From Candidatus Rokuibacteriota bacterium (lineage in GTDB: Bacteria > Methylomirabilota > Methylomirabilia > Rokubacteriales > CSP1-6), in assembly GCA_003220225.1 (NCBI GenBank), contig QHRU01000054.1, positions 1 through 56,280 on the forward strand: a DNA stretch of 56,280 nucleotides. Direction: 5' to 3'. This document shows positions 1 to 56,280 of this stretch, one piece after another; position 1 is the first letter of the stretch, and each line of letters begins with the position of its first letter. The position numbers were made by a program, and so were the translations under genes. Under the pieces are notes generated by a model. That model did no database searches and had not been told where the DNA came from. It worked only from the letters and a program-made list of their open reading frames with translations.

Positions 1-383
1 CACGTCGACGCCGGGGTGGCTCGGAGAGCGTCTCGATGTTGGATACGCGGTCGACGTCTTACATCCCCTCGCCACCGTGAGCGGCTGACGATTGCATAGC
101 CGCCGTCAGCGGCGACGGTGCCGCCCGCCGCCGCCCGCGGCCTGACGTGCGCATGTCGATGCCGGGCTGCCACGGAGAGCTTCTCGATGTCGGCTATGAT
201 CGGAGGTCATGTAGCTCTGGAAGTCCCCAACTAACGGAGCGGGCGGCACGTCCTTTCCGAAATCCTCTGGCGGGCCGGGAATCATGACGGCGGCGACGAC
301 GACCAGGCCTCTGACGAGCGCGGAGCCGCCGAACACGGTAAGACATCTCCGTCGATTATGACCAATCCGGCACCCGTGCGCAT
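1..383. other. Left-edge region without a supported gene
   Basis: No open frame here resembles a protein I recognise. A 76-codon minus-strand frame (106-336) begins with a short hydrophobic stretch but ends in an arginine/glycine-rich tail that looks like non-coding GC-rich DNA. The region holds an imperfect direct repeat (bases 4-47 and 155-198) and ends at the promoter of the liv operon. It could be the 3' side of an upstream gene cut by the window edge or plain intergenic DNA. Confidence 0.4.
4..198. repeat. Imperfect direct repeat, two 44-bp units offset by 151 bp
   Basis: Bases 4-47 and 155-198 match at 36 of 44 positions when aligned without gaps. Each unit contains the core GAGAGC(G/T)TCTC, itself a small inverted repeat. 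The 151-bp offset is not a multiple of three, which argues against a repeated protein module in a single frame. Function is unknown. Confidence 0.6.
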
Positions 384-412
384 TTGACAGCCCTCCGGCC
401 CGCCTCTATCAT
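384..412 (+). promoter_or_regulatory. Sigma70-type promoter of the liv operon
   Basis: A perfect -35 hexamer TTGACA (384-389) is followed after exactly 17 bases by the -10 hexamer TATCAT (407-412). Transcription would start near base 419. A strong Shine-Dalgarno AGGAGG (431-436) lies 8 bases before the ATG at 445. This is the clearest housekeeping promoter in the window. Confidence 0.8.
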
Positions 413-444
413 CGGCGCCACTCGCCCCCGAGGAGGAGTCGACC

Positions 445-1665
445 ATGAATCGTCGCGTGTTCCTGACCACCACCGGCGCCGGCGCCGCGACCCTCGCCTT
501 CCCCGCCGTGCTGCGCGCCCAGAGCAAGGACCCGGTGCGCATCGGATTTCCGCTGCCGCTGACCGGGCCCTTCGCGGCCATCGCCGGCGACATGAAACAG
601 GGCGCCGAGCTCGGGGTGGACGAGCTGAACGCCAAGGGCGGCGTCCTCGGCCGCAAGGTCGAGCTGCTCGTCCGCGACGACCAGCTCAAGCCCCAGGTCG
701 GCGCGCAGCGTACGCAGGAGCTGATCGAGAAAGAAAACTGCCAGTTCATCGTCGGCGGCCTCGCCGCGCACGTGCAGATGGCGATCAACGAGCAGACGAA
801 GAAGGCCAAGGTGCTCTTCATCTCGACGAGCCAGTCGGATGAGATCAGCGCCAAGCCCGACACGAGCCCGATCACGTTCCACGAGGCGCTGAACCCGACC
901 ATCACCTCGCGCGTGGTGGGCTCGTGGGTGATGAAGAATCTCGGCAAGAAGTGGTGGATCGTCTACGCGGACTACGCGTGGGGCAAGCAGAACAACATGG
1001 TCCTCACCGACACGAACAAGAAGCTCGGCGGGACGATCCTCGGCTCCACGCCCTACCCGCTCGGCAGCGCGGAGTTCTCGGCGCACCTGCCGAAGATCCA
1101 GGCGGCCAAGCCCGAGGTCCTCGTCGCCGTCACCCCCGGCGCCGACGACATCGCCTTCCTCAAGCAGGTGAAGTCGTTCGGCATGCACAACCAGATGAAG
1201 ATCGCGAAGCCGCTGCACTGGATCTCGGTGGCCAAGCAGGGCGGCCCCGAGCTCTATCAGGACGTCTACGGCGGCATCAACTTCTACTGGGAACTTCAAG
1301 ATTCGATCCCGGAGGCCAAGCGCTACGTCGAAGCGTTCCAGAAGAAGTTCGGGATTCCGCCCGGCGATTACGGCGTCTACGCGTACAGCGCGGTCCTCGA
1401 AGTCGCGCGCGGCTCGGAGCTCGCCAAGACGACGGACGGCGAGAAGGTCGCGGACGCGCTCCGCAAGAACCCGACCTACAACCACGTCAAGGGCAAGCAG
1501 TGGTGGCGCGCGTGCGACAACAAGTCGTTCCAGGACATGTGGATCCTCAAGGGGCGCGAACCGGGCAAGACCAGGGGCGAGTGGGGGCTGCTCGAGGTCG
1601 TGGCGCGCGTGCCGGCCAGCGACGACATGGACCGCACCTGCGCCGAGAAGGGGCACACCGCCTAA
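445..1665 (+). CDS. livK: Branched-chain amino acid-type ABC transporter substrate-binding protein
   Basis: The 406-residue protein is a periplasmic binding protein of the LivK/Peripla_BP_6 type that captures a small ligand and delivers it to the LivHM permease. The N-terminus carries a Tat-like signal (RRVFL at residues 3-7, hydrophobic stretch, likely cleavage near residue 26, after RAQ). The mature part opens with PVRIGFPLPLTGPFAAIAG, the usual start of this fold. The ATG at 445 is fixed by AGGAGG 8 bases upstream. It is first in an operon with both permeases, a VOC protein and an HpaB-type monooxygenase, so the true ligand may be an aromatic acid rather than an amino acid; that is inference. 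Confidence 0.93.
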   Translation: MNRRVFLTTTGAGAATLAFPAVLRAQSKDPVRIGFPLPLTGPFAAIAGDMKQGAELGVDELNAKGGVLGRKVELLVRDDQLKPQVGAQRTQELIEKENCQFIVGGLAAHVQMAINEQTKKAKVLFISTSQSDEISAKPDTSPITFHEALNPTITSRVVGSWVMKNLGKKWWIVYADYAWGKQNNMVLTDTNKKLGGTILGSTPYPLGSAEFSAHLPKIQAAKPEVLVAVTPGADDIAFLKQVKSFGMHNQMKIAKPLHWISVAKQGGPELYQDVYGGINFYWELQDSIPEAKRYVEAFQKKFGIPPGDYGVYAYSAVLEVARGSELAKTTDGEKVADALRKNPTYNHVKGKQWWRACDNKSFQDMWILKGREPGKTRGEWGLLEVVARVPASDDMDRTCAEKGHTA

Positions 1666-1671
1666 CCGGCC

Positions 1672-2556
1672 GTGCCCGACATCTCGGCCGCGGCGCTGGC
1701 GGCCCAGGTCTTCACGGGCCTGGTCCTCGGCGGGATCTTCGTGCTGCTCGCCGTCGGGCTGTCGCTGATCTTCGGTCTGATGACGGTGGTGAACTTCTCG
1801 CACGGCGCGCTGTACATGCTCGGCGCGTACTTCGGCTTCGTGCTGATCGGACGCACCGGCAGCTTCCTCGTCGCGCTGGTGCTCGCGCCGGTGCTCGTCG
1901 GCGCTTTCGGCCTGGTCGTCGAGCGGTTCCTCATCCGGCCCCTGTACGGACGCTCGCCCGACGACCCGCTGCTGCTCACCTTCGGGCTGTCGCTCGTGCT
2001 CGTCGAGGTGGCCCGGCTCATCTGGGGCAAGATCGGTGTCACCCTCGACCCGCCGCCGGCGCTCGCCGGCGCCGTCAACCTCGGCTTCACGTATTTTCCG
2101 AGCTACCGGCTCTTCGTCATCGCCGTCACCGCCGTGGTGCTGGTCGGCCTCTGGCTCTTCCTCGCGAAGACCAACGTCGGCCTCGTCATCCGCGCGGGCT
2201 CGCGTGATCCCATGATGGTGCGCGCGCTCGGCTTCGACGTGGGGCGCATCTGGTTCCTCGTGTTCGGCATCGGCACCGGGCTGGCCGGCCTCGCCGGTAT
2301 CCTCGCGGGGCCGATGCGCGGCGCCTATGCCGAGATGGGCGTCACGATCATCATCGAGTCGTTCGTGGTCGTCGTGGTCGGCGGCATGGGCAGCCTGCTC
2401 GGCGCCGTCATCTCGGGCCTGCTCATCGGCCAGATCGTGGGGCTCACCACGTTCTTCGCTCCCAAGCTCGCCGAGATCGTCGTCTTCATCTTCATGGCGC
2501 TCGTGCTCCTCTTCCGGCCGAGCGGCCTGCTCGGCGAAACGGGCTTGATGGAATGA
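1672..2556 (+). CDS. livH: Branched-chain amino acid-type ABC transporter permease LivH
   Basis: This 294-residue, highly hydrophobic protein has the LivH pattern: the N-terminal GLVLGGIFVLLAVGLSLIFG and the VNFSHGALYMLGAY segment, followed by repeated membrane helices. It forms the inner-membrane channel with LivM. The GTG start at 1672 lies 6 bases after the livK stop, indicating one transcript. No ATPase gene follows; the LivG/LivF candidates lie at 12184-13646 on the other strand. Confidence 0.92.
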   Translation: MPDISAAALAAQVFTGLVLGGIFVLLAVGLSLIFGLMTVVNFSHGALYMLGAYFGFVLIGRTGSFLVALVLAPVLVGAFGLVVERFLIRPLYGRSPDDPLLLTFGLSLVLVEVARLIWGKIGVTLDPPPALAGAVNLGFTYFPSYRLFVIAVTAVVLVGLWLFLAKTNVGLVIRAGSRDPMMVRALGFDVGRIWFLVFGIGTGLAGLAGILAGPMRGAYAEMGVTIIIESFVVVVVGGMGSLLGAVISGLLIGQIVGLTTFFAPKLAEIVVFIFMALVLLFRPSGLLGETGLME

Positions 2557-2590
2557 GTCGCCGAGCGACCCGAGCGGGCTGGGCCCCGCC

Positions 2591-2606
2591 AGTCGCGCAG
2601 GCGACT
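2591..2606 (+). other. Small hairpin between livH and livM
   Basis: AGTCGC (2591-2596) and GCGACT (2601-2606) form a perfect 6-bp stem with a GCAG loop, ending 8 bases before the livM start. It occupies the place of a ribosome binding site and could affect livM translation or mRNA processing. There is no U-tract, so it is not an obvious terminator. Confidence 0.4.
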
Positions 2607-2614
2607 CGAATCCA

Positions 2615-3565
2615 ATGAGCAGCGTGGCGGCGTGGGTGCGACGGCATCCCATCCTCGGCTTCTTCGTCGTCTTCGCGATCTTCCCGTGGGTGGTGCCGTA
2701 CAAGTCGCTCGCCGCGCAGGTCCTCATCTACGGGCTCTTCGCGCTCGGCTTCAACCTGCTCTACGGCTACACGGGGTTGCTCTCGTTCGGCTCCGCCGCC
2801 TACTGGGGGCTGGGCGCCTACGGCACCGGCATCGCGCTCGCCAAGCTCAAGGTGACCTCGCTGTGGCTGGCGCTCGGGATGGGACTCGGGTTCGCGCTGG
2901 TCGGCGGCGCCGTGGTCGGGTTCTTCTGCCTGCGCCGGCGCGGCATCTACTTCGCGATGCTCACGCTCGCCTTCGCCCAGCTCCTCTACTTCGTCGGCTT
3001 CCACCTCGCCGACTGGACGGGGGGCGACGACGGGCTGCGCGGTATCGCGGTGCCCGCCATCGGCCTCGGCAGCTGGCGACTGCCGCTCGACCGCTCGGTC
3101 GTCTTCTACTACTTCACGCTCGTGATCGTCGGCCTCGCGGTGGCGGCGCTCAAGCGCATCCTCGACTCGCCGTTCGGCGCCGTGCTGCAGGCGATCCGCG
3201 AGAACGCCGACCGTGCGACGGCGTGCGGCTACGACATCTCGCGCATCAAGCACCTCTCGTTCGTCTTCTACGCGGTGTTCTGTGGCCTGGCGGGGGCGCT
3301 GGACGCCCTGCGGCTGACCGTGGTCCCGATCGAGTCGCTCCACTGGTCGACGTCGGGCCAGGTCGTCATTATGACGCTCCTCGGCGGCGCCGGGACGTTC
3401 TTCGGTCCCTTCGTCGGCGCCGCCACCTTCCTCGTGCTCGAGGACGCGATCAGCGTATGGACCGAGTCGTGGCCCCTCGCCATCGGGGCCATCTTCATGG
3501 CGTTCGTTCTGTTCCTGCCCAAGGGCATCTGGGGCACGCTCACAGGAGGGTTCCATGGCCGTTAA
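2615..3565 (+). CDS. livM: Branched-chain amino acid-type ABC transporter permease LivM
   Basis: The 316-residue membrane protein matches LivM: an N-terminal helix, GLFALGFNLLYGYTGLLSFG (a family signature) and the cytoplasmic segment AIRENADRATACGYDISRIK that contacts the ATPase. It pairs with LivH as the inner-membrane channel. The ATG at 2615 follows a 58-base spacer containing a small hairpin, and I see no clear Shine-Dalgarno. Its last 11 bases overlap the next gene, so the two are probably translated in a coupled manner. Confidence 0.92.
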   Translation: MSSVAAWVRRHPILGFFVVFAIFPWVVPYKSLAAQVLIYGLFALGFNLLYGYTGLLSFGSAAYWGLGAYGTGIALAKLKVTSLWLALGMGLGFALVGGAVVGFFCLRRRGIYFAMLTLAFAQLLYFVGFHLADWTGGDDGLRGIAVPAIGLGSWRLPLDRSVVFYYFTLVIVGLAVAALKRILDSPFGAVLQAIRENADRATACGYDISRIKHLSFVFYAVFCGLAGALDALRLTVVPIESLHWSTSGQVVIMTLLGGAGTFFGPFVGAATFLVLEDAISVWTESWPLAIGAIFMAFVLFLPKGIWGTLTGGFHGR

Positions 3566-4013
3566 GGTGCTCGAGCTCCATCATCACGGCATCCGCGTCG
3601 GCGCCTCGCCGGAGGAGGTCGCGAAGGCGCGCACGTTCTACGGCGACGTGCTGGGCCTTCAGCACGATGCCGGCCGGCCGCACATCCCGACCATCGACGG
3701 CTACTGGATGGACGTCGGCGGCACCGCGCAGATCCATCTGATGGGCGTCAACGGGCAGTCGAAGTTCGCCAAGGGGCCGGGCCAGGACCCGTCGCTGCCG
3801 CACGTGGCGCTGGCCGTCGCCGACATCCGGGAAACGCGCAAGGAGCTGGACCGGCTCGGCGTAGAGTACTGGGTGGCGGAGAACGTGGTGGCTCCGCAGT
3901 CGCAGCAGATCTTCATGAAGGACCCGTTCAACAACATGATCGAGCTGCACCAGATCGACACGTGCCGGTGCGTGACGTCCCGGCGCGCGGCCGCGGGCAG
4001 GTCGATGGCGTGA
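3555..4013 (+). CDS. VOC-family (glyoxalase/extradiol dioxygenase-like) protein
   Basis: This 152-residue protein belongs to the vicinal oxygen chelate superfamily. It opens with a beta strand HHHGIRV (residues 9-15), has LPHVALAV with His83 starting the second half, and ends with MIELHQ, where Glu130 is the usual metal ligand. AGGAGG sits directly upstream of the ATG at 3555. It lies between livM (11-base overlap) and the HpaB-like gene, whose ATG shares one base with its TGA. Placement suggests a role in ring cleavage or isomerisation of the aromatic product made by the monooxygenase, but substrate cannot be read from the sequence. Confidence 0.85.
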
Positions 4014-5569
4014 TGACCAACGCCGGCGGCGACGCGCCGAAGCGGCCGCTCACGGGCGCGGAGTTCCTGGACAGCCTGCGCGGTCCGCGCGAGGTGTGGA
4101 TCTACGGGGAGCGGGTCAAGGACGTCACCGCGCACCAGGCGTTTCGCAACCCGGCCCGCATGCTCGCACGCCTGTACGACGCGCTGCACGACCCGGCGCT
4201 GCAGCCGGTGTTGACCTGTCCGACCGATACCGGCTCGGGCGGCTACACGCACCGGTACTTCCGCGCACCGGCCAGCGCCGAGGACCTCGTCGCCGCGCGC
4301 GACGCGATCGCCGCGTGGGCGCGGCTGACCTACGGCTGGATGGGCCGCTCGCCCGACTACAAGGCCGCCTTCCTGGCCACGCTCGGCGCCAACGCCGAGT
4401 TCTACGCGCCGTACCAGGACAACGCGCGGCGCTGGTACCGCGCGGCCCAGGAGCGCGTGCTCTTCCTGAACCACGCGCTCGTGCAGCCGCCGGTCGATCG
4501 CCACCGCCCGCCCGACGAGGTCGCCGACGTGTACGTGCACGTCGAGAAGGAGACGAGCGCCGGCCTCGTCGTCAGCGGCGCCAAGGTCGTGGCCACCGGC
4601 TCCGCGCTCACCCACGCGAACTTCATCGCGCATCCGACCACCACGCCGATCGCCACGAAGGAGTTCGCGGCGGTCTTCATCGCCACCATGGACACGCCCG
4701 GCGTCAAGCTGATCTGCCGCCCGTCCTACGCCATGACCGCCGAGGTGATGGGCAGCCCGTTCGACTATCCGCTCAGCAGCCGCCTGGACGAGAACGACGC
4801 CATCCTCGTGCTCGACCACGCCCTGGTGCCGTGGGAGGACGTGCTCGTCTACGAGGACGTGGGCAAGTCGAACACGTTCTTCCAGCACTCGGGATTCTTC
4901 CCGCGCGCCATGCTGCACGGCTGCACGCGCCTGGCCGTGAAGCTGGACTTCGTCGCCGGCCTGCTGCTCAAGGCCGCGGAGGCCGTCGGCTCCGCCCAGA
5001 CACGCCACGTCCAGGCGTCGATCGGCGAGGCGATCGCCTGGCGCAATCTCTTCTGGGGCCTCACCGACGCGATGGCGCGCGCGCCCGTGCGGTGGGCGGG
5101 CGACACCGTGCTGCCGAACCCGGACTACGCGCAGGCCTACCGGCTGTTCGCGACCATCGCCTGGCCGCGCGTGAAGGAGATCACCGAGAGCATCCTCGGC
5201 AGCGCTCTGATCTATCTCAACTCGCACGCGGTGGACTTCAAGACGCCCGAGCTCCGCGCGTACCTCGACAAGTACCTGCGCGGCTCCGACGGCACCAGCG
5301 CCGTCGAGCGCACCAAGCTCATGAAGCTCCTGTGGGACGCCATGGGCACGGAGTTCGGCGGCCGCCACGAGCTCTACGAGCGCAACTACGCCGGGGCGCC
5401 CGAGACGATCCGGTTCCTCACGTGGCAGATGGCGCAGACGAGCGGCCTGGCCCAGGGGTTCAAGGACTTCGCCGAGCAGTGCCTGGCCGAGTACGACCTC
5501 GACGGCTGGACCGCGCCCGACCTCATCACGCCGCCCGACGCCGGTCGCTTCGAACGCGAGGAGCCGTGA
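4013..5569 (+). CDS. hpaB: 4-hydroxyphenylacetate 3-monooxygenase family oxygenase (HpaB-like)
   Basis: The 518-residue protein matches the large oxygenase component of two-component flavin (FADH2)-dependent aromatic hydroxylases. Family signatures include the N-terminal [20 protein letters not shown], the segment [20 protein letters not shown] and [18 protein letters not shown]. Such enzymes add an ortho hydroxyl to a phenol and need a separate flavin reductase, which is not in this window. The ATG at 4013 (TGATG overlap with the VOC gene) is preferred to an in-frame start 51 bases upstream that lies inside that gene. Related family members act on 4-hydroxybutanoyl-CoA, but the aromatic hydroxylase pattern fits better. 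A GC-rich hairpin follows the stop. Confidence 0.88.
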
Positions 5570-5598
5570 TCGAGAGCGATCACCGGGGCTCGTCCTGC

Positions 5599-5621
5599 GC
5601 GGGGGCCGGCGAGGCCCCCGC
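5599..5621 (+). terminator. Terminator-like hairpin after hpaB
   Basis: GCGGGGGCC (5599-5607) and GGCCCCCGC (5613-5621) form a perfect 9-bp stem with a 5-base loop, 30 bases past the hpaB stop and just before the 3' end of the convergent small-protein gene. There is no T-run, so it would act as a bidirectional structural barrier rather than a classic intrinsic terminator. Confidence 0.6.
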
Positions 5622-5647
5622 GAGGCCGAGCAGGGCGCGAACGCGAA

Positions 5648-6061
5648 TCAGCGCCGGCCCATCTTCTCCGGCTTCTCCATCTTGTCCGGCTTCTCCATCT
5701 TCTCGGGCTTCTCCGCCTTGTCGAGCCTGGCGGTCTCGGGATGACGGTGCTCGTAGCCACGCACGACCTCGCCCAGGTTCTTCTGGGTCGTGAGGCCTTG
5801 CTTCTTCATCTCCTTGAAGACCTCGCCCCAGCCCTCGCGACCCTTCTTCTTCATCGCGATCTCGTCGAGGGTCAGGGGCCTCTGAGCGCTCGGCGCGCCG
5901 CTGGGCGGCTGGGCCTCGAAGAGGGCTCGCGCGATCTTCTGCTGCCCGGCTGACAGCTGCGAAAAGGCGCCGCCGGGGGTCTGCGCCAGCGCGCTCGCCG
6001 TGAACGCGCCGAGCGCGACGAGGCCGACGAGCAGCATCCAGGGTGTTCTCATCACTCGCAT
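5648..6061 (-). CDS. Small secreted protein with a charged Lys/Glu/Met-rich repeat tail
   Basis: This 137-residue protein has a clear signal peptide (residues 1-26, ending ASALAQ), a central segment GREGWGEVFKEMKKQGL and a C-terminal tail built of EKPEKM/EKPDKM units. I recognise no named family; similar small exported proteins with a GWG-x-VF-x-x-MK core occur in other diderm genomes, from memory only. The ATG at 6061 is chosen over one 33 bases upstream because GGAGGA sits 7 bases in front of it. It is monocistronic and convergent with hpaB. The tail may bind metal or nucleic acid, but that is a guess. Confidence 0.72.
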   Translation of the reverse strand: MRVMRTPWMLLVGLVALGAFTASALAQTPGGAFSQLSAGQQKIARALFEAQPPSGAPSAQRPLTLDEIAMKKKGREGWGEVFKEMKKQGLTTQKNLGEVVRGYEHRHPETARLDKAEKPEKMEKPDKMEKPEKMGRR

Positions 6062-6314
6062 GGGGGGTTCCTCCGCGTTGACGTCATGCCGCAAAGGTGA
6101 TGTGCCTAGAGCGAAGAGCTCTCAAGGCTACTTGCACGGACGGTACCAAATCAACGCTTGAAGGAAGTGGGGCTCGTCAAAACGGGCATTTAGAGCCACC
6201 CGGCGGGGAAGCGGTCGGACCGCGAAGCCGTCCGAGCCGTGACAAAGGGCGTCGAGGTCGTGCCGGCGAGGCGCGATGCAAATGAAGGCCGTCGAGGGCG
6301 CCCCCGGCTAAGAT

Positions 6315-7583
6315 GTGGCCGTGCGACGCGACAGACGTGAGGTGACGCTGCGGCGGCGGGCGGGTTGGCTGGCCGTCGTCGCCGTCGCGGCGGCGCTCGT
6401 CGCCGCCTGCGACCGCGGCCCGCGCGGCGGCCCATCCATCACGGTGGTGATCGCGGAGTACAGCAAGGACCACACGCGGCCGTTCTGGCAGGCGCTCGCC
6501 GAGCAGTACACCACACAGGGCGGCGGCAAGGTCGATCTGCGCATCATCGACTGGAACTCGATCGACCAGCAGGTCAGCACGATGATCCAGAACAACCAGC
6601 CGCCCGACGTGCTGAACCTGAACTCGTTCTCGAGCTACGCGCGCGACGGGCTCCTCTACCCGGCCGATGACGTGCTGTCGCCGGCCACGAAGGACGACTT
6701 CCTGGAGTCGTTCGCCCGCGGCGGGCAATACAAGGGCACGCTGTACGGCCTGCCGATCCTCTCCAGCGCCCGGGCGTTCTTCTACAACAGGGACCTCTTC
6801 GCGAAGGCCGGGATCGCCGCGCCGCCGAAGACGTGGGACGAGTTCGTGCAGGCCGCGAAGAAGATCCAGGCGCTCGGCGGCGGCGCGATCGGCTACGCCC
6901 TGCCGCTCGGTCCCGAGGAGGCGCAGGCCGAGTGGTCGATCTGGATGTGGAACGGCGGCGGTGACTGGAAGGCCGGCGACGGATGGGCGATCAACAGCGA
7001 GGCGAACGCCCGCACCCTCACGTTCCTCGCCGACCTCGCGAACCGCCACCGCGTGACGCAGGTGAATCCGGGCAAGACCAACCGCACCGACAGCGCCTTC
7101 CAGCTCTTCAAGGACGGCAAGGTCGGCATGGTGATCGGCTTCAGCCCCCTCGCCAAGCAGCTGGACGCCGAGCGCAAGGTCGACTACGGCGTGGCCGAGA
7201 TGCCGACGAGCCTGGCGAAGTCCGCGACCCTGGGCGTCGAGGACTACCTGATGGCGTTCAAGAAGAAGGACAACCGCGAGGCCGTGAAGAAATTCCTCGA
7301 CCTCTACTACCAGCCGGACAACATCACGAAGTGGATCACCGCCGAGGGATTCCTGCCGGTGACGAAGTCCGGTCTCGAGCGCATGCGCGCGGACGCGAAG
7401 CTGAAGCCCTACCTCGACGCGCTGCCGAACGCGCGGCTGGTGCCGACGACCGATCCGGCGTGGGACCGCGTGAAGCTCGACGTCCAGCAGAACATCGGGC
7501 TCGCCGTGCAGCCGGGCGGCAACCCCAGGCAGGTCCTCGACCAGCTCCAGCGCAACGCCGTGGCCGCGGCGGCTGCGCGCTGA
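6315..7583 (+). CDS. Sugar-type ABC transporter substrate-binding lipoprotein
   Basis: The 422-residue protein is a family 1 extracellular solute-binding protein, as in maltose, glycerol-3-phosphate and oligosaccharide uptake. Residues 1-31 form a lipoprotein signal with lipobox LVAAC and the modified cysteine at 32. Typical segments follow: PPDVLNLNSFSSYARDGLL, YGLPILSSARAFFYNRDLF and WDEFVQAAKKI. The GTG at 6315 or another GTG two codons later may be the start. It leads two permease genes in the same orientation. The upstream gap (6062-6314) shows only a short inverted repeat, TCGGAC/GTCCGA at 6215-6235. Confidence 0.9.
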   Translation: MAVRRDRREVTLRRRAGWLAVVAVAAALVAACDRGPRGGPSITVVIAEYSKDHTRPFWQALAEQYTTQGGGKVDLRIIDWNSIDQQVSTMIQNNQPPDVLNLNSFSSYARDGLLYPADDVLSPATKDDFLESFARGGQYKGTLYGLPILSSARAFFYNRDLFAKAGIAAPPKTWDEFVQAAKKIQALGGGAIGYALPLGPEEAQAEWSIWMWNGGGDWKAGDGWAINSEANARTLTFLADLANRHRVTQVNPGKTNRTDSAFQLFKDGKVGMVIGFSPLAKQLDAERKVDYGVAEMPTSLAKSATLGVEDYLMAFKKKDNREAVKKFLDLYYQPDNITKWITAEGFLPVTKSGLERMRADAKLKPYLDALPNARLVPTTDPAWDRVKLDVQQNIGLAVQPGGNPRQVLDQLQRNAVAAAAAR

Positions 7584-7605
7584 GGCGCCTCACTCCGCGC
7601 GTCCC

Positions 7606-8487
7606 GTGAGAGGCCGTCGGTGGGAGGCGCTGCTCTGGCTCGGCCCGAGCCTGGCCCTCATCGCCGGCGTCGTCTTCTATCCCGCCGTCGCGCTCGTGCG
7701 CGCCTCGCTCGGGCGCTACTCGATCACCGGGGTCTTGTCGGGCTTCGTCGGCGCGGAGAACTACGCGCGCCTGCTCGAGCAGCCGGCGCTGCCGACGGTG
7801 CTCGCCAACACCGCGGTGTGGGTGGCGGCCGTGGTCGGCGTCAGCGTGGTCGTGTCGCTCGGCCTCGCCCAGCTCCTGCACCAGGCCTTCCCCGGCCGGT
7901 GGCTCGTGCGCGCGGCGCTCATCGTGCCGTGGGCGGCCTCGCTGATCATGACCGCCAAGCTGTTCGTGTGGATCTACGACTACTACTTCGGCGCCCTCAA
8001 CCACCTGCTGACCTCGCTGGGCGTGCTCGCGGGGCCGGTCGACTGGCTGGGCGAGGATTCCACGGTGATGGGTGCGATGATCGCCGTGGGGATCTTCGTC
8101 TCCCTGCCATTCACGACGTACGTCCTCCTCGCCGGGCTGGCGTCCATTCCCGGCGAGGTCTACGAGGCCGCGCGGGTGGACGGCGCCTCCACGTGGACGG
8201 CCTACCGGCTGGTCACGCTGCCGCTCCTGAAGCCGGCGCTCCTCGTGGCCGTGGTCCTCAACGTCATCTACGTCTTCAACTCGTTTCCCATCGTGTGGAC
8301 GCTCAACGACCGCAACCCCGGCTTCGGCCACGACACGATGATCACGTACATGTACAAGATCGCCTTCAAGAGCGCGCTGCGCGACGTCGGCCTGGCCGCC
8401 GCGCTGGGCGTGGTGAACGTCGCGCTGATCCTGCTCGCGGTCGTCGTCTACCTGAAGACGGTGCGCTGGGAGGAGGCCGGGGCGTAG
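7606..8487 (+). CDS. Sugar ABC transporter permease, MalF/UgpA type
   Basis: This 293-residue inner-membrane protein has about six helices and the EAA loop EAARVDGASTWTAYRLVTLP, which docks onto the ATPase subunit. It pairs with the following MalG-type permease. The GTG start at 7606 lies 22 bases after the binding-protein stop. No ATP-binding subunit is encoded in the cluster, so a shared ATPase elsewhere is likely. Confidence 0.9.
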   Translation: MRGRRWEALLWLGPSLALIAGVVFYPAVALVRASLGRYSITGVLSGFVGAENYARLLEQPALPTVLANTAVWVAAVVGVSVVVSLGLAQLLHQAFPGRWLVRAALIVPWAASLIMTAKLFVWIYDYYFGALNHLLTSLGVLAGPVDWLGEDSTVMGAMIAVGIFVSLPFTTYVLLAGLASIPGEVYEAARVDGASTWTAYRLVTLPLLKPALLVAVVLNVIYVFNSFPIVWTLNDRNPGFGHDTMITYMYKIAFKSALRDVGLAAALGVVNVALILLAVVVYLKTVRWEEAGA

Positions 8488-8504
8488 CCCCCGGGGGGCC
8501 ATCC

Positions 8505-9320
8505 ATGACGCGGCGGGCGGCGCTGAGCGCGGCGGGATTCGTGCTGACGTGCGGCGTGCTGACGCCGTACGTGGTGATGCTGCTCACGGCGCTGAAGCCC
8601 GACGCCGAGCTGCGCACGACGCCGCCGCGGCTGCTGCCGCTCCACTGGCGGCCCGGCAACTTCCTCGAGGTCGTCGCCGACCCCGGCTTCCAGGACTGGC
8701 TCCGCGTCTCGCTCGTGGTGGCGGCCGCCTCCACCGCGATCGTCGTCCTGGCCGCCGCGCCGGCCGCCTACTACACCGCGCGCCACCGGTTCCGAGGCCG
8801 GACGGCCTTTCTCTTCGTCGTGCTCGTGACCCAGATGTTCTCGCCGACGGCGCTCGTGGTGGGTCTCTACCGGGAGTTCTTCGAGCTGGACCTCGTGAAC
8901 ACCTACGCGGCGCTCATCCTCACCAACGCCGCCTTCAACCTCGCCTTCGCCATCTGGATCCTGCGCGCGTTCTTCGCCTCGATCCCGAAGGAGGTGGAGG
9001 AGGCGGCGGCCGTCGACGGCTGCGGCCGGCTCGGCGCGCTGGTGCGCGTGGTGCTGCCGCTGTCGCTGCCCGGGCTCGTGACCGCGGTGATCTTCGCCTT
9101 CATCGCCGCCTGGAACGAGTACATCGTGGCCCTGACCCTGATGACGGCGCCCGAGCGCAAGCCGCTGACGGTGGGGATCACCTCGTACGTGACGGCCTAC
9201 GTGCAGCACTGGAACCACCTCTTCGCCGCCTCGGTGATCGCCATCGTCCCGGTCGTGGTGCTGTTCGCGCTGATCGAGCGCCACCTGGTGGGCGGCCTCA
9301 CCGCGGGCAGCGTGAAGTAG
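8505..9320 (+). CDS. Sugar ABC transporter permease, MalG/UgpE type
   Basis: The 271-residue membrane protein carries the EAA loop EEAAAVDGCGRLGALVRVVL and the MalG-type segment IFAFIAAWNEYIVALTL near the C-terminus. The ATG at 8505 lies 17 bases after the previous stop, in the same operon. Together with the lipoprotein and MalF-type permease it makes a carbohydrate importer lacking only its ATPase. The gene ends directly against the 3' end of the convergent hybrid kinase gene (9321) with no space for a terminator. Confidence 0.9.
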   Translation: MTRRAALSAAGFVLTCGVLTPYVVMLLTALKPDAELRTTPPRLLPLHWRPGNFLEVVADPGFQDWLRVSLVVAAASTAIVVLAAAPAAYYTARHRFRGRTAFLFVVLVTQMFSPTALVVGLYREFFELDLVNTYAALILTNAAFNLAFAIWILRAFFASIPKEVEEAAAVDGCGRLGALVRVVLPLSLPGLVTAVIFAFIAAWNEYIVALTLMTAPERKPLTVGITSYVTAYVQHWNHLFAASVIAIVPVVVLFALIERHLVGGLTAGSVK

Positions 9321-10901
9321 CTACCGGGCCTCGGCCGCCGCGCCGACCACGCGCCGGATCAGGCGTCGCACCTCGTCCAGCTCGCACGGCTTCGTGAGGA
9401 AGGGCGCGCCGATCCGCGCCAGGAAGGCGCGCTTGTCGCTGTTGAGCACGTCGCCTGTGAGGAAGATGAACCGCCGGCACAGCGCCGGGAAGCGCCGCTC
9501 GAGCTCGGCGTAGAATGCCTCGCCGTCGAGCACGGGCATCCGCGTGTCGGACACGATCACGTCATAGGTGCCGGTCTCGAGCAGCTCGAGCGCCCTGGCG
9601 CCGTCGTTCGCGACGTCGACCGTGTGCCCGTCGCGCCCGAGCATCTCGGCAAGGGCTTCCGCCACCCCCACCTCGTCGTCCACCACCAGCACGCGCTGCG
9701 GCGCGAACGGCGCCGACGGGCTCGCGGCAGGCGCCGAGGCCCCCGGGCGCGGCGGCGTGACGACGGGCAGCTCGATGATGAAGGTCGCCCCCGCGCCGGG
9801 CGTGCTCTCTACCGTCATGGTGCCGCCGTGCTCCTCGACGATGCCCCGGCACAGCGAGAGCCCGAGGCCGGTCCCCTCGCCCTGCGGCTTGGTCGTGAAG
9901 AAGGCCTCGAACACCCGCGCCCGGACCTCCGGCGCCATGCCGGGGCCCGTGTCACGCACCTCGAGACGGACGCGCTCGGGCTCGTGCCCGAGCCGCGCCG
10001 TCACCGCGATCCGGCGCGGCGTCGCCTGCCGCCGCATCGCCTGGTGCGCGTTGGCGATCAGGTTCACGAGCACCTGGTGGAGCTGGTGCGCGTCGGCCCA
10101 GAGCACGGGAACGTCGGGGGCCACGTCCACCGTGACCTCGACGTCGTCGCACCGGAGCTCGTAGGCCAGGAGCTCGACGGCCCCGTGGATGACCTCCGTC
10201 AGCGCGGTGGACTTCCGCTCGGGCGGATGCTGGCGCGCGAGGGCGAGGAAGTTGCGGACGATCCGCACGCAGCGGCCGACCGCGTCTTTGATCCGCGTCG
10301 CGCGCTTGGCCACGACGGCGGGGTCGTGCTCCAGGTCGAGCAGCAGCTGCGCCTGGCCGCTCAGGACGGCCAGCGGGTTGTTCAGCTCGTGGGCCACGCC
10401 GGCGATCAGCGAGCCCATCGTCGCGACCTTCTCGCTCTGCAGCAGGCGCTCGGTCCGCTGCCGCACGGTCTCCTCGAGCGAGCGGTTCTGCGCCTCGAGT
10501 TGGCGATAGAGCCGCCGCGTGTCGAGCAGGTTGCGGATGCGCAGGAGCGCCTCGAACTGCTCGAACGGCTTCGTGAGGAAGTCGCGCGCCCCCGCGTCGA
10601 GCGCCTTGCGCCTGGTCTCCAGCAGGGCGTCGGCCGTCAGCACGAGGATCGGCACGTACGCGTCGCCGGGGATCTCGGTCTTGAAGAGCTCGAGCAGGGC
10701 GAGGCCGTCGAGGTGCGGCATCATGAGGTCGAGCAGGATCAGGTCGGGCTGGAACTCGCGGTACAGGTCGAGCGCCCGGCGCGGATCGGTCGTGCTGGCC
10801 AGCTCGCGGTATCCGGCCGCGCCGAGCAGGCGCTCGAGCAGCCGGACGTTGGCCGGCTCGTCGTCCACGATCAGGATCCGCGCTGAGGTCGTCTCGGTCA
10901 C
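9321..10901 (-). CDS. Hybrid sensor kinase: receiver - histidine kinase - receiver
   Basis: This 526-residue cytoplasmic protein has three modules. An N-terminal receiver (residues 8-125) has the acidic pair in IVDDE, phospho-acceptor Asp58 in LLDLMMP and Lys111. A dimerisation/phospho-acceptor region has His171 in AGVAHELNNPLAVLSG, followed by the ATPase domain with NLIANAHQA, DTGPGMA and GTGLGLS boxes. A second receiver starts at QRVLVVDDE and ends the protein. No membrane helix or sensory domain is present, so it probably receives its signal from another kinase. It stands alone on the minus strand, convergent with the sugar transporter. The target is not identifiable. Confidence 0.9.
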   Translation of the reverse strand: MTETTSARILIVDDEPANVRLLERLLGAAGYRELASTTDPRRALDLYREFQPDLILLDLMMPHLDGLALLELFKTEIPGDAYVPILVLTADALLETRRKALDAGARDFLTKPFEQFEALLRIRNLLDTRRLYRQLEAQNRSLEETVRQRTERLLQSEKVATMGSLIAGVAHELNNPLAVLSGQAQLLLDLEHDPAVVAKRATRIKDAVGRCVRIVRNFLALARQHPPERKSTALTEVIHGAVELLAYELRCDDVEVTVDVAPDVPVLWADAHQLHQVLVNLIANAHQAMRRQATPRRIAVTARLGHEPERVRLEVRDTGPGMAPEVRARVFEAFFTTKPQGEGTGLGLSLCRGIVEEHGGTMTVESTPGAGATFIIELPVVTPPRPGASAPAASPSAPFAPQRVLVVDDEVGVAEALAEMLGRDGHTVDVANDGARALELLETGTYDVIVSDTRMPVLDGEAFYAELERRFPALCRRFIFLTGDVLNSDKRAFLARIGAPFLTKPCELDEVRRLIRRVVGAAAEAR

Positions 10902-10982
10902 TTGCCGTCCTCTAAAGGTGTCCTCTCACCACCTTACCCGAAGGCGGAGGGCGCGCGGCAGACGGAAATGTCTCAACGAGGC

Positions 10983-12167
10983 CTAGCGGATGCCGGGCAG
11001 CGGAAACCAGCGGTTACGCAGCGCTCCGAGGACGGCACCGCCCAGCATCAGCCGCACCGTGCCGGGCCGCCAGAGCAACAGCGCGGCCACCGTCGCCACG
11101 AAGATCGCGACGGCGAACGGGTCGACGAGCGCGTACGGTGCCAGGCGCGTCAGCGACACCGCGAGCAGGCCGATCACGGCCGGGCTCATGCCGCGCAGCA
11201 CCGCGCGCGTCCACGTGTACGTCCGCACGCGGTCGAACGCGGGGAGGATCGCGAGCATCATGACGAACGACGGCAGGAAGGCGGCGCCGGCCGCGACGGC
11301 GGCGCCCGCGACGCCCGCGACCTTGTAGCCGACGTACGCGGCGACCATGAGGATCGGCCCCGGCGTGAACTGGCCGAGCGCCAGCCCGTCGATGAACTCC
11401 TGGGCCGTGAGCCAGTGGAGCTGCTCGACCACCCGCGCCTGGATGAACGCGATCATCGCCAGCCCGCCGCCCACCGTGAGGGCGCCGACCTCGAGAAAGA
11501 ACGTGGCGAGGCCGGCGAGGCCCGGCGACTCGGCGGCGCGCGCGTCGACCGACGCGACCGCCGCCGGCGGCGACCAGCGATGGATGGCGGCGATGGCGAG
11601 GCCCGCGGCCCCGAGCGCGGCGCCGCCGAGGCGTCGAGAGTAAAAGAGCCCGAGGCCGAGGGCGCCGGCCAGCACGAGGATGGCGGCGACGCCGAGCGGG
11701 CTCCACAGCGTCGCGGCCGCCGCCGCGACGGCGATCAGCGCCTGCGGCAGCGTGCCCGCCGCGGACCGACCCAGGCGATACACCGCGACCAGAAAGATGC
11801 CGAGCACGACCGGACCGAGCCCATAGAGCGCGCCGCGGACGAGCGGCGAGACGCCCAGCGCCGCGTACGCGACGGTGAGCGCCAGCATGATCGCGAACGC
11901 GGGCAGCACGAAGCAGATCCCGCCCAGGAGCGCGCCCCACCAGCCCCCGCGCGCGTGGCCCAGGAACAGGGCGAGCTGCGTCGCCGTGGCGCCGGGCAGC
12001 ATGTTGACGAGCGCCAGCCCCTCGAGGAAGCGCGGCTTGCTGAGCCACTGCCGCCGCTCCTGCAGCTCGGCCTGCATGACGCCCATGATCGCGGGGCCGC
12101 CGTACGAGGTCGCGCCGAGGCGAAGGAACGCCGAGACGATCTCACGCCCGTGAGGGATGAAGTCCAT
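10983..12167 (-). CDS. chrA: Chromate transporter family protein ChrA
   Basis: The 394-residue membrane protein has the two-fold CHR domain. The first half carries FLRLGATSYGGPAIMGVMQ and LVNMLPGATATQLALFLG. The second half repeats the pattern with FFLEVGALTVGGGLAMIAFI and LALGQFTPGPILMVAAYVGY. Long-form ChrA proteins export chromate through the inner membrane. The ATG at 12167 has GGAG about 10 bases upstream and lies 16 bases after the livF stop, so it is the third gene of a livG-livF-chrA transcript, an unusual partnership. Confidence 0.92.
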   Translation of the reverse strand: MDFIPHGREIVSAFLRLGATSYGGPAIMGVMQAELQERRQWLSKPRFLEGLALVNMLPGATATQLALFLGHARGGWWGALLGGICFVLPAFAIMLALTVAYAALGVSPLVRGALYGLGPVVLGIFLVAVYRLGRSAAGTLPQALIAVAAAAATLWSPLGVAAILVLAGALGLGLFYSRRLGGAALGAAGLAIAAIHRWSPPAAVASVDARAAESPGLAGLATFFLEVGALTVGGGLAMIAFIQARVVEQLHWLTAQEFIDGLALGQFTPGPILMVAAYVGYKVAGVAGAAVAAGAAFLPSFVMMLAILPAFDRVRTYTWTRAVLRGMSPAVIGLLAVSLTRLAPYALVDPFAVAIFVATVAALLLWRPGTVRLMLGGAVLGALRNRWFPLPGIR

Positions 12168-12183
12168 GGCTCGCTTCTCTCCT

Positions 12184-12897
12184 CTAGACTTCGAGGAACC
12201 GCTGCTGGATCGTCGGGTCCTTCCGCAGCTCGTCGGGCGTGCCCTGGAACTGGATGCGGCCCTGATCCATCACGTACACGCGCCGCGACAGCGCCAGCGC
12301 GACCTCGAGCGTCTGCTCCACGAGCAGGATGGTCGTGCCGCCGCGGTTGATGGCGGCCAGGATCTCCGTGAGGTTCTGCACGAGCATCGGCGCCAGCCCC
12401 TCCGTCGGCTCGTCCACCAGCATCACGGTCGGCCGCGCCACCAGCGCGCGCGCGATGGCGACCATCTGCTGTTCACCGCCCGACAGGAACTGGCCGCGGT
12501 GGTCGACGCGCTCGCGCAGCCGCGGGAAGTGGCGGAAGACGTCCTCGAGTCGCGACCCCGCCTCCGCCTCGCTGGTCCCGACGCCGAGCATGCCCAGCTT
12601 CAGGTTTTCGAGCACGGTGAGGTTCGGCAGCACGCGCCGCTCCTCGGGGATCCACGCGATGCCGCGCCGGACGATCTCGTGCGTCGGCAGCCGCGTGAGG
12701 TCCTCGCCGCGCAGCCGCACGCGGCCGCGCGCGGGGCGCGCCAGGCCCATCACGGAGCGCAGCGTGGTCGTCTTGCCGGCGCCGTTGCGGCCGATGAGGC
12801 TGACGACCTCGCCCTCGCCGACGGCGAGCGACACGCCTTGCAGGATGTGCGCCTCGCCATAGTAGGTGTGGACGTCCTCGAGCTCGAGCAGGGCCAT
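12184..12897 (-). CDS. livF: Branched-chain amino acid-type ABC transporter ATP-binding protein LivF
   Basis: The 237-residue ATPase has Walker A GRNGAGKTT (residues 36-44), signature LSGGEQQ (139-145) and Walker B VMLVDEPTEGL. The short length without a C-terminal extension and the EERRVLPNLTVLENL segment are typical of LivF rather than LivG. Its ATG shares one base with the livG stop (TGATG). With LivG it should energise a LivHM permease, most likely the set at 1672-3565, which has no ATPases of its own. Confidence 0.93.
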   Translation of the reverse strand: MALLELEDVHTYYGEAHILQGVSLAVGEGEVVSLIGRNGAGKTTTLRSVMGLARPARGRVRLRGEDLTRLPTHEIVRRGIAWIPEERRVLPNLTVLENLKLGMLGVGTSEAEAGSRLEDVFRHFPRLRERVDHRGQFLSGGEQQMVAIARALVARPTVMLVDEPTEGLAPMLVQNLTEILAAINRGGTTILLVEQTLEVALALSRRVYVMDQGRIQFQGTPDELRKDPTIQQRFLEV

Positions 12898-13646
12898 CAG
12901 CGGATGGCGCCGAGGTAGGTCTGCTGCACGCGCTCGTTGGCGCGGATCTCCTCGGGCGTGCCCTCGGCCAGCACCTGCCCCTGGTGCAGGACGGTGATGC
13001 GGTCGGAGATCTTCATGACGACCTTCATCTTGTGCTCGACGAGGATCACCGTGCGCCCCGCCGTCAGCTCGCGGATCAGCCGCATCGTCTCGTCCGTCTC
13101 CTCGGGGCTCATGCCCGCCGTCGGCTCGTCGAGCAGCAGGAGCTCCGGCTCGGAGGCGATGGCGAGGGCGATCTCCAGATGGCGCTTCTCGCCGTGCGCG
13201 AGGTGCGCGGCGAGCTGCGCGCTCTTGGCGGCCAGCCCGACCGTGCGCAGCAGCGCGTGCGCGCGCTCGGCGACGTCCGTGAGCGCGTCGGCGCGCGACC
13301 AGAAGTTGAACGAGCGTGCCCAGCCCTGCACGGCCACGCGCACGTTCTCGTGCACGGTGAGGTGCGGGAAGACGTTGGTGATCTGGTAGGACTTCGTGAT
13401 GCCGAGCCGCGCGACGGCGTGCTGCGGCAGCCCGGTGATCTCGCGCCCGCCGAACCAGACGCGGCCGGAGGTCGGCGTGGTCTCGCCCGAGATGAGCCGG
13501 AAGAACGTCGTCTTGCCCGCGCCGTTGGGGCCGATGATCGAGCGCAGCTCGCCGCGCCGCACGGCGACGTCGACCCGATCCACGGCGATGAGACTGCCGA
13601 AGGCGCGCGTCAGCGCTTCGGTGCGCAGCAGAGGCGCCTCGGGCAT
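12897..13646 (-). CDS. livG: Branched-chain amino acid-type ABC transporter ATP-binding protein LivG
   Basis: The 249-residue ATPase has Walker A GPNGAGKTT (residues 39-47), a degenerate signature HLAHGEKRHLEIALAIA and Walker B LLLLDEPTAGMSPEE. The ITKSYQITNVFPHLTVHENV segment is typical of LivG. I chose the ATG at 13646 rather than one 15 bases upstream because a promoter (-10 at 13652-13657) overlaps that upstream codon. The resulting mRNA would start at or within a base or two of the ATG, so translation may be leaderless. Confidence 0.92.
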   Translation of the reverse strand: MPEAPLLRTEALTRAFGSLIAVDRVDVAVRRGELRSIIGPNGAGKTTFFRLISGETTPTSGRVWFGGREITGLPQHAVARLGITKSYQITNVFPHLTVHENVRVAVQGWARSFNFWSRADALTDVAERAHALLRTVGLAAKSAQLAAHLAHGEKRHLEIALAIASEPELLLLDEPTAGMSPEETDETMRLIRELTAGRTVILVEHKMKVVMKISDRITVLHQGQVLAEGTPEEIRANERVQQTYLGAIR

Positions 13647-13651
13647 AGGCG

Positions 13652-13681
13652 CAGATAGCACGGGCCCTTCCGGAGTGTCAA
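13652..13681 (-). promoter_or_regulatory. Promoter of livG-livF-chrA, probably giving a leaderless mRNA
   Basis: Reading the minus strand, TTGACA (13681-13676) and TATCTG (13657-13652) are separated by 18 bases. The livG ATG begins at 13646, only 5 bases past the -10 box, close to the expected start point of transcription. No Shine-Dalgarno can fit. Confidence 0.65.
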
Positions 13682-13758
13682 GGTCGCCACGACGCGTCAG
13701 GCGCGCGCCGGTATGCTATCGTCCTCGCGAGCATGGATGCGCTGCCGCTGGAGCTCCA

Positions 13759-15546
13759 GTGAGCCTCGAGCTGCCGCCGCCGCCGCGGCCGTGGCCGACG
13801 CAGGACGGCATGCCGACGACGCGCGGCCTCAACTTCTACGTCGCCGATCCCAATCTCGAGTTCGTCTGCTCCACGGTGATGGAGCCCGAGGTGCTCGCGC
13901 GCGCGCGGCCACTGCTGGTCGAGATGGGTGCCGTCGCCGGCGACGAGCTGGACGCGCTCGCGGCCGCGGCCGACCGCCATCCGCCCACCCTGCGCGCCTA
14001 CGACGAGCGCGGCCGCCGCGTGGACGAGATCGTCTTCCACCCGGCCTACCGCGCGATGGAGCAGCTGGCCTTCGAGCGCTTCGGTCTCGCCGCGATGTCG
14101 CACCGCGACGGCGTGCTGGGCTGGCCCGGCCGCGTGCCGCACGTCGTGAAGTACGCGCTGTCCTACCTCTTCGCGCAGTCGGAGTTCGGCCTGCTCTGCC
14201 CCGTGAACATGACCGACTCCACGGCGCGGATGCTGACGCGCTTCGGCGACGAGGCGCTGCGCGGGCGCTACCTGCCGCGGCTGACCGCCACCGCGCTCGA
14301 GGACCTGTGGCAGGGCACGCAGTGGATGACGGAGAAGACCGGCGGCTCCGACGTCGGCGCCCTCACCACGCTCGCGCGTCGCGACGCCGACGGCGCGTGG
14401 CGGCTCTGGGGCGACAAGTGGTTCGCCTCGAACGCCAACGCCGACGTCGCGCTCACGCTCGCGCGTCCCGAGGGCGCGCCGCCCGGCACGCGCGGGCTCG
14501 GCCTGTTCCTGGTGCCCCGGCACCTGCCCGACGGCACGAAGAACGCGTGGACGATCAACCGGCTCAAGGACAAGCTCGGCTCGCGCTCGATGGCGACCGG
14601 CGAGGTCACGTACGCGGGCGCCGTCGCCTACGTCGTCGGCGACGTCGGCCGCGGCTTCGCTCAGATGATGGAGATGGTCAATGGGTCGCGGCTGTCCAAT
14701 GCCATGCGTGCGGCGGGCATCATGCGGCGCTCGCTGCTGGAGGCGGTGTTCCACGCCCGCGGCCGCGCGGCCTTCGGCGGGGCGCTGTTCGACAAGCCGC
14801 TCATGCGCTGGACGCTGCTGGAGATGCTGCTCGACGTCGAGGCGGCCGCCTCGGTCGTCCTGAACGCCGCGGTCATGTTCGACGCGTGGGACGCGGGCGC
14901 CGAGGCGGCGGGCCGGCTGCTGCGGATCGTCACGCCGCTCGCCAAGGGCTGGATCACCGCGCGCGCCCGCGCGGTGGCGGGCGAGGCGATGAACGTGCGC
15001 GGCGGCAACGGCTACGTCGAGGAGTGGGTGAACGCGCGCCTGCTGCGCGACGCCTACCTGGGCGCGATCTGGGAGGGCTCGACCACCGTCGTCGCCCTCG
15101 ACGTGCAGCGCGCGATCGTCAAGGATGGGGCGCTGGCGCCGCTGGCAGCCTTCATCGGCACGCGGCTCGACGGCGTGCGCGAGCGCCACGCCAAGCCCGT
15201 GACCGATGTCGTGCGCGCGGTCCTGGCCGACGTCGAGCGGCGCGCCGCCGCCTGGACGACGCAACCCCCGGACACGCGCGAGCTGGAGGCGCGTCCGGTG
15301 GCCGAGACGCTCTATCACGCCCTCGCCACGGCGCTGCTGCTGGACGAAGGCCAGACCCTGCGTCCGCAGCGTCAGGATCACCACAAGCTCCTCGTCGCCG
15401 CCCTCTACGCGCGCCGCTGGCTCGTCCCGGCGCCGCCCGGCGTCCCCGCCTTCTCGCCGAGCGCCCTCGAGTCGCTGGAGCGGCTCGTGGACTGGCGCCC
15501 GATCGGGGCCGACGCGCTCGCGGCCGAGGCTCCCGTCCGCGACTGA
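13759..15546 (+). CDS. Acyl-CoA dehydrogenase family protein, AidB-like
   Basis: This 595-residue flavoprotein is an acyl-CoA dehydrogenase homologue of the long AidB-like type. AidB-like features are the N-terminal RGLNFYVADPNLEFVCSTVM, CPVNMTDSTARMLTRFGDEA, and the FAD/substrate segments GTQWMTEKTGGSDVG, WTINRLKDKLGSRSMATGEV and RGGNGYVEEWVNARLLRDAY. AidB proteins act in alkylation stress or oxidise unusual acyl-CoAs. The GTG at 13759 has GGAG 5 bases upstream; an ATG at 13810 is a weaker alternative. It is divergent from livG across a 112-base spacer. The reaction remains uncertain. Confidence 0.88.
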   Translation: MSLELPPPPRPWPTQDGMPTTRGLNFYVADPNLEFVCSTVMEPEVLARARPLLVEMGAVAGDELDALAAAADRHPPTLRAYDERGRRVDEIVFHPAYRAMEQLAFERFGLAAMSHRDGVLGWPGRVPHVVKYALSYLFAQSEFGLLCPVNMTDSTARMLTRFGDEALRGRYLPRLTATALEDLWQGTQWMTEKTGGSDVGALTTLARRDADGAWRLWGDKWFASNANADVALTLARPEGAPPGTRGLGLFLVPRHLPDGTKNAWTINRLKDKLGSRSMATGEVTYAGAVAYVVGDVGRGFAQMMEMVNGSRLSNAMRAAGIMRRSLLEAVFHARGRAAFGGALFDKPLMRWTLLEMLLDVEAAASVVLNAAVMFDAWDAGAEAAGRLLRIVTPLAKGWITARARAVAGEAMNVRGGNGYVEEWVNARLLRDAYLGAIWEGSTTVVALDVQRAIVKDGALAPLAAFIGTRLDGVRERHAKPVTDVVRAVLADVERRAAAWTTQPPDTRELEARPVAETLYHALATALLLDEGQTLRPQRQDHHKLLVAALYARRWLVPAPPGVPAFSPSALESLERLVDWRPIGADALAAEAPVRD

Positions 15547-15555
15547 GCGCCGACC

Positions 15556-15584
15556 GGGAACTTCGCGAGGGCATGGCGGTCTAA
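15556..15584 (+). promoter_or_regulatory. ECF-type promoter of the sigma/anti-sigma operon
   Basis: GGGAACTT (15556-15563), 15 bases, then GTCTAA (15579-15584) matches the extracytoplasmic (RpoE-type) promoter pattern GGAACTT/GTCTAA. The same two boxes with the same 15-base spacing recur at 17261-17289. Here the ATG starts at 15588, so the transcript would be nearly leaderless or the real start may lie slightly downstream. Confidence 0.75.
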
Positions 15585-15587
15585 CGG

Positions 15588-16142
15588 ATGCGCGAGGCCC
15601 TCGGCGCCGATCCGCCCGGTCTCCTCGAACGCCTGCGGGCCGGTGAGCCGCGCGCGTTCGAAGAGCTGGTGACCGCCTACCAGCATCGGGTGTTCGGCGT
15701 GGCGCTGCGCATGCTCGGCAGTCGCGCCGAGGCCGAGGAGATCGCGCAGGAGGTGTTCTTGCGGGCGTATCGCGCGCTGGCCGACTTCCGTGGCGACGCG
15801 CGGCTCGGCACGTGGCTCTACGGGATCGCCTCGCGGCTGTGTCTCAATCGCCTGGCGTCGCCGGACCGGCGCGTGGCGCGCGGCGACGCGGCGCTGGCCG
15901 ACGTCCCGGCGGCGACGCCCGACGCCGCGGCCGCGGCCGAGCGCGCCGAACTGGACGCGGCGCTGCGCGCGGCCATCGCCGGGCTGCCGGAGGACCGGCG
16001 TCTCGTGTTGGTGCTCCGCGACGTCGAGGGGTTATCGTACGAAGAGATCGCGGAGGCCCTCGCCCTCGATCCCGGCACCGTGCGCTCGCGGCTGCACCGC
16101 GCGCGCCTGCAATTGAAGGAGAAGCTGGAGCGGTTCGCATGA
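15588..16142 (+). CDS. ECF RNA polymerase sigma factor (RpoE-like)
   Basis: The 184-residue protein has the two-domain layout of group IV sigma factors. Region 2 covers about residues 24-95 (AFEELVTAYQHRVFGVALRM, DFRGDARLGTWLYGIASRL). Region 4 covers about residues 128-182, with LPEDRRLVLVLRDVEGLSYE and the helix-turn-helix LALDPGTVRSRLHRAR. It redirects polymerase to envelope-stress-type promoters. The gene shares an ATGA overlap with its anti-sigma factor and is preceded by a promoter of the kind it should itself recognise, implying autoregulation. Region 3 is absent, as expected. Confidence 0.93.
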   Translation: MREALGADPPGLLERLRAGEPRAFEELVTAYQHRVFGVALRMLGSRAEAEEIAQEVFLRAYRALADFRGDARLGTWLYGIASRLCLNRLASPDRRVARGDAALADVPAATPDAAAAAERAELDAALRAAIAGLPEDRRLVLVLRDVEGLSYEEIAEALALDPGTVRSRLHRARLQLKEKLERFA

Positions 16143-17254
16143 CGTGCACCGAGACGCGCGATCTGTTCTCTGCTCTCGCGGACGACGCGCTGACGCCCGC
16201 CGAGCGCGCGGCGCTCGACGCTCACCTCGCGGGCTGCGCCGACTGCCGGCGCGAGCTGGCGGGCTTGCTGCGCACGGTGAAGCTCGTCCGCGCCATCGAT
16301 CCCGCGCGCGCGCCGGCGGGGTTCGTGGACCGCGTGCGCGCGGCCGCGCGGCCCGAGCCGGCGCCGAAGCGGCTGGCGCGCCGCCTGCGCGCGCCGTGGC
16401 AGACGCTGCCGCTCGGCGCCGCCGCCCTGTTCCTGATCGCCGGCCTGGCCGTCCTGCTCTTCCGCGGCTCGCACGAGCAGCAGCAGGCCGCGCGCTATCA
16501 GCCGACCACCCCGGGACCGGCCGCCCAGGCGCCGACTGCGGCGCCGCGAGAGACCGGCTCCTCGGCCACGACCGCGACCCGCGAGAGCACGCCCGCGGCG
16601 CCGCCGGCACGCTCGCGCAAGCTCGAGACGGCGAAGAACCGCGTCGAGCAACCGGCGCCGGCCGAGCCGCGCGCGGAGACGACGGCGAAGGGCGGATCAC
16701 CGCCGCGCGACACGGCACCGGCGGCGCCGGAAGGCCGGCGCGCGAAAGTCGATTCCTCGGAGCGCGCCCAGGCGCCCGCCGGCGAACGCTTCTCGTCGAC
16801 GGCCGAGGACGCGCGCGCGGACGCGACGACGGACGCGGCCAAGGAAGGCAAGCTGCGACAGGAGCCGCCGGCCTTCCAGTCGCCGCCGCCGTTCGGGGCC
16901 TCCCGTGTCGCGCCGTCCGTGGCCGCCAAGTCGCAGACGATGCCCCAGGTCGCGCCGCTCTCGCGCACCGGTCCGATGACCGGCGTTCCCGCCGCGGCGC
17001 CCGACGTGAGCGCGCACCTGCGCGTGCCCGATGTGACGCTCGCCGAGCTCTCGCTCATCGAGCTCGCCGCGCGCGTCGGCGGCCGGCAGACGGGGCGCCG
17101 GATCGACGGCGGCCGCGTCGTCGTCGAGCTGGCCGTGCCGCGCGACGCCTACGCGCAGTTCGTCCGCGAGGCGACGGCCCTGGGCTCGCTCTCCATCGAG
17201 CGCCAGGCGACCGAGCGGCCCGTGCTGGCCGTGACCGTCACCGTCTCCAACTGA
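16139..17254 (+). CDS. Membrane-anchored zf-HC2 anti-sigma factor with long extracytoplasmic region
   Basis: This 371-residue protein starts with a zinc-binding anti-sigma domain (His29-x3-Cys33-x2-Cys36 in LDAHLAGCADCRREL). One transmembrane helix follows (about residues 90-108), then a low-complexity Ala/Pro/Thr/Arg-rich linker (about 110-280) and a folded C-terminal domain of about 90 residues. The cytoplasmic part should hold the ECF sigma inactive and the outer part should sense an envelope signal. The ATG overlaps the sigma stop by 4 bases. The C-terminal domain resembles those of other zf-HC2 proteins but I cannot name it. Confidence 0.87.
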   Translation: MTCTETRDLFSALADDALTPAERAALDAHLAGCADCRRELAGLLRTVKLVRAIDPARAPAGFVDRVRAAARPEPAPKRLARRLRAPWQTLPLGAAALFLIAGLAVLLFRGSHEQQQAARYQPTTPGPAAQAPTAAPRETGSSATTATRESTPAAPPARSRKLETAKNRVEQPAPAEPRAETTAKGGSPPRDTAPAAPEGRRAKVDSSERAQAPAGERFSSTAEDARADATTDAAKEGKLRQEPPAFQSPPPFGASRVAPSVAAKSQTMPQVAPLSRTGPMTGVPAAAPDVSAHLRVPDVTLAELSLIELAARVGGRQTGRRIDGGRVVVELAVPRDAYAQFVREATALGSLSIERQATERPVLAVTVTVSN

Positions 17255-17260
17255 ACCCGC

Positions 17261-17289
17261 GGGAACTTCCTCCGTCCTGCCCTGTCTAA
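17261..17289 (+). promoter_or_regulatory. ECF-type promoter of the DUF4139 gene
   Basis: GGGAACTT (17261-17268), 15 bases, then GTCTAA (17284-17289). Both boxes and the spacing are identical to the promoter at 15556-15584. The leader to the ATG at 17329 is about 35 bases and contains GGAG (17317-17320) 8 bases before the start. Confidence 0.78.
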
Positions 17290-17328
17290 CCGGTCAGCAG
17301 CAGACATCCGCACGCTGGAGGCCGGACC

Positions 17329-18735
17329 ATGAAACGGACGATGGCGATCGTGCTGACGCTGGCGACGTCGCTCGCGTCGGGAGCGGAGGCGGCACAGCTC
17401 GCCGTCGGCCGCGACGCGCAGAAGGACGTGATGGTGACCATCTACAACGGCAACCTCGGACTCGTGAAGGACGTGCGCGAGACGCGGCTGCCCACGGGGC
17501 TGCACGAGACGGAGTTCACGGACGTGGCGGCGCAGATCGACCCGACCACCGTGCACCTGAAGTCGCTGACGGATCCCGCGGGCCTGCGCATTCTCGAGCA
17601 GAACTACGAGTACGACCTGCTCTCGAGCCAGAAGCTCATGGAGAAGTACGTCGGCCGCATGGTCCGGCTCTACAACACCGACGGGACCTATCTGGAGGCG
17701 AAATTGCTCTCCACCGCCGGGCCCGTCTTCGAGATCAACGGCCAGATCCACCTCGGGCACAACGGCCGCCTCGTCCTGCCCTCGCTCCCCGAGAACCTCG
17801 TGTCCAAGCCGACGCTCGTGTGGCTGCTCCGCAACGCGCTGGCGGGGCCGCAGCGCGTGGAGGCTTCGTACCTCACGGGGGGCATCACGTGGAAGGCCGA
17901 TTACGTGCTGGTCCTCAACCCCGCCGACACCAAGGCCGACGTCACGGGCTGGGTCACCATCGACAACCGGAGCGGTGCGACGTACGGCAACGCCGCGCTC
18001 AAGCTGGTAGCCGGCGACGTCAACCGCGCGGTCGATGGCCGCCGCAGCCAGCGCGCGATGGAGATCGCGACCAAAGCGGCGTCGATGGCCGAGGCCGCGC
18101 GCGACTTCAAGTCCGAGGGCTTCTTCGAGTACCACCTCTACACGCTCGACGGCCGGACCACCATCAAGGACAACCAGACCAAACAGCTCACGCTCATGGC
18201 GGCCGGCGACGTGCCGGTCGTCAAGCAGCTCATCTACTACGGCGCGCAGGACTACTACCGGACGTCCTACGGCGTGCCCATGTCGAACCAGAAGATCGGC
18301 GTCTATTTCGACATCAAGAACTCGAAGGACAACCGGCTCGGGGTGCCGCTGCCCAAGGGCAAGGTGCGCGTGTACAAGGCCGACGCGTCCGGCAGCCAGC
18401 AGTTCGTCGGCGAGGACTGGATCGACCACACGCCCAAGGACGAGCGCGTGAAGATCAAGATGGGCGACGCCTTCGACCTGGTCGGCGAGCGCACGCAGAA
18501 GGAGTGGCGGAAGATCGCCTCCAATCTCTACGAGGTCGAGTGGGAGATCTCGCTGCGCAACCACAAGAAGGAGGACCAGACGGTCACCGTGATCGAGCCG
18601 GTGCCCGGCGACTGGCAGGTGCTGACGTCCACACACGCGTGGGAGAAGCCCGAGGCGCACACGCTGAAGTTCCAGGTCCCCGTCCCGAAGGAAGGCGCCT
18701 CGAAGCTGACGTACCGGGTACGGCTGAGGTTCTAG
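17329..18735 (+). CDS. Exported DUF4139 domain protein, likely target of the ECF sigma factor
   Basis: The 468-residue protein has a signal peptide (residues 1-22, ending GAEAA) and the DUF4139 layout. An N-terminal domain with VTIYNGNLGLVKDVRETRLP is followed by a large beta-rich domain with SYLTGGITWKADYVLVLN and, near the end, NLYEVEWEISLRNHKKEDQT. No enzyme motif is visible and the molecular role of the family is unknown; it is probably periplasmic or surface exposed. The upstream promoter matches that of the sigma operon, so it is probably an envelope-stress gene. Confidence 0.9.
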   Translation: MKRTMAIVLTLATSLASGAEAAQLAVGRDAQKDVMVTIYNGNLGLVKDVRETRLPTGLHETEFTDVAAQIDPTTVHLKSLTDPAGLRILEQNYEYDLLSSQKLMEKYVGRMVRLYNTDGTYLEAKLLSTAGPVFEINGQIHLGHNGRLVLPSLPENLVSKPTLVWLLRNALAGPQRVEASYLTGGITWKADYVLVLNPADTKADVTGWVTIDNRSGATYGNAALKLVAGDVNRAVDGRRSQRAMEIATKAASMAEAARDFKSEGFFEYHLYTLDGRTTIKDNQTKQLTLMAAGDVPVVKQLIYYGAQDYYRTSYGVPMSNQKIGVYFDIKNSKDNRLGVPLPKGKVRVYKADASGSQQFVGEDWIDHTPKDERVKIKMGDAFDLVGERTQKEWRKIASNLYEVEWEISLRNHKKEDQTVTVIEPVPGDWQVLTSTHAWEKPEAHTLKFQVPVPKEGASKLTYRVRLRF

Positions 18736-18740
18736 CCACA

Positions 18741-18812
18741 ATGATCGAATACATACGTACGCTGTATGACTACAGCGCCTGGGCGAACCGCCGTATACTC
18801 GACACCGCGTCA
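18741..18812 (+). pseudogene. Remnant: N-terminus of a DinB-like protein
   Basis: The first 24 codons read MIEYIRTLYDYSAWANRRIL and a few more residues, the characteristic start of a DinB/YfiT-type four-helix protein. The similarity then stops abruptly, and downstream sequence belongs to an HNH endonuclease tail in another frame. The rest of the DinB gene is missing. The remnant starts 5 bases after the DUF4139 stop. Confidence 0.6.
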
Positions 18813-19110
18813 CCCCTTACTCTCGAACCTCGCGTTGCTCTGTCGCCGGCACCACCGCGCGGTCTACGAGGAGGGCTACCCGGTGGATCGACAACCTGAC
18901 GGCGAGCTCCACTTCCGGCGTCCGGACGGGCGCCTCCTGCCCGAGGTGCCGCCTCCCGCTGCGATACTCGCCGATCCCGTTGATGTGCTGCGAGCGCGGC
19001 ACGAGGTGCAGGGGCTCCGCATCCACGCGCGGACGGCGACTCCTGGTTGGCTGGGCGAGCGCCTGGACGTGGGCTGGGCGATCGACGTCATGCACCCCTT
19101 GGCGAGGTAG
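18813..19110 (+). pseudogene. Remnant: C-terminus of a DUF222/13E12-type HNH endonuclease
   Basis: In the frame ending at 19110 the sequence reads SNLALLCRRHHRAVYEEGY, DGELHFRRPDGRLLPEVPPP and WLGERLDVGWAIDVMHPLA. This is the end of the HNH motif and the C-terminal tail typical of the multicopy 13E12-type HNH proteins. The upstream two thirds, including the first HNH histidine, are absent and replaced by the DinB fragment. The stop codon appears native. It is probably left over from recombination between dispersed HNH genes. Confidence 0.68.
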
Positions 19111-19133
19111 CGAGCGGGTGATGGGAGGACTGG

Positions 19134-20060
19134 ATGCCGGAGAGATACAGCTACATCACGGTTGACGTGTTCACCGATCGCGCGTTCGCCGGCAACCCAC
19201 TCGCGGTCGTGACGGACGCGAGCGGGCTGACGCCGGAGCAGATGCAGGCCATCGCGGCCGAATTCAACTATTCCGAATCGACGTTCGTGCTCCCGCCCGA
19301 CGACCGGTCTCACACGGCGCGGGTACGGATCTTCACCAGGCAGAACGAGATCCCGTTCGCCGGACACCCGAACGTCGGGACCGCGTTCGTGCTCGCGCTC
19401 GTGGCCGAGCGGAGCGGAAGGACGCTCGGGTCAACGGTCGTCTTCGAGGAGGGCGCCGGTCGGGTGCCGGTCGATTTGATACGGGATGCCGAGGGGCGAG
19501 TGACCGGCGCAACCCTGACGGCTCCGCAGCCGCTCACGGTCGGCAAGACGATCCCCGCAGCGGTCGTGACGGAGTGCGTCGGTCTCGAGCCGACTGCCGT
19601 GCTCACATCCCGTCACGAGCCGATCGTCGCATCGGTGGGACTGCCGTTTGTGATCGCGGAGGTCGCAGACAATGCGATCGGGGCAGCCCGGCCCGACACG
19701 AGGGCGTTCAGCGACGCCGCCCGCCGTTTTCCGTTGGAGAACGGGCGTTTCTCGATCCATCTCTATGCCCGGACGGCGGGCCGGAAGGGGCAGGCCGACT
19801 TGCGAGCACGCATGTTTTCGCCCCTGGGCGGAACCGTGGAGGATCCCGCCACCGGGAGCGCCAACGGCGCGCTCGGCGCCCTCCTGGCGAGCCTCGAGCC
19901 GGCGGCAGACGCGGCCCTGGCCTTCGATGTTCTGCAGGGAGTCGAGATGGGGCGTCCGAGTCTGCTGGCCGTCAGCGCCGAGAAGCGGGCCGGCTCGATC
20001 GTGCGCGTGCGGGTCGGCGGGCGGTGCACGCCGGTAATGGAAGGGGTGCTTACCGTCTAA
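19134..20060 (+). CDS. PhzF family isomerase/epimerase
   Basis: The 308-residue protein has the two-lobed PhzF fold. It carries VDVFTDRAFAGNPLAVV near the start, the conserved acidic residue Glu48 in FNYSEST, EIPFAGHPNVGTAF at about residues 74-87, and EDPATGSANGALGALL in the second lobe. Family members isomerise or epimerise small metabolites; phenazine synthesis is only one case and no other phenazine gene is present. GGGAGGA lies just upstream of the ATG at 19134. It follows the HNH debris and faces a response regulator gene. Confidence 0.93.
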   Translation: MPERYSYITVDVFTDRAFAGNPLAVVTDASGLTPEQMQAIAAEFNYSESTFVLPPDDRSHTARVRIFTRQNEIPFAGHPNVGTAFVLALVAERSGRTLGSTVVFEEGAGRVPVDLIRDAEGRVTGATLTAPQPLTVGKTIPAAVVTECVGLEPTAVLTSRHEPIVASVGLPFVIAEVADNAIGAARPDTRAFSDAARRFPLENGRFSIHLYARTAGRKGQADLRARMFSPLGGTVEDPATGSANGALGALLASLEPAADAALAFDVLQGVEMGRPSLLAVSAEKRAGSIVRVRVGGRCTPVMEGVLTV

Positions 20061-20121
20061 GTCACGATGAGTGGAATCGACCCTACCGCGTCAGCAGTTT
20101 AGTTCAACTAGAATTCGGCCA

Positions 20122-20178
20122 CCGGATAGGCTGATCAGCGTATACCGGAAGCGCTGCGGGATTTCGCCGCCTATCCGG
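20122..20178. repeat. 10-bp perfect inverted repeat with 37-base loop
   Basis: CCGGATAGGC (20122-20131) is exactly mirrored by GCCTATCCGG (20169-20178). It lies in the 220-base spacer between phzF and the convergent response regulator, upstream of the double-hairpin element. No transposase remnant is visible nearby. Function is unknown. Confidence 0.6.
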
Positions 20179-20222
20179 GATGCGAATGAACTGCTCGTCA
20201 CCCCGATCTAGTTGCCCGATCG

Positions 20223-20296
20223 AGGGGCGCCCCGGGTTCCCTTGGGGCGCCTCCGAGCGAGTGGGGGTAAAGGGGGCCCTTCAAGGCCCCCTTTCA
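20223..20296 (-). repeat. Double-hairpin 3'-end element, copy A
   Basis: Hairpin 1 is GGCGCCCC (20226-20233) with GGGGCGCC (20244-20251), with an inner GGG-TT-CCC. Hairpin 2 is a 10-bp stem AAAGGGGGCC (20269-20278) with GGCCCCCTTT (20285-20294). It lies between convergent genes and overlaps the end of the response regulator gene. Copies B (32886-32958) and C (45796-45869) have the same order, orientation and spacing. It probably works as a bidirectional terminator or mRNA 3'-end structure. Confidence 0.75.
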
Positions 20297-20661
20297 AGAA
20301 TAGACGCGACGATGTGGTGCAGGTAGGCGAGGCGGACGGGCTTGGGCAGGTACGAGAACGCGCCGAGGCCGATCACGTCGCCGGCCACGCGCGTGCTTTC
20401 GTTGCCCGTGACCATGATGACCGGCACGCCGGCGGCAAGCGCGCGGATCTGCCGGAGCGCCGCAACGCCGTCGAGGCCCGGCATCTCGATGTCGAGTAGC
20501 ACAAGCGTGGGCGGAGCGCGGCGTACGGCCGCGACGGCGGCCGCACCGTCGGCGACGGTCTCGACCACGCAGTCGCGGTACGCCGTCGCAAAGAATTCGG
20601 CGAGCGTGTCGCGCACCTCCGCGTCGTCGTCCGCGATCAGGATCCGCCTCACGGCGCTCAT
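20281..20661 (-). CDS. Single-domain response regulator
   Basis: The 126-residue protein is a stand-alone receiver. It has the acidic cluster IADDDAE (residues 9-15), phospho-acceptor Asp57 in VLLDIEMPGLDG, MVTGNES with the conserved Thr, and Lys107 in YLPKP. There is no output domain. The ATG at 20661 begins the receiver fold; longer in-frame extensions have no family support and run through an inverted-repeat region. It is divergent from a histidine kinase gene (20880), the likely partner. The last codons lie within the second hairpin of repeat copy A, which may have changed the original C-terminus. Confidence 0.88.
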   Translation of the reverse strand: MSAVRRILIADDDAEVRDTLAEFFATAYRDCVVETVADGAAAVAAVRRAPPTLVLLDIEMPGLDGVAALRQIRALAAGVPVIMVTGNESTRVAGDVIGLGAFSYLPKPVRLAYLHHIVASILERGP

Positions 20662-20695
20662 CGCTTCACGGTAACATCGCTCACGCCGGCGCCTT

Positions 20696-20750
20696 CCGGC
20701 CGATTCACGCTCCCTGGTCGATTCGTGAGCGTGCGGCAAGAATCGGCCGG
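20696..20750. promoter_or_regulatory. Large inverted repeat between divergent response regulator and kinase genes
   Basis: CCGGCCGATTC (20696-20706) pairs perfectly with GAATCGGCCGG (20740-20750). Inside it ACGCTC (20707-20712) pairs with GAGCGT (20727-20732). The structure sits in the 218-base divergent spacer and could be an operator or a cruciform/hairpin in the 5' leader of the response regulator mRNA. No clear -35/-10 pair was found in this spacer. Confidence 0.55.
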
Positions 20751-20879
20751 TCAGGCGCTGGCCAGCGACTCGGATCTGCGCCATCCGACCAATGTGGTGA
20801 CGCGCAGTTAGGGCGCACGCGGCCTTGGAGCCCGTCTTGCACAGGCAGTTCTGGTCGACGACTGTGTGAGAGGGGGACC

Positions 20880-22262
20880 ATGCGCGACGTCCCGACATCG
20901 ACAGAGCAGACCAGCACGCCGGTCGCCGCTGGCTCCGCGGAGCCGACGCCCGAGACGCAGACGCGAGCGCTGCCGCAAGCCGACGAGACCTCGCGACGCC
21001 GGCGCGCGCTCCATCAGGAGCTCGCCGTGCGCGCGGGCATCGCGCTGCTGATGCTCGTCTTCAACGAGTTGCTCACGATGGTGGCGACGGCGCAGGACGT
21101 GATCCGCGTGGCCGCGCTCCTCGGATTGCTCGTGAACGTCCCCTACTACCTCGCCGCGCGCTCGGGGCGGTGGCGGCGGCTGCAGGCCTGGGTCCGCATG
21201 GCGATGGACGTGGGCCTCATCACCGCCGGCCTCTACGCGGCGGGCGGGCTCGCCGCCGCGCAGTACCTCGGCGTCTACGCGATCGTGCCGGTGTACACGG
21301 GCATCGTGTTCTCGAGCTTCGCCTGCCTCGTCATCACGCTGCTCGCGAGCGTCGCCTACCTGGCGCTGGCCGGCGCGCAGTGGTTCGGCCTGCTGCCGTT
21401 CACGAGCCCGCCGCATCCCGACGCCTGGGAGGTGGCGATCTTCAATCTGCTCGTGCTCAACATCGTCGGCGGGCTGGCGGCGATGCTGGCCGACGCGTAT
21501 CGCCGCAGCCGGCATCGCCTGGCCGCCGCCTACGGCGAGCTCGAGCGCGCGCATGAGCAGTCGTTGCGCATGCACGCGCAGATCGAGCGCGCGGGCCGGC
21601 TCTACGCGGTCAACGAGGTCGTCGCCGGCGTCACGCACGAGATGCGCAACGTGCTCCAGGGGGTGTTCGGCCACCTCTGGCTCGTCCGCCGCAAGCTCGC
21701 CAACGCGACGCCGGAGGTCGACGAGCACCTGGGGCAGGTCGAGGAGTCGTGCGAGCACGTCATGCGCATCATCCGCACGACCCTCGACATGGCGCGGCAG
21801 CCTGGCGACACGCCCGGGCCGCTGGCCGTCAACGAGGTGGTGGCGCGCGCGACCGAGCTCAAGGCGTACGACCTGCGGCGCGAGGGCATCACCCTCACCG
21901 TGGACGTGCCCGACGACCTGCCCCGCATACGCGCCTCCGCGTTCCAGCTCCAGCAGGCGCTGCTCAACCTCATCACGAACGCGCAGGAGGAGCTCCGCGA
22001 CCGGGACGGACGCCGCGAGATCACCGTGACCGCCGTGCCCGATCCGCTCGGCTGCGTCATCGAGGTGCGCGACACGGGGCCGGGCATCCCGCGCGCGATC
22101 CTGCCCCGCGTCTTCGAGCCGTTCTTCACGACGAAGGAGACCGGCACCGGCCTCGGCCTCGCGATCTGCGCCGGCATCGTCGAGCGCTTCGGCGGCCGCA
22201 TCACCGCGGCCAACCGGCGCGACGGCGGCGCCGTGTTCCGGATCGTCCTGCCCGCCGCCTGA
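20880..22262 (+). CDS. Membrane sensor histidine kinase
   Basis: The 460-residue protein has a hydrophilic N-terminus, about six membrane helices (residues 50-205), a short coiled linker and a kinase core. His253 in AGVTHEMRNVLQG is the phospho-acceptor, followed by the N box NLITNAQEEL, G1 DTGPGIPRA, the F box FEPFFTTKE and G2 GTGLGLAIC. The membrane part has no recognisable ligand domain. The start follows an AGAGGGGG stretch. The divergent single-domain response regulator at 20281-20661 is its probable partner. Confidence 0.9.
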   Translation: MRDVPTSTEQTSTPVAAGSAEPTPETQTRALPQADETSRRRRALHQELAVRAGIALLMLVFNELLTMVATAQDVIRVAALLGLLVNVPYYLAARSGRWRRLQAWVRMAMDVGLITAGLYAAGGLAAAQYLGVYAIVPVYTGIVFSSFACLVITLLASVAYLALAGAQWFGLLPFTSPPHPDAWEVAIFNLLVLNIVGGLAAMLADAYRRSRHRLAAAYGELERAHEQSLRMHAQIERAGRLYAVNEVVAGVTHEMRNVLQGVFGHLWLVRRKLANATPEVDEHLGQVEESCEHVMRIIRTTLDMARQPGDTPGPLAVNEVVARATELKAYDLRREGITLTVDVPDDLPRIRASAFQLQQALLNLITNAQEELRDRDGRREITVTAVPDPLGCVIEVRDTGPGIPRAILPRVFEPFFTTKETGTGLGLAICAGIVERFGGRITAANRRDGGAVFRIVLPAA

Positions 22263-22272
22263 GCGAATTTTC

Positions 22273-22752
22273 TTGGATCCCGGCCCGGACGCCCTTTTTA
22301 ATGGCGTCGTGGTGGGGTGGCTTCCCCGAGAAGAGGTGACGCTCCTGCTCGGAGCGCTCGCGGCTCTGGGGTGTCTCACCCTCGGCGTCCTGGAGTTGCT
22401 GTGGCCGGCCGGCGTGCGCCGCGGCGCTCGCCCCCGCGCGGCTCCCGCCGGCCAGATCGTCCCGGCGCCTGGCAGTGCCCGCCCCTCTCCGTTCCTGCCG
22501 CGGATGTCCCCCGCTCGGCTCGTCGCCCTCGTCGACCGCGCCCGCACCGAGACGGATCCCGAGCGGCGGACGGCCGGGCTGCGCGTTGCCATCCTCACGC
22601 TCGAGCGCTGGCGCGCGGGCAGCACCACGCCCGATGACGGCGTCGGCCGCGCCCTGGAGCGAGCGCGCGCCGAGCTGTGGGCGGATTACCAGCAGATCGC
22701 GCTTCGCCGTCTCGCCTCCGCGGTGCCCTGGCGCGCCACGGCGCTGCGGTAG
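22273..22752 (+). CDS. Small protein with one N-terminal membrane helix, unknown function
   Basis: This 159-residue frame starts 10 bases after the kinase stop with a TTG at 22273; a GTG at 22309 is an alternative. It has one probable membrane helix (EEVTLLLGALAALGCLTLGV), an Arg/Pro-rich linker and a helical C-terminal part (SPARLVALVDRARTETDPER and following). I recognise no family. Close spacing and shared strand suggest co-transcription with the kinase. The following 281 bases to 23033 hold no gene I can support. Confidence 0.5.
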   Translation: MDPGPDALFNGVVVGWLPREEVTLLLGALAALGCLTLGVLELLWPAGVRRGARPRAAPAGQIVPAPGSARPSPFLPRMSPARLVALVDRARTETDPERRTAGLRVAILTLERWRAGSTTPDDGVGRALERARAELWADYQQIALRRLASAVPWRATALR

Positions 22753-23004
22753 GCGGGTCGGTCGACACCGCCCGCTAGCAAATCTCGCCTCACGGAATTC
22801 GGTAACATCAGCGCCCAGCGCGGGCAGCCCGCTCGCGCCAACGATGGCTCGCCTGTGCGCCGCCGCGCTCGCGAGGGCTTCGCACGACCCTAACCCGGAC
22901 GGACTCGTCTGCAAGCTTTGGCCCCCGACGGCGCGCTCGTCCCGCCCTCCGGGCCCATCCCAACAGCCGGAGGCTCCGTGCGGTTGGATAAGGAAGCTCA
23001 GACC

Positions 23005-23020
23005 ATACCATAAATGGTAT
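23005..23020 (+). promoter_or_regulatory. Palindromic operator/-10 region of the higBA-type pair
   Basis: ATACCAT (23005-23011), AA, ATGGTAT (23014-23020) is a perfect 16-bp palindrome just upstream of the toxin start at 23034. A -10-like TATACT (23018-23023) overlaps its right arm, so bound antitoxin would block polymerase. I see no good -35 box. Transcription would begin near 23030, leaving almost no leader. Confidence 0.7.
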
Positions 23021-23033
23021 ACTTCTCAACATA

Positions 23034-23396
23034 GTGCCGACTTGGGCAGTCGAATTCTACGAGGATGATGCAGGCTGCCCCGTACAGGATTTCTTGAACG
23101 CACTGGAGCCGCGCAAACGGGCGAAGGTCATCGCGATTATCGCGGTGCTTGAGGAACAGGGACCGACACTGCCATTTCCGTACTCGAGCCAGATCGAAGG
23201 CAAGTTGCGCGAACTCCGCACGCACTACGGTCAGGACCAATACCGGGTGCTGTACTACGGGGCCGTCGATCGAACCTTCGTGCTGCTCCATGCGTTTGTC
23301 AAGCGAACGAAGCAGACACCGGCCGGAGACGTCAAGGTAGCCAAAGAACGGATGAACGGTTCTGTGACTCAAAAGCAGAAGCGGAGAGAGCGATGA
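23034..23396 (+). CDS. higB: RelE/HigB-type toxin (phage Gp49-like)
   Basis: The 120-residue protein matches the Gp49/HigB group of RelE-fold mRNA interferases: VEFYEDDAGCPVQDFLNALE, GKLRELRTHYGQDQYRVLYY and LHAFVKRTKQTPAGDVKVAK. Such toxins cut mRNA at the ribosome and are neutralised by the antitoxin encoded next. The GTG start at 23034 lies just after the palindromic operator. Toxin-before-antitoxin order and a 4-base overlap (23393-23396) are typical of HigBA. G+C drops here relative to neighbours, indicating acquisition with the next two genes. Confidence 0.9.
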   Translation: MPTWAVEFYEDDAGCPVQDFLNALEPRKRAKVIAIIAVLEEQGPTLPFPYSSQIEGKLRELRTHYGQDQYRVLYYGAVDRTFVLLHAFVKRTKQTPAGDVKVAKERMNGSVTQKQKRRER

Positions 23397-23704
23397 AAAA
23401 GCGAACGAACTGGGAACGCTACTATAAAGAACAAATCAACGACCCCACCATGCGCAGGCTCGTCGACGAGGAGCTTAAGACACTCCGAATCGGCGTCCAG
23501 CTTGCGAGACTGCGCGAGGGAGCCGGTCTAACACAGACACAGCTCGCAGCAAAGGTCGGAATGAGCGCGCCAAACATTTCCCGGATCGAAACGAGTCCAG
23601 CACAGAACCTCACCCTCGGAACGCTTGTAAAGCTCTTCGGTGCGCTCGATCACGAGGTCACCATCAGTCCGCGAAAGCGTCGGTCTGGGCGGCGAGCTTC
23701 ATAA
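23393..23704 (+). CDS. higA: HigA-type antitoxin, XRE family
   Basis: The 103-residue protein has an N-terminal toxin-binding arm and an XRE helix-turn-helix (about residues 33-88: IGVQLARLREGAGLTQTQLA, then KVGMSAPNISRIE). It should bind HigB and repress from the palindrome at 23005-23020. The ATG overlaps the toxin stop by 4 bases. Its TAA shares one base with the ATG of the protease gene, so all three form one transcript. Confidence 0.92.
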   Translation: MKKRTNWERYYKEQINDPTMRRLVDEELKTLRIGVQLARLREGAGLTQTQLAAKVGMSAPNISRIETSPAQNLTLGTLVKLFGALDHEVTISPRKRRSGRRAS

Positions 23705-24875
23705 TGATACCCATTCCACTGCCTCGTCCGTTCCGACCGACTCGTCGCCGTCGCGCACAGGTCTTCGATCTCCACCTTCGCGATGTGTCGTTCAGCGAAG
23801 TTATGACAGACCCAGCCCTGACTTTGGAGCCGAGTGAATCGATTGCGAAGATTTGGTCCGCAACGTGTCGGATCGTCGATTACCCCGGACTTCAGGAGTG
23901 TTTCGGAACCGGCTTTTTTACACACGGCGGCGCTGAGGATGTTGTTGTCGTCACCAACGCTCATGTCGTCGATTCGTGTACCACGGTCGGAATCGAGTGG
24001 ATCGAAGAAGACGAAATCGTCAGTTGGTCGGCGAGTTTGATCGCTATCGACTACACGCATGACTTGGCCATCCTAAAACCGGCGCTGGTGAAGCCTTTCG
24101 ATGAAGAGGTTCCTACCTTTCCTGCTGGGCTAGAGATGGGTACGCCTCCGCATCCGGGAGATGAACTGTGGCTTGCCGGCTACCCCCATGCGTCCAAACT
24201 CCCCGCGTCGCGAGAGCGCTCGCGAGCGGCTATGACATTTATCAGCCATATGGCTGTGCAGTCGCAGCCGTGATGCTGGACGGTAATGTGAATCCTGGAA
24301 ACAGCGGCGGGCCTGTCTTCGATGCCAGCCAAATGGTCGTGGGCGTAGTTGCAGCGCTCAGACGGAACCCTCTGTTTACGGCTAACGAGTCCGCGGCAAT
24401 GACCGATGAGATGCGCAAGACCATAGAGACCTTGAGCCGTGTGCTGAGTGCCGCATCGGGCATCGGATATGCGATTCATCCAATTCATGTTCGGCGAATG
24501 CTATCTGCATTGGAATCATGCCCGGATCGCGCGAGAGAGGCGTTCGAAAAGTTCGCGCCGGCAGAGAGCGAAATGCGTCGCGAAGACTTCATTGCACTTC
24601 AAAGGCACGGCGCCAGCGCGCGGGGCGAAAAGATGTCGCCGATCGGCGTGTTCTCTGTAGACGAGGATGGGAGCTACTATGCTGGTTGGTCGACCAACAA
24701 GGAGAGGATCCGGGAGAAACAAAACGATAGTTGGAAGAACCTCTCACGCAACATCCGTGCGGTAGGACGGAACTTCATCCTACGCGGCTATGACATCGTG
24801 GCCTACCATCCCAAACGCGATCCATATCCCTACGGCTATTGGGCAGTCGCAGTCCGACTTCAGATCTCGGACTAA
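23704..24875 (+). pseudogene. Trypsin-like serine protease gene, split by a frameshift
   Basis: Two reading frames together encode one chymotrypsin-fold protease of about 390 residues. The first (from 23704) carries GTGFFTHGG, His87 in VVVTNAHVVDS and Asp120 in THDLAILKP, then loses meaning near 24215-24240. The second (to 24875) continues with YQPYGCAVAAVMLDGNVNPG and the nucleophile Ser (codon 24303-24305) in GNSGGPVFD, plus a C-terminal domain of about 140 residues that I do not recognise. A shift of -1 (or +2) is needed, at a 7-bp hairpin (24208-24225). It could be a true pseudogene, a sequencing or assembly indel, or programmed frameshifting. The start may instead be an ATG at 23803. Confidence 0.75.
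24208..24225 (+). other. Perfect hairpin at the protease frameshift
   Basis: TCGCGAG (24208-24214), loop AGCG, CTCGCGA (24219-24225). The reading frame of the protease changes within or just after this stem. Such GC-rich hairpins are sites of indel errors in sequencing and of real replication slippage. Confidence 0.6.
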
Positions 24876-24893
24876 AACCGCGTGCCGAGCCCG

Positions 24894-27122
24894 TCAACGG
24901 CCGCGCTTTGCCAGATATTCCGGCCCCACCAGGACTTCCCGCGGCTTCGCGCCGTCGCCCGGGCCGAGGATGCGGTCCTGCTCCATCATGTCGATGAAGC
25001 GCGCGGCCTTGGGGTAGCCCAGCCGCATACGGCGCTGCAGGAACGAGATCGAGCCCTGGCGCTGGCCGATGACGAGGTGGACGGCATCCCAGTAGAGATC
25101 GTCGCGGTCCTCGGAGTCCCCGCCCTCGGCGCCGTCCGCCTCCGTCGGCAGCACGACCTCCTCGTAGACGGCCGTGCCCTGCGTTCTGAGGAACTCGCAG
25201 ACGGCCTTGACCTCCTCGTCGGAGACCCACGCGCCGTGCACGCGGAGCTGCTTGTTGGCGCCGGGCGGGACGTAGATCATGTCGCCGCGGCCGAGGAGCT
25301 GCTCGGCGCCGTTGCCGTCGAGCACCGTGCGCGAGTCGACCTTCGACGCGACCTGGAAGGCGATGCGCGTCGGGAAATTGGCCTTGATGAGGCCGGTCAC
25401 CACGTCCACCGAAGGTCGTTGGGTGGCGATGATCAGATGGATTCCAACGGCTCGAGCGATCTGGGCCAATCTCACCAGCGAGGTCTGCACCTCGCCCGCC
25501 GAGACCATCATGAGGTCCGCCAGCTCGTCGACGACGACGACCCAGTACGGCAGCTTCTCCTCGGCGGGCACGGCCTTGTTGTAGCCCTCGATGTTCCGCA
25601 CCTGCTTGAGCTGCAGGGCGCGGTAGCGCTCGTCCATCTTGCCGACGATCCAGCGTAGCCGCGCCGCCGCCTCCTTGGCGTCGGTGACGACCGGCGAGAG
25701 CAAGTGCGGGATGCCCTCGTACACCGACAGCTCGAGCCGCTTGGGATCCACCATGAGGAAGCGCACGTCGGCAGGCGTCGCCTTGTAGAGGATCGAGCAG
25801 ATCATCGAGTTCAGCCCGACCGACTTGCCGCTGCCCGTGGCGCCGGCCACGAGCAGGTGCGGCATCGCGGTGAGGTCGGCGACCACGGGCATGCCGTTGA
25901 CGTCCTTGCCGAGGGCCAGCGGCAGCTTGCCCTTGGACTCGGCGAACTCCGCGGAGACGAAGATCTCGCGCAGGTACACGGTGGCCCACTCGTCGTTGGG
26001 CACCTCCACCGCCACGGTGCCGCGTCCCGGGATCGGGCCCACGATGCGCACGCTGGCCGCCTTCAGCGCGAGCGCCAGATCATCGGCGAGGTTCACGACC
26101 TGCGCGACCTTCACGCCCGCCGCCGGCTCGAACTCGTACGAGGTGATGATCGGGCCGGGGCTCACCTGCACGATGCGGCCGTCGACCTCGAAGTCGGCGA
26201 GCTTCCGCCTCAGGGTCTCGGCGTTGTCCTGCAGCTCCACGCGCGTGCGCTTGAGCTCGGTGGCCGAGGGGGCCTGGAGCAGGCCGACGGGCGGCAGCTG
26301 AAAGGCCTCGGCGCCGCCGTTGCCGAAATCGAATGTTTCCTGCCACGAGAGGCCTTTCTCCATGAGCGTGCTCTTGGGCCGCGCGGGCTCCACGATCGTG
26401 GGCAGCAGCGGCTCGCCCGCCGCCATGGCCGCCTCCGCGACGCCCGGCAGGCCCGCCGCGGCCTTCGCTGCCGGCAGGAGGCGCAGGGCTGCGCGGCGCT
26501 TTCGCAGCCGCGCCAGTCGCGCGCTCAGCAGCCGCGTGACCGCCGCGTACGACGTCTGGGTGACGAGCAGCGCGCCGACCGGCACCGCGGTCAGCAGCAA
26601 CAGCCAGGCGCCGGCGTTGCCGATCGTCGCGTGCAGCGCCGCCGCGGTCGTCCAGCCGGTGAAGCCGCCTGCCTGCACGATGCCGCCGCGCGTGACGCGC
26701 GTGGCCGCGAACGAGTCGGTCGCCTGCTGGAGCAGGCCCGTCGCGGCGAGCAGCAGCAGGAGGAGCCCGGCGACCGGCGCCCAGCCGCGCGCCGCGAGCG
26801 GACGCAGGAACGCCGAGGCGCCCCAGACGCCGGCGGCCAGCGGGAACAGGAAAGCCGCGTAGCCGAACGCGCGGAAGGACGCCCACGCGAGCCAGATCCC
26901 GACGGGACCGACCATGGACGGCTGCTCGGCGGGCGCCACCGCCGGATCGAAGACGACGAGGGCAACCAGGAGAAAGACGCCCGCCGTCATGGACGCGATC
27001 CCCTGCACCTCGCGCACCCAGCGGCGCGGCGCCTCCCGCTTGCGGGCGCGCCGCCGCGGCGGCGGCGACGCCTCCGGTGCTCTCGGCTCCGACCTCACGT
27101 CCACGGACACGGTGGCAGGCAT
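24894..27122 (-). CDS. ftsK: DNA translocase FtsK/SpoIIIE
   Basis: The 742-residue protein has an N-terminal membrane domain with about four helices (residues 45-190), a short linker, and a RecA-like motor with alpha/beta domains. Walker A is GATGSGKS (427-434) and the Walker B region is YWVVVVDELADLMM. A C-terminal winged-helix gamma domain (about 680-742) should read the polar KOPS-type sequences near the terminus. It pumps chromosome ends through the closing septum. The ATG at 27122 forms an ATGA overlap with the RNase J stop, which fixes the start. The linker is much shorter than in E. coli FtsK. Confidence 0.95.
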   Translation of the reverse strand: MPATVSVDVRSEPRAPEASPPPRRRARKREAPRRWVREVQGIASMTAGVFLLVALVVFDPAVAPAEQPSMVGPVGIWLAWASFRAFGYAAFLFPLAAGVWGASAFLRPLAARGWAPVAGLLLLLLAATGLLQQATDSFAATRVTRGGIVQAGGFTGWTTAAALHATIGNAGAWLLLLTAVPVGALLVTQTSYAAVTRLLSARLARLRKRRAALRLLPAAKAAAGLPGVAEAAMAAGEPLLPTIVEPARPKSTLMEKGLSWQETFDFGNGGAEAFQLPPVGLLQAPSATELKRTRVELQDNAETLRRKLADFEVDGRIVQVSPGPIITSYEFEPAAGVKVAQVVNLADDLALALKAASVRIVGPIPGRGTVAVEVPNDEWATVYLREIFVSAEFAESKGKLPLALGKDVNGMPVVADLTAMPHLLVAGATGSGKSVGLNSMICSILYKATPADVRFLMVDPKRLELSVYEGIPHLLSPVVTDAKEAAARLRWIVGKMDERYRALQLKQVRNIEGYNKAVPAEEKLPYWVVVVDELADLMMVSAGEVQTSLVRLAQIARAVGIHLIIATQRPSVDVVTGLIKANFPTRIAFQVASKVDSRTVLDGNGAEQLLGRGDMIYVPPGANKQLRVHGAWVSDEEVKAVCEFLRTQGTAVYEEVVLPTEADGAEGGDSEDRDDLYWDAVHLVIGQRQGSISFLQRRMRLGYPKAARFIDMMEQDRILGPGDGAKPREVLVGPEYLAKRGR

Positions 27123-28777
27123 CAGACCTCCAGGATAATAGGCAACACCACAGGCTTTCGCTGCACCCGCTGGTTGACGAGCTGGCGCACGGCGGTGCGC
27201 ACGCGGGCGGCGACGGCGTCGCGGTCCCACGGGTCGCTCGGATCCCGCGCGGCCAGGGCGGCGCGCACGGCCGCCTTCATGTCCTCCAGCAGGGCCTCGT
27301 TCTCCTTGACGTAGACGACGCCGCGCGAGGCGATCTCCGGCCCCGCCACCACTGTCCCGCTCCTGTCGAAGGTCAGCGCGACGGCGATCACGCCGTCGTC
27401 GGCGAGGATCTGGCGGTCGCGCAGCACCACGGCGCCGATGTCGCCGATGCCCGTGCCGTCCACGAGCACGCGCCCGGTCGGGTAGCCGGGGATCACGCGC
27501 GCGGTCGTCGGCGTCACCTCGATGGCGGTGCCGTCCTCCACGAGCATGACGCGGTCGGGACCGAACCCCATCCCGGCGGCGAGCCGCGCGTGGCCGAGCA
27601 GGTGGCGATACTCGCCGTGGACGGGGACGAAGTAGCGCGGCTGCGTGAGCTTGAGCATCAGCTTCAGGTCTTCCTGGCTCGCGTGGCCGGAGACGTGGAC
27701 GAACGCGTTGTCCTCGTAGAGCACCTCGGCCCCGAGACGATAGAGCGCGTTGATCACGCGCCCGACGGTGCGCTCGTTGCCGGGGATCACGCGCGCCGAG
27801 ATCACCACGAGATCGCCGCGCGCGATCTGCACGTACTTGTGCTCGCCGGCGGCCATGAGCGCGAGCGCGGAGTTCGGCTCGCCCTGGCTGCCGGTCGAGA
27901 GGATCACCTGGCGCTCCGCCGGCAGCGCGACGACCTCCTCGAGCGGGCGCAGCAGCCCCGACGGCACGCCGAGGTAGCCGAGGTCCGAGGCGATCGCGAC
28001 GTTCTTCTCCATCGAGCGCCCGAGCAGCGCCACCTGCCGGCCGCGCGCGGCGGCCAGCGTCAGCACCTGCTGGATGCGGTGGATGTGCGAGGCGAAGGTC
28101 GCGAGGATGATCCGGCCGGTGGCGCCGTCGAAGCGCTCGGCCAGCGCGGCGCCGACCTCGATCTCCGAGCGCGTGTGGCCGGGACGGTCGACGTTCGTGC
28201 TGTCCGAGCAGAGCACGGCCACGCCCTGCTCGCCCAGCTCCGCGAAGCGCCGCGTGTCGGCCGGCTCGCCGTCGAGCGGGCTCGGATCGAGCTTGAAGTC
28301 GCCGGTGTGGACGATGGTGCCGACGGGCGTGGTGATCGCCAGGCCCATGCCGTCCGCGATCGAGTGCGTCACGCGGATGGGCTCGATGGTGAACGGCCCC
28401 AGCATGAACGGCTCGCGCGGCCGCATGAGTCGCAGATCGGCGGGCTCGGGCAGCGGATGCTCGCGGAGCTTCTCGGCGACCAGCGCGCGCGTGAGCGGCG
28501 TCGCGTACACGGGCACCCGCGCCGACTTCAAGAGATACGGCAGCGCGCCGATGTGGTCCTCGTGGCCGTGCGTGAGCACGACGCCGCGGAAGCCCTCACG
28601 CTTGGCCAGCGCGTAGGAGAAGTCGGGGATGACGTAGTCGACGCCCGGCAGCTCGTCGTCGGGGAACATGAGGCCGCAGTCGACGGCGACGACGTCGTCG
28701 CCGGACTCGATCAGCATCATGTTCAAACCGATCTCGCCCAGCCCGCCGAGCGGAATGAGGCGAACGGAGGGTTCCAC
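27122..28777 (-). CDS. rnj: Ribonuclease J
   Basis: The 551-residue metallo-beta-lactamase/beta-CASP ribonuclease has the zinc motif HGHEDH (His70, His72, Asp74, His75), then LHTG-like HTGDFKLDPSP, the beta-CASP SDSTNVDRPGHTRSE segment and the C-terminal HVSGHASQEDLKL and VPVHGEYRHL motifs. It combines 5'-3' exo- and endonucleolytic mRNA and rRNA processing. The GTG at 28777 is preceded by AAAGGAG 5 bases upstream; longer frames have no family support. It is first of a pair with ftsK. Confidence 0.95.
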   Translation of the reverse strand: MEPSVRLIPLGGLGEIGLNMMLIESGDDVVAVDCGLMFPDDELPGVDYVIPDFSYALAKREGFRGVVLTHGHEDHIGALPYLLKSARVPVYATPLTRALVAEKLREHPLPEPADLRLMRPREPFMLGPFTIEPIRVTHSIADGMGLAITTPVGTIVHTGDFKLDPSPLDGEPADTRRFAELGEQGVAVLCSDSTNVDRPGHTRSEIEVGAALAERFDGATGRIILATFASHIHRIQQVLTLAAARGRQVALLGRSMEKNVAIASDLGYLGVPSGLLRPLEEVVALPAERQVILSTGSQGEPNSALALMAAGEHKYVQIARGDLVVISARVIPGNERTVGRVINALYRLGAEVLYEDNAFVHVSGHASQEDLKLMLKLTQPRYFVPVHGEYRHLLGHARLAAGMGFGPDRVMLVEDGTAIEVTPTTARVIPGYPTGRVLVDGTGIGDIGAVVLRDRQILADDGVIAVALTFDRSGTVVAGPEIASRGVVYVKENEALLEDMKAAVRAALAARDPSDPWDRDAVAARVRTAVRQLVNQRVQRKPVVLPIILEV

Positions 28778-28930
28778 CGAAACTCCTTTCACGACGGCCG
28801 TTTCATCGTAGCACCCGACCTTTGCGCGCCCGAAGTTTCGCCGGCGGAGCCTTGGCGCCGCCGTCGGGGACATCTGGCTTTGATTCATAAAGCTCTTGAC
28901 AGAATAGGGTGAAAGGCGCCAGCATGCGGT

Positions 28931-29539
28931 GTGGCCACGACGCCGTCGGCGCCCCCGGATCGCACGCCGCCCACGCTGCACGAGCGGGCCCTCGCGGACC
29001 TGCGCTTCATCCGCCAGACGATGGAGGGCGCGGCCGCCTTCACGACCCTCTCGGGCGCCGGGCTCGTGGCCATCGGGCTCAGCGCGCTCGGCGCCGGCGT
29101 CCTCGCCGGCGCCGCCCCCGGCCCCGCGTGGCTGCGCGTGTGGATCGTGGAGGCCGGGCTGGCGCTCGTCGTCGGCGTGCTGGCCACGCTCGCCAAGACG
29201 CGGACGGCGCGCCTGCCGCTGCGCTCGGGCCCGCTGCGCAAGTTCGGCCTGGCGCTGGCCGCCCCGCTGCTCGTCGGCGCCGTCCTGACGGCGGCGCTCG
29301 CGCGCGCGGGATTCCACGCGATGCTCCCGGGCGCGTGGCTCATGCTCTATGGCAGCGGCCTGCTCGCGGGCGGCGCGTTTTCCATCCGCCTGGTGCCCGT
29401 CATGGGGGCGTGCTTCCTCGTCCTCGGCGTGGCGACGACGCTGGCGCCGCCCGCGCTCGGGCCCGCCGCGCTCCTGCTGGGCTTCGGCGGTCTCCACGTC
29501 GTGTTCGGCGCGCTCATCGCGTGGGGGCATGGTGGCTGA
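28931..29539 (+). CDS. Multi-helix membrane protein, unknown function
   Basis: The 202-residue protein begins with a soluble helix (LHERALADLRFIRQTMEGAA) and then has about five or six hydrophobic helices. The MEGAAAFTTLSGAGLVAIG opening recalls small membrane proteins found beside winged-helix regulators, but I cannot name a family. The GTG at 28931 is the likely start. Its end overlaps the next gene by 11 bases, so the pair is co-expressed; the partner is a DNA-binding protein that may regulate it. The 153-base spacer to RNase J contains a TTGACA (28896-28901) without a convincing -10 box. Confidence 0.75.
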   Translation: MATTPSAPPDRTPPTLHERALADLRFIRQTMEGAAAFTTLSGAGLVAIGLSALGAGVLAGAAPGPAWLRVWIVEAGLALVVGVLATLAKTRTARLPLRSGPLRKFGLALAAPLLVGAVLTAALARAGFHAMLPGAWLMLYGSGLLAGGAFSIRLVPVMGACFLVLGVATTLAPPALGPAALLLGFGGLHVVFGALIAWGHGG

Positions 29540-29930
29540 GCCCGCGGCGCGCCGGCGACGGACGGAGCGGCCGGCGCCCGCGGCGCCCGCGCTGCGCGGG
29601 GTGAAGGGCGAGCCCGGCCCGGACGTCGCGCGCGGCCTCGACGCGCTCCTGCATCACCGCCTGCGGCTGGGAATGGTCAGCGCGCTGGCCGCCGTCGAGT
29701 CGCTGGCGTTCAACGATCTCAAGAGACTGTTGCAGACGTCCGACGGCAACCTCAGCGTGCACGCGCGCAAGCTCGAGGACGCCGGCTACGTGACCTGCAC
29801 CAAGACGTTCGAGAACCGGCGGCCCCGCACCGACTACCGGTTGACCGCGCGCGGTCGCCAGGCGGTGGGCCGCTACCTCGGCCACATGGAGGCCATCATC
29901 CGCGCCGCCCGCGACACCCTGGGACGCTGA
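29529..29930 (+). CDS. Winged-helix transcriptional regulator (MarR/ArsR-like)
   Basis: The 133-residue protein has a basic N-terminal tail, then a single winged-helix domain: [48 protein letters not shown], and the wing [17 protein letters not shown]. The pattern matches small regulators that sense through an adjacent protein. The ATG at 29529 lies inside the preceding membrane protein gene. A run of seven T (29945-29951) follows the stop, unusual in this GC-rich DNA and possibly a terminator tail, though I see no strong stem before it. Confidence 0.85.
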
Positions 29931-29964
29931 GCCGGGGCGGGCCCTTTTTTTGCGAGGTAACTTT

Positions 29965-30705
29965 ATGACTCAAAGCGCTTTGACATCTCAGGCCGGACTG
30001 CACGTGGCGGTGATCATGGACGGCAACGGGCGCTGGGCGACGGCGCGTGGGCTGCCGCGCACGGCCGGCCACGTGCGGGGTGCCGAGGCCGTGCGCCGCA
30101 CCGTGGAGGCGGCGCCGGACCTCGGCATCCGGACGCTCTCGCTCTACGCGTTCTCCTCCGACAACTGGCGACGGCCGACGGGCGAGGTGCGCGTCCTGCT
30201 GCGGCTCTTCGCGCGTCACCTGCGCTCGGAGACGCCGACGCTGGCCGCGCGCGGCGTCCGTCTGCGCGTGATCGGGCGCCGCGACCGCCTGCCCGGGCCG
30301 CTGGTGGCGGCGATCGAGCGCGCCGAGCGGCGGACGGCCGGCGGCCGCGCGCTCGAGCTTCGCATCGCTATCGACTACTCCGCGCGCGACGCCATCATCC
30401 GCGCCGCGTCGCGTCTGGCGCCCGGTGAGACGGAGCGGACGGCCTTCGCGCGCCGTCTGGGCGAGGCGTGCGGCGCCGACGGCGCGCCGGACGTCGACCT
30501 CGTCGTGCGCACGGGCGGCGAGCAGCGGCTGAGCGACTTCCTGCTGTGGGAGTGCGCGTATGCCGAGCTCTACTTCACGCCGCGCGCGTGGCCCGACTTC
30601 GACCGCGAGGACCTGGCGGCCGCCGTGGCCGACTTCCGCGGCCGTACGCGGCGCTTCGGCGACATCGCCGCGGCGACCGACGCGTACTCCGCGGGGAGGG
30701 CATGA
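29965..30705 (+). CDS. uppS: Isoprenyl transferase (undecaprenyl diphosphate synthase family)
   Basis: The 246-residue cis-prenyltransferase has the signature [13 protein letters not shown] with catalytic Asp19, then [28 protein letters not shown] and the C-terminal [20 protein letters not shown] and [15 protein letters not shown]. It builds the C55 lipid carrier for peptidoglycan and O-antigen synthesis from isopentenyl diphosphate. GAGG lies 7 bases before the ATG at 29965. It is not beside the usual cdsA/dxr cluster; the next gene downstream is a radical SAM protein one base away. Confidence 0.94.
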
Positions 30706-30706
30706 A

Positions 30707-32210
30707 ATGAGCCGCGCCTGGATCCCGCGCGCGATGCGGCAGGCGCCGCCGCTGGATCCCTCGCTGCCGGCGCCGCCCATGGAACGCGGCCGGGCGCTGC
30801 TGATCAATCCCTTCTATGCCAAGGACCCGCACGCGAGCTTCGGCAAGCACGTGCTCACGCCGACGCTTGCGCTCACCAGCGTGGCCGGGGCGACGCCGGC
30901 GCCGTGGCGGGTCACCTACTGGGACGAAAATCTCCTCGCGGGCCGGCCACCGTTCGACCCGATGCCGGAGGTCGTCGGCATCACCGTGCACCTCACCTTC
31001 GCGCGGCGGGCCTACGCGCTGGCGGCCTGGTACCGCGCGCGCGGCGCGCGCGTGATCCTCGGCGGCCTGCACGTGCTCTCGTGCCCCGACGAGGCGGCGC
31101 CGCACGCCGACGCGCTGGCCATCGGCGACGGCGTGCAGCTCTGGCCGCGCATCCTCGCCGACGTCGAGCGCGGCGCCCTCGCCCCGCGCTACGAGGCGAC
31201 GTGGGAGACGGCGTATCGCGACGACCCGCCGCCGCGCCGCGATCTGCTTCCGCGGCGGAGCTTTCTCACGACCACCAGCCTCATCGCGACACGCGGCTGC
31301 CACAACCGCTGCGGCTTCTGCTATCTCGCCACCGACGGGCTGCGCATGCCGTATCGCGTGCGCGACCCCGAGCAGGTCGTCGCCGAGTTCCTGGCCGACG
31401 GCCAGCCCTACGCGGTGTTCGTCGACAACAACCTCGGCTCGCGCCCGGACTACCTGCGCGCCCTCTGCCGCGCGCTGGCGCCGCTCGAGCGGATCTGGAG
31501 CGCGGCGGTGACGCTCGACGTGACCGACGACCCGAGCCTCGTGCGCGAGATGGCGCTGGCCGGGTGCACGGGCGTGTTCATCGGGTTCGAGTCGCTCAGC
31601 GACGAGAACCTGGCCGCCTCACGCAAGCGCACGCCGCGGGCCGCCGACTACGCGCGCCGCGTCCGCCTGCTGCACGATCACGGGATCCAGGTGAACGGCA
31701 GCTTCGTGCTCGGCTTCGACGCCGACGGTCCCGAGGTGTTCGCGCGGACGGCGGACTGGATCGAGGCCGTGCGGCTGGAGTGCGCGACGTTCCACATCCT
31801 CACGCCCTATCCGGGCACGCCCCTGTTCCGCCGGCTCGAGGCCGAGGACCGGCTGCTGCACCGCGAGTGGGAGCTCTATGACACCGCACGTCGTGTTCCG
31901 CCCGCGGCGCATGACCGAGGCGCAGCTGGCCGACGGCTACGCGTGGCTCTACCGGCGCCTGTTCTCGCACGCCTCGATCTGGCGCCGGCGGCCCGCAGAC
32001 TGGCGAGCCGTCGCGCCGTACCTGGCGATGTCGTACCTCTACAAGCGCTCCAACCGCGTCTGGCACCTGCTCATCCGCGCGAACCTCACGCACGCGGCGT
32101 GGCGCCCGCTCGTGGAGCTGACGCGGCGGCGGCACGTGCGCTTCCGGCGACGGCTGGCGGCGCGGACGGCGCCGGCGGGATCCGGGACGGTGGTCACGGC
32201 GGGCGTGTGA
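30707..32210 (+). CDS. B12-binding radical SAM protein, frameshifted near the C-terminus
   Basis: The protein starts at ATG 30707 (GGGGAGGG upstream) with a cobalamin-binding domain (ALLINPFYAKDPHASFG, VILGGLHVLSCPDEA). A radical SAM domain follows with the cluster motif CHNRCGFC (three Cys binding 4Fe-4S) and the GFESLSDENLAASRKRT segment. In-frame coding is good to about residue 393 (LLHREWELYDTA). The natural continuation, HVVFRPRRMTEAQLADGYAW and the rest of a DUF4070-like tail, lies in another frame ending at 32210. Loss of two bases (GC) near 31886 would explain it. It may be a sequencing indel or a real mutation. Reaction unknown; family members methylate or rearrange lipids and antibiotics. 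Confidence 0.8.
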
Positions 32211-32212
32211 GC

Positions 32213-32234
32213 AAGTATGACTCGAGTTATACTT
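32213..32234 (+). promoter_or_regulatory. 22-bp palindromic operator of the mazEF-type pair
   Basis: AAGTAT (32213-32218) and ATACTT (32229-32234) flank a self-complementary ACTCGAGT (32220-32227); only one symmetric pair (32219/32228) mismatches. The -10-like TATACT (32228-32233) lies in the right arm. The antitoxin start follows at 32264 with GGAGGAG upstream. Autoregulation by the antitoxin is expected. Confidence 0.7.
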
Positions 32235-32263
32235 CAGGCATACCGAAGCCTGGAGGAGCGCTC

Positions 32264-32521
32264 ATGGCAAAGGCGGCGACGAAGATCGCCATCAGCGTAC
32301 CGGCTGAACTCTATCGCGCCGTCGAAAAAGCCCGGCGCACCACGGGACTCAGCCGCAGCGCCGTCGTTCAACGGGCACTCCGCCTTTGGCTGGAGCGTAG
32401 CGTGCACGAGGCGGCCGTGCGGGAATACGTGGCCGGCTATCGGGCTCGCCCCGAAGGCCCTCGCGACGTGAAGGCGGCCGAGGCGGCGGCCGTCCGGCTG
32501 CTTGCCGGCGACGCCTGGTAG
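32264..32521 (+). CDS. Ribbon-helix-helix antitoxin (MazE/CopG-like)
   Basis: The 85-residue protein opens with a ribbon-helix-helix DNA-binding fold (KIAISVPAELYRAVEKARRT, TGLSRSAVVQRALRLWLE) and has a charged C-terminal tail for toxin binding. The ATG at 32264 has a strong GGAGGAG. The upstream palindrome is its likely operator. The open frame continues upstream into the damaged radical SAM gene, but codons between are out-of-frame sequence, so the fusion is artificial. Its TAG abuts the toxin ATG. Confidence 0.88.
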   Translation: MAKAATKIAISVPAELYRAVEKARRTTGLSRSAVVQRALRLWLERSVHEAAVREYVAGYRARPEGPRDVKAAEAAAVRLLAGDAW

Positions 32522-32851
32522 ATGCGGCGTGGTGAGGTCTGGTGGGCGGAGCTCCCGGCACCGGCTGGGCGCCGCCCCGTCCTCCTGTTGTCGCGCGACG
32601 AGGCCTATCTCGTCAGGGAGCTCGTGACGGTCGCGCCGCTGACGACGCGGGTCCGAAAAATCCCGAGCGAGGTGCCGCTGAGTCGCGACGACGGCGTGCC
32701 GAAGACGTGCGTGGTGAGCCTCGACACCATCACCACGATTCCACGCCGGGCGTTGACGGTTCGTCTGACGGCGCTCTCGCCGATCAAGCTCGCCGCGGTC
32801 GATCGCGCCGTTCGCTTCGCCCTCGGTCTGGGCGAGCCCGCCGCGCGCTGA
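32522..32851 (+). CDS. mazF: MazF/PemK-type endoribonuclease toxin
   Basis: The 109-residue protein has the PemK/MazF fold: RRGEVWWAELPAPAGRRPVL at the start (catalytic Arg in the GRRPVL turn), VTVAPLTTRVRKIPSEVPL, and TCVVSLDTITTIPRRALTVR. It cleaves single-stranded mRNA at short motifs when free of antitoxin. It directly follows the antitoxin stop, a standard antitoxin-toxin order. Repeat copy B lies just downstream. Confidence 0.92.
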   Translation: MRRGEVWWAELPAPAGRRPVLLLSRDEAYLVRELVTVAPLTTRVRKIPSEVPLSRDDGVPKTCVVSLDTITTIPRRALTVRLTALSPIKLAAVDRAVRFALGLGEPAAR

Positions 32852-32885
32852 GCGCGTGCCCACTCGCGCGTAATATGGGTAATAG

Positions 32886-32958
32886 AGGAGCGCCACGGCT
32901 TCGCCGGGGCGCTCCGAACGTCTGGGGTTTGGGGGCCATTTCGGGGCCCCCATATTCA
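32886..32958 (-). repeat. Double-hairpin 3'-end element, copy B
   Basis: Hairpin 1 is GGAGCGCC (32887-32894) with GGCGCTCC (32908-32915) and an inner CGGC-TTC-GCCG. Hairpin 2 is TGGGGGCC (32930-32937) with GGCCCCCA (32945-32952). On the minus strand the peptidase TGA (32958-32956) is followed within four bases by hairpin 2. The stems differ from copies A and C by paired changes, so structure rather than sequence is conserved. Confidence 0.8.
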
Positions 32959-34200
32959 GAAGGGGGCGGCGTCCTCGAGACGGCGGAGGAGCTCGCGGGC
33001 GTGGCCGGTGAAGGCCCCGCGCTCGGCGGCGGCGATCGGCTCGCCCGGGATGAACTTCTCGCCGAGCGGATTGACGAAGCGCCCGTTCTTCGCGACGCGA
33101 TAGTCGAGGTGGGGGCCCGTCGCGAGCCCGGTGGCGCCCACGTAGCCGATCACCTGGCGCTGCATGACGCGCCCGCCGGGGCGGATGCCGGGGCCCAGGC
33201 GTGAGAGGTGGTTGTACATCGTCTCGTAGCCCGAGCGGTGCCGGAGCGTCACCGAGATGCCGTTGCCGCCGGCCCAGCCCGCGGCGCCGATGCGGCCGTC
33301 CGCGACCGCGCGCACCGGCGTGCCCGTCGGCGCGCCGTAGTCGATGGCGAGGTGCGGGCGCACGCCGCCGAGGATCGGATGCGGGCGCGCCCAGGTGAAG
33401 CGGGAGGTGATGCGGGTGAACTCGAGCGGCGATTTCAGGAAGCTCTTGCGGAGCGAGCGGCCGTCGGGATCGTAGAACGCCCGGCGGCCGTCGGCGGCGC
33501 GCTCGAAGCGGACGCCGGTCAGCACGCGGCCGTCGCTCACGTACTGGGCGACGAGGATGCGTCCGTAGTCGACGAACGTGTCGTTGGCGAAGCGCGTCTC
33601 GACGAGCAGGCGGAAGCGGTCGCCCGCGCGGGTGTCGGCGGTGAAATCGAAGTCGGACTCGAAGATCTCCGCGAGGTCCACCGCGAGCTGCGCGGCGCCG
33701 CCCGCCTGCTCCACGGCCTCGAAGAGCGAGCGCGTCACCTCCCCGGCCACGACGTCCACGCGCACGTCGGGCCGCGTCTCGGCGCGGCGCACCTCCCAGC
33801 CGCCGTCGGTCGGGATCACCGCGTAGCCGAGCCACGGGCTCGGCTCGTAGCGCAGCGCGACCGGACGGCCGTCGAGGGTCCACGTGACTTCCAGCGTGTG
33901 ACGCGGCGAGAGCTTCCTGAGATTGGCGCCGCTCGCGGCCAGCGCGGCCGCGATGCCGGCGCTGGTGTCGCGCTGCATCCCCCCACGCTCGAGCGCGCGC
34001 ACCAGCGTGTCGCCCCTCCGCACGTCCACCGCTTTCACGCGCGTGCCGGGCGTCGGCATGGGCGGCTCGGCGACGATGGTCGCCGGCGGTGCGACGGCGG
34101 GAACGACCGGGAAGCGCGAGAGCCAGCCGCCGCGATAGAGGACAGCACCGGCGCCCAGCTCGATGGCCAGCAACGTGAGCAGCACGATGCGACGTCGCAT
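32956..34200 (-). CDS. M23 family metallopeptidase, OapA/MepM-like
   Basis: The 414-residue protein has a short N-terminal membrane anchor (MRRRIVLLTLLAIELGAGAV), a LysM/OapA-like region (VDVRRGDTLVRALERGGMQR) and a C-terminal LytM domain. Zinc motif 1 is HLAIDYGAPTG (HxxxD) and the mid motif is YNHLS. The last motif reads TGPHLDYRV, where the family usually has HLH, so one zinc ligand position is Asp. It should cut peptidoglycan cross-links during growth. The ATG at 34200 lies 9 bases after ksgA. Confidence 0.9.
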   Translation of the reverse strand: MRRRIVLLTLLAIELGAGAVLYRGGWLSRFPVVPAVAPPATIVAEPPMPTPGTRVKAVDVRRGDTLVRALERGGMQRDTSAGIAAALAASGANLRKLSPRHTLEVTWTLDGRPVALRYEPSPWLGYAVIPTDGGWEVRRAETRPDVRVDVVAGEVTRSLFEAVEQAGGAAQLAVDLAEIFESDFDFTADTRAGDRFRLLVETRFANDTFVDYGRILVAQYVSDGRVLTGVRFERAADGRRAFYDPDGRSLRKSFLKSPLEFTRITSRFTWARPHPILGGVRPHLAIDYGAPTGTPVRAVADGRIGAAGWAGGNGISVTLRHRSGYETMYNHLSRLGPGIRPGGRVMQRQVIGYVGATGLATGPHLDYRVAKNGRFVNPLGEKFIPGEPIAAAERGAFTGHARELLRRLEDAAPF

Positions 34201-34208
34201 CCCATCCA

Positions 34209-34994
34209 CTATAACCGGCGGGCCACCTCGGCAAACTCTTGAATGTTCAAGGTTTCCGCCCGGCGCCCGGGGTCGACCCCAGCACTGGTGGCGGCCTCCC
34301 GGGTGGCCCCCACGGACAGACCCAGGCCGGCCGCCAGGGCGTTGGCGAGGGTCTTCCGGCGCTGGGCGAAGGCGGCCCGCACGACGGCCTCGAAGCGCTG
34401 CTCGTCCTCGAGGTCGACCCGCGGGGCCGGAAGGGGGCGCAGGCGCAGGACGGCGGACTCGACCTTCGGCGGCGGACGGAACGCGCCGGGCGGCACGCGC
34501 AGCGCGAGCTCCACGCGCCAGTGCAGCTGCACGTGGACCGAGAGGCTGCCGTAGGTCTTGCTGCCGGGCGCCGCCGCCACGCGCTCGGCGACCTCGCGCT
34601 GGAGCATGAGCGCCATCGCGTCGATCGCGCGCGGCGCGCGCACGAGGGCGCCGAGGATCGTGGTGCCGACGCTGTACGGCAGATTGCCGACCACGAGCGC
34701 GCGGCCCCCGGCGGGGCGCGCGAGCGAGGTCCAGTCCCACGCGCGCGCGTCGGCGGCGAGCACCTCGATGGCGGGGAATGCGACGCGGAGCCGCTCGATC
34801 AGCACGCGGTCGACCTCCAGCGCCAGCACGCGGCCGGCGCGGCGCGCCAGCTCGCCGGTCAGCGCCCCCTGCCCGGGCCCGATCTCGACCGCGAGGTCGG
34901 CGGGGGTCGGCGCGACGAGGTCCACGATCGCGCGCGCCATGCCCGCATCGCGCAGGAAGTGCTGGCCGAGCGCGTGACGCTTACCGCCCGGCAC
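34209..34994 (-). CDS. ksgA: 16S rRNA (adenine1518-N6/adenine1519-N6)-dimethyltransferase KsgA/RsmA
   Basis: The 261-residue methyltransferase has LGQHFLRD near the start, the SAM-binding VEIGPGQGALTGELARRAGR, catalytic NLPY in VVGNLPYSVGTTI and the C-terminal helical domain with AFAQRRKTLANAL. It dimethylates two adjacent adenines near the 3' end of 16S rRNA during 30S maturation. The GTG at 34994 fits the usual N-terminus and overlaps the preceding small membrane protein gene by 14 bases; a further upstream ATG at 35075 would give an odd extension. Confidence 0.93.
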   Translation of the reverse strand: MPGGKRHALGQHFLRDAGMARAIVDLVAPTPADLAVEIGPGQGALTGELARRAGRVLALEVDRVLIERLRVAFPAIEVLAADARAWDWTSLARPAGGRALVVGNLPYSVGTTILGALVRAPRAIDAMALMLQREVAERVAAAPGSKTYGSLSVHVQLHWRVELALRVPPGAFRPPPKVESAVLRLRPLPAPRVDLEDEQRFEAVVRAAFAQRRKTLANALAAGLGLSVGATREAATSAGVDPGRRAETLNIQEFAEVARRL

Positions 34995-35394
34995 GCGCGG
35001 ACCGATGGCGGTTCCACCGACGGCCGGTGACGGCGCCCGCCAGCCCGAACACCCCGTAGATCGCCACGACAGCAACGATGGTCAGCATTATCTGGATGAC
35101 GGCCGATGATCCGTCACCGAGATCTCTACGGCCCGGGCCGATCCACCGCGAGATCGCCCATCCGAGGGTGCTGTCGACGGCTCCGACCCCTGCCGTGAGC
35201 ACTGACGCGCGTCCCGGAGCTTCCGATCGACCGAGGACGACTCCAATGACGAACGGAATCACGAAGGCTGCGATCGTCAGAACGACGTCCAAGATCGGGC
35301 GTAACCCGGGCACTCCTCGATAGACGAGCGGCCACATCACGTCGTAGACGAGGATGCCCGCTGCCGCCGTGCCCGCAACGGCGGCCGTTCTCAC
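34981..35394 (-). CDS. Small integral membrane protein, unknown function
   Basis: The 137-residue frame has about four hydrophobic helices (MRTAAVAGTAAAGILVYDVM, ILDVVLTIAAFVIPFVIGVV, ASVLTAGVGAVDSTLGWAIS, SSAVIQIMLTIVAVVAIYGV) and a basic tail. It starts with GTG in a GTGA overlap with coaE and its end overlaps ksgA, so it is translated within the operon. Base composition looks lower in G+C than coaE and ksgA, hinting at a later insertion. I recognise no family. Confidence 0.7.
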   Translation of the reverse strand: MRTAAVAGTAAAGILVYDVMWPLVYRGVPGLRPILDVVLTIAAFVIPFVIGVVLGRSEAPGRASVLTAGVGAVDSTLGWAISRWIGPGRRDLGDGSSAVIQIMLTIVAVVAIYGVFGLAGAVTGRRWNRHRSARAGR

Positions 35395-36035
35395 GCCGAA
35401 TGTGCAGACCGACGCGCCGCCAGATCCGCCACCAGCGCCGCGTACACCTCGCGCGTGCGCGCCTCGGTGGCCGCGCGGTCGCCGGTGTTGTCGATGACGT
35501 GGTCGGCGAGCTTGGCCTTCTCGGCGAGCGGCATCTGGCTGGCGATGCGACGCTCACCGTCGGCGGCGTCGGCGTCGCGCGCCACGAGGCGGGCGCGCTG
35601 GGTGGCCTCGTCCGTCACCACGACGATCAACCGGTCCATGTGTGTGTAGCCGCCGGACTCGATCATCACGGGGGCGTCGAAGACGACGATCCCCTCGAAG
35701 CCCTCGCGCGCGAGCGCGTCGAGCCGCGCGTTGAACCGTTCGCGGATCGCGGGGTGCAGGATCGCCTCCAGCCGCTTGCGGCGGGCGGGGTCGGCGAAGA
35801 CGATCGCGGCGAGCTTCTTTCGGTCCAGGGCGCCGTCGGGCTGGAGCACGTCGCCGAACTCCCGCACCACCTCGGCCAGCGCGGGCTCGCCCGGCGCCAC
35901 GACCTCGCGCGCCAGCTGGTCGGCGTCGATGAGGACGCAGCCCAGGCGCGTCAGGATCTCGGAGACCGTGCTCTTGCCGGTGGCGATGCCGCCGGTGAGG
36001 CCGACGAGCAGGAAGCGCCGCGGGGGCGCCGTCAC
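35391..36035 (-). CDS. coaE: Dephospho-CoA kinase
   Basis: The 214-residue P-loop kinase has GLTGGIATGKSTVSEILTRL near the N-terminus, LIDADQLAREVV, the HPAIRERF segment and VVFDAPVMIESGG, all CoaE hallmarks. It phosphorylates dephospho-CoA at the ribose 3'-OH, the last step of coenzyme A synthesis. The GTG at 36035 is in a GTGA overlap with the polA stop. PolA-CoaE adjacency is common in several phyla. Confidence 0.94.
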   Translation of the reverse strand: MTAPPRRFLLVGLTGGIATGKSTVSEILTRLGCVLIDADQLAREVVAPGEPALAEVVREFGDVLQPDGALDRKKLAAIVFADPARRKRLEAILHPAIRERFNARLDALAREGFEGIVVFDAPVMIESGGYTHMDRLIVVVTDEATQRARLVARDADAADGERRIASQMPLAEKAKLADHVIDNTGDRAATEARTREVYAALVADLAARRSAHSA

Positions 36036-38641
36036 ACCTGCGACCAGTCGTCGCCGGACTTGACGTCCACCACGATGGGCACGTCGAGCGGCAGCGCCGC
36101 CTCCATGATCTCGCGCGCGAGCGCCTCGACCGCCGGCACCTCCGCGCGCGGCGCCTCGAAGAGCAGCTCGTCGTGCACCTGGAGCAGCATCCGCGCCTTC
36201 AGCCCGCGCTCGACGAGGGCGGCGCGGATGCGCACCATCGCGGTCTTGATCATGTCGCTCGCCGTCCCCTGCACCGGCGCGTTCATGGCCATGCGCTCGG
36301 CGGCGTTGCGCGCCACGGGGTTGCCGGAGCGCAGATCGGGCAGGTAGCGGCGGCGGCCGAGGAGCGTCGACACGTAGCCGCGATCGCGCCCCTCGACCAG
36401 CGTCCGGTCGATGAAGGCGCGCACGCGCGGGTGCATCGCGAAATAATCGCTGATGTACTTCTGCGCTTCCTTCTGGTCGATCTTGGTCGCCTGCGACAGG
36501 CCGAAGGCCGACACGCCGTACAGGATCGCGAAGTTCGCGCTCTTGGCGATCGTGCGCTGCAGCGACGTGACCTCGCCCGGGGCCACCTTGAAGACCTCCG
36601 AGGCCGTGCGCCGGTGGATGTCCTCGCCGCGCCGGAACGACTCGATGATCGCCGGCTCGGCCGACATGTGGGCGAGGATGCGCAGCTCGATCTGCGAGTA
36701 GTCGGCGGCGACGAACGTCCAGCCCTGGGCCGGGATGAAGGCGGCGCGGATCCGCCGGCCCAGCTCCGTGCGGATCGGGATGTTCATGAGGTTCGGATCC
36801 TGCGACGACAGCCGCCCCGTCGAGGCCACGAGCTGGTTGAACGTCGTGTGGATGCGCCCGGTCGCGGGATTGACGAGCCCGGGCAGCGTGTCCGCGTAGG
36901 TGCCCTTGAGCTTGGCGAGGCTGCGATGCTCGAGGATCTTGCCGGGCAGCGCGTGGCCGAGCGCCAGCTCGCTCAGCACGTCGGCGTCCGTCGAGGGCCC
37001 GGTCTTCGTGCGTCTCAAGATCGGCAGCTTGAGCTTCTCGAAGAGGATCTGCGCGAGCTGCTTGGGCGAGGCGATCGTGAACTCCTCGCCGGCCAGCGCG
37101 TAGATCTCGCGCGTGAGGTTGTCGAGGTCGCGCTCGAGCTCTTTGGCAAAGGCCTCGAGCCGGGCCGGATCCACGCGGATGCCCGTCCGCTCCATCTCGG
37201 CGAGCACCGGCACCAGCGGCCGCTCGATCTCCTCGTAGATGTGCATGAGCCCGCGCTCCTGCAGATCGTTGCGCGCATGCTCCCAGAAGCGCGCGAGCCA
37301 GCGCGCGCGGTCGCCGAGCACGCGCGGCAGGTCGTTCGGCGCCACATTGAGCAGCGCCGGCGGACACTCGCCGAACGCCTCCATGCAGACCTCGTCGAGC
37401 TTGTACGTCGCGCGCGCCGGGTTGAGCAGGTACGCGGCCACGGCGCTGTCGTCCACGACGGGCAGCGGCGTGCGCGCGTCGAGCCACGCCGCGAGCAGCG
37501 GCTTGGCGTCGTGGGCCACCAGAGGGTGGCCGCCGAAGACGGGCGCGCCAGCCGCGAACAGGTCGCCCCATGCCTCGCCGCCCAGCGCCACGCCGGCCGC
37601 GCCCGCGTCAGGCTGGAACACGCCGAGCCCGTCGATGCGCGGCGTCGGCGGGCGCGGATCGCCCGCCCAGTCGAGGAGCACCGGCGCGCCGGCCGGCACG
37701 TGCGCGACCCAGTCGGCGAGCGCACGGGGCGCGGGCAGCACCGTCACGGGGCCGGCATCGGCGGCCGGCGCGGCCGCCGGCAGCTCCTTCACGAGCCGCG
37801 TGAACTCGAGCTCCAGCCACAGTCCGCGCAGCTGCGGCCAGTCGGGCTCTCCACGCCGGTACGCGTCGAGGTCGAAGACGATCGGCACCTCGCGGTTGAG
37901 CACGACCAGCTCGCGCGAGAGCAGGGCGTGCTTGCGCCCGACGGCGAGCGTCTCGCGGAGCTTGCCGGGAATGAGCGTGAGGTTGTCGTACAGGCGCGCG
38001 ACGGAGCCGTATTGGCCGATGAGCTTCACGGCCGTCTTCTCGCCTACGCCTTTCACGCCGGGCACGTTGTCGATCGAGTCGCCCATGAGCGCCATCACGT
38101 CCGGGATCTGGTCCGGACCCACGCCCCAGCGCTCGCGCACCTTCGCCTCGTCGTAGACGATCTTCTCGCCCGTGCGTCCGACCACCGAGAGCACGCGCAC
38201 GCGCGGACCGACGAGCTGGAGGAGGTCCTTGTCGCCCGTCACCAGCACAACGTCGAGGTCGGTCAGCTTCAGCGCGTGCTCGACGAGCGTGGCCAGAACG
38301 TCGTCGGCCTCGTAACCCGGCACCTCGAGCACCGGCGTGCGCAGGGCGTCGAAGAGGCGGCGGATGTACGGGAGCTGGCGCGCGAGGTCGCTGGGCATCG
38401 ACGTCCGCGTCGCCTTGTACTCCGCGAACAGCTTGTCGCGAAACGTCGGCCCGGGCGGATCGAGCGCGATGGCCAGGTACTCGGGCTGCTCCTCTCGGAT
38501 CAGCTTCCAGAGCATGGTCGACAGGATCAGGATGGCGTGGGTCGGCTGGCCACGCGACGTCGAGAGGTACTCCATCGCATGGTAGGCGCGGAAGATGTTC
38601 GAGTGCCCGTCGACGACGTACAGCGCCGGGCGCCGGCTCAC
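36032..38641 (-). CDS. polA: DNA polymerase I
   Basis: The 869-residue protein has an N-terminal 5' nuclease (LYVVDGHSNIFRAYHAMEYL, VPGYEADDVLATLVEHAL, GDSIDNVPGVKGVGEKTAVK). A degenerate 3'-5' exonuclease domain follows, in which the usual DxE metal motif reads LLDWAGD, so proofreading is probably lost. The family A polymerase has motif A DYSQIELRILAHMS, the O-helix SANFAILYGVSAFGLS and motif C VHDELLFEAP. It fills gaps and removes RNA primers. The GTG at 38641 is in a GTGA overlap with glnE. Confidence 0.95.
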   Translation of the reverse strand: MSRRPALYVVDGHSNIFRAYHAMEYLSTSRGQPTHAILILSTMLWKLIREEQPEYLAIALDPPGPTFRDKLFAEYKATRTSMPSDLARQLPYIRRLFDALRTPVLEVPGYEADDVLATLVEHALKLTDLDVVLVTGDKDLLQLVGPRVRVLSVVGRTGEKIVYDEAKVRERWGVGPDQIPDVMALMGDSIDNVPGVKGVGEKTAVKLIGQYGSVARLYDNLTLIPGKLRETLAVGRKHALLSRELVVLNREVPIVFDLDAYRRGEPDWPQLRGLWLELEFTRLVKELPAAAPAADAGPVTVLPAPRALADWVAHVPAGAPVLLDWAGDPRPPTPRIDGLGVFQPDAGAAGVALGGEAWGDLFAAGAPVFGGHPLVAHDAKPLLAAWLDARTPLPVVDDSAVAAYLLNPARATYKLDEVCMEAFGECPPALLNVAPNDLPRVLGDRARWLARFWEHARNDLQERGLMHIYEEIERPLVPVLAEMERTGIRVDPARLEAFAKELERDLDNLTREIYALAGEEFTIASPKQLAQILFEKLKLPILRRTKTGPSTDADVLSELALGHALPGKILEHRSLAKLKGTYADTLPGLVNPATGRIHTTFNQLVASTGRLSSQDPNLMNIPIRTELGRRIRAAFIPAQGWTFVAADYSQIELRILAHMSAEPAIIESFRRGEDIHRRTASEVFKVAPGEVTSLQRTIAKSANFAILYGVSAFGLSQATKIDQKEAQKYISDYFAMHPRVRAFIDRTLVEGRDRGYVSTLLGRRRYLPDLRSGNPVARNAAERMAMNAPVQGTASDMIKTAMVRIRAALVERGLKARMLLQVHDELLFEAPRAEVPAVEALAREIMEAALPLDVPIVVDVKSGDDWSQV

Positions 38642-41600
38642 GCGAAGACCTCGGTGTACGCCGCCCGCACCGCCTCGGTGTGCTCGCGGTAGGCGGCGAG
38701 GAAGGCCTCGCGCGACGAAAAGCCGAGGGCGGCGGCCACCCGCGCGGGCATCGGCCCCGCCAGCTCGAGGGTGTCGGTGGGGCGCGCGCCGAGCAGCCGC
38801 AGCGCCGTCGAGGCGCGGCGCAGGAAGCGATAGCGCGCTGCCAGCGCGTCGGCCGCCGGCAGGGCCCCGAGGCGGCCGAGCGCCGCCAGCGCCGCCGTCG
38901 TCGACGGGGTGCGGACCTCGGGGTGCGCGGCGCCGTGAACGAGCTGCAGGGCCTGCGCGAGGAACTCGACGTCCCCGAGCCCGCCGCGGCCCAGCTTCAC
39001 GTGCCACCGCCCCCGCGTCTCCTTGCCCAGCTCGACCTCCATGCGCCGGCGCACGTCGCGGATCTCCTTGAGCGCCCCCGCCGGCAGCGGCGCGCCGTAG
39101 ACGAGCCGACGGAGCGTGGCGCGCACCCGCCGCGCCAGGGCCCGATCGCCCAGGAGCAGCCGCGCGCGCGTCAGGCTCTGCCGCTCCCAGAGGTCCCCGT
39201 GCTCCTCATAGTACCGTTCGAGCGCGTCGACGCCCGCGGCGAAGCCGCTGCCCTTGCTGCCGGGGCGCAGACGCAGGTCCACCGCGAAGGCGATGCCGGC
39301 CGGCGTGATGTCGCCGAGGGCGCTCGCCAGCCGCTCGACGGCGCCGCTGTAGAACGTGTGCGCGTCCACGCGCTCCCCGCCGTCGGTCTCGCCGTCCGTC
39401 GTGTCGGCATCGGCGCGGCCGAACGTCACGAAGATGTCGAGGTCGGAGCCGGTCGTCAGCTCGCGTCCGCCGAGCTTGCCGAGGCCGACGACGACGGCGG
39501 GGATGAACCGGCCGCGCGCGTCGCGCGGCACGCCGTAGCGCTCGACCTGCGCGCCCAGCGCCATCAGCCAGCCGGCGGCCAGGCTGGCCTCGGCCAGCGC
39601 GGTCATCTCACGCGAGTAGCGATCGACGTCCGTGACGCCGAACAGGTAGCGCCACACCACGGTCAATTCCTGCGCCTGCTTGATCCGTCGCAGCCGGTCG
39701 CGCCGCTCCGCCGCGCCGAGCCCCGGCGCGAACACCGGCGCGAGCGCCGCACGAAAGTCGGCGCGCGTGCGCCGGCCCTCGAGCACGCTCCGGTCGGCGA
39801 GCGACGAGAGCAGCTCGGGCTGAGCGACCAGCAGCTGCGCCAGGAGGTCGCCGCCGGCGCAGAGCCTCACGAGCCCGGCGAGCAGCTCGGGCCGGGCGGC
39901 GAGCAGCTCGACGTAGCCCGCGCGCGGCCCGGCGGCGGCGAGGAACCGCTCGAACTGGTTGAGCGCCTCGTCGGGATCGGGGCTCTTCCAGCACGCGTCG
40001 AGCAGCACCGGCTGCAGGCGCGTCAGGGCCGCCCGGAGCGCGCCGGGGTACGGCACCAGCGGCCGGCCCTCGACGATCATCCGGAGGTTCTGGAGCGCGC
40101 GCTCGGGATCGGAAAACCCGGTGGCGGCCAGCGCGATGCGGCTCGGCAGTCGTGGGCGCGCGGCAACGGCCGCCGGGCGCTCGCCGAAGAACTCGCGGAA
40201 CGCGCGGTGGACGTCGCGGGTGACGGCGCGATGCTCGGCCGTGAAGCGGCGCGCGGCGACGCGCGGCGGGGCGTCGATGCCGACGCGGCGCGCGAGCCGG
40301 CCGAGCTCGAGCGGATCGTCCGGCAGGGTGTGAGTCTGGAACTCGTGCAGGATCTGCAGCCGGTGCTCGACCGTGCGCAGATGCACGAGCGCGTGCGAGA
40401 GCCGGCGCCCGAGGTCCGGGGCGAGGTACCCCCGCTCGGTGAGCCGGAAGAGCGCCTTGAGCGAGTTGCGCTCGCGCAGCCAGGGATCGTCGCCGCCGTA
40501 GAGGAGCTGGAGCGCCTGCGCGAGGAACTCGATCTCCCGGATGCCGCCGCGCCCGAGCTTGACGTTGCGCGCGAACGCCTCGGCGTGACGACCGCGCAGC
40601 GCGCGGTCGATCTCCCGCTTCATGCCGCGGATCGCGGGCAGCACGCGCTCGTCGAGGCCGGGCCGATAGACGATCTCGCGCACGAAGTCCATGAAGCGCG
40701 CCCCGACCCCGGGATCGCCCGCGCCGACGCGCGCCTTGAGCAGCGCCTGCCGCTCCCACAGCTCGGCGCGCTCGCGGTGGTAGGCGCGGTAGGCGTCGAG
40801 CGACATCGCGACCGGCCCCATCCGGCCCTCGGGGCGCAGCCGCAGATCGACGCGGAAGGCGTAGCCTTCCTCGGTGACCTCCTCGATCATCGCCACGAGG
40901 TCGCGGCACACGCGCGCGAAGAACGTGCCGTTCTCGAGCCGGCCCTCCGGCCCGCCCGCGGTCTCGCCCTCGGCGCCGTAGACGAACATGAGGTCGATGT
41001 CCGACGAGTAGTTCAGCTCCTCGCCGCCGAGCTTGCCCATGCCGACCACGGCGAGCCCCGTCTCGCGGCCGCCGGCGTCGAGCGGCGCGCCGAACCGCGC
41101 GCGCGCGTCGGCCAGCGCGTCGGCGTGCGCTTGCCCCAGGCACGCGTCGGCCAGCCGCGAGAGCTCCTCGGTCGTCACGGCCAGGTCCGCGTCGCCGAGC
41201 AGGTCGCGGGCGCCGATACGGAGGAGCTGGCGGTACTTGAAGCGGCGCAGCGCGTTCAGGCGCGCCTCGCGCGTGGAGAACGGCCGCACCGCCTGCGCGA
41301 CGTCCTCGGCGAACTCCTCGGCCAGCCACGGGCGCATGGTGCGCGGCTCGAGCAGCCAGGCCAGCGTGCTCGGGCGCCGGCGCAGGACGTCGGCGAGGAA
41401 CTGGCTCGCGCCGCCGACGCGCGCCAGCAGCGGGGCGGCGCCCGGATGCTCGGCGAGCGTGCCGAAGAGGACGGCGCGGTCGACGGCGGCGGCGTAGCGC
41501 TCCAGGTTGTTGAGCGCCATGTCGGGATCGGGCGCGGCGGCAAGCTCCGACAACAGTCGCGGGAGGGCGGGACCGAGCAGCTCGGCGTCGCGGGGCGTCG

Positions 41601-41664
41601 GCGTCAGGGCTTCGAGATTCGCGACGGCCGCCGCGGGGTCGGCGAAGCCGGCCCCGCGCAGCAT
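38638..41664 (-). CDS. glnE: Bifunctional glutamine synthetase adenylyltransferase/deadenylase GlnE
   Basis: The 1008-residue protein has two nucleotidyltransferase halves, marked by GMGKLGGEELNYSSDIDLMF in the N-terminal (deadenylylating) half and GLGKLGGRELTTGSDLDIFV in the C-terminal (adenylylating) half. Each is followed by a helical four-helix domain (KLGRGGIREIEFLAQALQLL and KLGRGGLGDVEFLAQALQL). It sets glutamine synthetase activity under control of PII, whose gene lies 44 bases upstream. The ATG at 41664 is the first plausible start, with no strong Shine-Dalgarno. Confidence 0.94.
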   Translation of the reverse strand: MLRGAGFADPAAAVANLEALTPTPRDAELLGPALPRLLSELAAAPDPDMALNNLERYAAAVDRAVLFGTLAEHPGAAPLLARVGGASQFLADVLRRRPSTLAWLLEPRTMRPWLAEEFAEDVAQAVRPFSTREARLNALRRFKYRQLLRIGARDLLGDADLAVTTEELSRLADACLGQAHADALADARARFGAPLDAGGRETGLAVVGMGKLGGEELNYSSDIDLMFVYGAEGETAGGPEGRLENGTFFARVCRDLVAMIEEVTEEGYAFRVDLRLRPEGRMGPVAMSLDAYRAYHRERAELWERQALLKARVGAGDPGVGARFMDFVREIVYRPGLDERVLPAIRGMKREIDRALRGRHAEAFARNVKLGRGGIREIEFLAQALQLLYGGDDPWLRERNSLKALFRLTERGYLAPDLGRRLSHALVHLRTVEHRLQILHEFQTHTLPDDPLELGRLARRVGIDAPPRVAARRFTAEHRAVTRDVHRAFREFFGERPAAVAARPRLPSRIALAATGFSDPERALQNLRMIVEGRPLVPYPGALRAALTRLQPVLLDACWKSPDPDEALNQFERFLAAAGPRAGYVELLAARPELLAGLVRLCAGGDLLAQLLVAQPELLSSLADRSVLEGRRTRADFRAALAPVFAPGLGAAERRDRLRRIKQAQELTVVWRYLFGVTDVDRYSREMTALAEASLAAGWLMALGAQVERYGVPRDARGRFIPAVVVGLGKLGGRELTTGSDLDIFVTFGRADADTTDGETDGGERVDAHTFYSGAVERLASALGDITPAGIAFAVDLRLRPGSKGSGFAAGVDALERYYEEHGDLWERQSLTRARLLLGDRALARRVRATLRRLVYGAPLPAGALKEIRDVRRRMEVELGKETRGRWHVKLGRGGLGDVEFLAQALQLVHGAAHPEVRTPSTTAALAALGRLGALPAADALAARYRFLRRASTALRLLGARPTDTLELAGPMPARVAAALGFSSREAFLAAYREHTEAVRAAYTEVFA

Positions 41665-41708
41665 CCGCGCGAGGTCACCGGGACCACCGAAGAGACCGTG
41701 CGCGATGA

Positions 41709-43658
<1,950 letters not shown>

Positions 43659-43662
<4 letters not shown>

Positions 43663-44351
43663 GGCGCGAGCTCGTCGGACGGCGCCGGTGCGGGTCCCGC
43701 CGCGGCGGGCGCCCCGGCGGCGAGGGAGGCGCGGACGTGGGGGGCGGGGGCGAGCGCCCCCGGCAGGTGCGCGGTGTCGTTCAGCGACACGAGCCGCGGC
43801 GGCCGCACGACGGTCAGCGAGGCGTTGTCGACGCGCAGCCGCCAGAGCGAGTTGAACGAGCAGCCGAGGAGCGCGCAGGCATACACGCTGATGACGCCGC
43901 CGTGCGCCACCACCAGCACGTCCTCGCCGTTCGGGTGCAAGGCGCCGATGTGATCCATGGCGGCGCGTACGCGCGAGCTGACGGCGTCGAGCGGCTCGCC
44001 GCCGGGGGGCGGGCAGTCGTGCGGCGCGAGCAGCCACGCCCGGTAGGGATCGCCCTCGCGGCCGCGCACCTCGTCCACGGTGCAGCCTTCCCACTCCCCC
44101 AGCGACAGCTCGCGCAGCTCGTCGAGGGCGACGAGCGGAAGGCCGGTGCCGGCCAGCGCCACTTCCGCCGTCTCGCGCGCGCGGCGGAACGGGCTCACGT
44201 ACGCCGCGGCCACGCGATAGCCGCGCAGCGCGCGCCCCAGGGCCGCGGCCTGCGCGCGCCCGCGCTCCGAGAGCGCGACGTCCGTCCGGCCCTGGAAGCG
44301 GCGCTCCGCGTTCCACACCGACTCGCCGTGGCGCGCCAGCAGGAGCCTCAC
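43659..44351 (-). CDS. Histidine phosphatase family protein
   Basis: The 230-residue protein has the phosphoglycerate-mutase-like signature LLLARHGESVWNAERRFQG (catalytic His8), ELSLGEWEGCTVDEV and the second histidine motif VLVVAHGGVISVYA. The last 40 residues are an Ala/Pro-rich tail. Relatives include CobC, GpmB and small-molecule phosphatases; the substrate cannot be told. It starts with GTG in a GTGA overlap with the gltX stop. Confidence 0.88.
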
Positions 44352-45763
44352 CGGGCCGCCTTCGCCGCCGCGTCGCGGGCGGCGCGCAGTCGCGCCAGCG
44401 TCTCCTCGCGTCCGAGCAGCCCGAGCACGTCGAACAGGGGCGGCGACGCCGTGCGTCCGGTCACGGCCAGTCGCGTGAGCTGCGCGAGGTCGACGAGCTT
44501 CAGCCCCATCGCCTCCGCGAGCTCGCGGTACAGCGCCTCGAGCGACGCCGGCGTGAACGGCTCCACCGCCGCCAGCCGCTCGATCAGCGCGCCGAGCCGC
44601 TCCACGCCCGCCGGCGTGAAGAGCTTGCTCGCCGACCTGGCGTCGTACTCGGACGGGCGCTCGAAGTAGAAGCGGCCGACCTCCACGAGCTCGCGCAGCG
44701 TCTTGCCGCGCTCGCGCAGCGTGTCGAGCATGCCGACGAAGCGCGTGGCCTCGGCCGGCGGCGTCAGCCCGGCCGGGGTCAGAAACGGCGTGACCAGCGT
44801 CGCCAGCCGCCTGCCGTCGACCGTCTTGATGTACTCGTGGTTCAGCCACTCCAGCTTCGTCTGGTCGAAGATCGCGCCCGACGACGAGACGTCCTTGATG
44901 TCGAACCGCTCGACCAGCTCCGCGCGCGAGAAGATCTCCTGATCGCCGCTCGACCAGCCGAGCCGCGCCAGGTAGTTCACCATCGCCTCGGGCAGGATCC
45001 CCTGCTCCCGGTACGCCTGCACGGAGGTGGCCCCGTGGCGCTTGGAGAGGCGCGCGCGATCGGGGCCCAGGATCATCGAGACGTGGGCGAAGGCGGGCAC
45101 CGGGTAGCCGAGCGCCTCGTAGCAGAGGACCTGCTTGGGCGTGTTCGACAGGTGATCGTTGCCACGGATGACGTGGCTGATGCGCATCGTGACGTCGTCC
45201 ACCACCACGCAGAAGTTGTAGGTCGGCGTTCCGTCGCTGCGCAGCAGGATCCAGTCGTCGAGCTGCCGGTGGTCGAAGGTCACCGGGCCGTGGATGAGGT
45301 CGTCCACGACCGTCGTGCCCTCTTCCGGGATCCGCAGGCGCAGCGCCCCCGCCGTGAGGCCGAGGGCGCGGCAGCGGCCGGAATAGCGGAACGTCTCGTT
45401 CTTCGCCTGCGCCTCCGCGCGCTCGGCCTCGAGCTGCTCCGGCGTGCACGCGCAGTAGTAGGCGCGGCCGGCGGCTACGAGGCGTCGCGCGTGCTCGCGA
45501 TACAGGTCGAAGCGCTCGGTCTGGCGGTAGCCCGGCGACGGCGGGCCCTCGTCCCAGTCGAGCCCGAGCCAGCGCAGGGCCGCCACGATGTCGCCGATGT
45601 TCTCGTCGGTGGACCGCGAGCGGTCGGTGTCCTCGATGCGCAGGATGAACATCCCCCCGTGGTGACGCGCGTACAGCCAGTTGAAGAGCGCGGTGCGCGC
45701 GCCGCCGACGTGGAGGTGACCGGTAGGGCTGGGCGCGAAGCGCACGCGAACCGATTGGCTCAT
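44348..45763 (-). CDS. gltX: Glutamyl-tRNA synthetase
   Basis: The 471-residue class I synthetase has the HIGH-type motif APSPTGHLHVGGARTALFNW, FILRIEDTDRSRS, the KMSKS-type RLSKRHGATSVQAYREQGIL, and the C-terminal anticodon-binding domain. It charges tRNA-Glu, and perhaps tRNA-Gln if the organism uses transamidation. I prefer the ATG at 45763 (MSQSVRVRFAPSP) to one 6 bases upstream. The 103-base gap to the upstream intein gene contains repeat copy C. Confidence 0.95.
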   Translation of the reverse strand: MSQSVRVRFAPSPTGHLHVGGARTALFNWLYARHHGGMFILRIEDTDRSRSTDENIGDIVAALRWLGLDWDEGPPSPGYRQTERFDLYREHARRLVAAGRAYYCACTPEQLEAERAEAQAKNETFRYSGRCRALGLTAGALRLRIPEEGTTVVDDLIHGPVTFDHRQLDDWILLRSDGTPTYNFCVVVDDVTMRISHVIRGNDHLSNTPKQVLCYEALGYPVPAFAHVSMILGPDRARLSKRHGATSVQAYREQGILPEAMVNYLARLGWSSGDQEIFSRAELVERFDIKDVSSSGAIFDQTKLEWLNHEYIKTVDGRRLATLVTPFLTPAGLTPPAEATRFVGMLDTLRERGKTLRELVEVGRFYFERPSEYDARSASKLFTPAGVERLGALIERLAAVEPFTPASLEALYRELAEAMGLKLVDLAQLTRLAVTGRTASPPLFDVLGLLGREETLARLRAARDAAAKAAR

Positions 45764-45795
45764 GAACACCTATTCTACGTCGCCGAGCGAGACCG

Positions 45796-45869
45796 AGGCG
45801 CGCCACGGGTTCCCCGGGGCGCGACGAACGTTTGGGGGTATGGGGGCCATGTCGGGGCCCCCATGTTCA
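45796..45869 (-). repeat. Double-hairpin 3'-end element, copy C
   Basis: Hairpin 1 is CGCGCC (45799-45804) with GGCGCG (45818-45823) and an inner CGGG-TTC-CCCG. Hairpin 2 is ATGGGGGCC (45840-45848) with GGCCCCCAT (45856-45864). The stop codon of the DUF362 gene (45869-45867) lies two bases before hairpin 2 on the minus strand. It shares the linker CGAACGT followed by a G-run with copy B. Confidence 0.8.
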
Positions 45870-48515
45870 ATAGGTATCGAAGAGCCGGCCCCACCCCGTC
45901 CCCGCGAACGCGCGGATGCGCGCGCGGCCCACGGTCGGGTACCAGAGCAGGTCGTGGTAGACGTTCGACGCGAACGGCGCCCACACCATCAAGGGCGAGT
46001 GCAGCAGCAGGCGCTTCAGCGGCTTGAGCGGTCCGCGGCGGATCAGCTGGTCGCCCCAGATCACGAGCGAGCGCGACGTCGTGAAGCCCATGTTCGTGGC
46101 GGCCGCGTCGACATCGCCGACGATCTCGATGTCGCGCGGGTCGGCCACGCCGAGGCCCCGCTCGTGGCACATCGCGAGGTAGCGGATCGAGAGCGGGTCG
46201 AAGCCCATGATTTTCGCGGCCATGGCGTCGATGGCCACCTGGTCGGACGAGGCGAGGATCAGGTTGCCCTCGCGCGGGATCATCGTGCGCGGCCCGGCGC
46301 CGTCGCCCATGACGGTGGCGTCCATCACGGCCAACATCCCCGGGTGCAGTTCACGCTGCATGTACATGAGGTCGACCATGACCTCGTGGATGAACTCGTG
46401 CGCGTAGTGCCGGACCTCCTTCAAGAGGCCGCCGAACGAGTTTTTGATCGCGCCGGTGGTCTGGGAATGGCCGTGCGTGTTGTGCAGAATAATCCCGTTG
46501 CCGATGAACGAATGAGTGTTCTCGACCGATAGGTCGTACAGGAAGGGCACGTCGGCGGGGTCTACGCGTACCTCTTCGACCCGGTCCCACGCCAGATCTT
46601 CGCTGGCCAGAAATCGTAGATATTCGAGTTCCTCGGCGTATCGGCCGTTGCGGTCGAGAGACGCGAAACGCTCGATGAAATAGCGCACGATCGGCCGAGT
46701 CGGCTCCCTATAACCGTTCTCGATGGTATTCACGGAACTAGCGCGACCAGCACTCTCGTGCGTGAGGCCCAGCCCCTCTCGTATCATACGGAACAGCGCC
46801 GGAGCGACTGGAACCGTGTCCCAGTTGCTCGGACGCTTGCCTACCCGCCGCCGGGCAACCAATCGCTCGAGGTTCCGCTGCTTGTGCGCGCACCGGAAAC
46901 GGATGTGTCCGGCGAGCGCGATGACGTCGTCCGCATAGATGCCGATCTGCTCGTACGGCAGCTTCTGGGTCATGCGGCCATTCGTCGCCCGCGAATAGGT
47001 CGTGCGACGAAATGCGACGATACCCAGGCGTGAGAGGAGCATTTGGACTTGTGAAGCGAGCCGAGGACTCTTCGAAACGGCGTACGCGCCTGTTCGAGCA
47101 TCGACCGTTCCATCCCCGTCGAAATAGGCCTGAAGGAATGCAGCGATCTCCTCGTCAGGGCACTTGAACAGAACGTCGGGTACGGTCTTCGTGGCCGAGT
47201 TCGTCGGGACCGTGAAGCCTAGGCTCTCGAAGAAGGGACGCAGATTACGGGCGTCGAAATAGATCTCGTTGCCGCGGGTTCGCGGCTCGACACCGAAGAG
47301 CCGCCGGGAAAGGTCGATATAATCGAGGCGGACCTCTGGGTCAGTGTTTGCGACCGACACCCGATACGAACCGTTCGCCTCGTAGGCGTAACCCTCGGCC
47401 GTGAAATAGCCAATCCAGCGCCAGAACTCGATCGAGGTTCGCTCGGGGGCGGTTGCCCAAATGCGACGCCAGCGAGACTGGATACCGTATCGGTGGACGA
47501 CCGAGCGAATGCCCTCCCAGTGGGCGCCGCGCTCGGCCGCGATGGCGGTAATGGTCTTCCCGGCTAGGTACTCGCGGATGATCGAGCGCTGCGCCTCACA
47601 CGAGTAGCGACGTCCGGGCCGAATAGGCAAGCGTTCGACGTCGATCGCCTCGTGTCCCAGCAACGGCACGCGCGGCAGCGGCTGGCTCGTGCCCCTGACC
47701 CTGATGCGCCGCGCGATGGCGATCCGATCCCCGCTCTTCAGCTCGACGGCCTTCTTCCATCCTTCGGGTGTCAGGAACGGGTGGCGACTCGATGTGATCA
47801 CCTTACGACCGGTGCGGCTGCGTACGGTCCACATCACGCCATCGGGTATCGGCGTCCTCCAGAAATGGGTCGCATGTCCGGGTGTGAGCGATGCACCGTC
47901 GAGGGCGACGACCCGCACCTCACCCTCGCTGACGATGTCACCGTCGGGCAGCACGCGCGATGGTTCACGCAGCTGCCACTCTTTGACGAGCGCCTCCGCC
48001 CGCACCACGCTGCCGTCGGCCAGGACGATCTCGGTGTCGGGATGGACGCACTTGACCGTCGGCGCGTGGAGCACGTTCTTGCCGAGGTACATCTTCGGGA
48101 TCTCGATCCCCTCGGGAAAGATCTGGTTCAGCTTGAGCAGCGGACTCTTGAACGGGTAGACCGTCCACTCCACGTCCGGCAGCGGGATGAACGGCAGGCC
48201 GTGACGCTGGAGCACCGGCGACCACTTGTTGTTCCGACAGCCCTCCACCGGATCGGTGACCACGGTCTTGTTCTCGACGGGGAAGATCCGACGGCGCTCG
48301 TAGCCGTCCTCGAGCAGCGCCGTGAGCACACCGTCCACCTGCCACGGCTGGCTCGAGCAGGCCGGAAAGTACTTCGTCCACGAGAGGTTCAGCTTGACGA
48401 TCAGATCCTGGTCGCGCGGCAGCACCCGGTCGTACTTCACCAGGCGCATCAGACGGCCGTAGTCGGCGACGACGGTCTCGGGGCGGGTGCGGAGAACGGC
48501 GACCTGACTCTTCAC
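45867..48515 (-). CDS. DUF362 domain protein interrupted by an intein
   Basis: The 882-codon gene encodes a 358-residue DUF362 protein split by a 524-residue intein. The N-extein (residues 1-155) ends NVLHAPTVK; the C-extein (680-882) resumes THGHSQTTGAIKNSFGGLL, restoring the conserved DUF362 segment. The DUF362 role is poorly defined; some members carry Fe-S clusters, but no ferredoxin-type Cys cluster is visible here. Start is GTG at 48515, 16 bases after the UbiA gene stop, with no clear Shine-Dalgarno. Splicing would be needed for activity. The neighbours point to an envelope or polyprenyl pathway. Confidence 0.92.
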   Translation of the reverse strand: MKSQVAVLRTRPETVVADYGRLMRLVKYDRVLPRDQDLIVKLNLSWTKYFPACSSQPWQVDGVLTALLEDGYERRRIFPVENKTVVTDPVEGCRNNKWSPVLQRHGLPFIPLPDVEWTVYPFKSPLLKLNQIFPEGIEIPKMYLGKNVLHAPTVKCVHPDTEIVLADGSVVRAEALVKEWQLREPSRVLPDGDIVSEGEVRVVALDGASLTPGHATHFWRTPIPDGVMWTVRSRTGRKVITSSRHPFLTPEGWKKAVELKSGDRIAIARRIRVRGTSQPLPRVPLLGHEAIDVERLPIRPGRRYSCEAQRSIIREYLAGKTITAIAAERGAHWEGIRSVVHRYGIQSRWRRIWATAPERTSIEFWRWIGYFTAEGYAYEANGSYRVSVANTDPEVRLDYIDLSRRLFGVEPRTRGNEIYFDARNLRPFFESLGFTVPTNSATKTVPDVLFKCPDEEIAAFLQAYFDGDGTVDARTGAYAVSKSPRLASQVQMLLSRLGIVAFRRTTYSRATNGRMTQKLPYEQIGIYADDVIALAGHIRFRCAHKQRNLERLVARRRVGKRPSNWDTVPVAPALFRMIREGLGLTHESAGRASSVNTIENGYREPTRPIVRYFIERFASLDRNGRYAEELEYLRFLASEDLAWDRVEEVRVDPADVPFLYDLSVENTHSFIGNGIILHNTHGHSQTTGAIKNSFGGLLKEVRHYAHEFIHEVMVDLMYMQRELHPGMLAVMDATVMGDGAGPRTMIPREGNLILASSDQVAIDAMAAKIMGFDPLSIRYLAMCHERGLGVADPRDIEIVGDVDAAATNMGFTTSRSLVIWGDQLIRRGPLKPLKRLLLHSPLMVWAPFASNVYHDLLWYPTVGRARIRAFAGTGWGRLFDTY
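46479..48050 (-). mobile_element. Intein with LAGLIDADG homing endonuclease and two HTH-like modules
   Basis: This 524-residue in-frame element has all splicing blocks. Cys1 opens block A (CVHPDTEIVLADGSVV). Block B is VITSSRHPFLT with Thr86 and His90. The C-terminal blocks are VPFLYDLSVENTHSFIGNG and IILHN with penultimate His523 and Asn524. The first C-extein residue is Thr. The endonuclease has two DOD motifs, WRWIGYFTAEGYA (210-222) and AAFLQAYFDGDGTV (303-316). A resolvase-like helix-turn-helix (about 150-190) precedes it and an XRE-like segment (about 415-463) follows. Sample lines inside count 57% G+C against near 68% outside, consistent with lateral origin. Confidence 0.92.
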
Positions 48516-48530
48516 GACCGAATCATTCTA

Positions 48531-49409
48531 CTACTGCGCGCGCGTGCCGTAGACGATCAGCAGAACGGCGGCGACCCAGCACGCGGTGTTGATCAGGAGC
48601 GCGCGGTCGTTGAGGAACAGCTCCGAGGGGCTGCCGCCGAGCTGCCGGCGGTAGAGGAGATAGAGGTACCGGAAGATCCCGTACAGCACGAAGGGCAGGG
48701 TGGCCGGCAGCAGCTGCGTGTGGAACTTCGCCACCGTCTCCGGCGACATCGTGTAGAGCGCGTAGGCAGTCACCGTGGAGGCGGTCACCACCGCGATCAT
48801 CTGGTCCAGCAGACCCGCGTTGTACTCGGCGAGGATCGGGCGGTGCCGCGCGGCCTCGGCCCCCAGGGCCAGGTACTCGTGGCGCCGCTTGCCGAGGGCC
48901 AGGAACAGCGCGAGGAGGATCGTGCAGATGAGCAGCCAGCCCGAGATGGCCACGTCGATGGCGAGCGTCCCCGCCAGCGCGCGCAGCACGAAGCCGACGG
49001 CGACCGTGAGCACGTCGACGATGACGATGTGCTTGAGCCACGTGGAGTACGCGGTGAGCAGCACGACGTAGGCGACGGCCACCAGCAGGACGCTCGTCGA
49101 GATCCGGGCTGCCGCCACCAGCCCGGCGGCGACGAGGGCGATGGCCACCCCGAGCGCGACGCGGATGGGCAGCCGCCCGGCGGCGACGGGCCGCTCGCGC
49201 TTCTTGGGATGCAGACGGTCCTGGTCCCGGTCGGCGACGTCGTTGACGAGGTACACCGCACCCGACAGCCCGCAGAAGATCGCGAAGGCACCGAGGGCCG
49301 GCCACACGGCGGGCGTGAACAGCCGCTGGCCGAACACGAGGCCGGCGAAGACGAACAGGTTCTTGACCCACTGCCGCGGCCGCAGCGAGACGAGGACGGC
49401 GCCCAGCAT
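48531..49409 (-). CDS. UbiA family prenyltransferase, decaprenyl-phosphate phosphoribosyltransferase-like
   Basis: The 292-residue membrane protein opens with LRPRQWVKNLFVFAGLVFGQ and carries the two Asp motifs NDVADRDQDRLHPKKRERPV (first) and the weaker YSTWLKHIVIVDVLTVAVGF (second). The RPRQWVKN start and HPKKRERP are typical of the subgroup that transfers phosphoribose to a polyprenyl phosphate. About eight helices are visible. It lies 6 bases after the UDP-sugar dehydrogenase stop and 16 before the DUF362 gene. A lipid-linked pentose for surface polysaccharide is plausible. Confidence 0.88.
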   Translation of the reverse strand: MLGAVLVSLRPRQWVKNLFVFAGLVFGQRLFTPAVWPALGAFAIFCGLSGAVYLVNDVADRDQDRLHPKKRERPVAAGRLPIRVALGVAIALVAAGLVAAARISTSVLLVAVAYVVLLTAYSTWLKHIVIVDVLTVAVGFVLRALAGTLAIDVAISGWLLICTILLALFLALGKRRHEYLALGAEAARHRPILAEYNAGLLDQMIAVVTASTVTAYALYTMSPETVAKFHTQLLPATLPFVLYGIFRYLYLLYRRQLGGSPSELFLNDRALLINTACWVAAVLLIVYGTRAQ

Positions 49410-49415
49410 CGGCGC

Positions 49416-50717
49416 CTAGAGGCGGATCACGCGGCCCGCGTCGGGGACGCCGGCGGTGGCGTTGCGCGTGTCGATGACCACCGAGGCCTCGCTCACGATG
49501 GCGCGCCAGTCGTACGCCGCGTGGGCCGTCAGCACGAGGACGAGGTCGTACTCCGCGGCGCGCACCGCGGGGCGCGACTCCAGCGTGGCGCCGCTCACGG
49601 TGATGGCCGGCACGTGCGGATCGTGGTACGCCACGCGCGCTCCCTTGACGCGCAGCGTGTCGATGATCTCGAGCGCCGGCGAGTCGCGCGTGTCGGCGAC
49701 GTTCGGCTTGTAGGCGACGCCGAGCACGAGCACGCGCGCGCCGCGCACGGCGCGCCCGCGATCGTTGAGCGCGTCGGTCACCATCTGCACGACGTACGCG
49801 GGCATCTGCCGGTTGATCTCGTCGGCGAACGTGATGAAGCGCGGCTCATAGCCCGCGAGCCGCACCTTCCACGAGAGGTAATACGGATCGGACGGCAGGC
49901 AGTGGCCCCCCAGGCCCGGCCCCGGCCAGAAGGGCATGAAGCCGAAGGGCTTGGTGGCGGCGGCCGTGACGACCTCCCACACCGAGATGCCGAGCTTGCG
50001 GCACATGATCGCGAACTCGTTGACGAGCGCGATGTTGACCGAGCGGAAGGTGTTCTCGAACAGCTTGACCATCTCCGCCGTCTCCGGGCCCGACACGGGG
50101 ACGACGCGCGGCGTGATCCGCGCGTAGAGCGCGGCGACGAGCTCACGGCAGGCCGGCGTGAGACCGCCCACGACCTTGGGGATGTCGCGCAGCGTCCACT
50201 CCCGGTTGCCGGGGTCGATGCGCTCCGGCGAGAACGCCAGGAAGAAGTCCTCGCCGACGGTCAGCCCGCGCGCCGCGAAGCGCGGCAGCAGGATCTCCTG
50301 CGTGGTGCCGGGATAGGTCGTCGACTCCAGGACGACGAGCTGGCCGGCGCGGATGATCGTCGCCACGGCGTCGGCGGCGGCCACGATGAAGGAGATGTCC
50401 GGCTCCTTCGACTTGCCGAGCGGCGTCGGCACGCAGATGACGATGGCGTCGGCGTCCTTGAGCGCGCCCACCTCGCCCGTGGCGGCCAGCCGTCCCGCCT
50501 TCACCAGCGTCTGCAGCGTCGCGCCGGAAACGTCCTCGATGAAGGAGGCGCCCGCGTTGACGCCGGCCACGCGCCGCGCGTCGGAGTCGACGCCGATCAC
50601 CGTGGCGCCCGACTCCGCGAACGCCACCGCCAGCGGCAGGCCGACGTAGCCGAGGCCGACGACGCCCAGGGTGGGCTGTCCGGCCAGCCGCTCGCGCAGC
50701 CGCGCCGCCGGCGTCAT
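49416..50717 (-). CDS. Nucleotide sugar dehydrogenase (UDP-N-acetyl-hexosamine 6-dehydrogenase-like)
   Basis: The 433-residue enzyme has an N-terminal NAD fold (LGVVGLGYVGLPLAVAFAES), the central ETAEMVKLFENTFRSVNIAL helix, catalytic Cys in GPGLGGHCLPSDPYYLSW, and the C-terminal UDP-binding VLVLGVAYKPNVADTRDSPA. The pattern fits the WbpA/TviB group that oxidises UDP-GlcNAc or UDP-ManNAc to the uronic acid. An ATGA overlap links it to the upstream aminotransferase. Together they could make an amino-uronic sugar for surface polysaccharide. Confidence 0.92.
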   Translation of the reverse strand: MTPAARLRERLAGQPTLGVVGLGYVGLPLAVAFAESGATVIGVDSDARRVAGVNAGASFIEDVSGATLQTLVKAGRLAATGEVGALKDADAIVICVPTPLGKSKEPDISFIVAAADAVATIIRAGQLVVLESTTYPGTTQEILLPRFAARGLTVGEDFFLAFSPERIDPGNREWTLRDIPKVVGGLTPACRELVAALYARITPRVVPVSGPETAEMVKLFENTFRSVNIALVNEFAIMCRKLGISVWEVVTAAATKPFGFMPFWPGPGLGGHCLPSDPYYLSWKVRLAGYEPRFITFADEINRQMPAYVVQMVTDALNDRGRAVRGARVLVLGVAYKPNVADTRDSPALEIIDTLRVKGARVAYHDPHVPAITVSGATLESRPAVRAAEYDLVLVLTAHAAYDWRAIVSEASVVIDTRNATAGVPDAGRVIRL

Positions 50718-51814
50718 CCGAGGTCCTCGCAGGCGCGGCGCACGGCGTCGATCACGCCCTCCACCTCGGCGTCGCTCATCTCGGGATAACACGGCAGCGA
50801 GAGCACCTCGCGCGCGGCGCGGTGGGCCTCGGGCCAGCGCTTCTCGCCGTCGGCCGCGAACAGCGGCTGCCCGGGGACCGGCAGCGGATAGTGCACGGCG
50901 GTGCCGACGCCGGTGTCGGCCAGGCGCTTGGCGAGCGCGTCGCGCTGCGGGTGGCGCACGGTGAACAGGTGGTAGACGTGGCGGGCGCCGGAGCGCTCGA
51001 CGGGCAGCCGCAGCGGCAGGCCGCCCAGGCCCTCGCGATAGCGCGCGGCGATCCAGCGCCGCCGTTCCTCCCACTCCGTCAGCCGCCGGAGCTTCACACG
51101 CAGCAGCGCGGCCTGCAGCTCGTCGAGCCGGCTGCAGTAGCCCAGCTCCACGTGGTGGTAGCGGCCGGTGTCGCCGTGGTGACGCAGGCGGCGCACACGC
51201 TCGGCGACGTCGTCGCGCGTGGTGACGAGCATGCCGGCGTCGCCGCACGCGCCGAGGTTCTTCGTCGGGTAGAAGGACAGGCACGCCGCGTCGCCCCAGC
51301 CGCCCAGCGGCCGGCCCTGCCACGTCGCGCCCACGGCCTGCGCGTTGTCCTCGAGCACGGCGAGCCCGCGCGCCTGCGCGAACGCCGCGATGCGGTCGAT
51401 GGCCGCGGGGTGGCCGTACAGGTGCACCGGCATCACGACCTTCGTGCGCGGGGTGAGCGCGCGCGTGAGGGCGTCGGGGTCCATGGTCAGGGTGTCCGGC
51501 TCGACGTCCACGAAGACCGGCGTGGCCCCGGCCATGACGATGGTGGTGGCGGAGGCGACGAAGGAAAACGCCGGCGTGAGCACCTCGTCGCCGCGCCCGA
51601 CGCCGAGCGCGGTGAGCGCCAGCCGCAGCGCGTCGGTGCCGGAGCCGACGCCGACGGCGTGCCGCGCGCCGCACACCTGCGCCAGCTCCGCCTCCAGCGC
51701 GCGGCCCTCGGCGCCGAGCACGAACTGGCTTCCGTCGAGCACGCGCTCGGCGGCGGCCATCAGCTCGGTCCTGAGCGCGGCGTGCTGCCGTCTGAGGTCG
51801 AGGAACGGGATCAC
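50714..51814 (-). CDS. DegT/DnrJ/EryC1/StrS family sugar aminotransferase
   Basis: The 366-residue PLP enzyme has MIPFLDLRRQHAALRTELMA at the start, VGVGSGTDALRLALTALGVG (cofactor phosphate site), the VLEDNAQAVGATW Asp/Gln pair and the Schiff-base lysine in CLSFYPTKNLGACGDAG. It aminates a keto-sugar nucleotide, as WbpE does in the O-antigen pathway. The GTG start at 51814 is in a GTGA overlap with the lptD stop; its end overlaps the dehydrogenase start by 4 bases. Confidence 0.92.
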   Translation of the reverse strand: MIPFLDLRRQHAALRTELMAAAERVLDGSQFVLGAEGRALEAELAQVCGARHAVGVGSGTDALRLALTALGVGRGDEVLTPAFSFVASATTIVMAGATPVFVDVEPDTLTMDPDALTRALTPRTKVVMPVHLYGHPAAIDRIAAFAQARGLAVLEDNAQAVGATWQGRPLGGWGDAACLSFYPTKNLGACGDAGMLVTTRDDVAERVRRLRHHGDTGRYHHVELGYCSRLDELQAALLRVKLRRLTEWEERRRWIAARYREGLGGLPLRLPVERSGARHVYHLFTVRHPQRDALAKRLADTGVGTAVHYPLPVPGQPLFAADGEKRWPEAHRAAREVLSLPCYPEMSDAEVEGVIDAVRRACEDLG

Positions 51815-53949
51815 CGCTGGCCCCCCGACTCGATGGCGCCCAGGCCCACGCGCGTGCTGATGGGCCCGCTGACGCCGAGGAGGTTGAGCGTGAAGCGGAT
51901 CTCGTCGTCGCGCTTAGCGCGGTTGATGAGCTCGATGCTCAGCGCCCAGCACTGCCAGTGCAGGTCGAAGGCGAGGCGGTTCTCGACGAAGGTCGTCGTG
52001 TAGAGGTCCCAGTTGATGGTGCCCCGCGTGGTGAGCCACGCCCATGGGCTCACGCTGAAGCCGCCCTGCAGGAACGTGATCTTCGCCGGGTCGCTGTACC
52101 GGAAGCCGGCGTTGAGCGCGCCGCGCGGGATCTCCGTCTGGATGTCGGCGGTGACGGAGGGAACGTTGTTGGCCGAGGGATCGTAGGTGAGGTCGCTGCG
52201 AAACCGCACGCGGGGCGTCGGGGCGACGATGAGCGTCGCGAAGGCCTCCGCCCAGTCGTCCTTCCGCAGATCGTACGCGTGGCCGAGGGTGAGCCGGAAC
52301 AGCTCCCAGCGCACGGGCTCGGCGTTCGCGAGCGCGATCGTGCGGCCGCGGATGCGATTGGTCAGCGAGTACTCGAGCCGGCTCGTGTCCTCGATGGAGT
52401 CGAGGGCGGGCGTCCACTGCGGCAACCGGTCCTTCCCCTTGCCCGTGATCCACGTGTAGGTCAGGCGGGGCTCGATGGTGTGCAGCATGGCGTCGATGTT
52501 CCAGACGCCACCGGTATTGAACACGCGCGACACCTTCGTCTCGAGGTCGCCGCCCGCCTCGAACAGCCGGCGCAGGCGCGTGTGGTCGTTGGTGTCCTCG
52601 ATGAATCCGTTCACGCCCTGGCTCGTGTGAAGGCCCGTCACGGTGCGGTCGTAGCCGGTGAGCCGCCCGCCGACGAACGGCGTGAGGGTCAGCACGTCCA
52701 TGGGAATCGGCCGCGACAGCCGCGGGTGGATGTCCACGCGGCCGCCGTCCGAGCCGACGTCGCGCACGAAGCGGATGGCGCTGCCCTCGAACTGCCACAG
52801 CACCCCGGGCACGTCGTGCAGCGGCTGCGGCGTGCCGACGAGGCGGATGTCGGGCAGGCGGTGCAGCTCGACCGGCCGCCGCGTGGTGAGGTCCTGGTAG
52901 AAGAACAGGTCGCCGACGAGGTTCCAGGCGTCCCAGCTGCGCGTCACGAACACGTTGGACTCGACGCGCTGCGAGCTGCGCTGGTAGAGGTCGTCGCCGT
53001 AGTCGCGCAACACGTTGTCGTCGGACACGCCGGTGACGTCCACCTTGGCCCAGGTCCGGGGCGCCAGCGTCCAGTCCTGGCGGGTGGTGCCGACGAAGCG
53101 CGTGGCGTCGTGCTTGGCCGACTCCTGCATCAGGAAGCCGCCGAATCGCCCGCGCTGGGTGTCGGGCAGGATGTAGCGGTACTCGAGGTTGAACCCCTCG
53201 CCCAGGCTGGTGTAGGTGAGCGGCGAGAACGTGAGGTCCTGGCTGTCGCCGATGGCCCAGAAGAACGGCAGCTCCGCGTAGAAACCCCGGCGCGAGGACT
53301 GGCCGAACTTCGGAAAGAGGAACCCCGTCTGGCGCTCGCGCCGGATGGCGGCCGCGAAGAACGGCACGAACGGGATGAGCGGGATGTTCCGCACCCAGAA
53401 CGACGCGTTGGTCCCGTAGAGGAACTCGTTGAGGTCCGCGGTGGCGGAGCCGAAGCGGAAGGCCCAGTCGGGCGGGTCGCCGTCGCACGTCGTGAAGACG
53501 CCCTTCTGTACGCGGTAGACGCTTTCGCCAAGCCGTTCCATCTTCTCGCCCGAGAGGCGGTAGTAGGGGGCGCCGCGGGCCTCGCCCTGGTACACGACGC
53601 CCGCCCCCGTCTTCACGTTGTACTCGATGCGCTGGCCGGTGAGCTGGTCCTCGCCGTCGTAGAAGATGACGCGGCCCTGGGCGACGGCGTCGCCGGTGGC
53701 GCGGTTGAGCTCGACGCGATCGGCCATCAGGCGGGCGGAGCCCTTCGTCATCTCGACGTTGCCGGTGGCGATGAAGAGGTCCGGCGCCGCCTGCTCGAGC
53801 TGGTCGGCCACGATCGTGACGTCCCCCCCCGACGTCTGGACGGTGACGGGCCCCTGAGGCACCTGCGCCTCGGCGATCGACGCGGCGGTCAGGGCCAGCA
53901 GGAGTCCCATCGCGGCACGTCCGAGTCGACCGAGGAATCGCGTGCTCAA
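51811..53949 (-). CDS. lptD: LPS-assembly outer membrane protein LptD
   Basis: The 712-residue protein has a signal peptide (residues 1-28, ending AEAQ), an N-terminal OstA/LptA-like domain (VTIVADQLEQAAPDLFIATG) and a large C-terminal beta-barrel with alternating aromatic strands. Only two Cys are present, one in VFTTCDGDPPDW and one near the end in HWQCWAL, so at most one disulfide can link jellyroll and barrel, unlike the four-Cys E. coli protein. It inserts LPS into the outer leaflet with LptE. The TTG at 53949 supplies the basic signal region; an ATG at residue 14 is an alternative. Confidence 0.9.
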   Translation of the reverse strand: MSTRFLGRLGRAAMGLLLALTAASIAEAQVPQGPVTVQTSGGDVTIVADQLEQAAPDLFIATGNVEMTKGSARLMADRVELNRATGDAVAQGRVIFYDGEDQLTGQRIEYNVKTGAGVVYQGEARGAPYYRLSGEKMERLGESVYRVQKGVFTTCDGDPPDWAFRFGSATADLNEFLYGTNASFWVRNIPLIPFVPFFAAAIRRERQTGFLFPKFGQSSRRGFYAELPFFWAIGDSQDLTFSPLTYTSLGEGFNLEYRYILPDTQRGRFGGFLMQESAKHDATRFVGTTRQDWTLAPRTWAKVDVTGVSDDNVLRDYGDDLYQRSSQRVESNVFVTRSWDAWNLVGDLFFYQDLTTRRPVELHRLPDIRLVGTPQPLHDVPGVLWQFEGSAIRFVRDVGSDGGRVDIHPRLSRPIPMDVLTLTPFVGGRLTGYDRTVTGLHTSQGVNGFIEDTNDHTRLRRLFEAGGDLETKVSRVFNTGGVWNIDAMLHTIEPRLTYTWITGKGKDRLPQWTPALDSIEDTSRLEYSLTNRIRGRTIALANAEPVRWELFRLTLGHAYDLRKDDWAEAFATLIVAPTPRVRFRSDLTYDPSANNVPSVTADIQTEIPRGALNAGFRYSDPAKITFLQGGFSVSPWAWLTTRGTINWDLYTTTFVENRLAFDLHWQCWALSIELINRAKRDDEIRFTLNLLGVSGPISTRVGLGAIESGGQR

Positions 53950-53967
53950 GTGTCCCAGAAGTCCTCG

Positions 53968-55278
53968 TCAGATAAGGGAGTCTATGCTATCAGCCGCCTT
54001 TTCGGTCGGGCAAGGTTTATCGCCCGCCGTCACGCGCAGCACGTCGCCCAGGAGCGACAGCGAACCGGCGACACAAAGGATGGGGGTCCGCGGCTCCCGC
54101 GCGGCGAGGGCTAGTGCCTCGGGCACGGAGTCCGCGAGCTCGACGGCCACACCGTGCGGCACCACGTGGCGCAGCGCCTCGGGCCGAGCGGCGCGCGGGC
54201 TCGACGAGGCGGTGAGGATGAGCCGGCGCGCGCGCGGCGCCAGAGCCGCGAGCATCCCGCGCGCGTCCTTGTCGCGGAGCGCGCCGAAGACGAGGGTGAG
54301 CGGCGTATCGCCGAACCACTCGGCGAGCGACGCCGCGAGGGCCGCAGCGCCGGCCGGATTGTGGGCGCCGTCGAGGACGACGACGCGCTCGGCGGCGCGG
54401 AGCACCTCGAAGCGCCCCGGCCAGCGAGCGCGCGCCAGCCCCTCGCGCGCGGCGCCGTCGCCCACGCCGAGCGCCCGCGCGGCGGCCAGCGCGACGAGCG
54501 CGTTCGACGGCTGGTAGACGCCGAGCAGCGGCAGCCGCAGCCCCTCGAGCCGCCAGCCCGGTCCCGCGCAGTCGATGGTCTGGGCCGCGAGGCCGCGCTC
54601 CCGGACGCGCACGCTCAGCTCGCGTCCCTCCATGAGCAGCGGCACGCCGACGGCGGCGGCGCGCGCGATCAGCACCTCCGCCGCCTCCGGCGCCTGCGCG
54701 GCGGACACGGCGACGCCGCTCCGGATGATCGCGGCCTTCTCGGCGGCGATGGCGGCGAGCGTCTCGCCGAGCACCTCCTGGTGGTCGAGGTCGATGCGCG
54801 CCAGCGCCGTCACCGCCGGCGTCCCGACGGTGGTGGCGTCGAGCCGTCCACCGAGTCCGACCTCCAGCACGGCGACGTCGACGGCCTCACGCGCGAAGTG
54901 ATCGAGCGCGAGCGCCGTGCTCGCCTCGAACATGGTGGCGTCGAGACGGGCCACCAGGGCGGCGATCGCGTCGAAGCCGTCGGCGACGGCGTCCTCCGCG
55001 ATGGCCTCGCCGTCGACGCGGATCCGCTCGCGGAACGACACGAGGTGCGGCGAGGTGTAGAGGCCCACGCGGCGGCCGTCCGCCTTGAGGATGGCGGCGA
55101 GCATGGCGGCCACCGAGCCCTTGCCGTTGGTGCCGGCGACCTGGACGAGCGTGTAGCGGCGCTCCGGGTTGCCGAGCGCCTCCAGCAGCGTCTCGATGCG
55201 CTCGAGGCCGGGGCGCATCCCCGCGTGCTCGCCGCCGCGCAGGGCGAGGAGCCGGGCGACCGCCTCGGCGTAGGTCAT
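53968..55278 (-). CDS. folC: Folylpolyglutamate synthase/dihydrofolate synthase
   Basis: The 436-residue Mur-ligase-like enzyme has the P-loop VQVAGTNGKGSVAAMLAAIL, SPHLVSFRERIRVDG, LEVGLGGRLDATTV and the C-terminal VLDGAHNPAGAAALAASL. It adds glutamate to dihydropteroate and to folates. The ATG at 55278 is in an ATGA overlap with accD, a conserved accD-folC pairing. The protein tail (about 20 residues) is unremarkable. Confidence 0.94.
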   Translation of the reverse strand: MTYAEAVARLLALRGGEHAGMRPGLERIETLLEALGNPERRYTLVQVAGTNGKGSVAAMLAAILKADGRRVGLYTSPHLVSFRERIRVDGEAIAEDAVADGFDAIAALVARLDATMFEASTALALDHFAREAVDVAVLEVGLGGRLDATTVGTPAVTALARIDLDHQEVLGETLAAIAAEKAAIIRSGVAVSAAQAPEAAEVLIARAAAVGVPLLMEGRELSVRVRERGLAAQTIDCAGPGWRLEGLRLPLLGVYQPSNALVALAAARALGVGDGAAREGLARARWPGRFEVLRAAERVVVLDGAHNPAGAAALAASLAEWFGDTPLTLVFGALRDKDARGMLAALAPRARRLILTASSSPRAARPEALRHVVPHGVAVELADSVPEALALAAREPRTPILCVAGSLSLLGDVLRVTAGDKPCPTEKAADSIDSLI

Positions 55279-56147
55279 GCGCGGTCGGGCGGCGGGTCGG
55301 TCGGCTGGTCGGCGAAGAAGGCGAGGAGGCGGCGCAGCGTCTCCTTGAGGTCGCGGCGCTCCACGACGAGATCGAGCTGGCCGTGCTCGAGGAGGAACTC
55401 GGAGCGCTGGAAGCCCTCCGGCAGCGGCTGGCGGATCGTCTCCGCGATGACGCGCGGGCCGGCGAAGCCGATGAGCGCGCGCGGCTCGGCGACGATGACG
55501 TCCCCCAGCATCGCGAAGGACGCGGTGACGCCGCCCGTGGTGGGATCGGTCAGCACCGACAGGTACGGCAGCCCCGCCTCGGCCAGCCGCTCGAGCGCGG
55601 CCGAGGTCTTCGCCATCTGCATGAGCGAGAGGATGCCTTCCTGCATGCGCGCCCCGCCGGAGGCCGACAGGATGATGACCGGCAGGTGCTTGTCGATGGC
55701 CAGCTCGATCGCGCGCGTGAGCTTCTCGCCCACCACGGAGCCCATGCTGCCGCCGAGGTAGTCGAACTCGAAGACGCAGAGCACGGTGGCCAAGCCGCCG
55801 ATGCGCGCGACGCCGGTGACGACCGCCTCCTCCAGCGAGGTCTTCTGGTGCGCCGACCTCACGCGGTCGCGGTAGCGCTTGGAGTCCTTGAAGTTGAGCG
55901 GATCGCCCGGCGTGAGCCCGGTCTGGCGCTCCTCGAAGGTGCCCGCATCGGCGAGCAGCCCGATGCGCTCGCGCGAGCCGATGCGGAACGGGTAGCGGCA
56001 CTTCGGGCACACGCGCCCGCCGCGCTCGACCTCCGCGCGGTACACGATCTCCTTGCAGGAGTCGCACTTGATCCACAGGCCCTCGGCGATGTTGACCTTC
56101 GGGGGCTTGCCGGCCGTCTCTTCGGGCTTGCGTCTGAACCAGGCCAT
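55275..56147 (-). CDS. accD: Acetyl-CoA carboxylase carboxyltransferase subunit beta
   Basis: The 290-residue protein has the N-terminal zinc ribbon KCDSCKEIVYRAEVE/GGRVCPKCRYPF (four Cys) and the crotonase-like core with VVTGVARIGGLATVLCVFEF, VIILSASGGARMQEGILSLM and TTGGVTASFAMLGDVIVAEP. With AccA it moves the carboxyl group from biotin to acetyl-CoA in fatty acid synthesis. GAGGAAGA precedes the ATG at 56147. Several hairpins lie immediately upstream, probably ending an upstream transcript or shaping the leader. Confidence 0.95.
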   Translation of the reverse strand: MAWFRRKPEETAGKPPKVNIAEGLWIKCDSCKEIVYRAEVERGGRVCPKCRYPFRIGSRERIGLLADAGTFEERQTGLTPGDPLNFKDSKRYRDRVRSAHQKTSLEEAVVTGVARIGGLATVLCVFEFDYLGGSMGSVVGEKLTRAIELAIDKHLPVIILSASGGARMQEGILSLMQMAKTSAALERLAEAGLPYLSVLTDPTTGGVTASFAMLGDVIVAEPRALIGFAGPRVIAETIRQPLPEGFQRSEFLLEHGQLDLVVERRDLKETLRRLLAFFADQPTDPPPDRA

Positions 56148-56160
56148 TAGTCTTCCTCGG

Positions 56161-56253
56161 AGGGGGGCTTCGCCCCCCTTCCGACCGTCGTCGCGCGCCT
56201 CGCGGCGCGCTCCTCCGTGCCTCCCCCCTCGATTGCGCGGGCAAAGCCCGCGC
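56161..56253 (-). repeat. Three tandem GC-rich hairpins upstream of accD
   Basis: GGGGGGC-TTC-GCCCCCC (56162-56178), GCGCGCC-TCGC-GGCGCGC (56193-56210) and GCGCGGGC-AAA-GCCCGCGC (56235-56253) are all perfect stems of 7-8 bp with 3-4 base loops. They fill the space between accD and the window edge. They may be a terminator array, a REP-like mosaic or a structured accD leader. I see no promoter between them and accD. Confidence 0.65.
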
Positions 56254-56280
56254 TCGAGCTTACGCGGAGGGGTTGCTTGA

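Follow-up and report, generated by a model that had tools for sequence, protein, structure and literature searches.

A LAGLIDADG intein in a Rokubacterial DUF362 gene and a possible footprint of host escape from homing

Introduction

According to published work (PMC2814812, PMC3229294), the location of inteins at conserved sites stems in part from the difficulty that hosts have in mutating such sites, and an earlier survey likewise held that immunity does not evolve readily where the insertion site is conserved (PMC2814812). An apparent intein in a DUF362 gene of a soil bacterium, recovered in a Candidatus Rokuibacteriota genome, raises the question of what becomes of such a site in hosts that remain free of the element. 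The window, by which we mean the whole 56,280-nucleotide stretch of DNA that was analysed, holds one interrupted copy of the gene, and we compared it with occupied and empty alleles elsewhere. Taken alone, the intein adds a new example to a familiar type of element; its added interest comes from the empty alleles, in which hosts seem to have mutated the site repeatedly at residues fixed in other phyla, sparing the adjacent His and Lys. If true, this would be a natural, family-wide trace, visible at the protein level, of how hosts escape an intein.

A full-length intein interrupts a DUF362 gene

The reading frame and its parts are as follows.

45867..48515, minus strand: DUF362 precursor gene, interrupted by the intein; 882 codons open, GTG start; PF04015 at residues 680-767
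48051..48515, minus strand: N-extein, residues 1-155; adjoins the C-extein in inteinless orthologues
46479..48050, minus strand: intein of 524 aa, residues 156-679, from Cys1 to His-Asn, with Thr at +1; PF14890, PF14528 (twice), TIGR01445 and TIGR01443; six more complete relatives at the same site
45870..46478, minus strand: C-extein, residues 680-882; PF04015; 93% identical to an inteinless congener

A Pfam profile search of the 882-aa open reading frame placed Intein_splicing (PF14890, E 1.3e-19) and two stretches of LAGLIDADG_3 (PF14528, E 7.7e-20) in the element, and the NCBIfam models intein_Nterm (TIGR01445, E 7.3e-10) and intein_Cterm (TIGR01443, E 3.5e-08) recognised both of its ends; these matches are far above chance. 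DUF362 (PF04015) was matched at residues 680–767 (E 4.2e-17, 63.3 bits against a cut-off of 24). An earlier note, made from the letters of the DNA, had placed a 524-residue intein at 46479–48050, with Cys at its start, His-Asn at its end and Thr as the next residue; these coordinates are exact, and Pfam and NCBIfam agree with them. It had also claimed that removal of the element restores a 358-residue DUF362 protein, which is borne out by inteinless orthologues, which are about 358 aa long. Because these orthologues are continuous across the junction and of that length, the predicted spliced product, a 358-residue DUF362 enzyme, is right. In inteinless G002 C616, the stretches that match residues 1–155 and 679–882 (92% and 93% identity) directly abut in the DNA.

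Could the insert instead be a native DUF362 domain or an assembly artefact? The earlier note had itself named a failure of inteinless homologues to align across the junction, and a native domain shared by the family, as findings that would speak against an intein. The alignment is continuous at 92–93% identity, the insert is absent from the best 80 of 215 orthologues in a genome collection, these 80 coming from Rokubacteria, Acidobacteria, Aminicenantes, Zixibacteria, Nitrospirota and others, and the same insert occupies the same bond in eight separate genomes. Nothing spoke for a native domain or an artefact. Continuous inteinless orthologues rule this explanation out, and we give it a negligible probability; the element is confirmed as a full-length LAGLIDADG intein in a DUF362 open reading frame. 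In the open literature searched, we found no publication that combines an intein with DUF362; the kind of element is familiar, and the insertion site is new as far as the literature searched shows.

Splicing and endonuclease motifs

Within the element the following motifs were located.

48012..48050, minus strand: splicing block A, CVHPDTEIVLADG; kept in all same-site inteins
47778..47840, minus strand: splicing block B region, ...VITSSRHP (S-x-x-H); S-x-x-H-P-F-L-T-P in seven inteins
47487..47624, minus strand: helix-turn-helix-like segment between the splicing and endonuclease domains; HTH_Tnp_ISL3 E 0.027, a weak match below the Pfam cut-off
47391..47414, minus strand: LAGLIDADG motif 1, IGYFTAEG, with acidic Glu374; GYFxAEG in seven inteins
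47109..47135, minus strand: LAGLIDADG motif 2, LQAYFDGDG, with acidic Asp468; DGDG in seven inteins; PF14528
46479..46568, minus strand: splicing blocks F and G, ...FLYDLSVENTHSFIGNGIILHN; TIGR01443 E 3.5e-08; conserved

The element has the make-up of a class 1 intein, with Cys1, block A CVHPDTEIVLADG, S-x-x-H, a penultimate His, a terminal Asn and Thr at +1. The splicing blocks and the two LAGLIDADG motifs described in the earlier note are all present, with one correction: block B is S-x-x-H (SSRH) and not T-x-x-H. All seven complete same-site inteins retain Cys1, S-x-x-H, the terminal His-Asn and the acidic residue of each LAGLIDADG motif, and dN is well below dS in the intein and in its endonuclease domain (for example, 0.19 against 1.68 for G000–G065), a pattern consistent with maintained function. 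The intein thus looks competent for splicing and is probably active, and the helix-turn-helix-like segment is a possible DNA-recognition region.

The best PDB sequence match was the endonuclease PI-PkoII (2cw7, E 6.4e-20), and an NCBIfam model of a replicative helicase with intein matched at E 3.3e-27. Like LAGLIDADG inteins of the DnaB and PI-PkoII type, the DUF362 intein has a LAGLIDADG endonuclease with two motifs set into its splicing domain; it differs from them in host protein, in insertion site and in the extra helix-turn-helix-like segment ahead of the endonuclease.

The insertion point and a probable LarA-like motif

The intein lies at the bond K155|T156 of the spliced protein, one residue before H157, the first residue of a conserved motif.

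46443..46475, minus strand: H157-x9-K167 motif of the spliced protein (precursor residues 681-691); invariant in 55 orthologues; aligned by profile with LarA H174/K184

DUF362 and the LarA family both belong to Pfam clan CL0471 (PMC11770544). For G002, an inteinless orthologue, the AlphaFold model (mean pLDDT 88) gave its best Foldseek matches to LarA-like structures (9q3j, E 7e-6, and also 7s91 and 6d6z), with a probability of 1.00 and E values of 7e-6 to 3e-4 at TM scores of only 0.40–0.45. A profile of diverse DUF362 members aligned with LarA homologues (P 1.4e-8), and in this alignment K-T-H...K-N falls on LarA H174/K184, which are the catalytic His and the cofactor (NPN-binding) Lys, respectively (PMC12611868, PMC7583248). 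The match depends on the diversity of the profile: a shallow DUF362 profile gave no match to LarA, and the addition of close orthologues moved the register by two. A search of PDB sequences with the DUF362 profile returned nothing meaningful. By predicted fold and by profile, DUF362 is a distant relative of LarA, the nickel-pincer racemase. The likeness to this superfamily comprises the distant fold match and, with the profile of diverse members, an H-x9-K spacing that falls on H174/K184; identity is only about 12%, and H174 and K184 are the only LarA catalytic and cofactor residues for which an equivalence was considered. LarA also has a catalytic H108, a nickel ligand H200 and the NPN cofactor. 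The equivalence of H157 and K167 to this pair is likely rather than proven. The earlier note had suggested that the insertion point marks the active centre of the family; it is plausible that the intein adjoins this centre, given its position next to the aligned motif, and the K-T-H...K-N motif presumably serves catalysis in DUF362.

A conserved UbiA-family neighbour

Directly upstream of the interrupted gene lies a second gene on the same strand.

48531..49409, minus strand: UbiA-family gene of the decaprenyl-phosphate phosphoribosyltransferase type; NF008977 E 6.1e-83; 15 bp upstream of the DUF362 gene

Counted by tblastn, a UbiA-family gene lies near the DUF362 gene at 56 of 80 orthologous loci (L032–L111), including 34 of 56 outside the order; across several phyla it is usually immediately upstream, at 14–134 bp. 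This arrangement suggests, without proving it, that the DUF362 subfamily may act on a polyprenyl-phosphate sugar in a pathway common with its UbiA neighbour, and a LarA-like epimerase role would be our guess. Insertion point, LarA-like fold and conserved neighbour together offer a testable active site and pathway for this DUF362 subfamily.

Distribution and probable mobility among Rokubacteria

All Rokubacteriales genomes in the comparison seem to be metagenome-assembled, and some are incomplete. Of the 60 genomes of this order, 8 have an intein at the same bond, in one piece in G000, G065, G023, G016, G077, G025 and G032 and split over two contigs in G074. The eight carriers represent seven genera of a single family, and inteinless congeners exist in five of the seven. 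On a tree of the host protein from which the site was left out, the seven complete rows require six changes, with a mean of 6.5 for shuffled labels, and the placement of carriers on this extein tree is indistinguishable from random. Pairwise identity between carriers is 51–74% for inteins and 83–89% for exteins, G016/G077 excepted, and GC3 is 0.64–0.78 in the intein against 0.90–0.95 in the exteins. Synonymous divergence is also higher in inteins than in exteins; we set this excess aside as proof of transfer, since GC3 differs so strongly between the two.

The exception, G016/G077, combines inteins that are 98.5% identical with exteins at 94.1%. A sliding scan resolved a tract of about 1.6 kb at about 99% identity, with about 92% around it, which starts inside the intein and ends about 200 bp into the C-extein. 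We dropped this tract as a case of homing because of its start inside the intein and the presence of another such tract nearby; it is evidence of recent recombination rather than of homing itself. The second tract (L139, 6000–7650) has about 98% identity against about 92%, lies about 2.5 kb from the intein and points to general recombination between these two species.

The same distribution might reflect old vertical inheritance with repeated precise loss, as all eight carriers fall in one family and G016 and G077 are sisters on the extein tree. This history would require many exact deletions, yet empty alleles have substitutions at the site and no indel scars; nor does it account for the random-like scatter of carriers or for an intein GC3 mismatched with that of the host gene, and we regard it as improbable. 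We infer instead that the intein moves horizontally among Rokubacteria, the case for homing itself coming from the patchy distribution and the intact catalytic acids. Viral contigs encoded nothing recognisably related to either the host protein or the intein, and relatives of the intein on phages and plasmids were only about 26% identical over about 60% of its length.

Empty alleles vary at the insertion site

Across the two parts of the site we compared 29 empty Rokubacterial alleles with the seven bearers whose intein is complete and with 55 orthologues found outside the order.

48051..48068, minus strand: 5′ half of the inferred homing site, H150-A-P-T-V-K155; hypervariable in inteinless Rokubacteria, near-invariant elsewhere
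46476..46478, minus strand: +1 extein residue Thr680 (T156 of the spliced product); Thr in 8/8 bearers, Val in 13/29 empty alleles, Thr in 55/55 outside the order

Outside the order 106 columns are invariant, and 95 of these are unchanged within it too. Changes in empty alleles at outside-invariant columns number 35, of which 27 fall within residues 150–156, against 2 in the best non-overlapping seven-residue window elsewhere. Counted as steps, column 156 (T to V) has 11, column 150 (H to Q) 10 and column 153 (T to S or C) 5, followed by a column with 3; recombination may inflate these counts. Column 154, which is 89% V outside the order, holds eight different residues in the empty alleles. 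Mean pairwise identity over residues 150–156 is 0.59 among empty alleles and 0.95 outside the order; for the rest of the protein it is 0.82 and 0.69, respectively. Where the ancestral site reads PTVKT, the variants in Rokubacteria include TCKV, TQKV, SVKT, TMKT and TVKV, and K155, H157, G158 and H159 are unchanged in every empty allele.

The combination H150-P152-T153-V154-T156 is found in all eight bearers (the seven complete ones and G074), in 49 of 55 orthologues outside the order and in none of the 29 empty alleles. A Fisher test on bearers against empty alleles (7/7 against 0/29) gives 1.2e-7, a value that overstates independence, since only three phylogenetically independent contrasts lie on well-supported branches, all in the expected direction (p 0.25).

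The main rival to an escape from homing is a relaxed constraint limited to the motif and unrelated to the intein, which would merely need the ancestral sequence in order to insert. Such relaxation would likewise predict the difference between bearers and empty alleles, and at residues 147–149 the order does differ from outsiders in bearers and empty alleles alike. But the loosening would have to be confined to the residues at the point of the intein while four neighbouring residues stay fixed, the retention of the ancestral combination by none of the empty alleles is left unexplained, and the exchange of T for V at 156 takes two base changes with no Ala or Ile intermediate seen. We consider relaxation unlikely, if the most serious of the alternatives. 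Less probable still is that splicing alone holds Thr+1 and positions −1 and −2 in bearers while empty alleles drift. This would account for Thr+1 in all bearers and for the tolerance of Val in empty alleles, and has a parallel in the +1 Ser/Pro contrast at the Haloferacales MCM-d intein (PMC10643990); it leaves unexplained the changes at H150, P152 and T153, three to six residues upstream, and the same columns never drift in the 55 intein-free orthologues outside the order.

Target-site escape from homing thus seems the best reading of the variation at residues 150–156, and it forms part of a broader account that we hold to be very probable: a mobile class 1 intein would excise itself and home into empty DUF362 alleles, and the empty alleles would have survived through site changes that spare the putative catalytic residues. 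The intein would be translated inside the enzyme and excised by Cys1/Asn524/Thr+1 chemistry, as its intact motifs suggest, with restoration of the 358-residue enzyme. Its endonuclease would cut inteinless alleles at PTVK|THGH, beside the probable catalytic His, and repair would copy the intein into the cut allele. Within its host range, the empty alleles that persist would then mostly be those with changes at tolerated residues of the site, from −6 to +1, the putative catalytic residues being left untouched. Third codon positions at the site vary freely among bearers, as expected of an endonuclease that is indifferent to synonymous changes; escape from it would then require amino-acid replacements. 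The change of Thr+1 to Val should additionally block splicing of any inserted copy: Val lacks the nucleophile that class 1 inteins require at +1, and Val+1 alleles therefore could not be expected to splice it out. We lean towards the more specific proposal that replacements in the probably catalytic motif confer resistance to the endonuclease (with Val+1 making an inserted copy unspliceable) and that resistant haplotypes such as TCKV spread between genera by recombination.

Two further observations concern single residues. The Cys154 alleles (L010, L011, L018, L038, L046 and L049) all use the rare codon TGT, although GC3 of the gene exceeds 0.9 in the carriers measured, which suggests that one Cys154 haplotype may have spread across genera by recombination. 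G023 (L003) has Glu at the invariant Lys−1 (TVE|T), and after splicing its enzyme would be without a residue that every other orthologue examined retains.

Comparison with known cases of resistance

In the mcm gene of Haloferacales, empty alleles with Pro instead of Ser at +1 resist invasion by the MCM-d intein, and this resistance was put down to failed splicing, as the endonuclease still cut (PMC10643990). The DUF362 alleles are alike in having a different +1 residue when empty, but their changes span −6 to +1, which suggests that they evade cleavage too. Barzel et al. (2011) include in their model of the homing cycle an empty allele that is less susceptible to homing at the cost of an altered conserved motif (PMC3229294); where that model is theory, DUF362 would provide a natural sequence pattern that fits it. 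In yeasts, host alleles resist the LAGLIDADG nuclease of WHO elements at FBA1 through sequence differences (PMC7282813); unlike the intein, a WHO element leaves the host protein uninterrupted and brings a resistant FBA1 end along. Bearer, empty-ancestral and many empty-variant alleles are all available, so that resistance to homing, and what it costs the enzyme, can be measured directly for DUF362.

Related inteins in the phylum

The closest relatives found are Rokubacterial SMC inteins, with 30–36% identity across a large part or the whole of the length, which sit in the Walker A motif at GPNGCGK|SN (L132, L133, L134, L136 and L137). When we tested this site as a second case, the surroundings of the intein in empty SMC alleles showed no diversification at the protein level comparable to that in DUF362, so the escape effect is not general; the Walker A motif of SMC may be intolerant of change. 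Further inteins of the phylum were seen at L029 and L031, with flanks that, judged by eye, resemble a dCTP deaminase and a DnaE-type polymerase.
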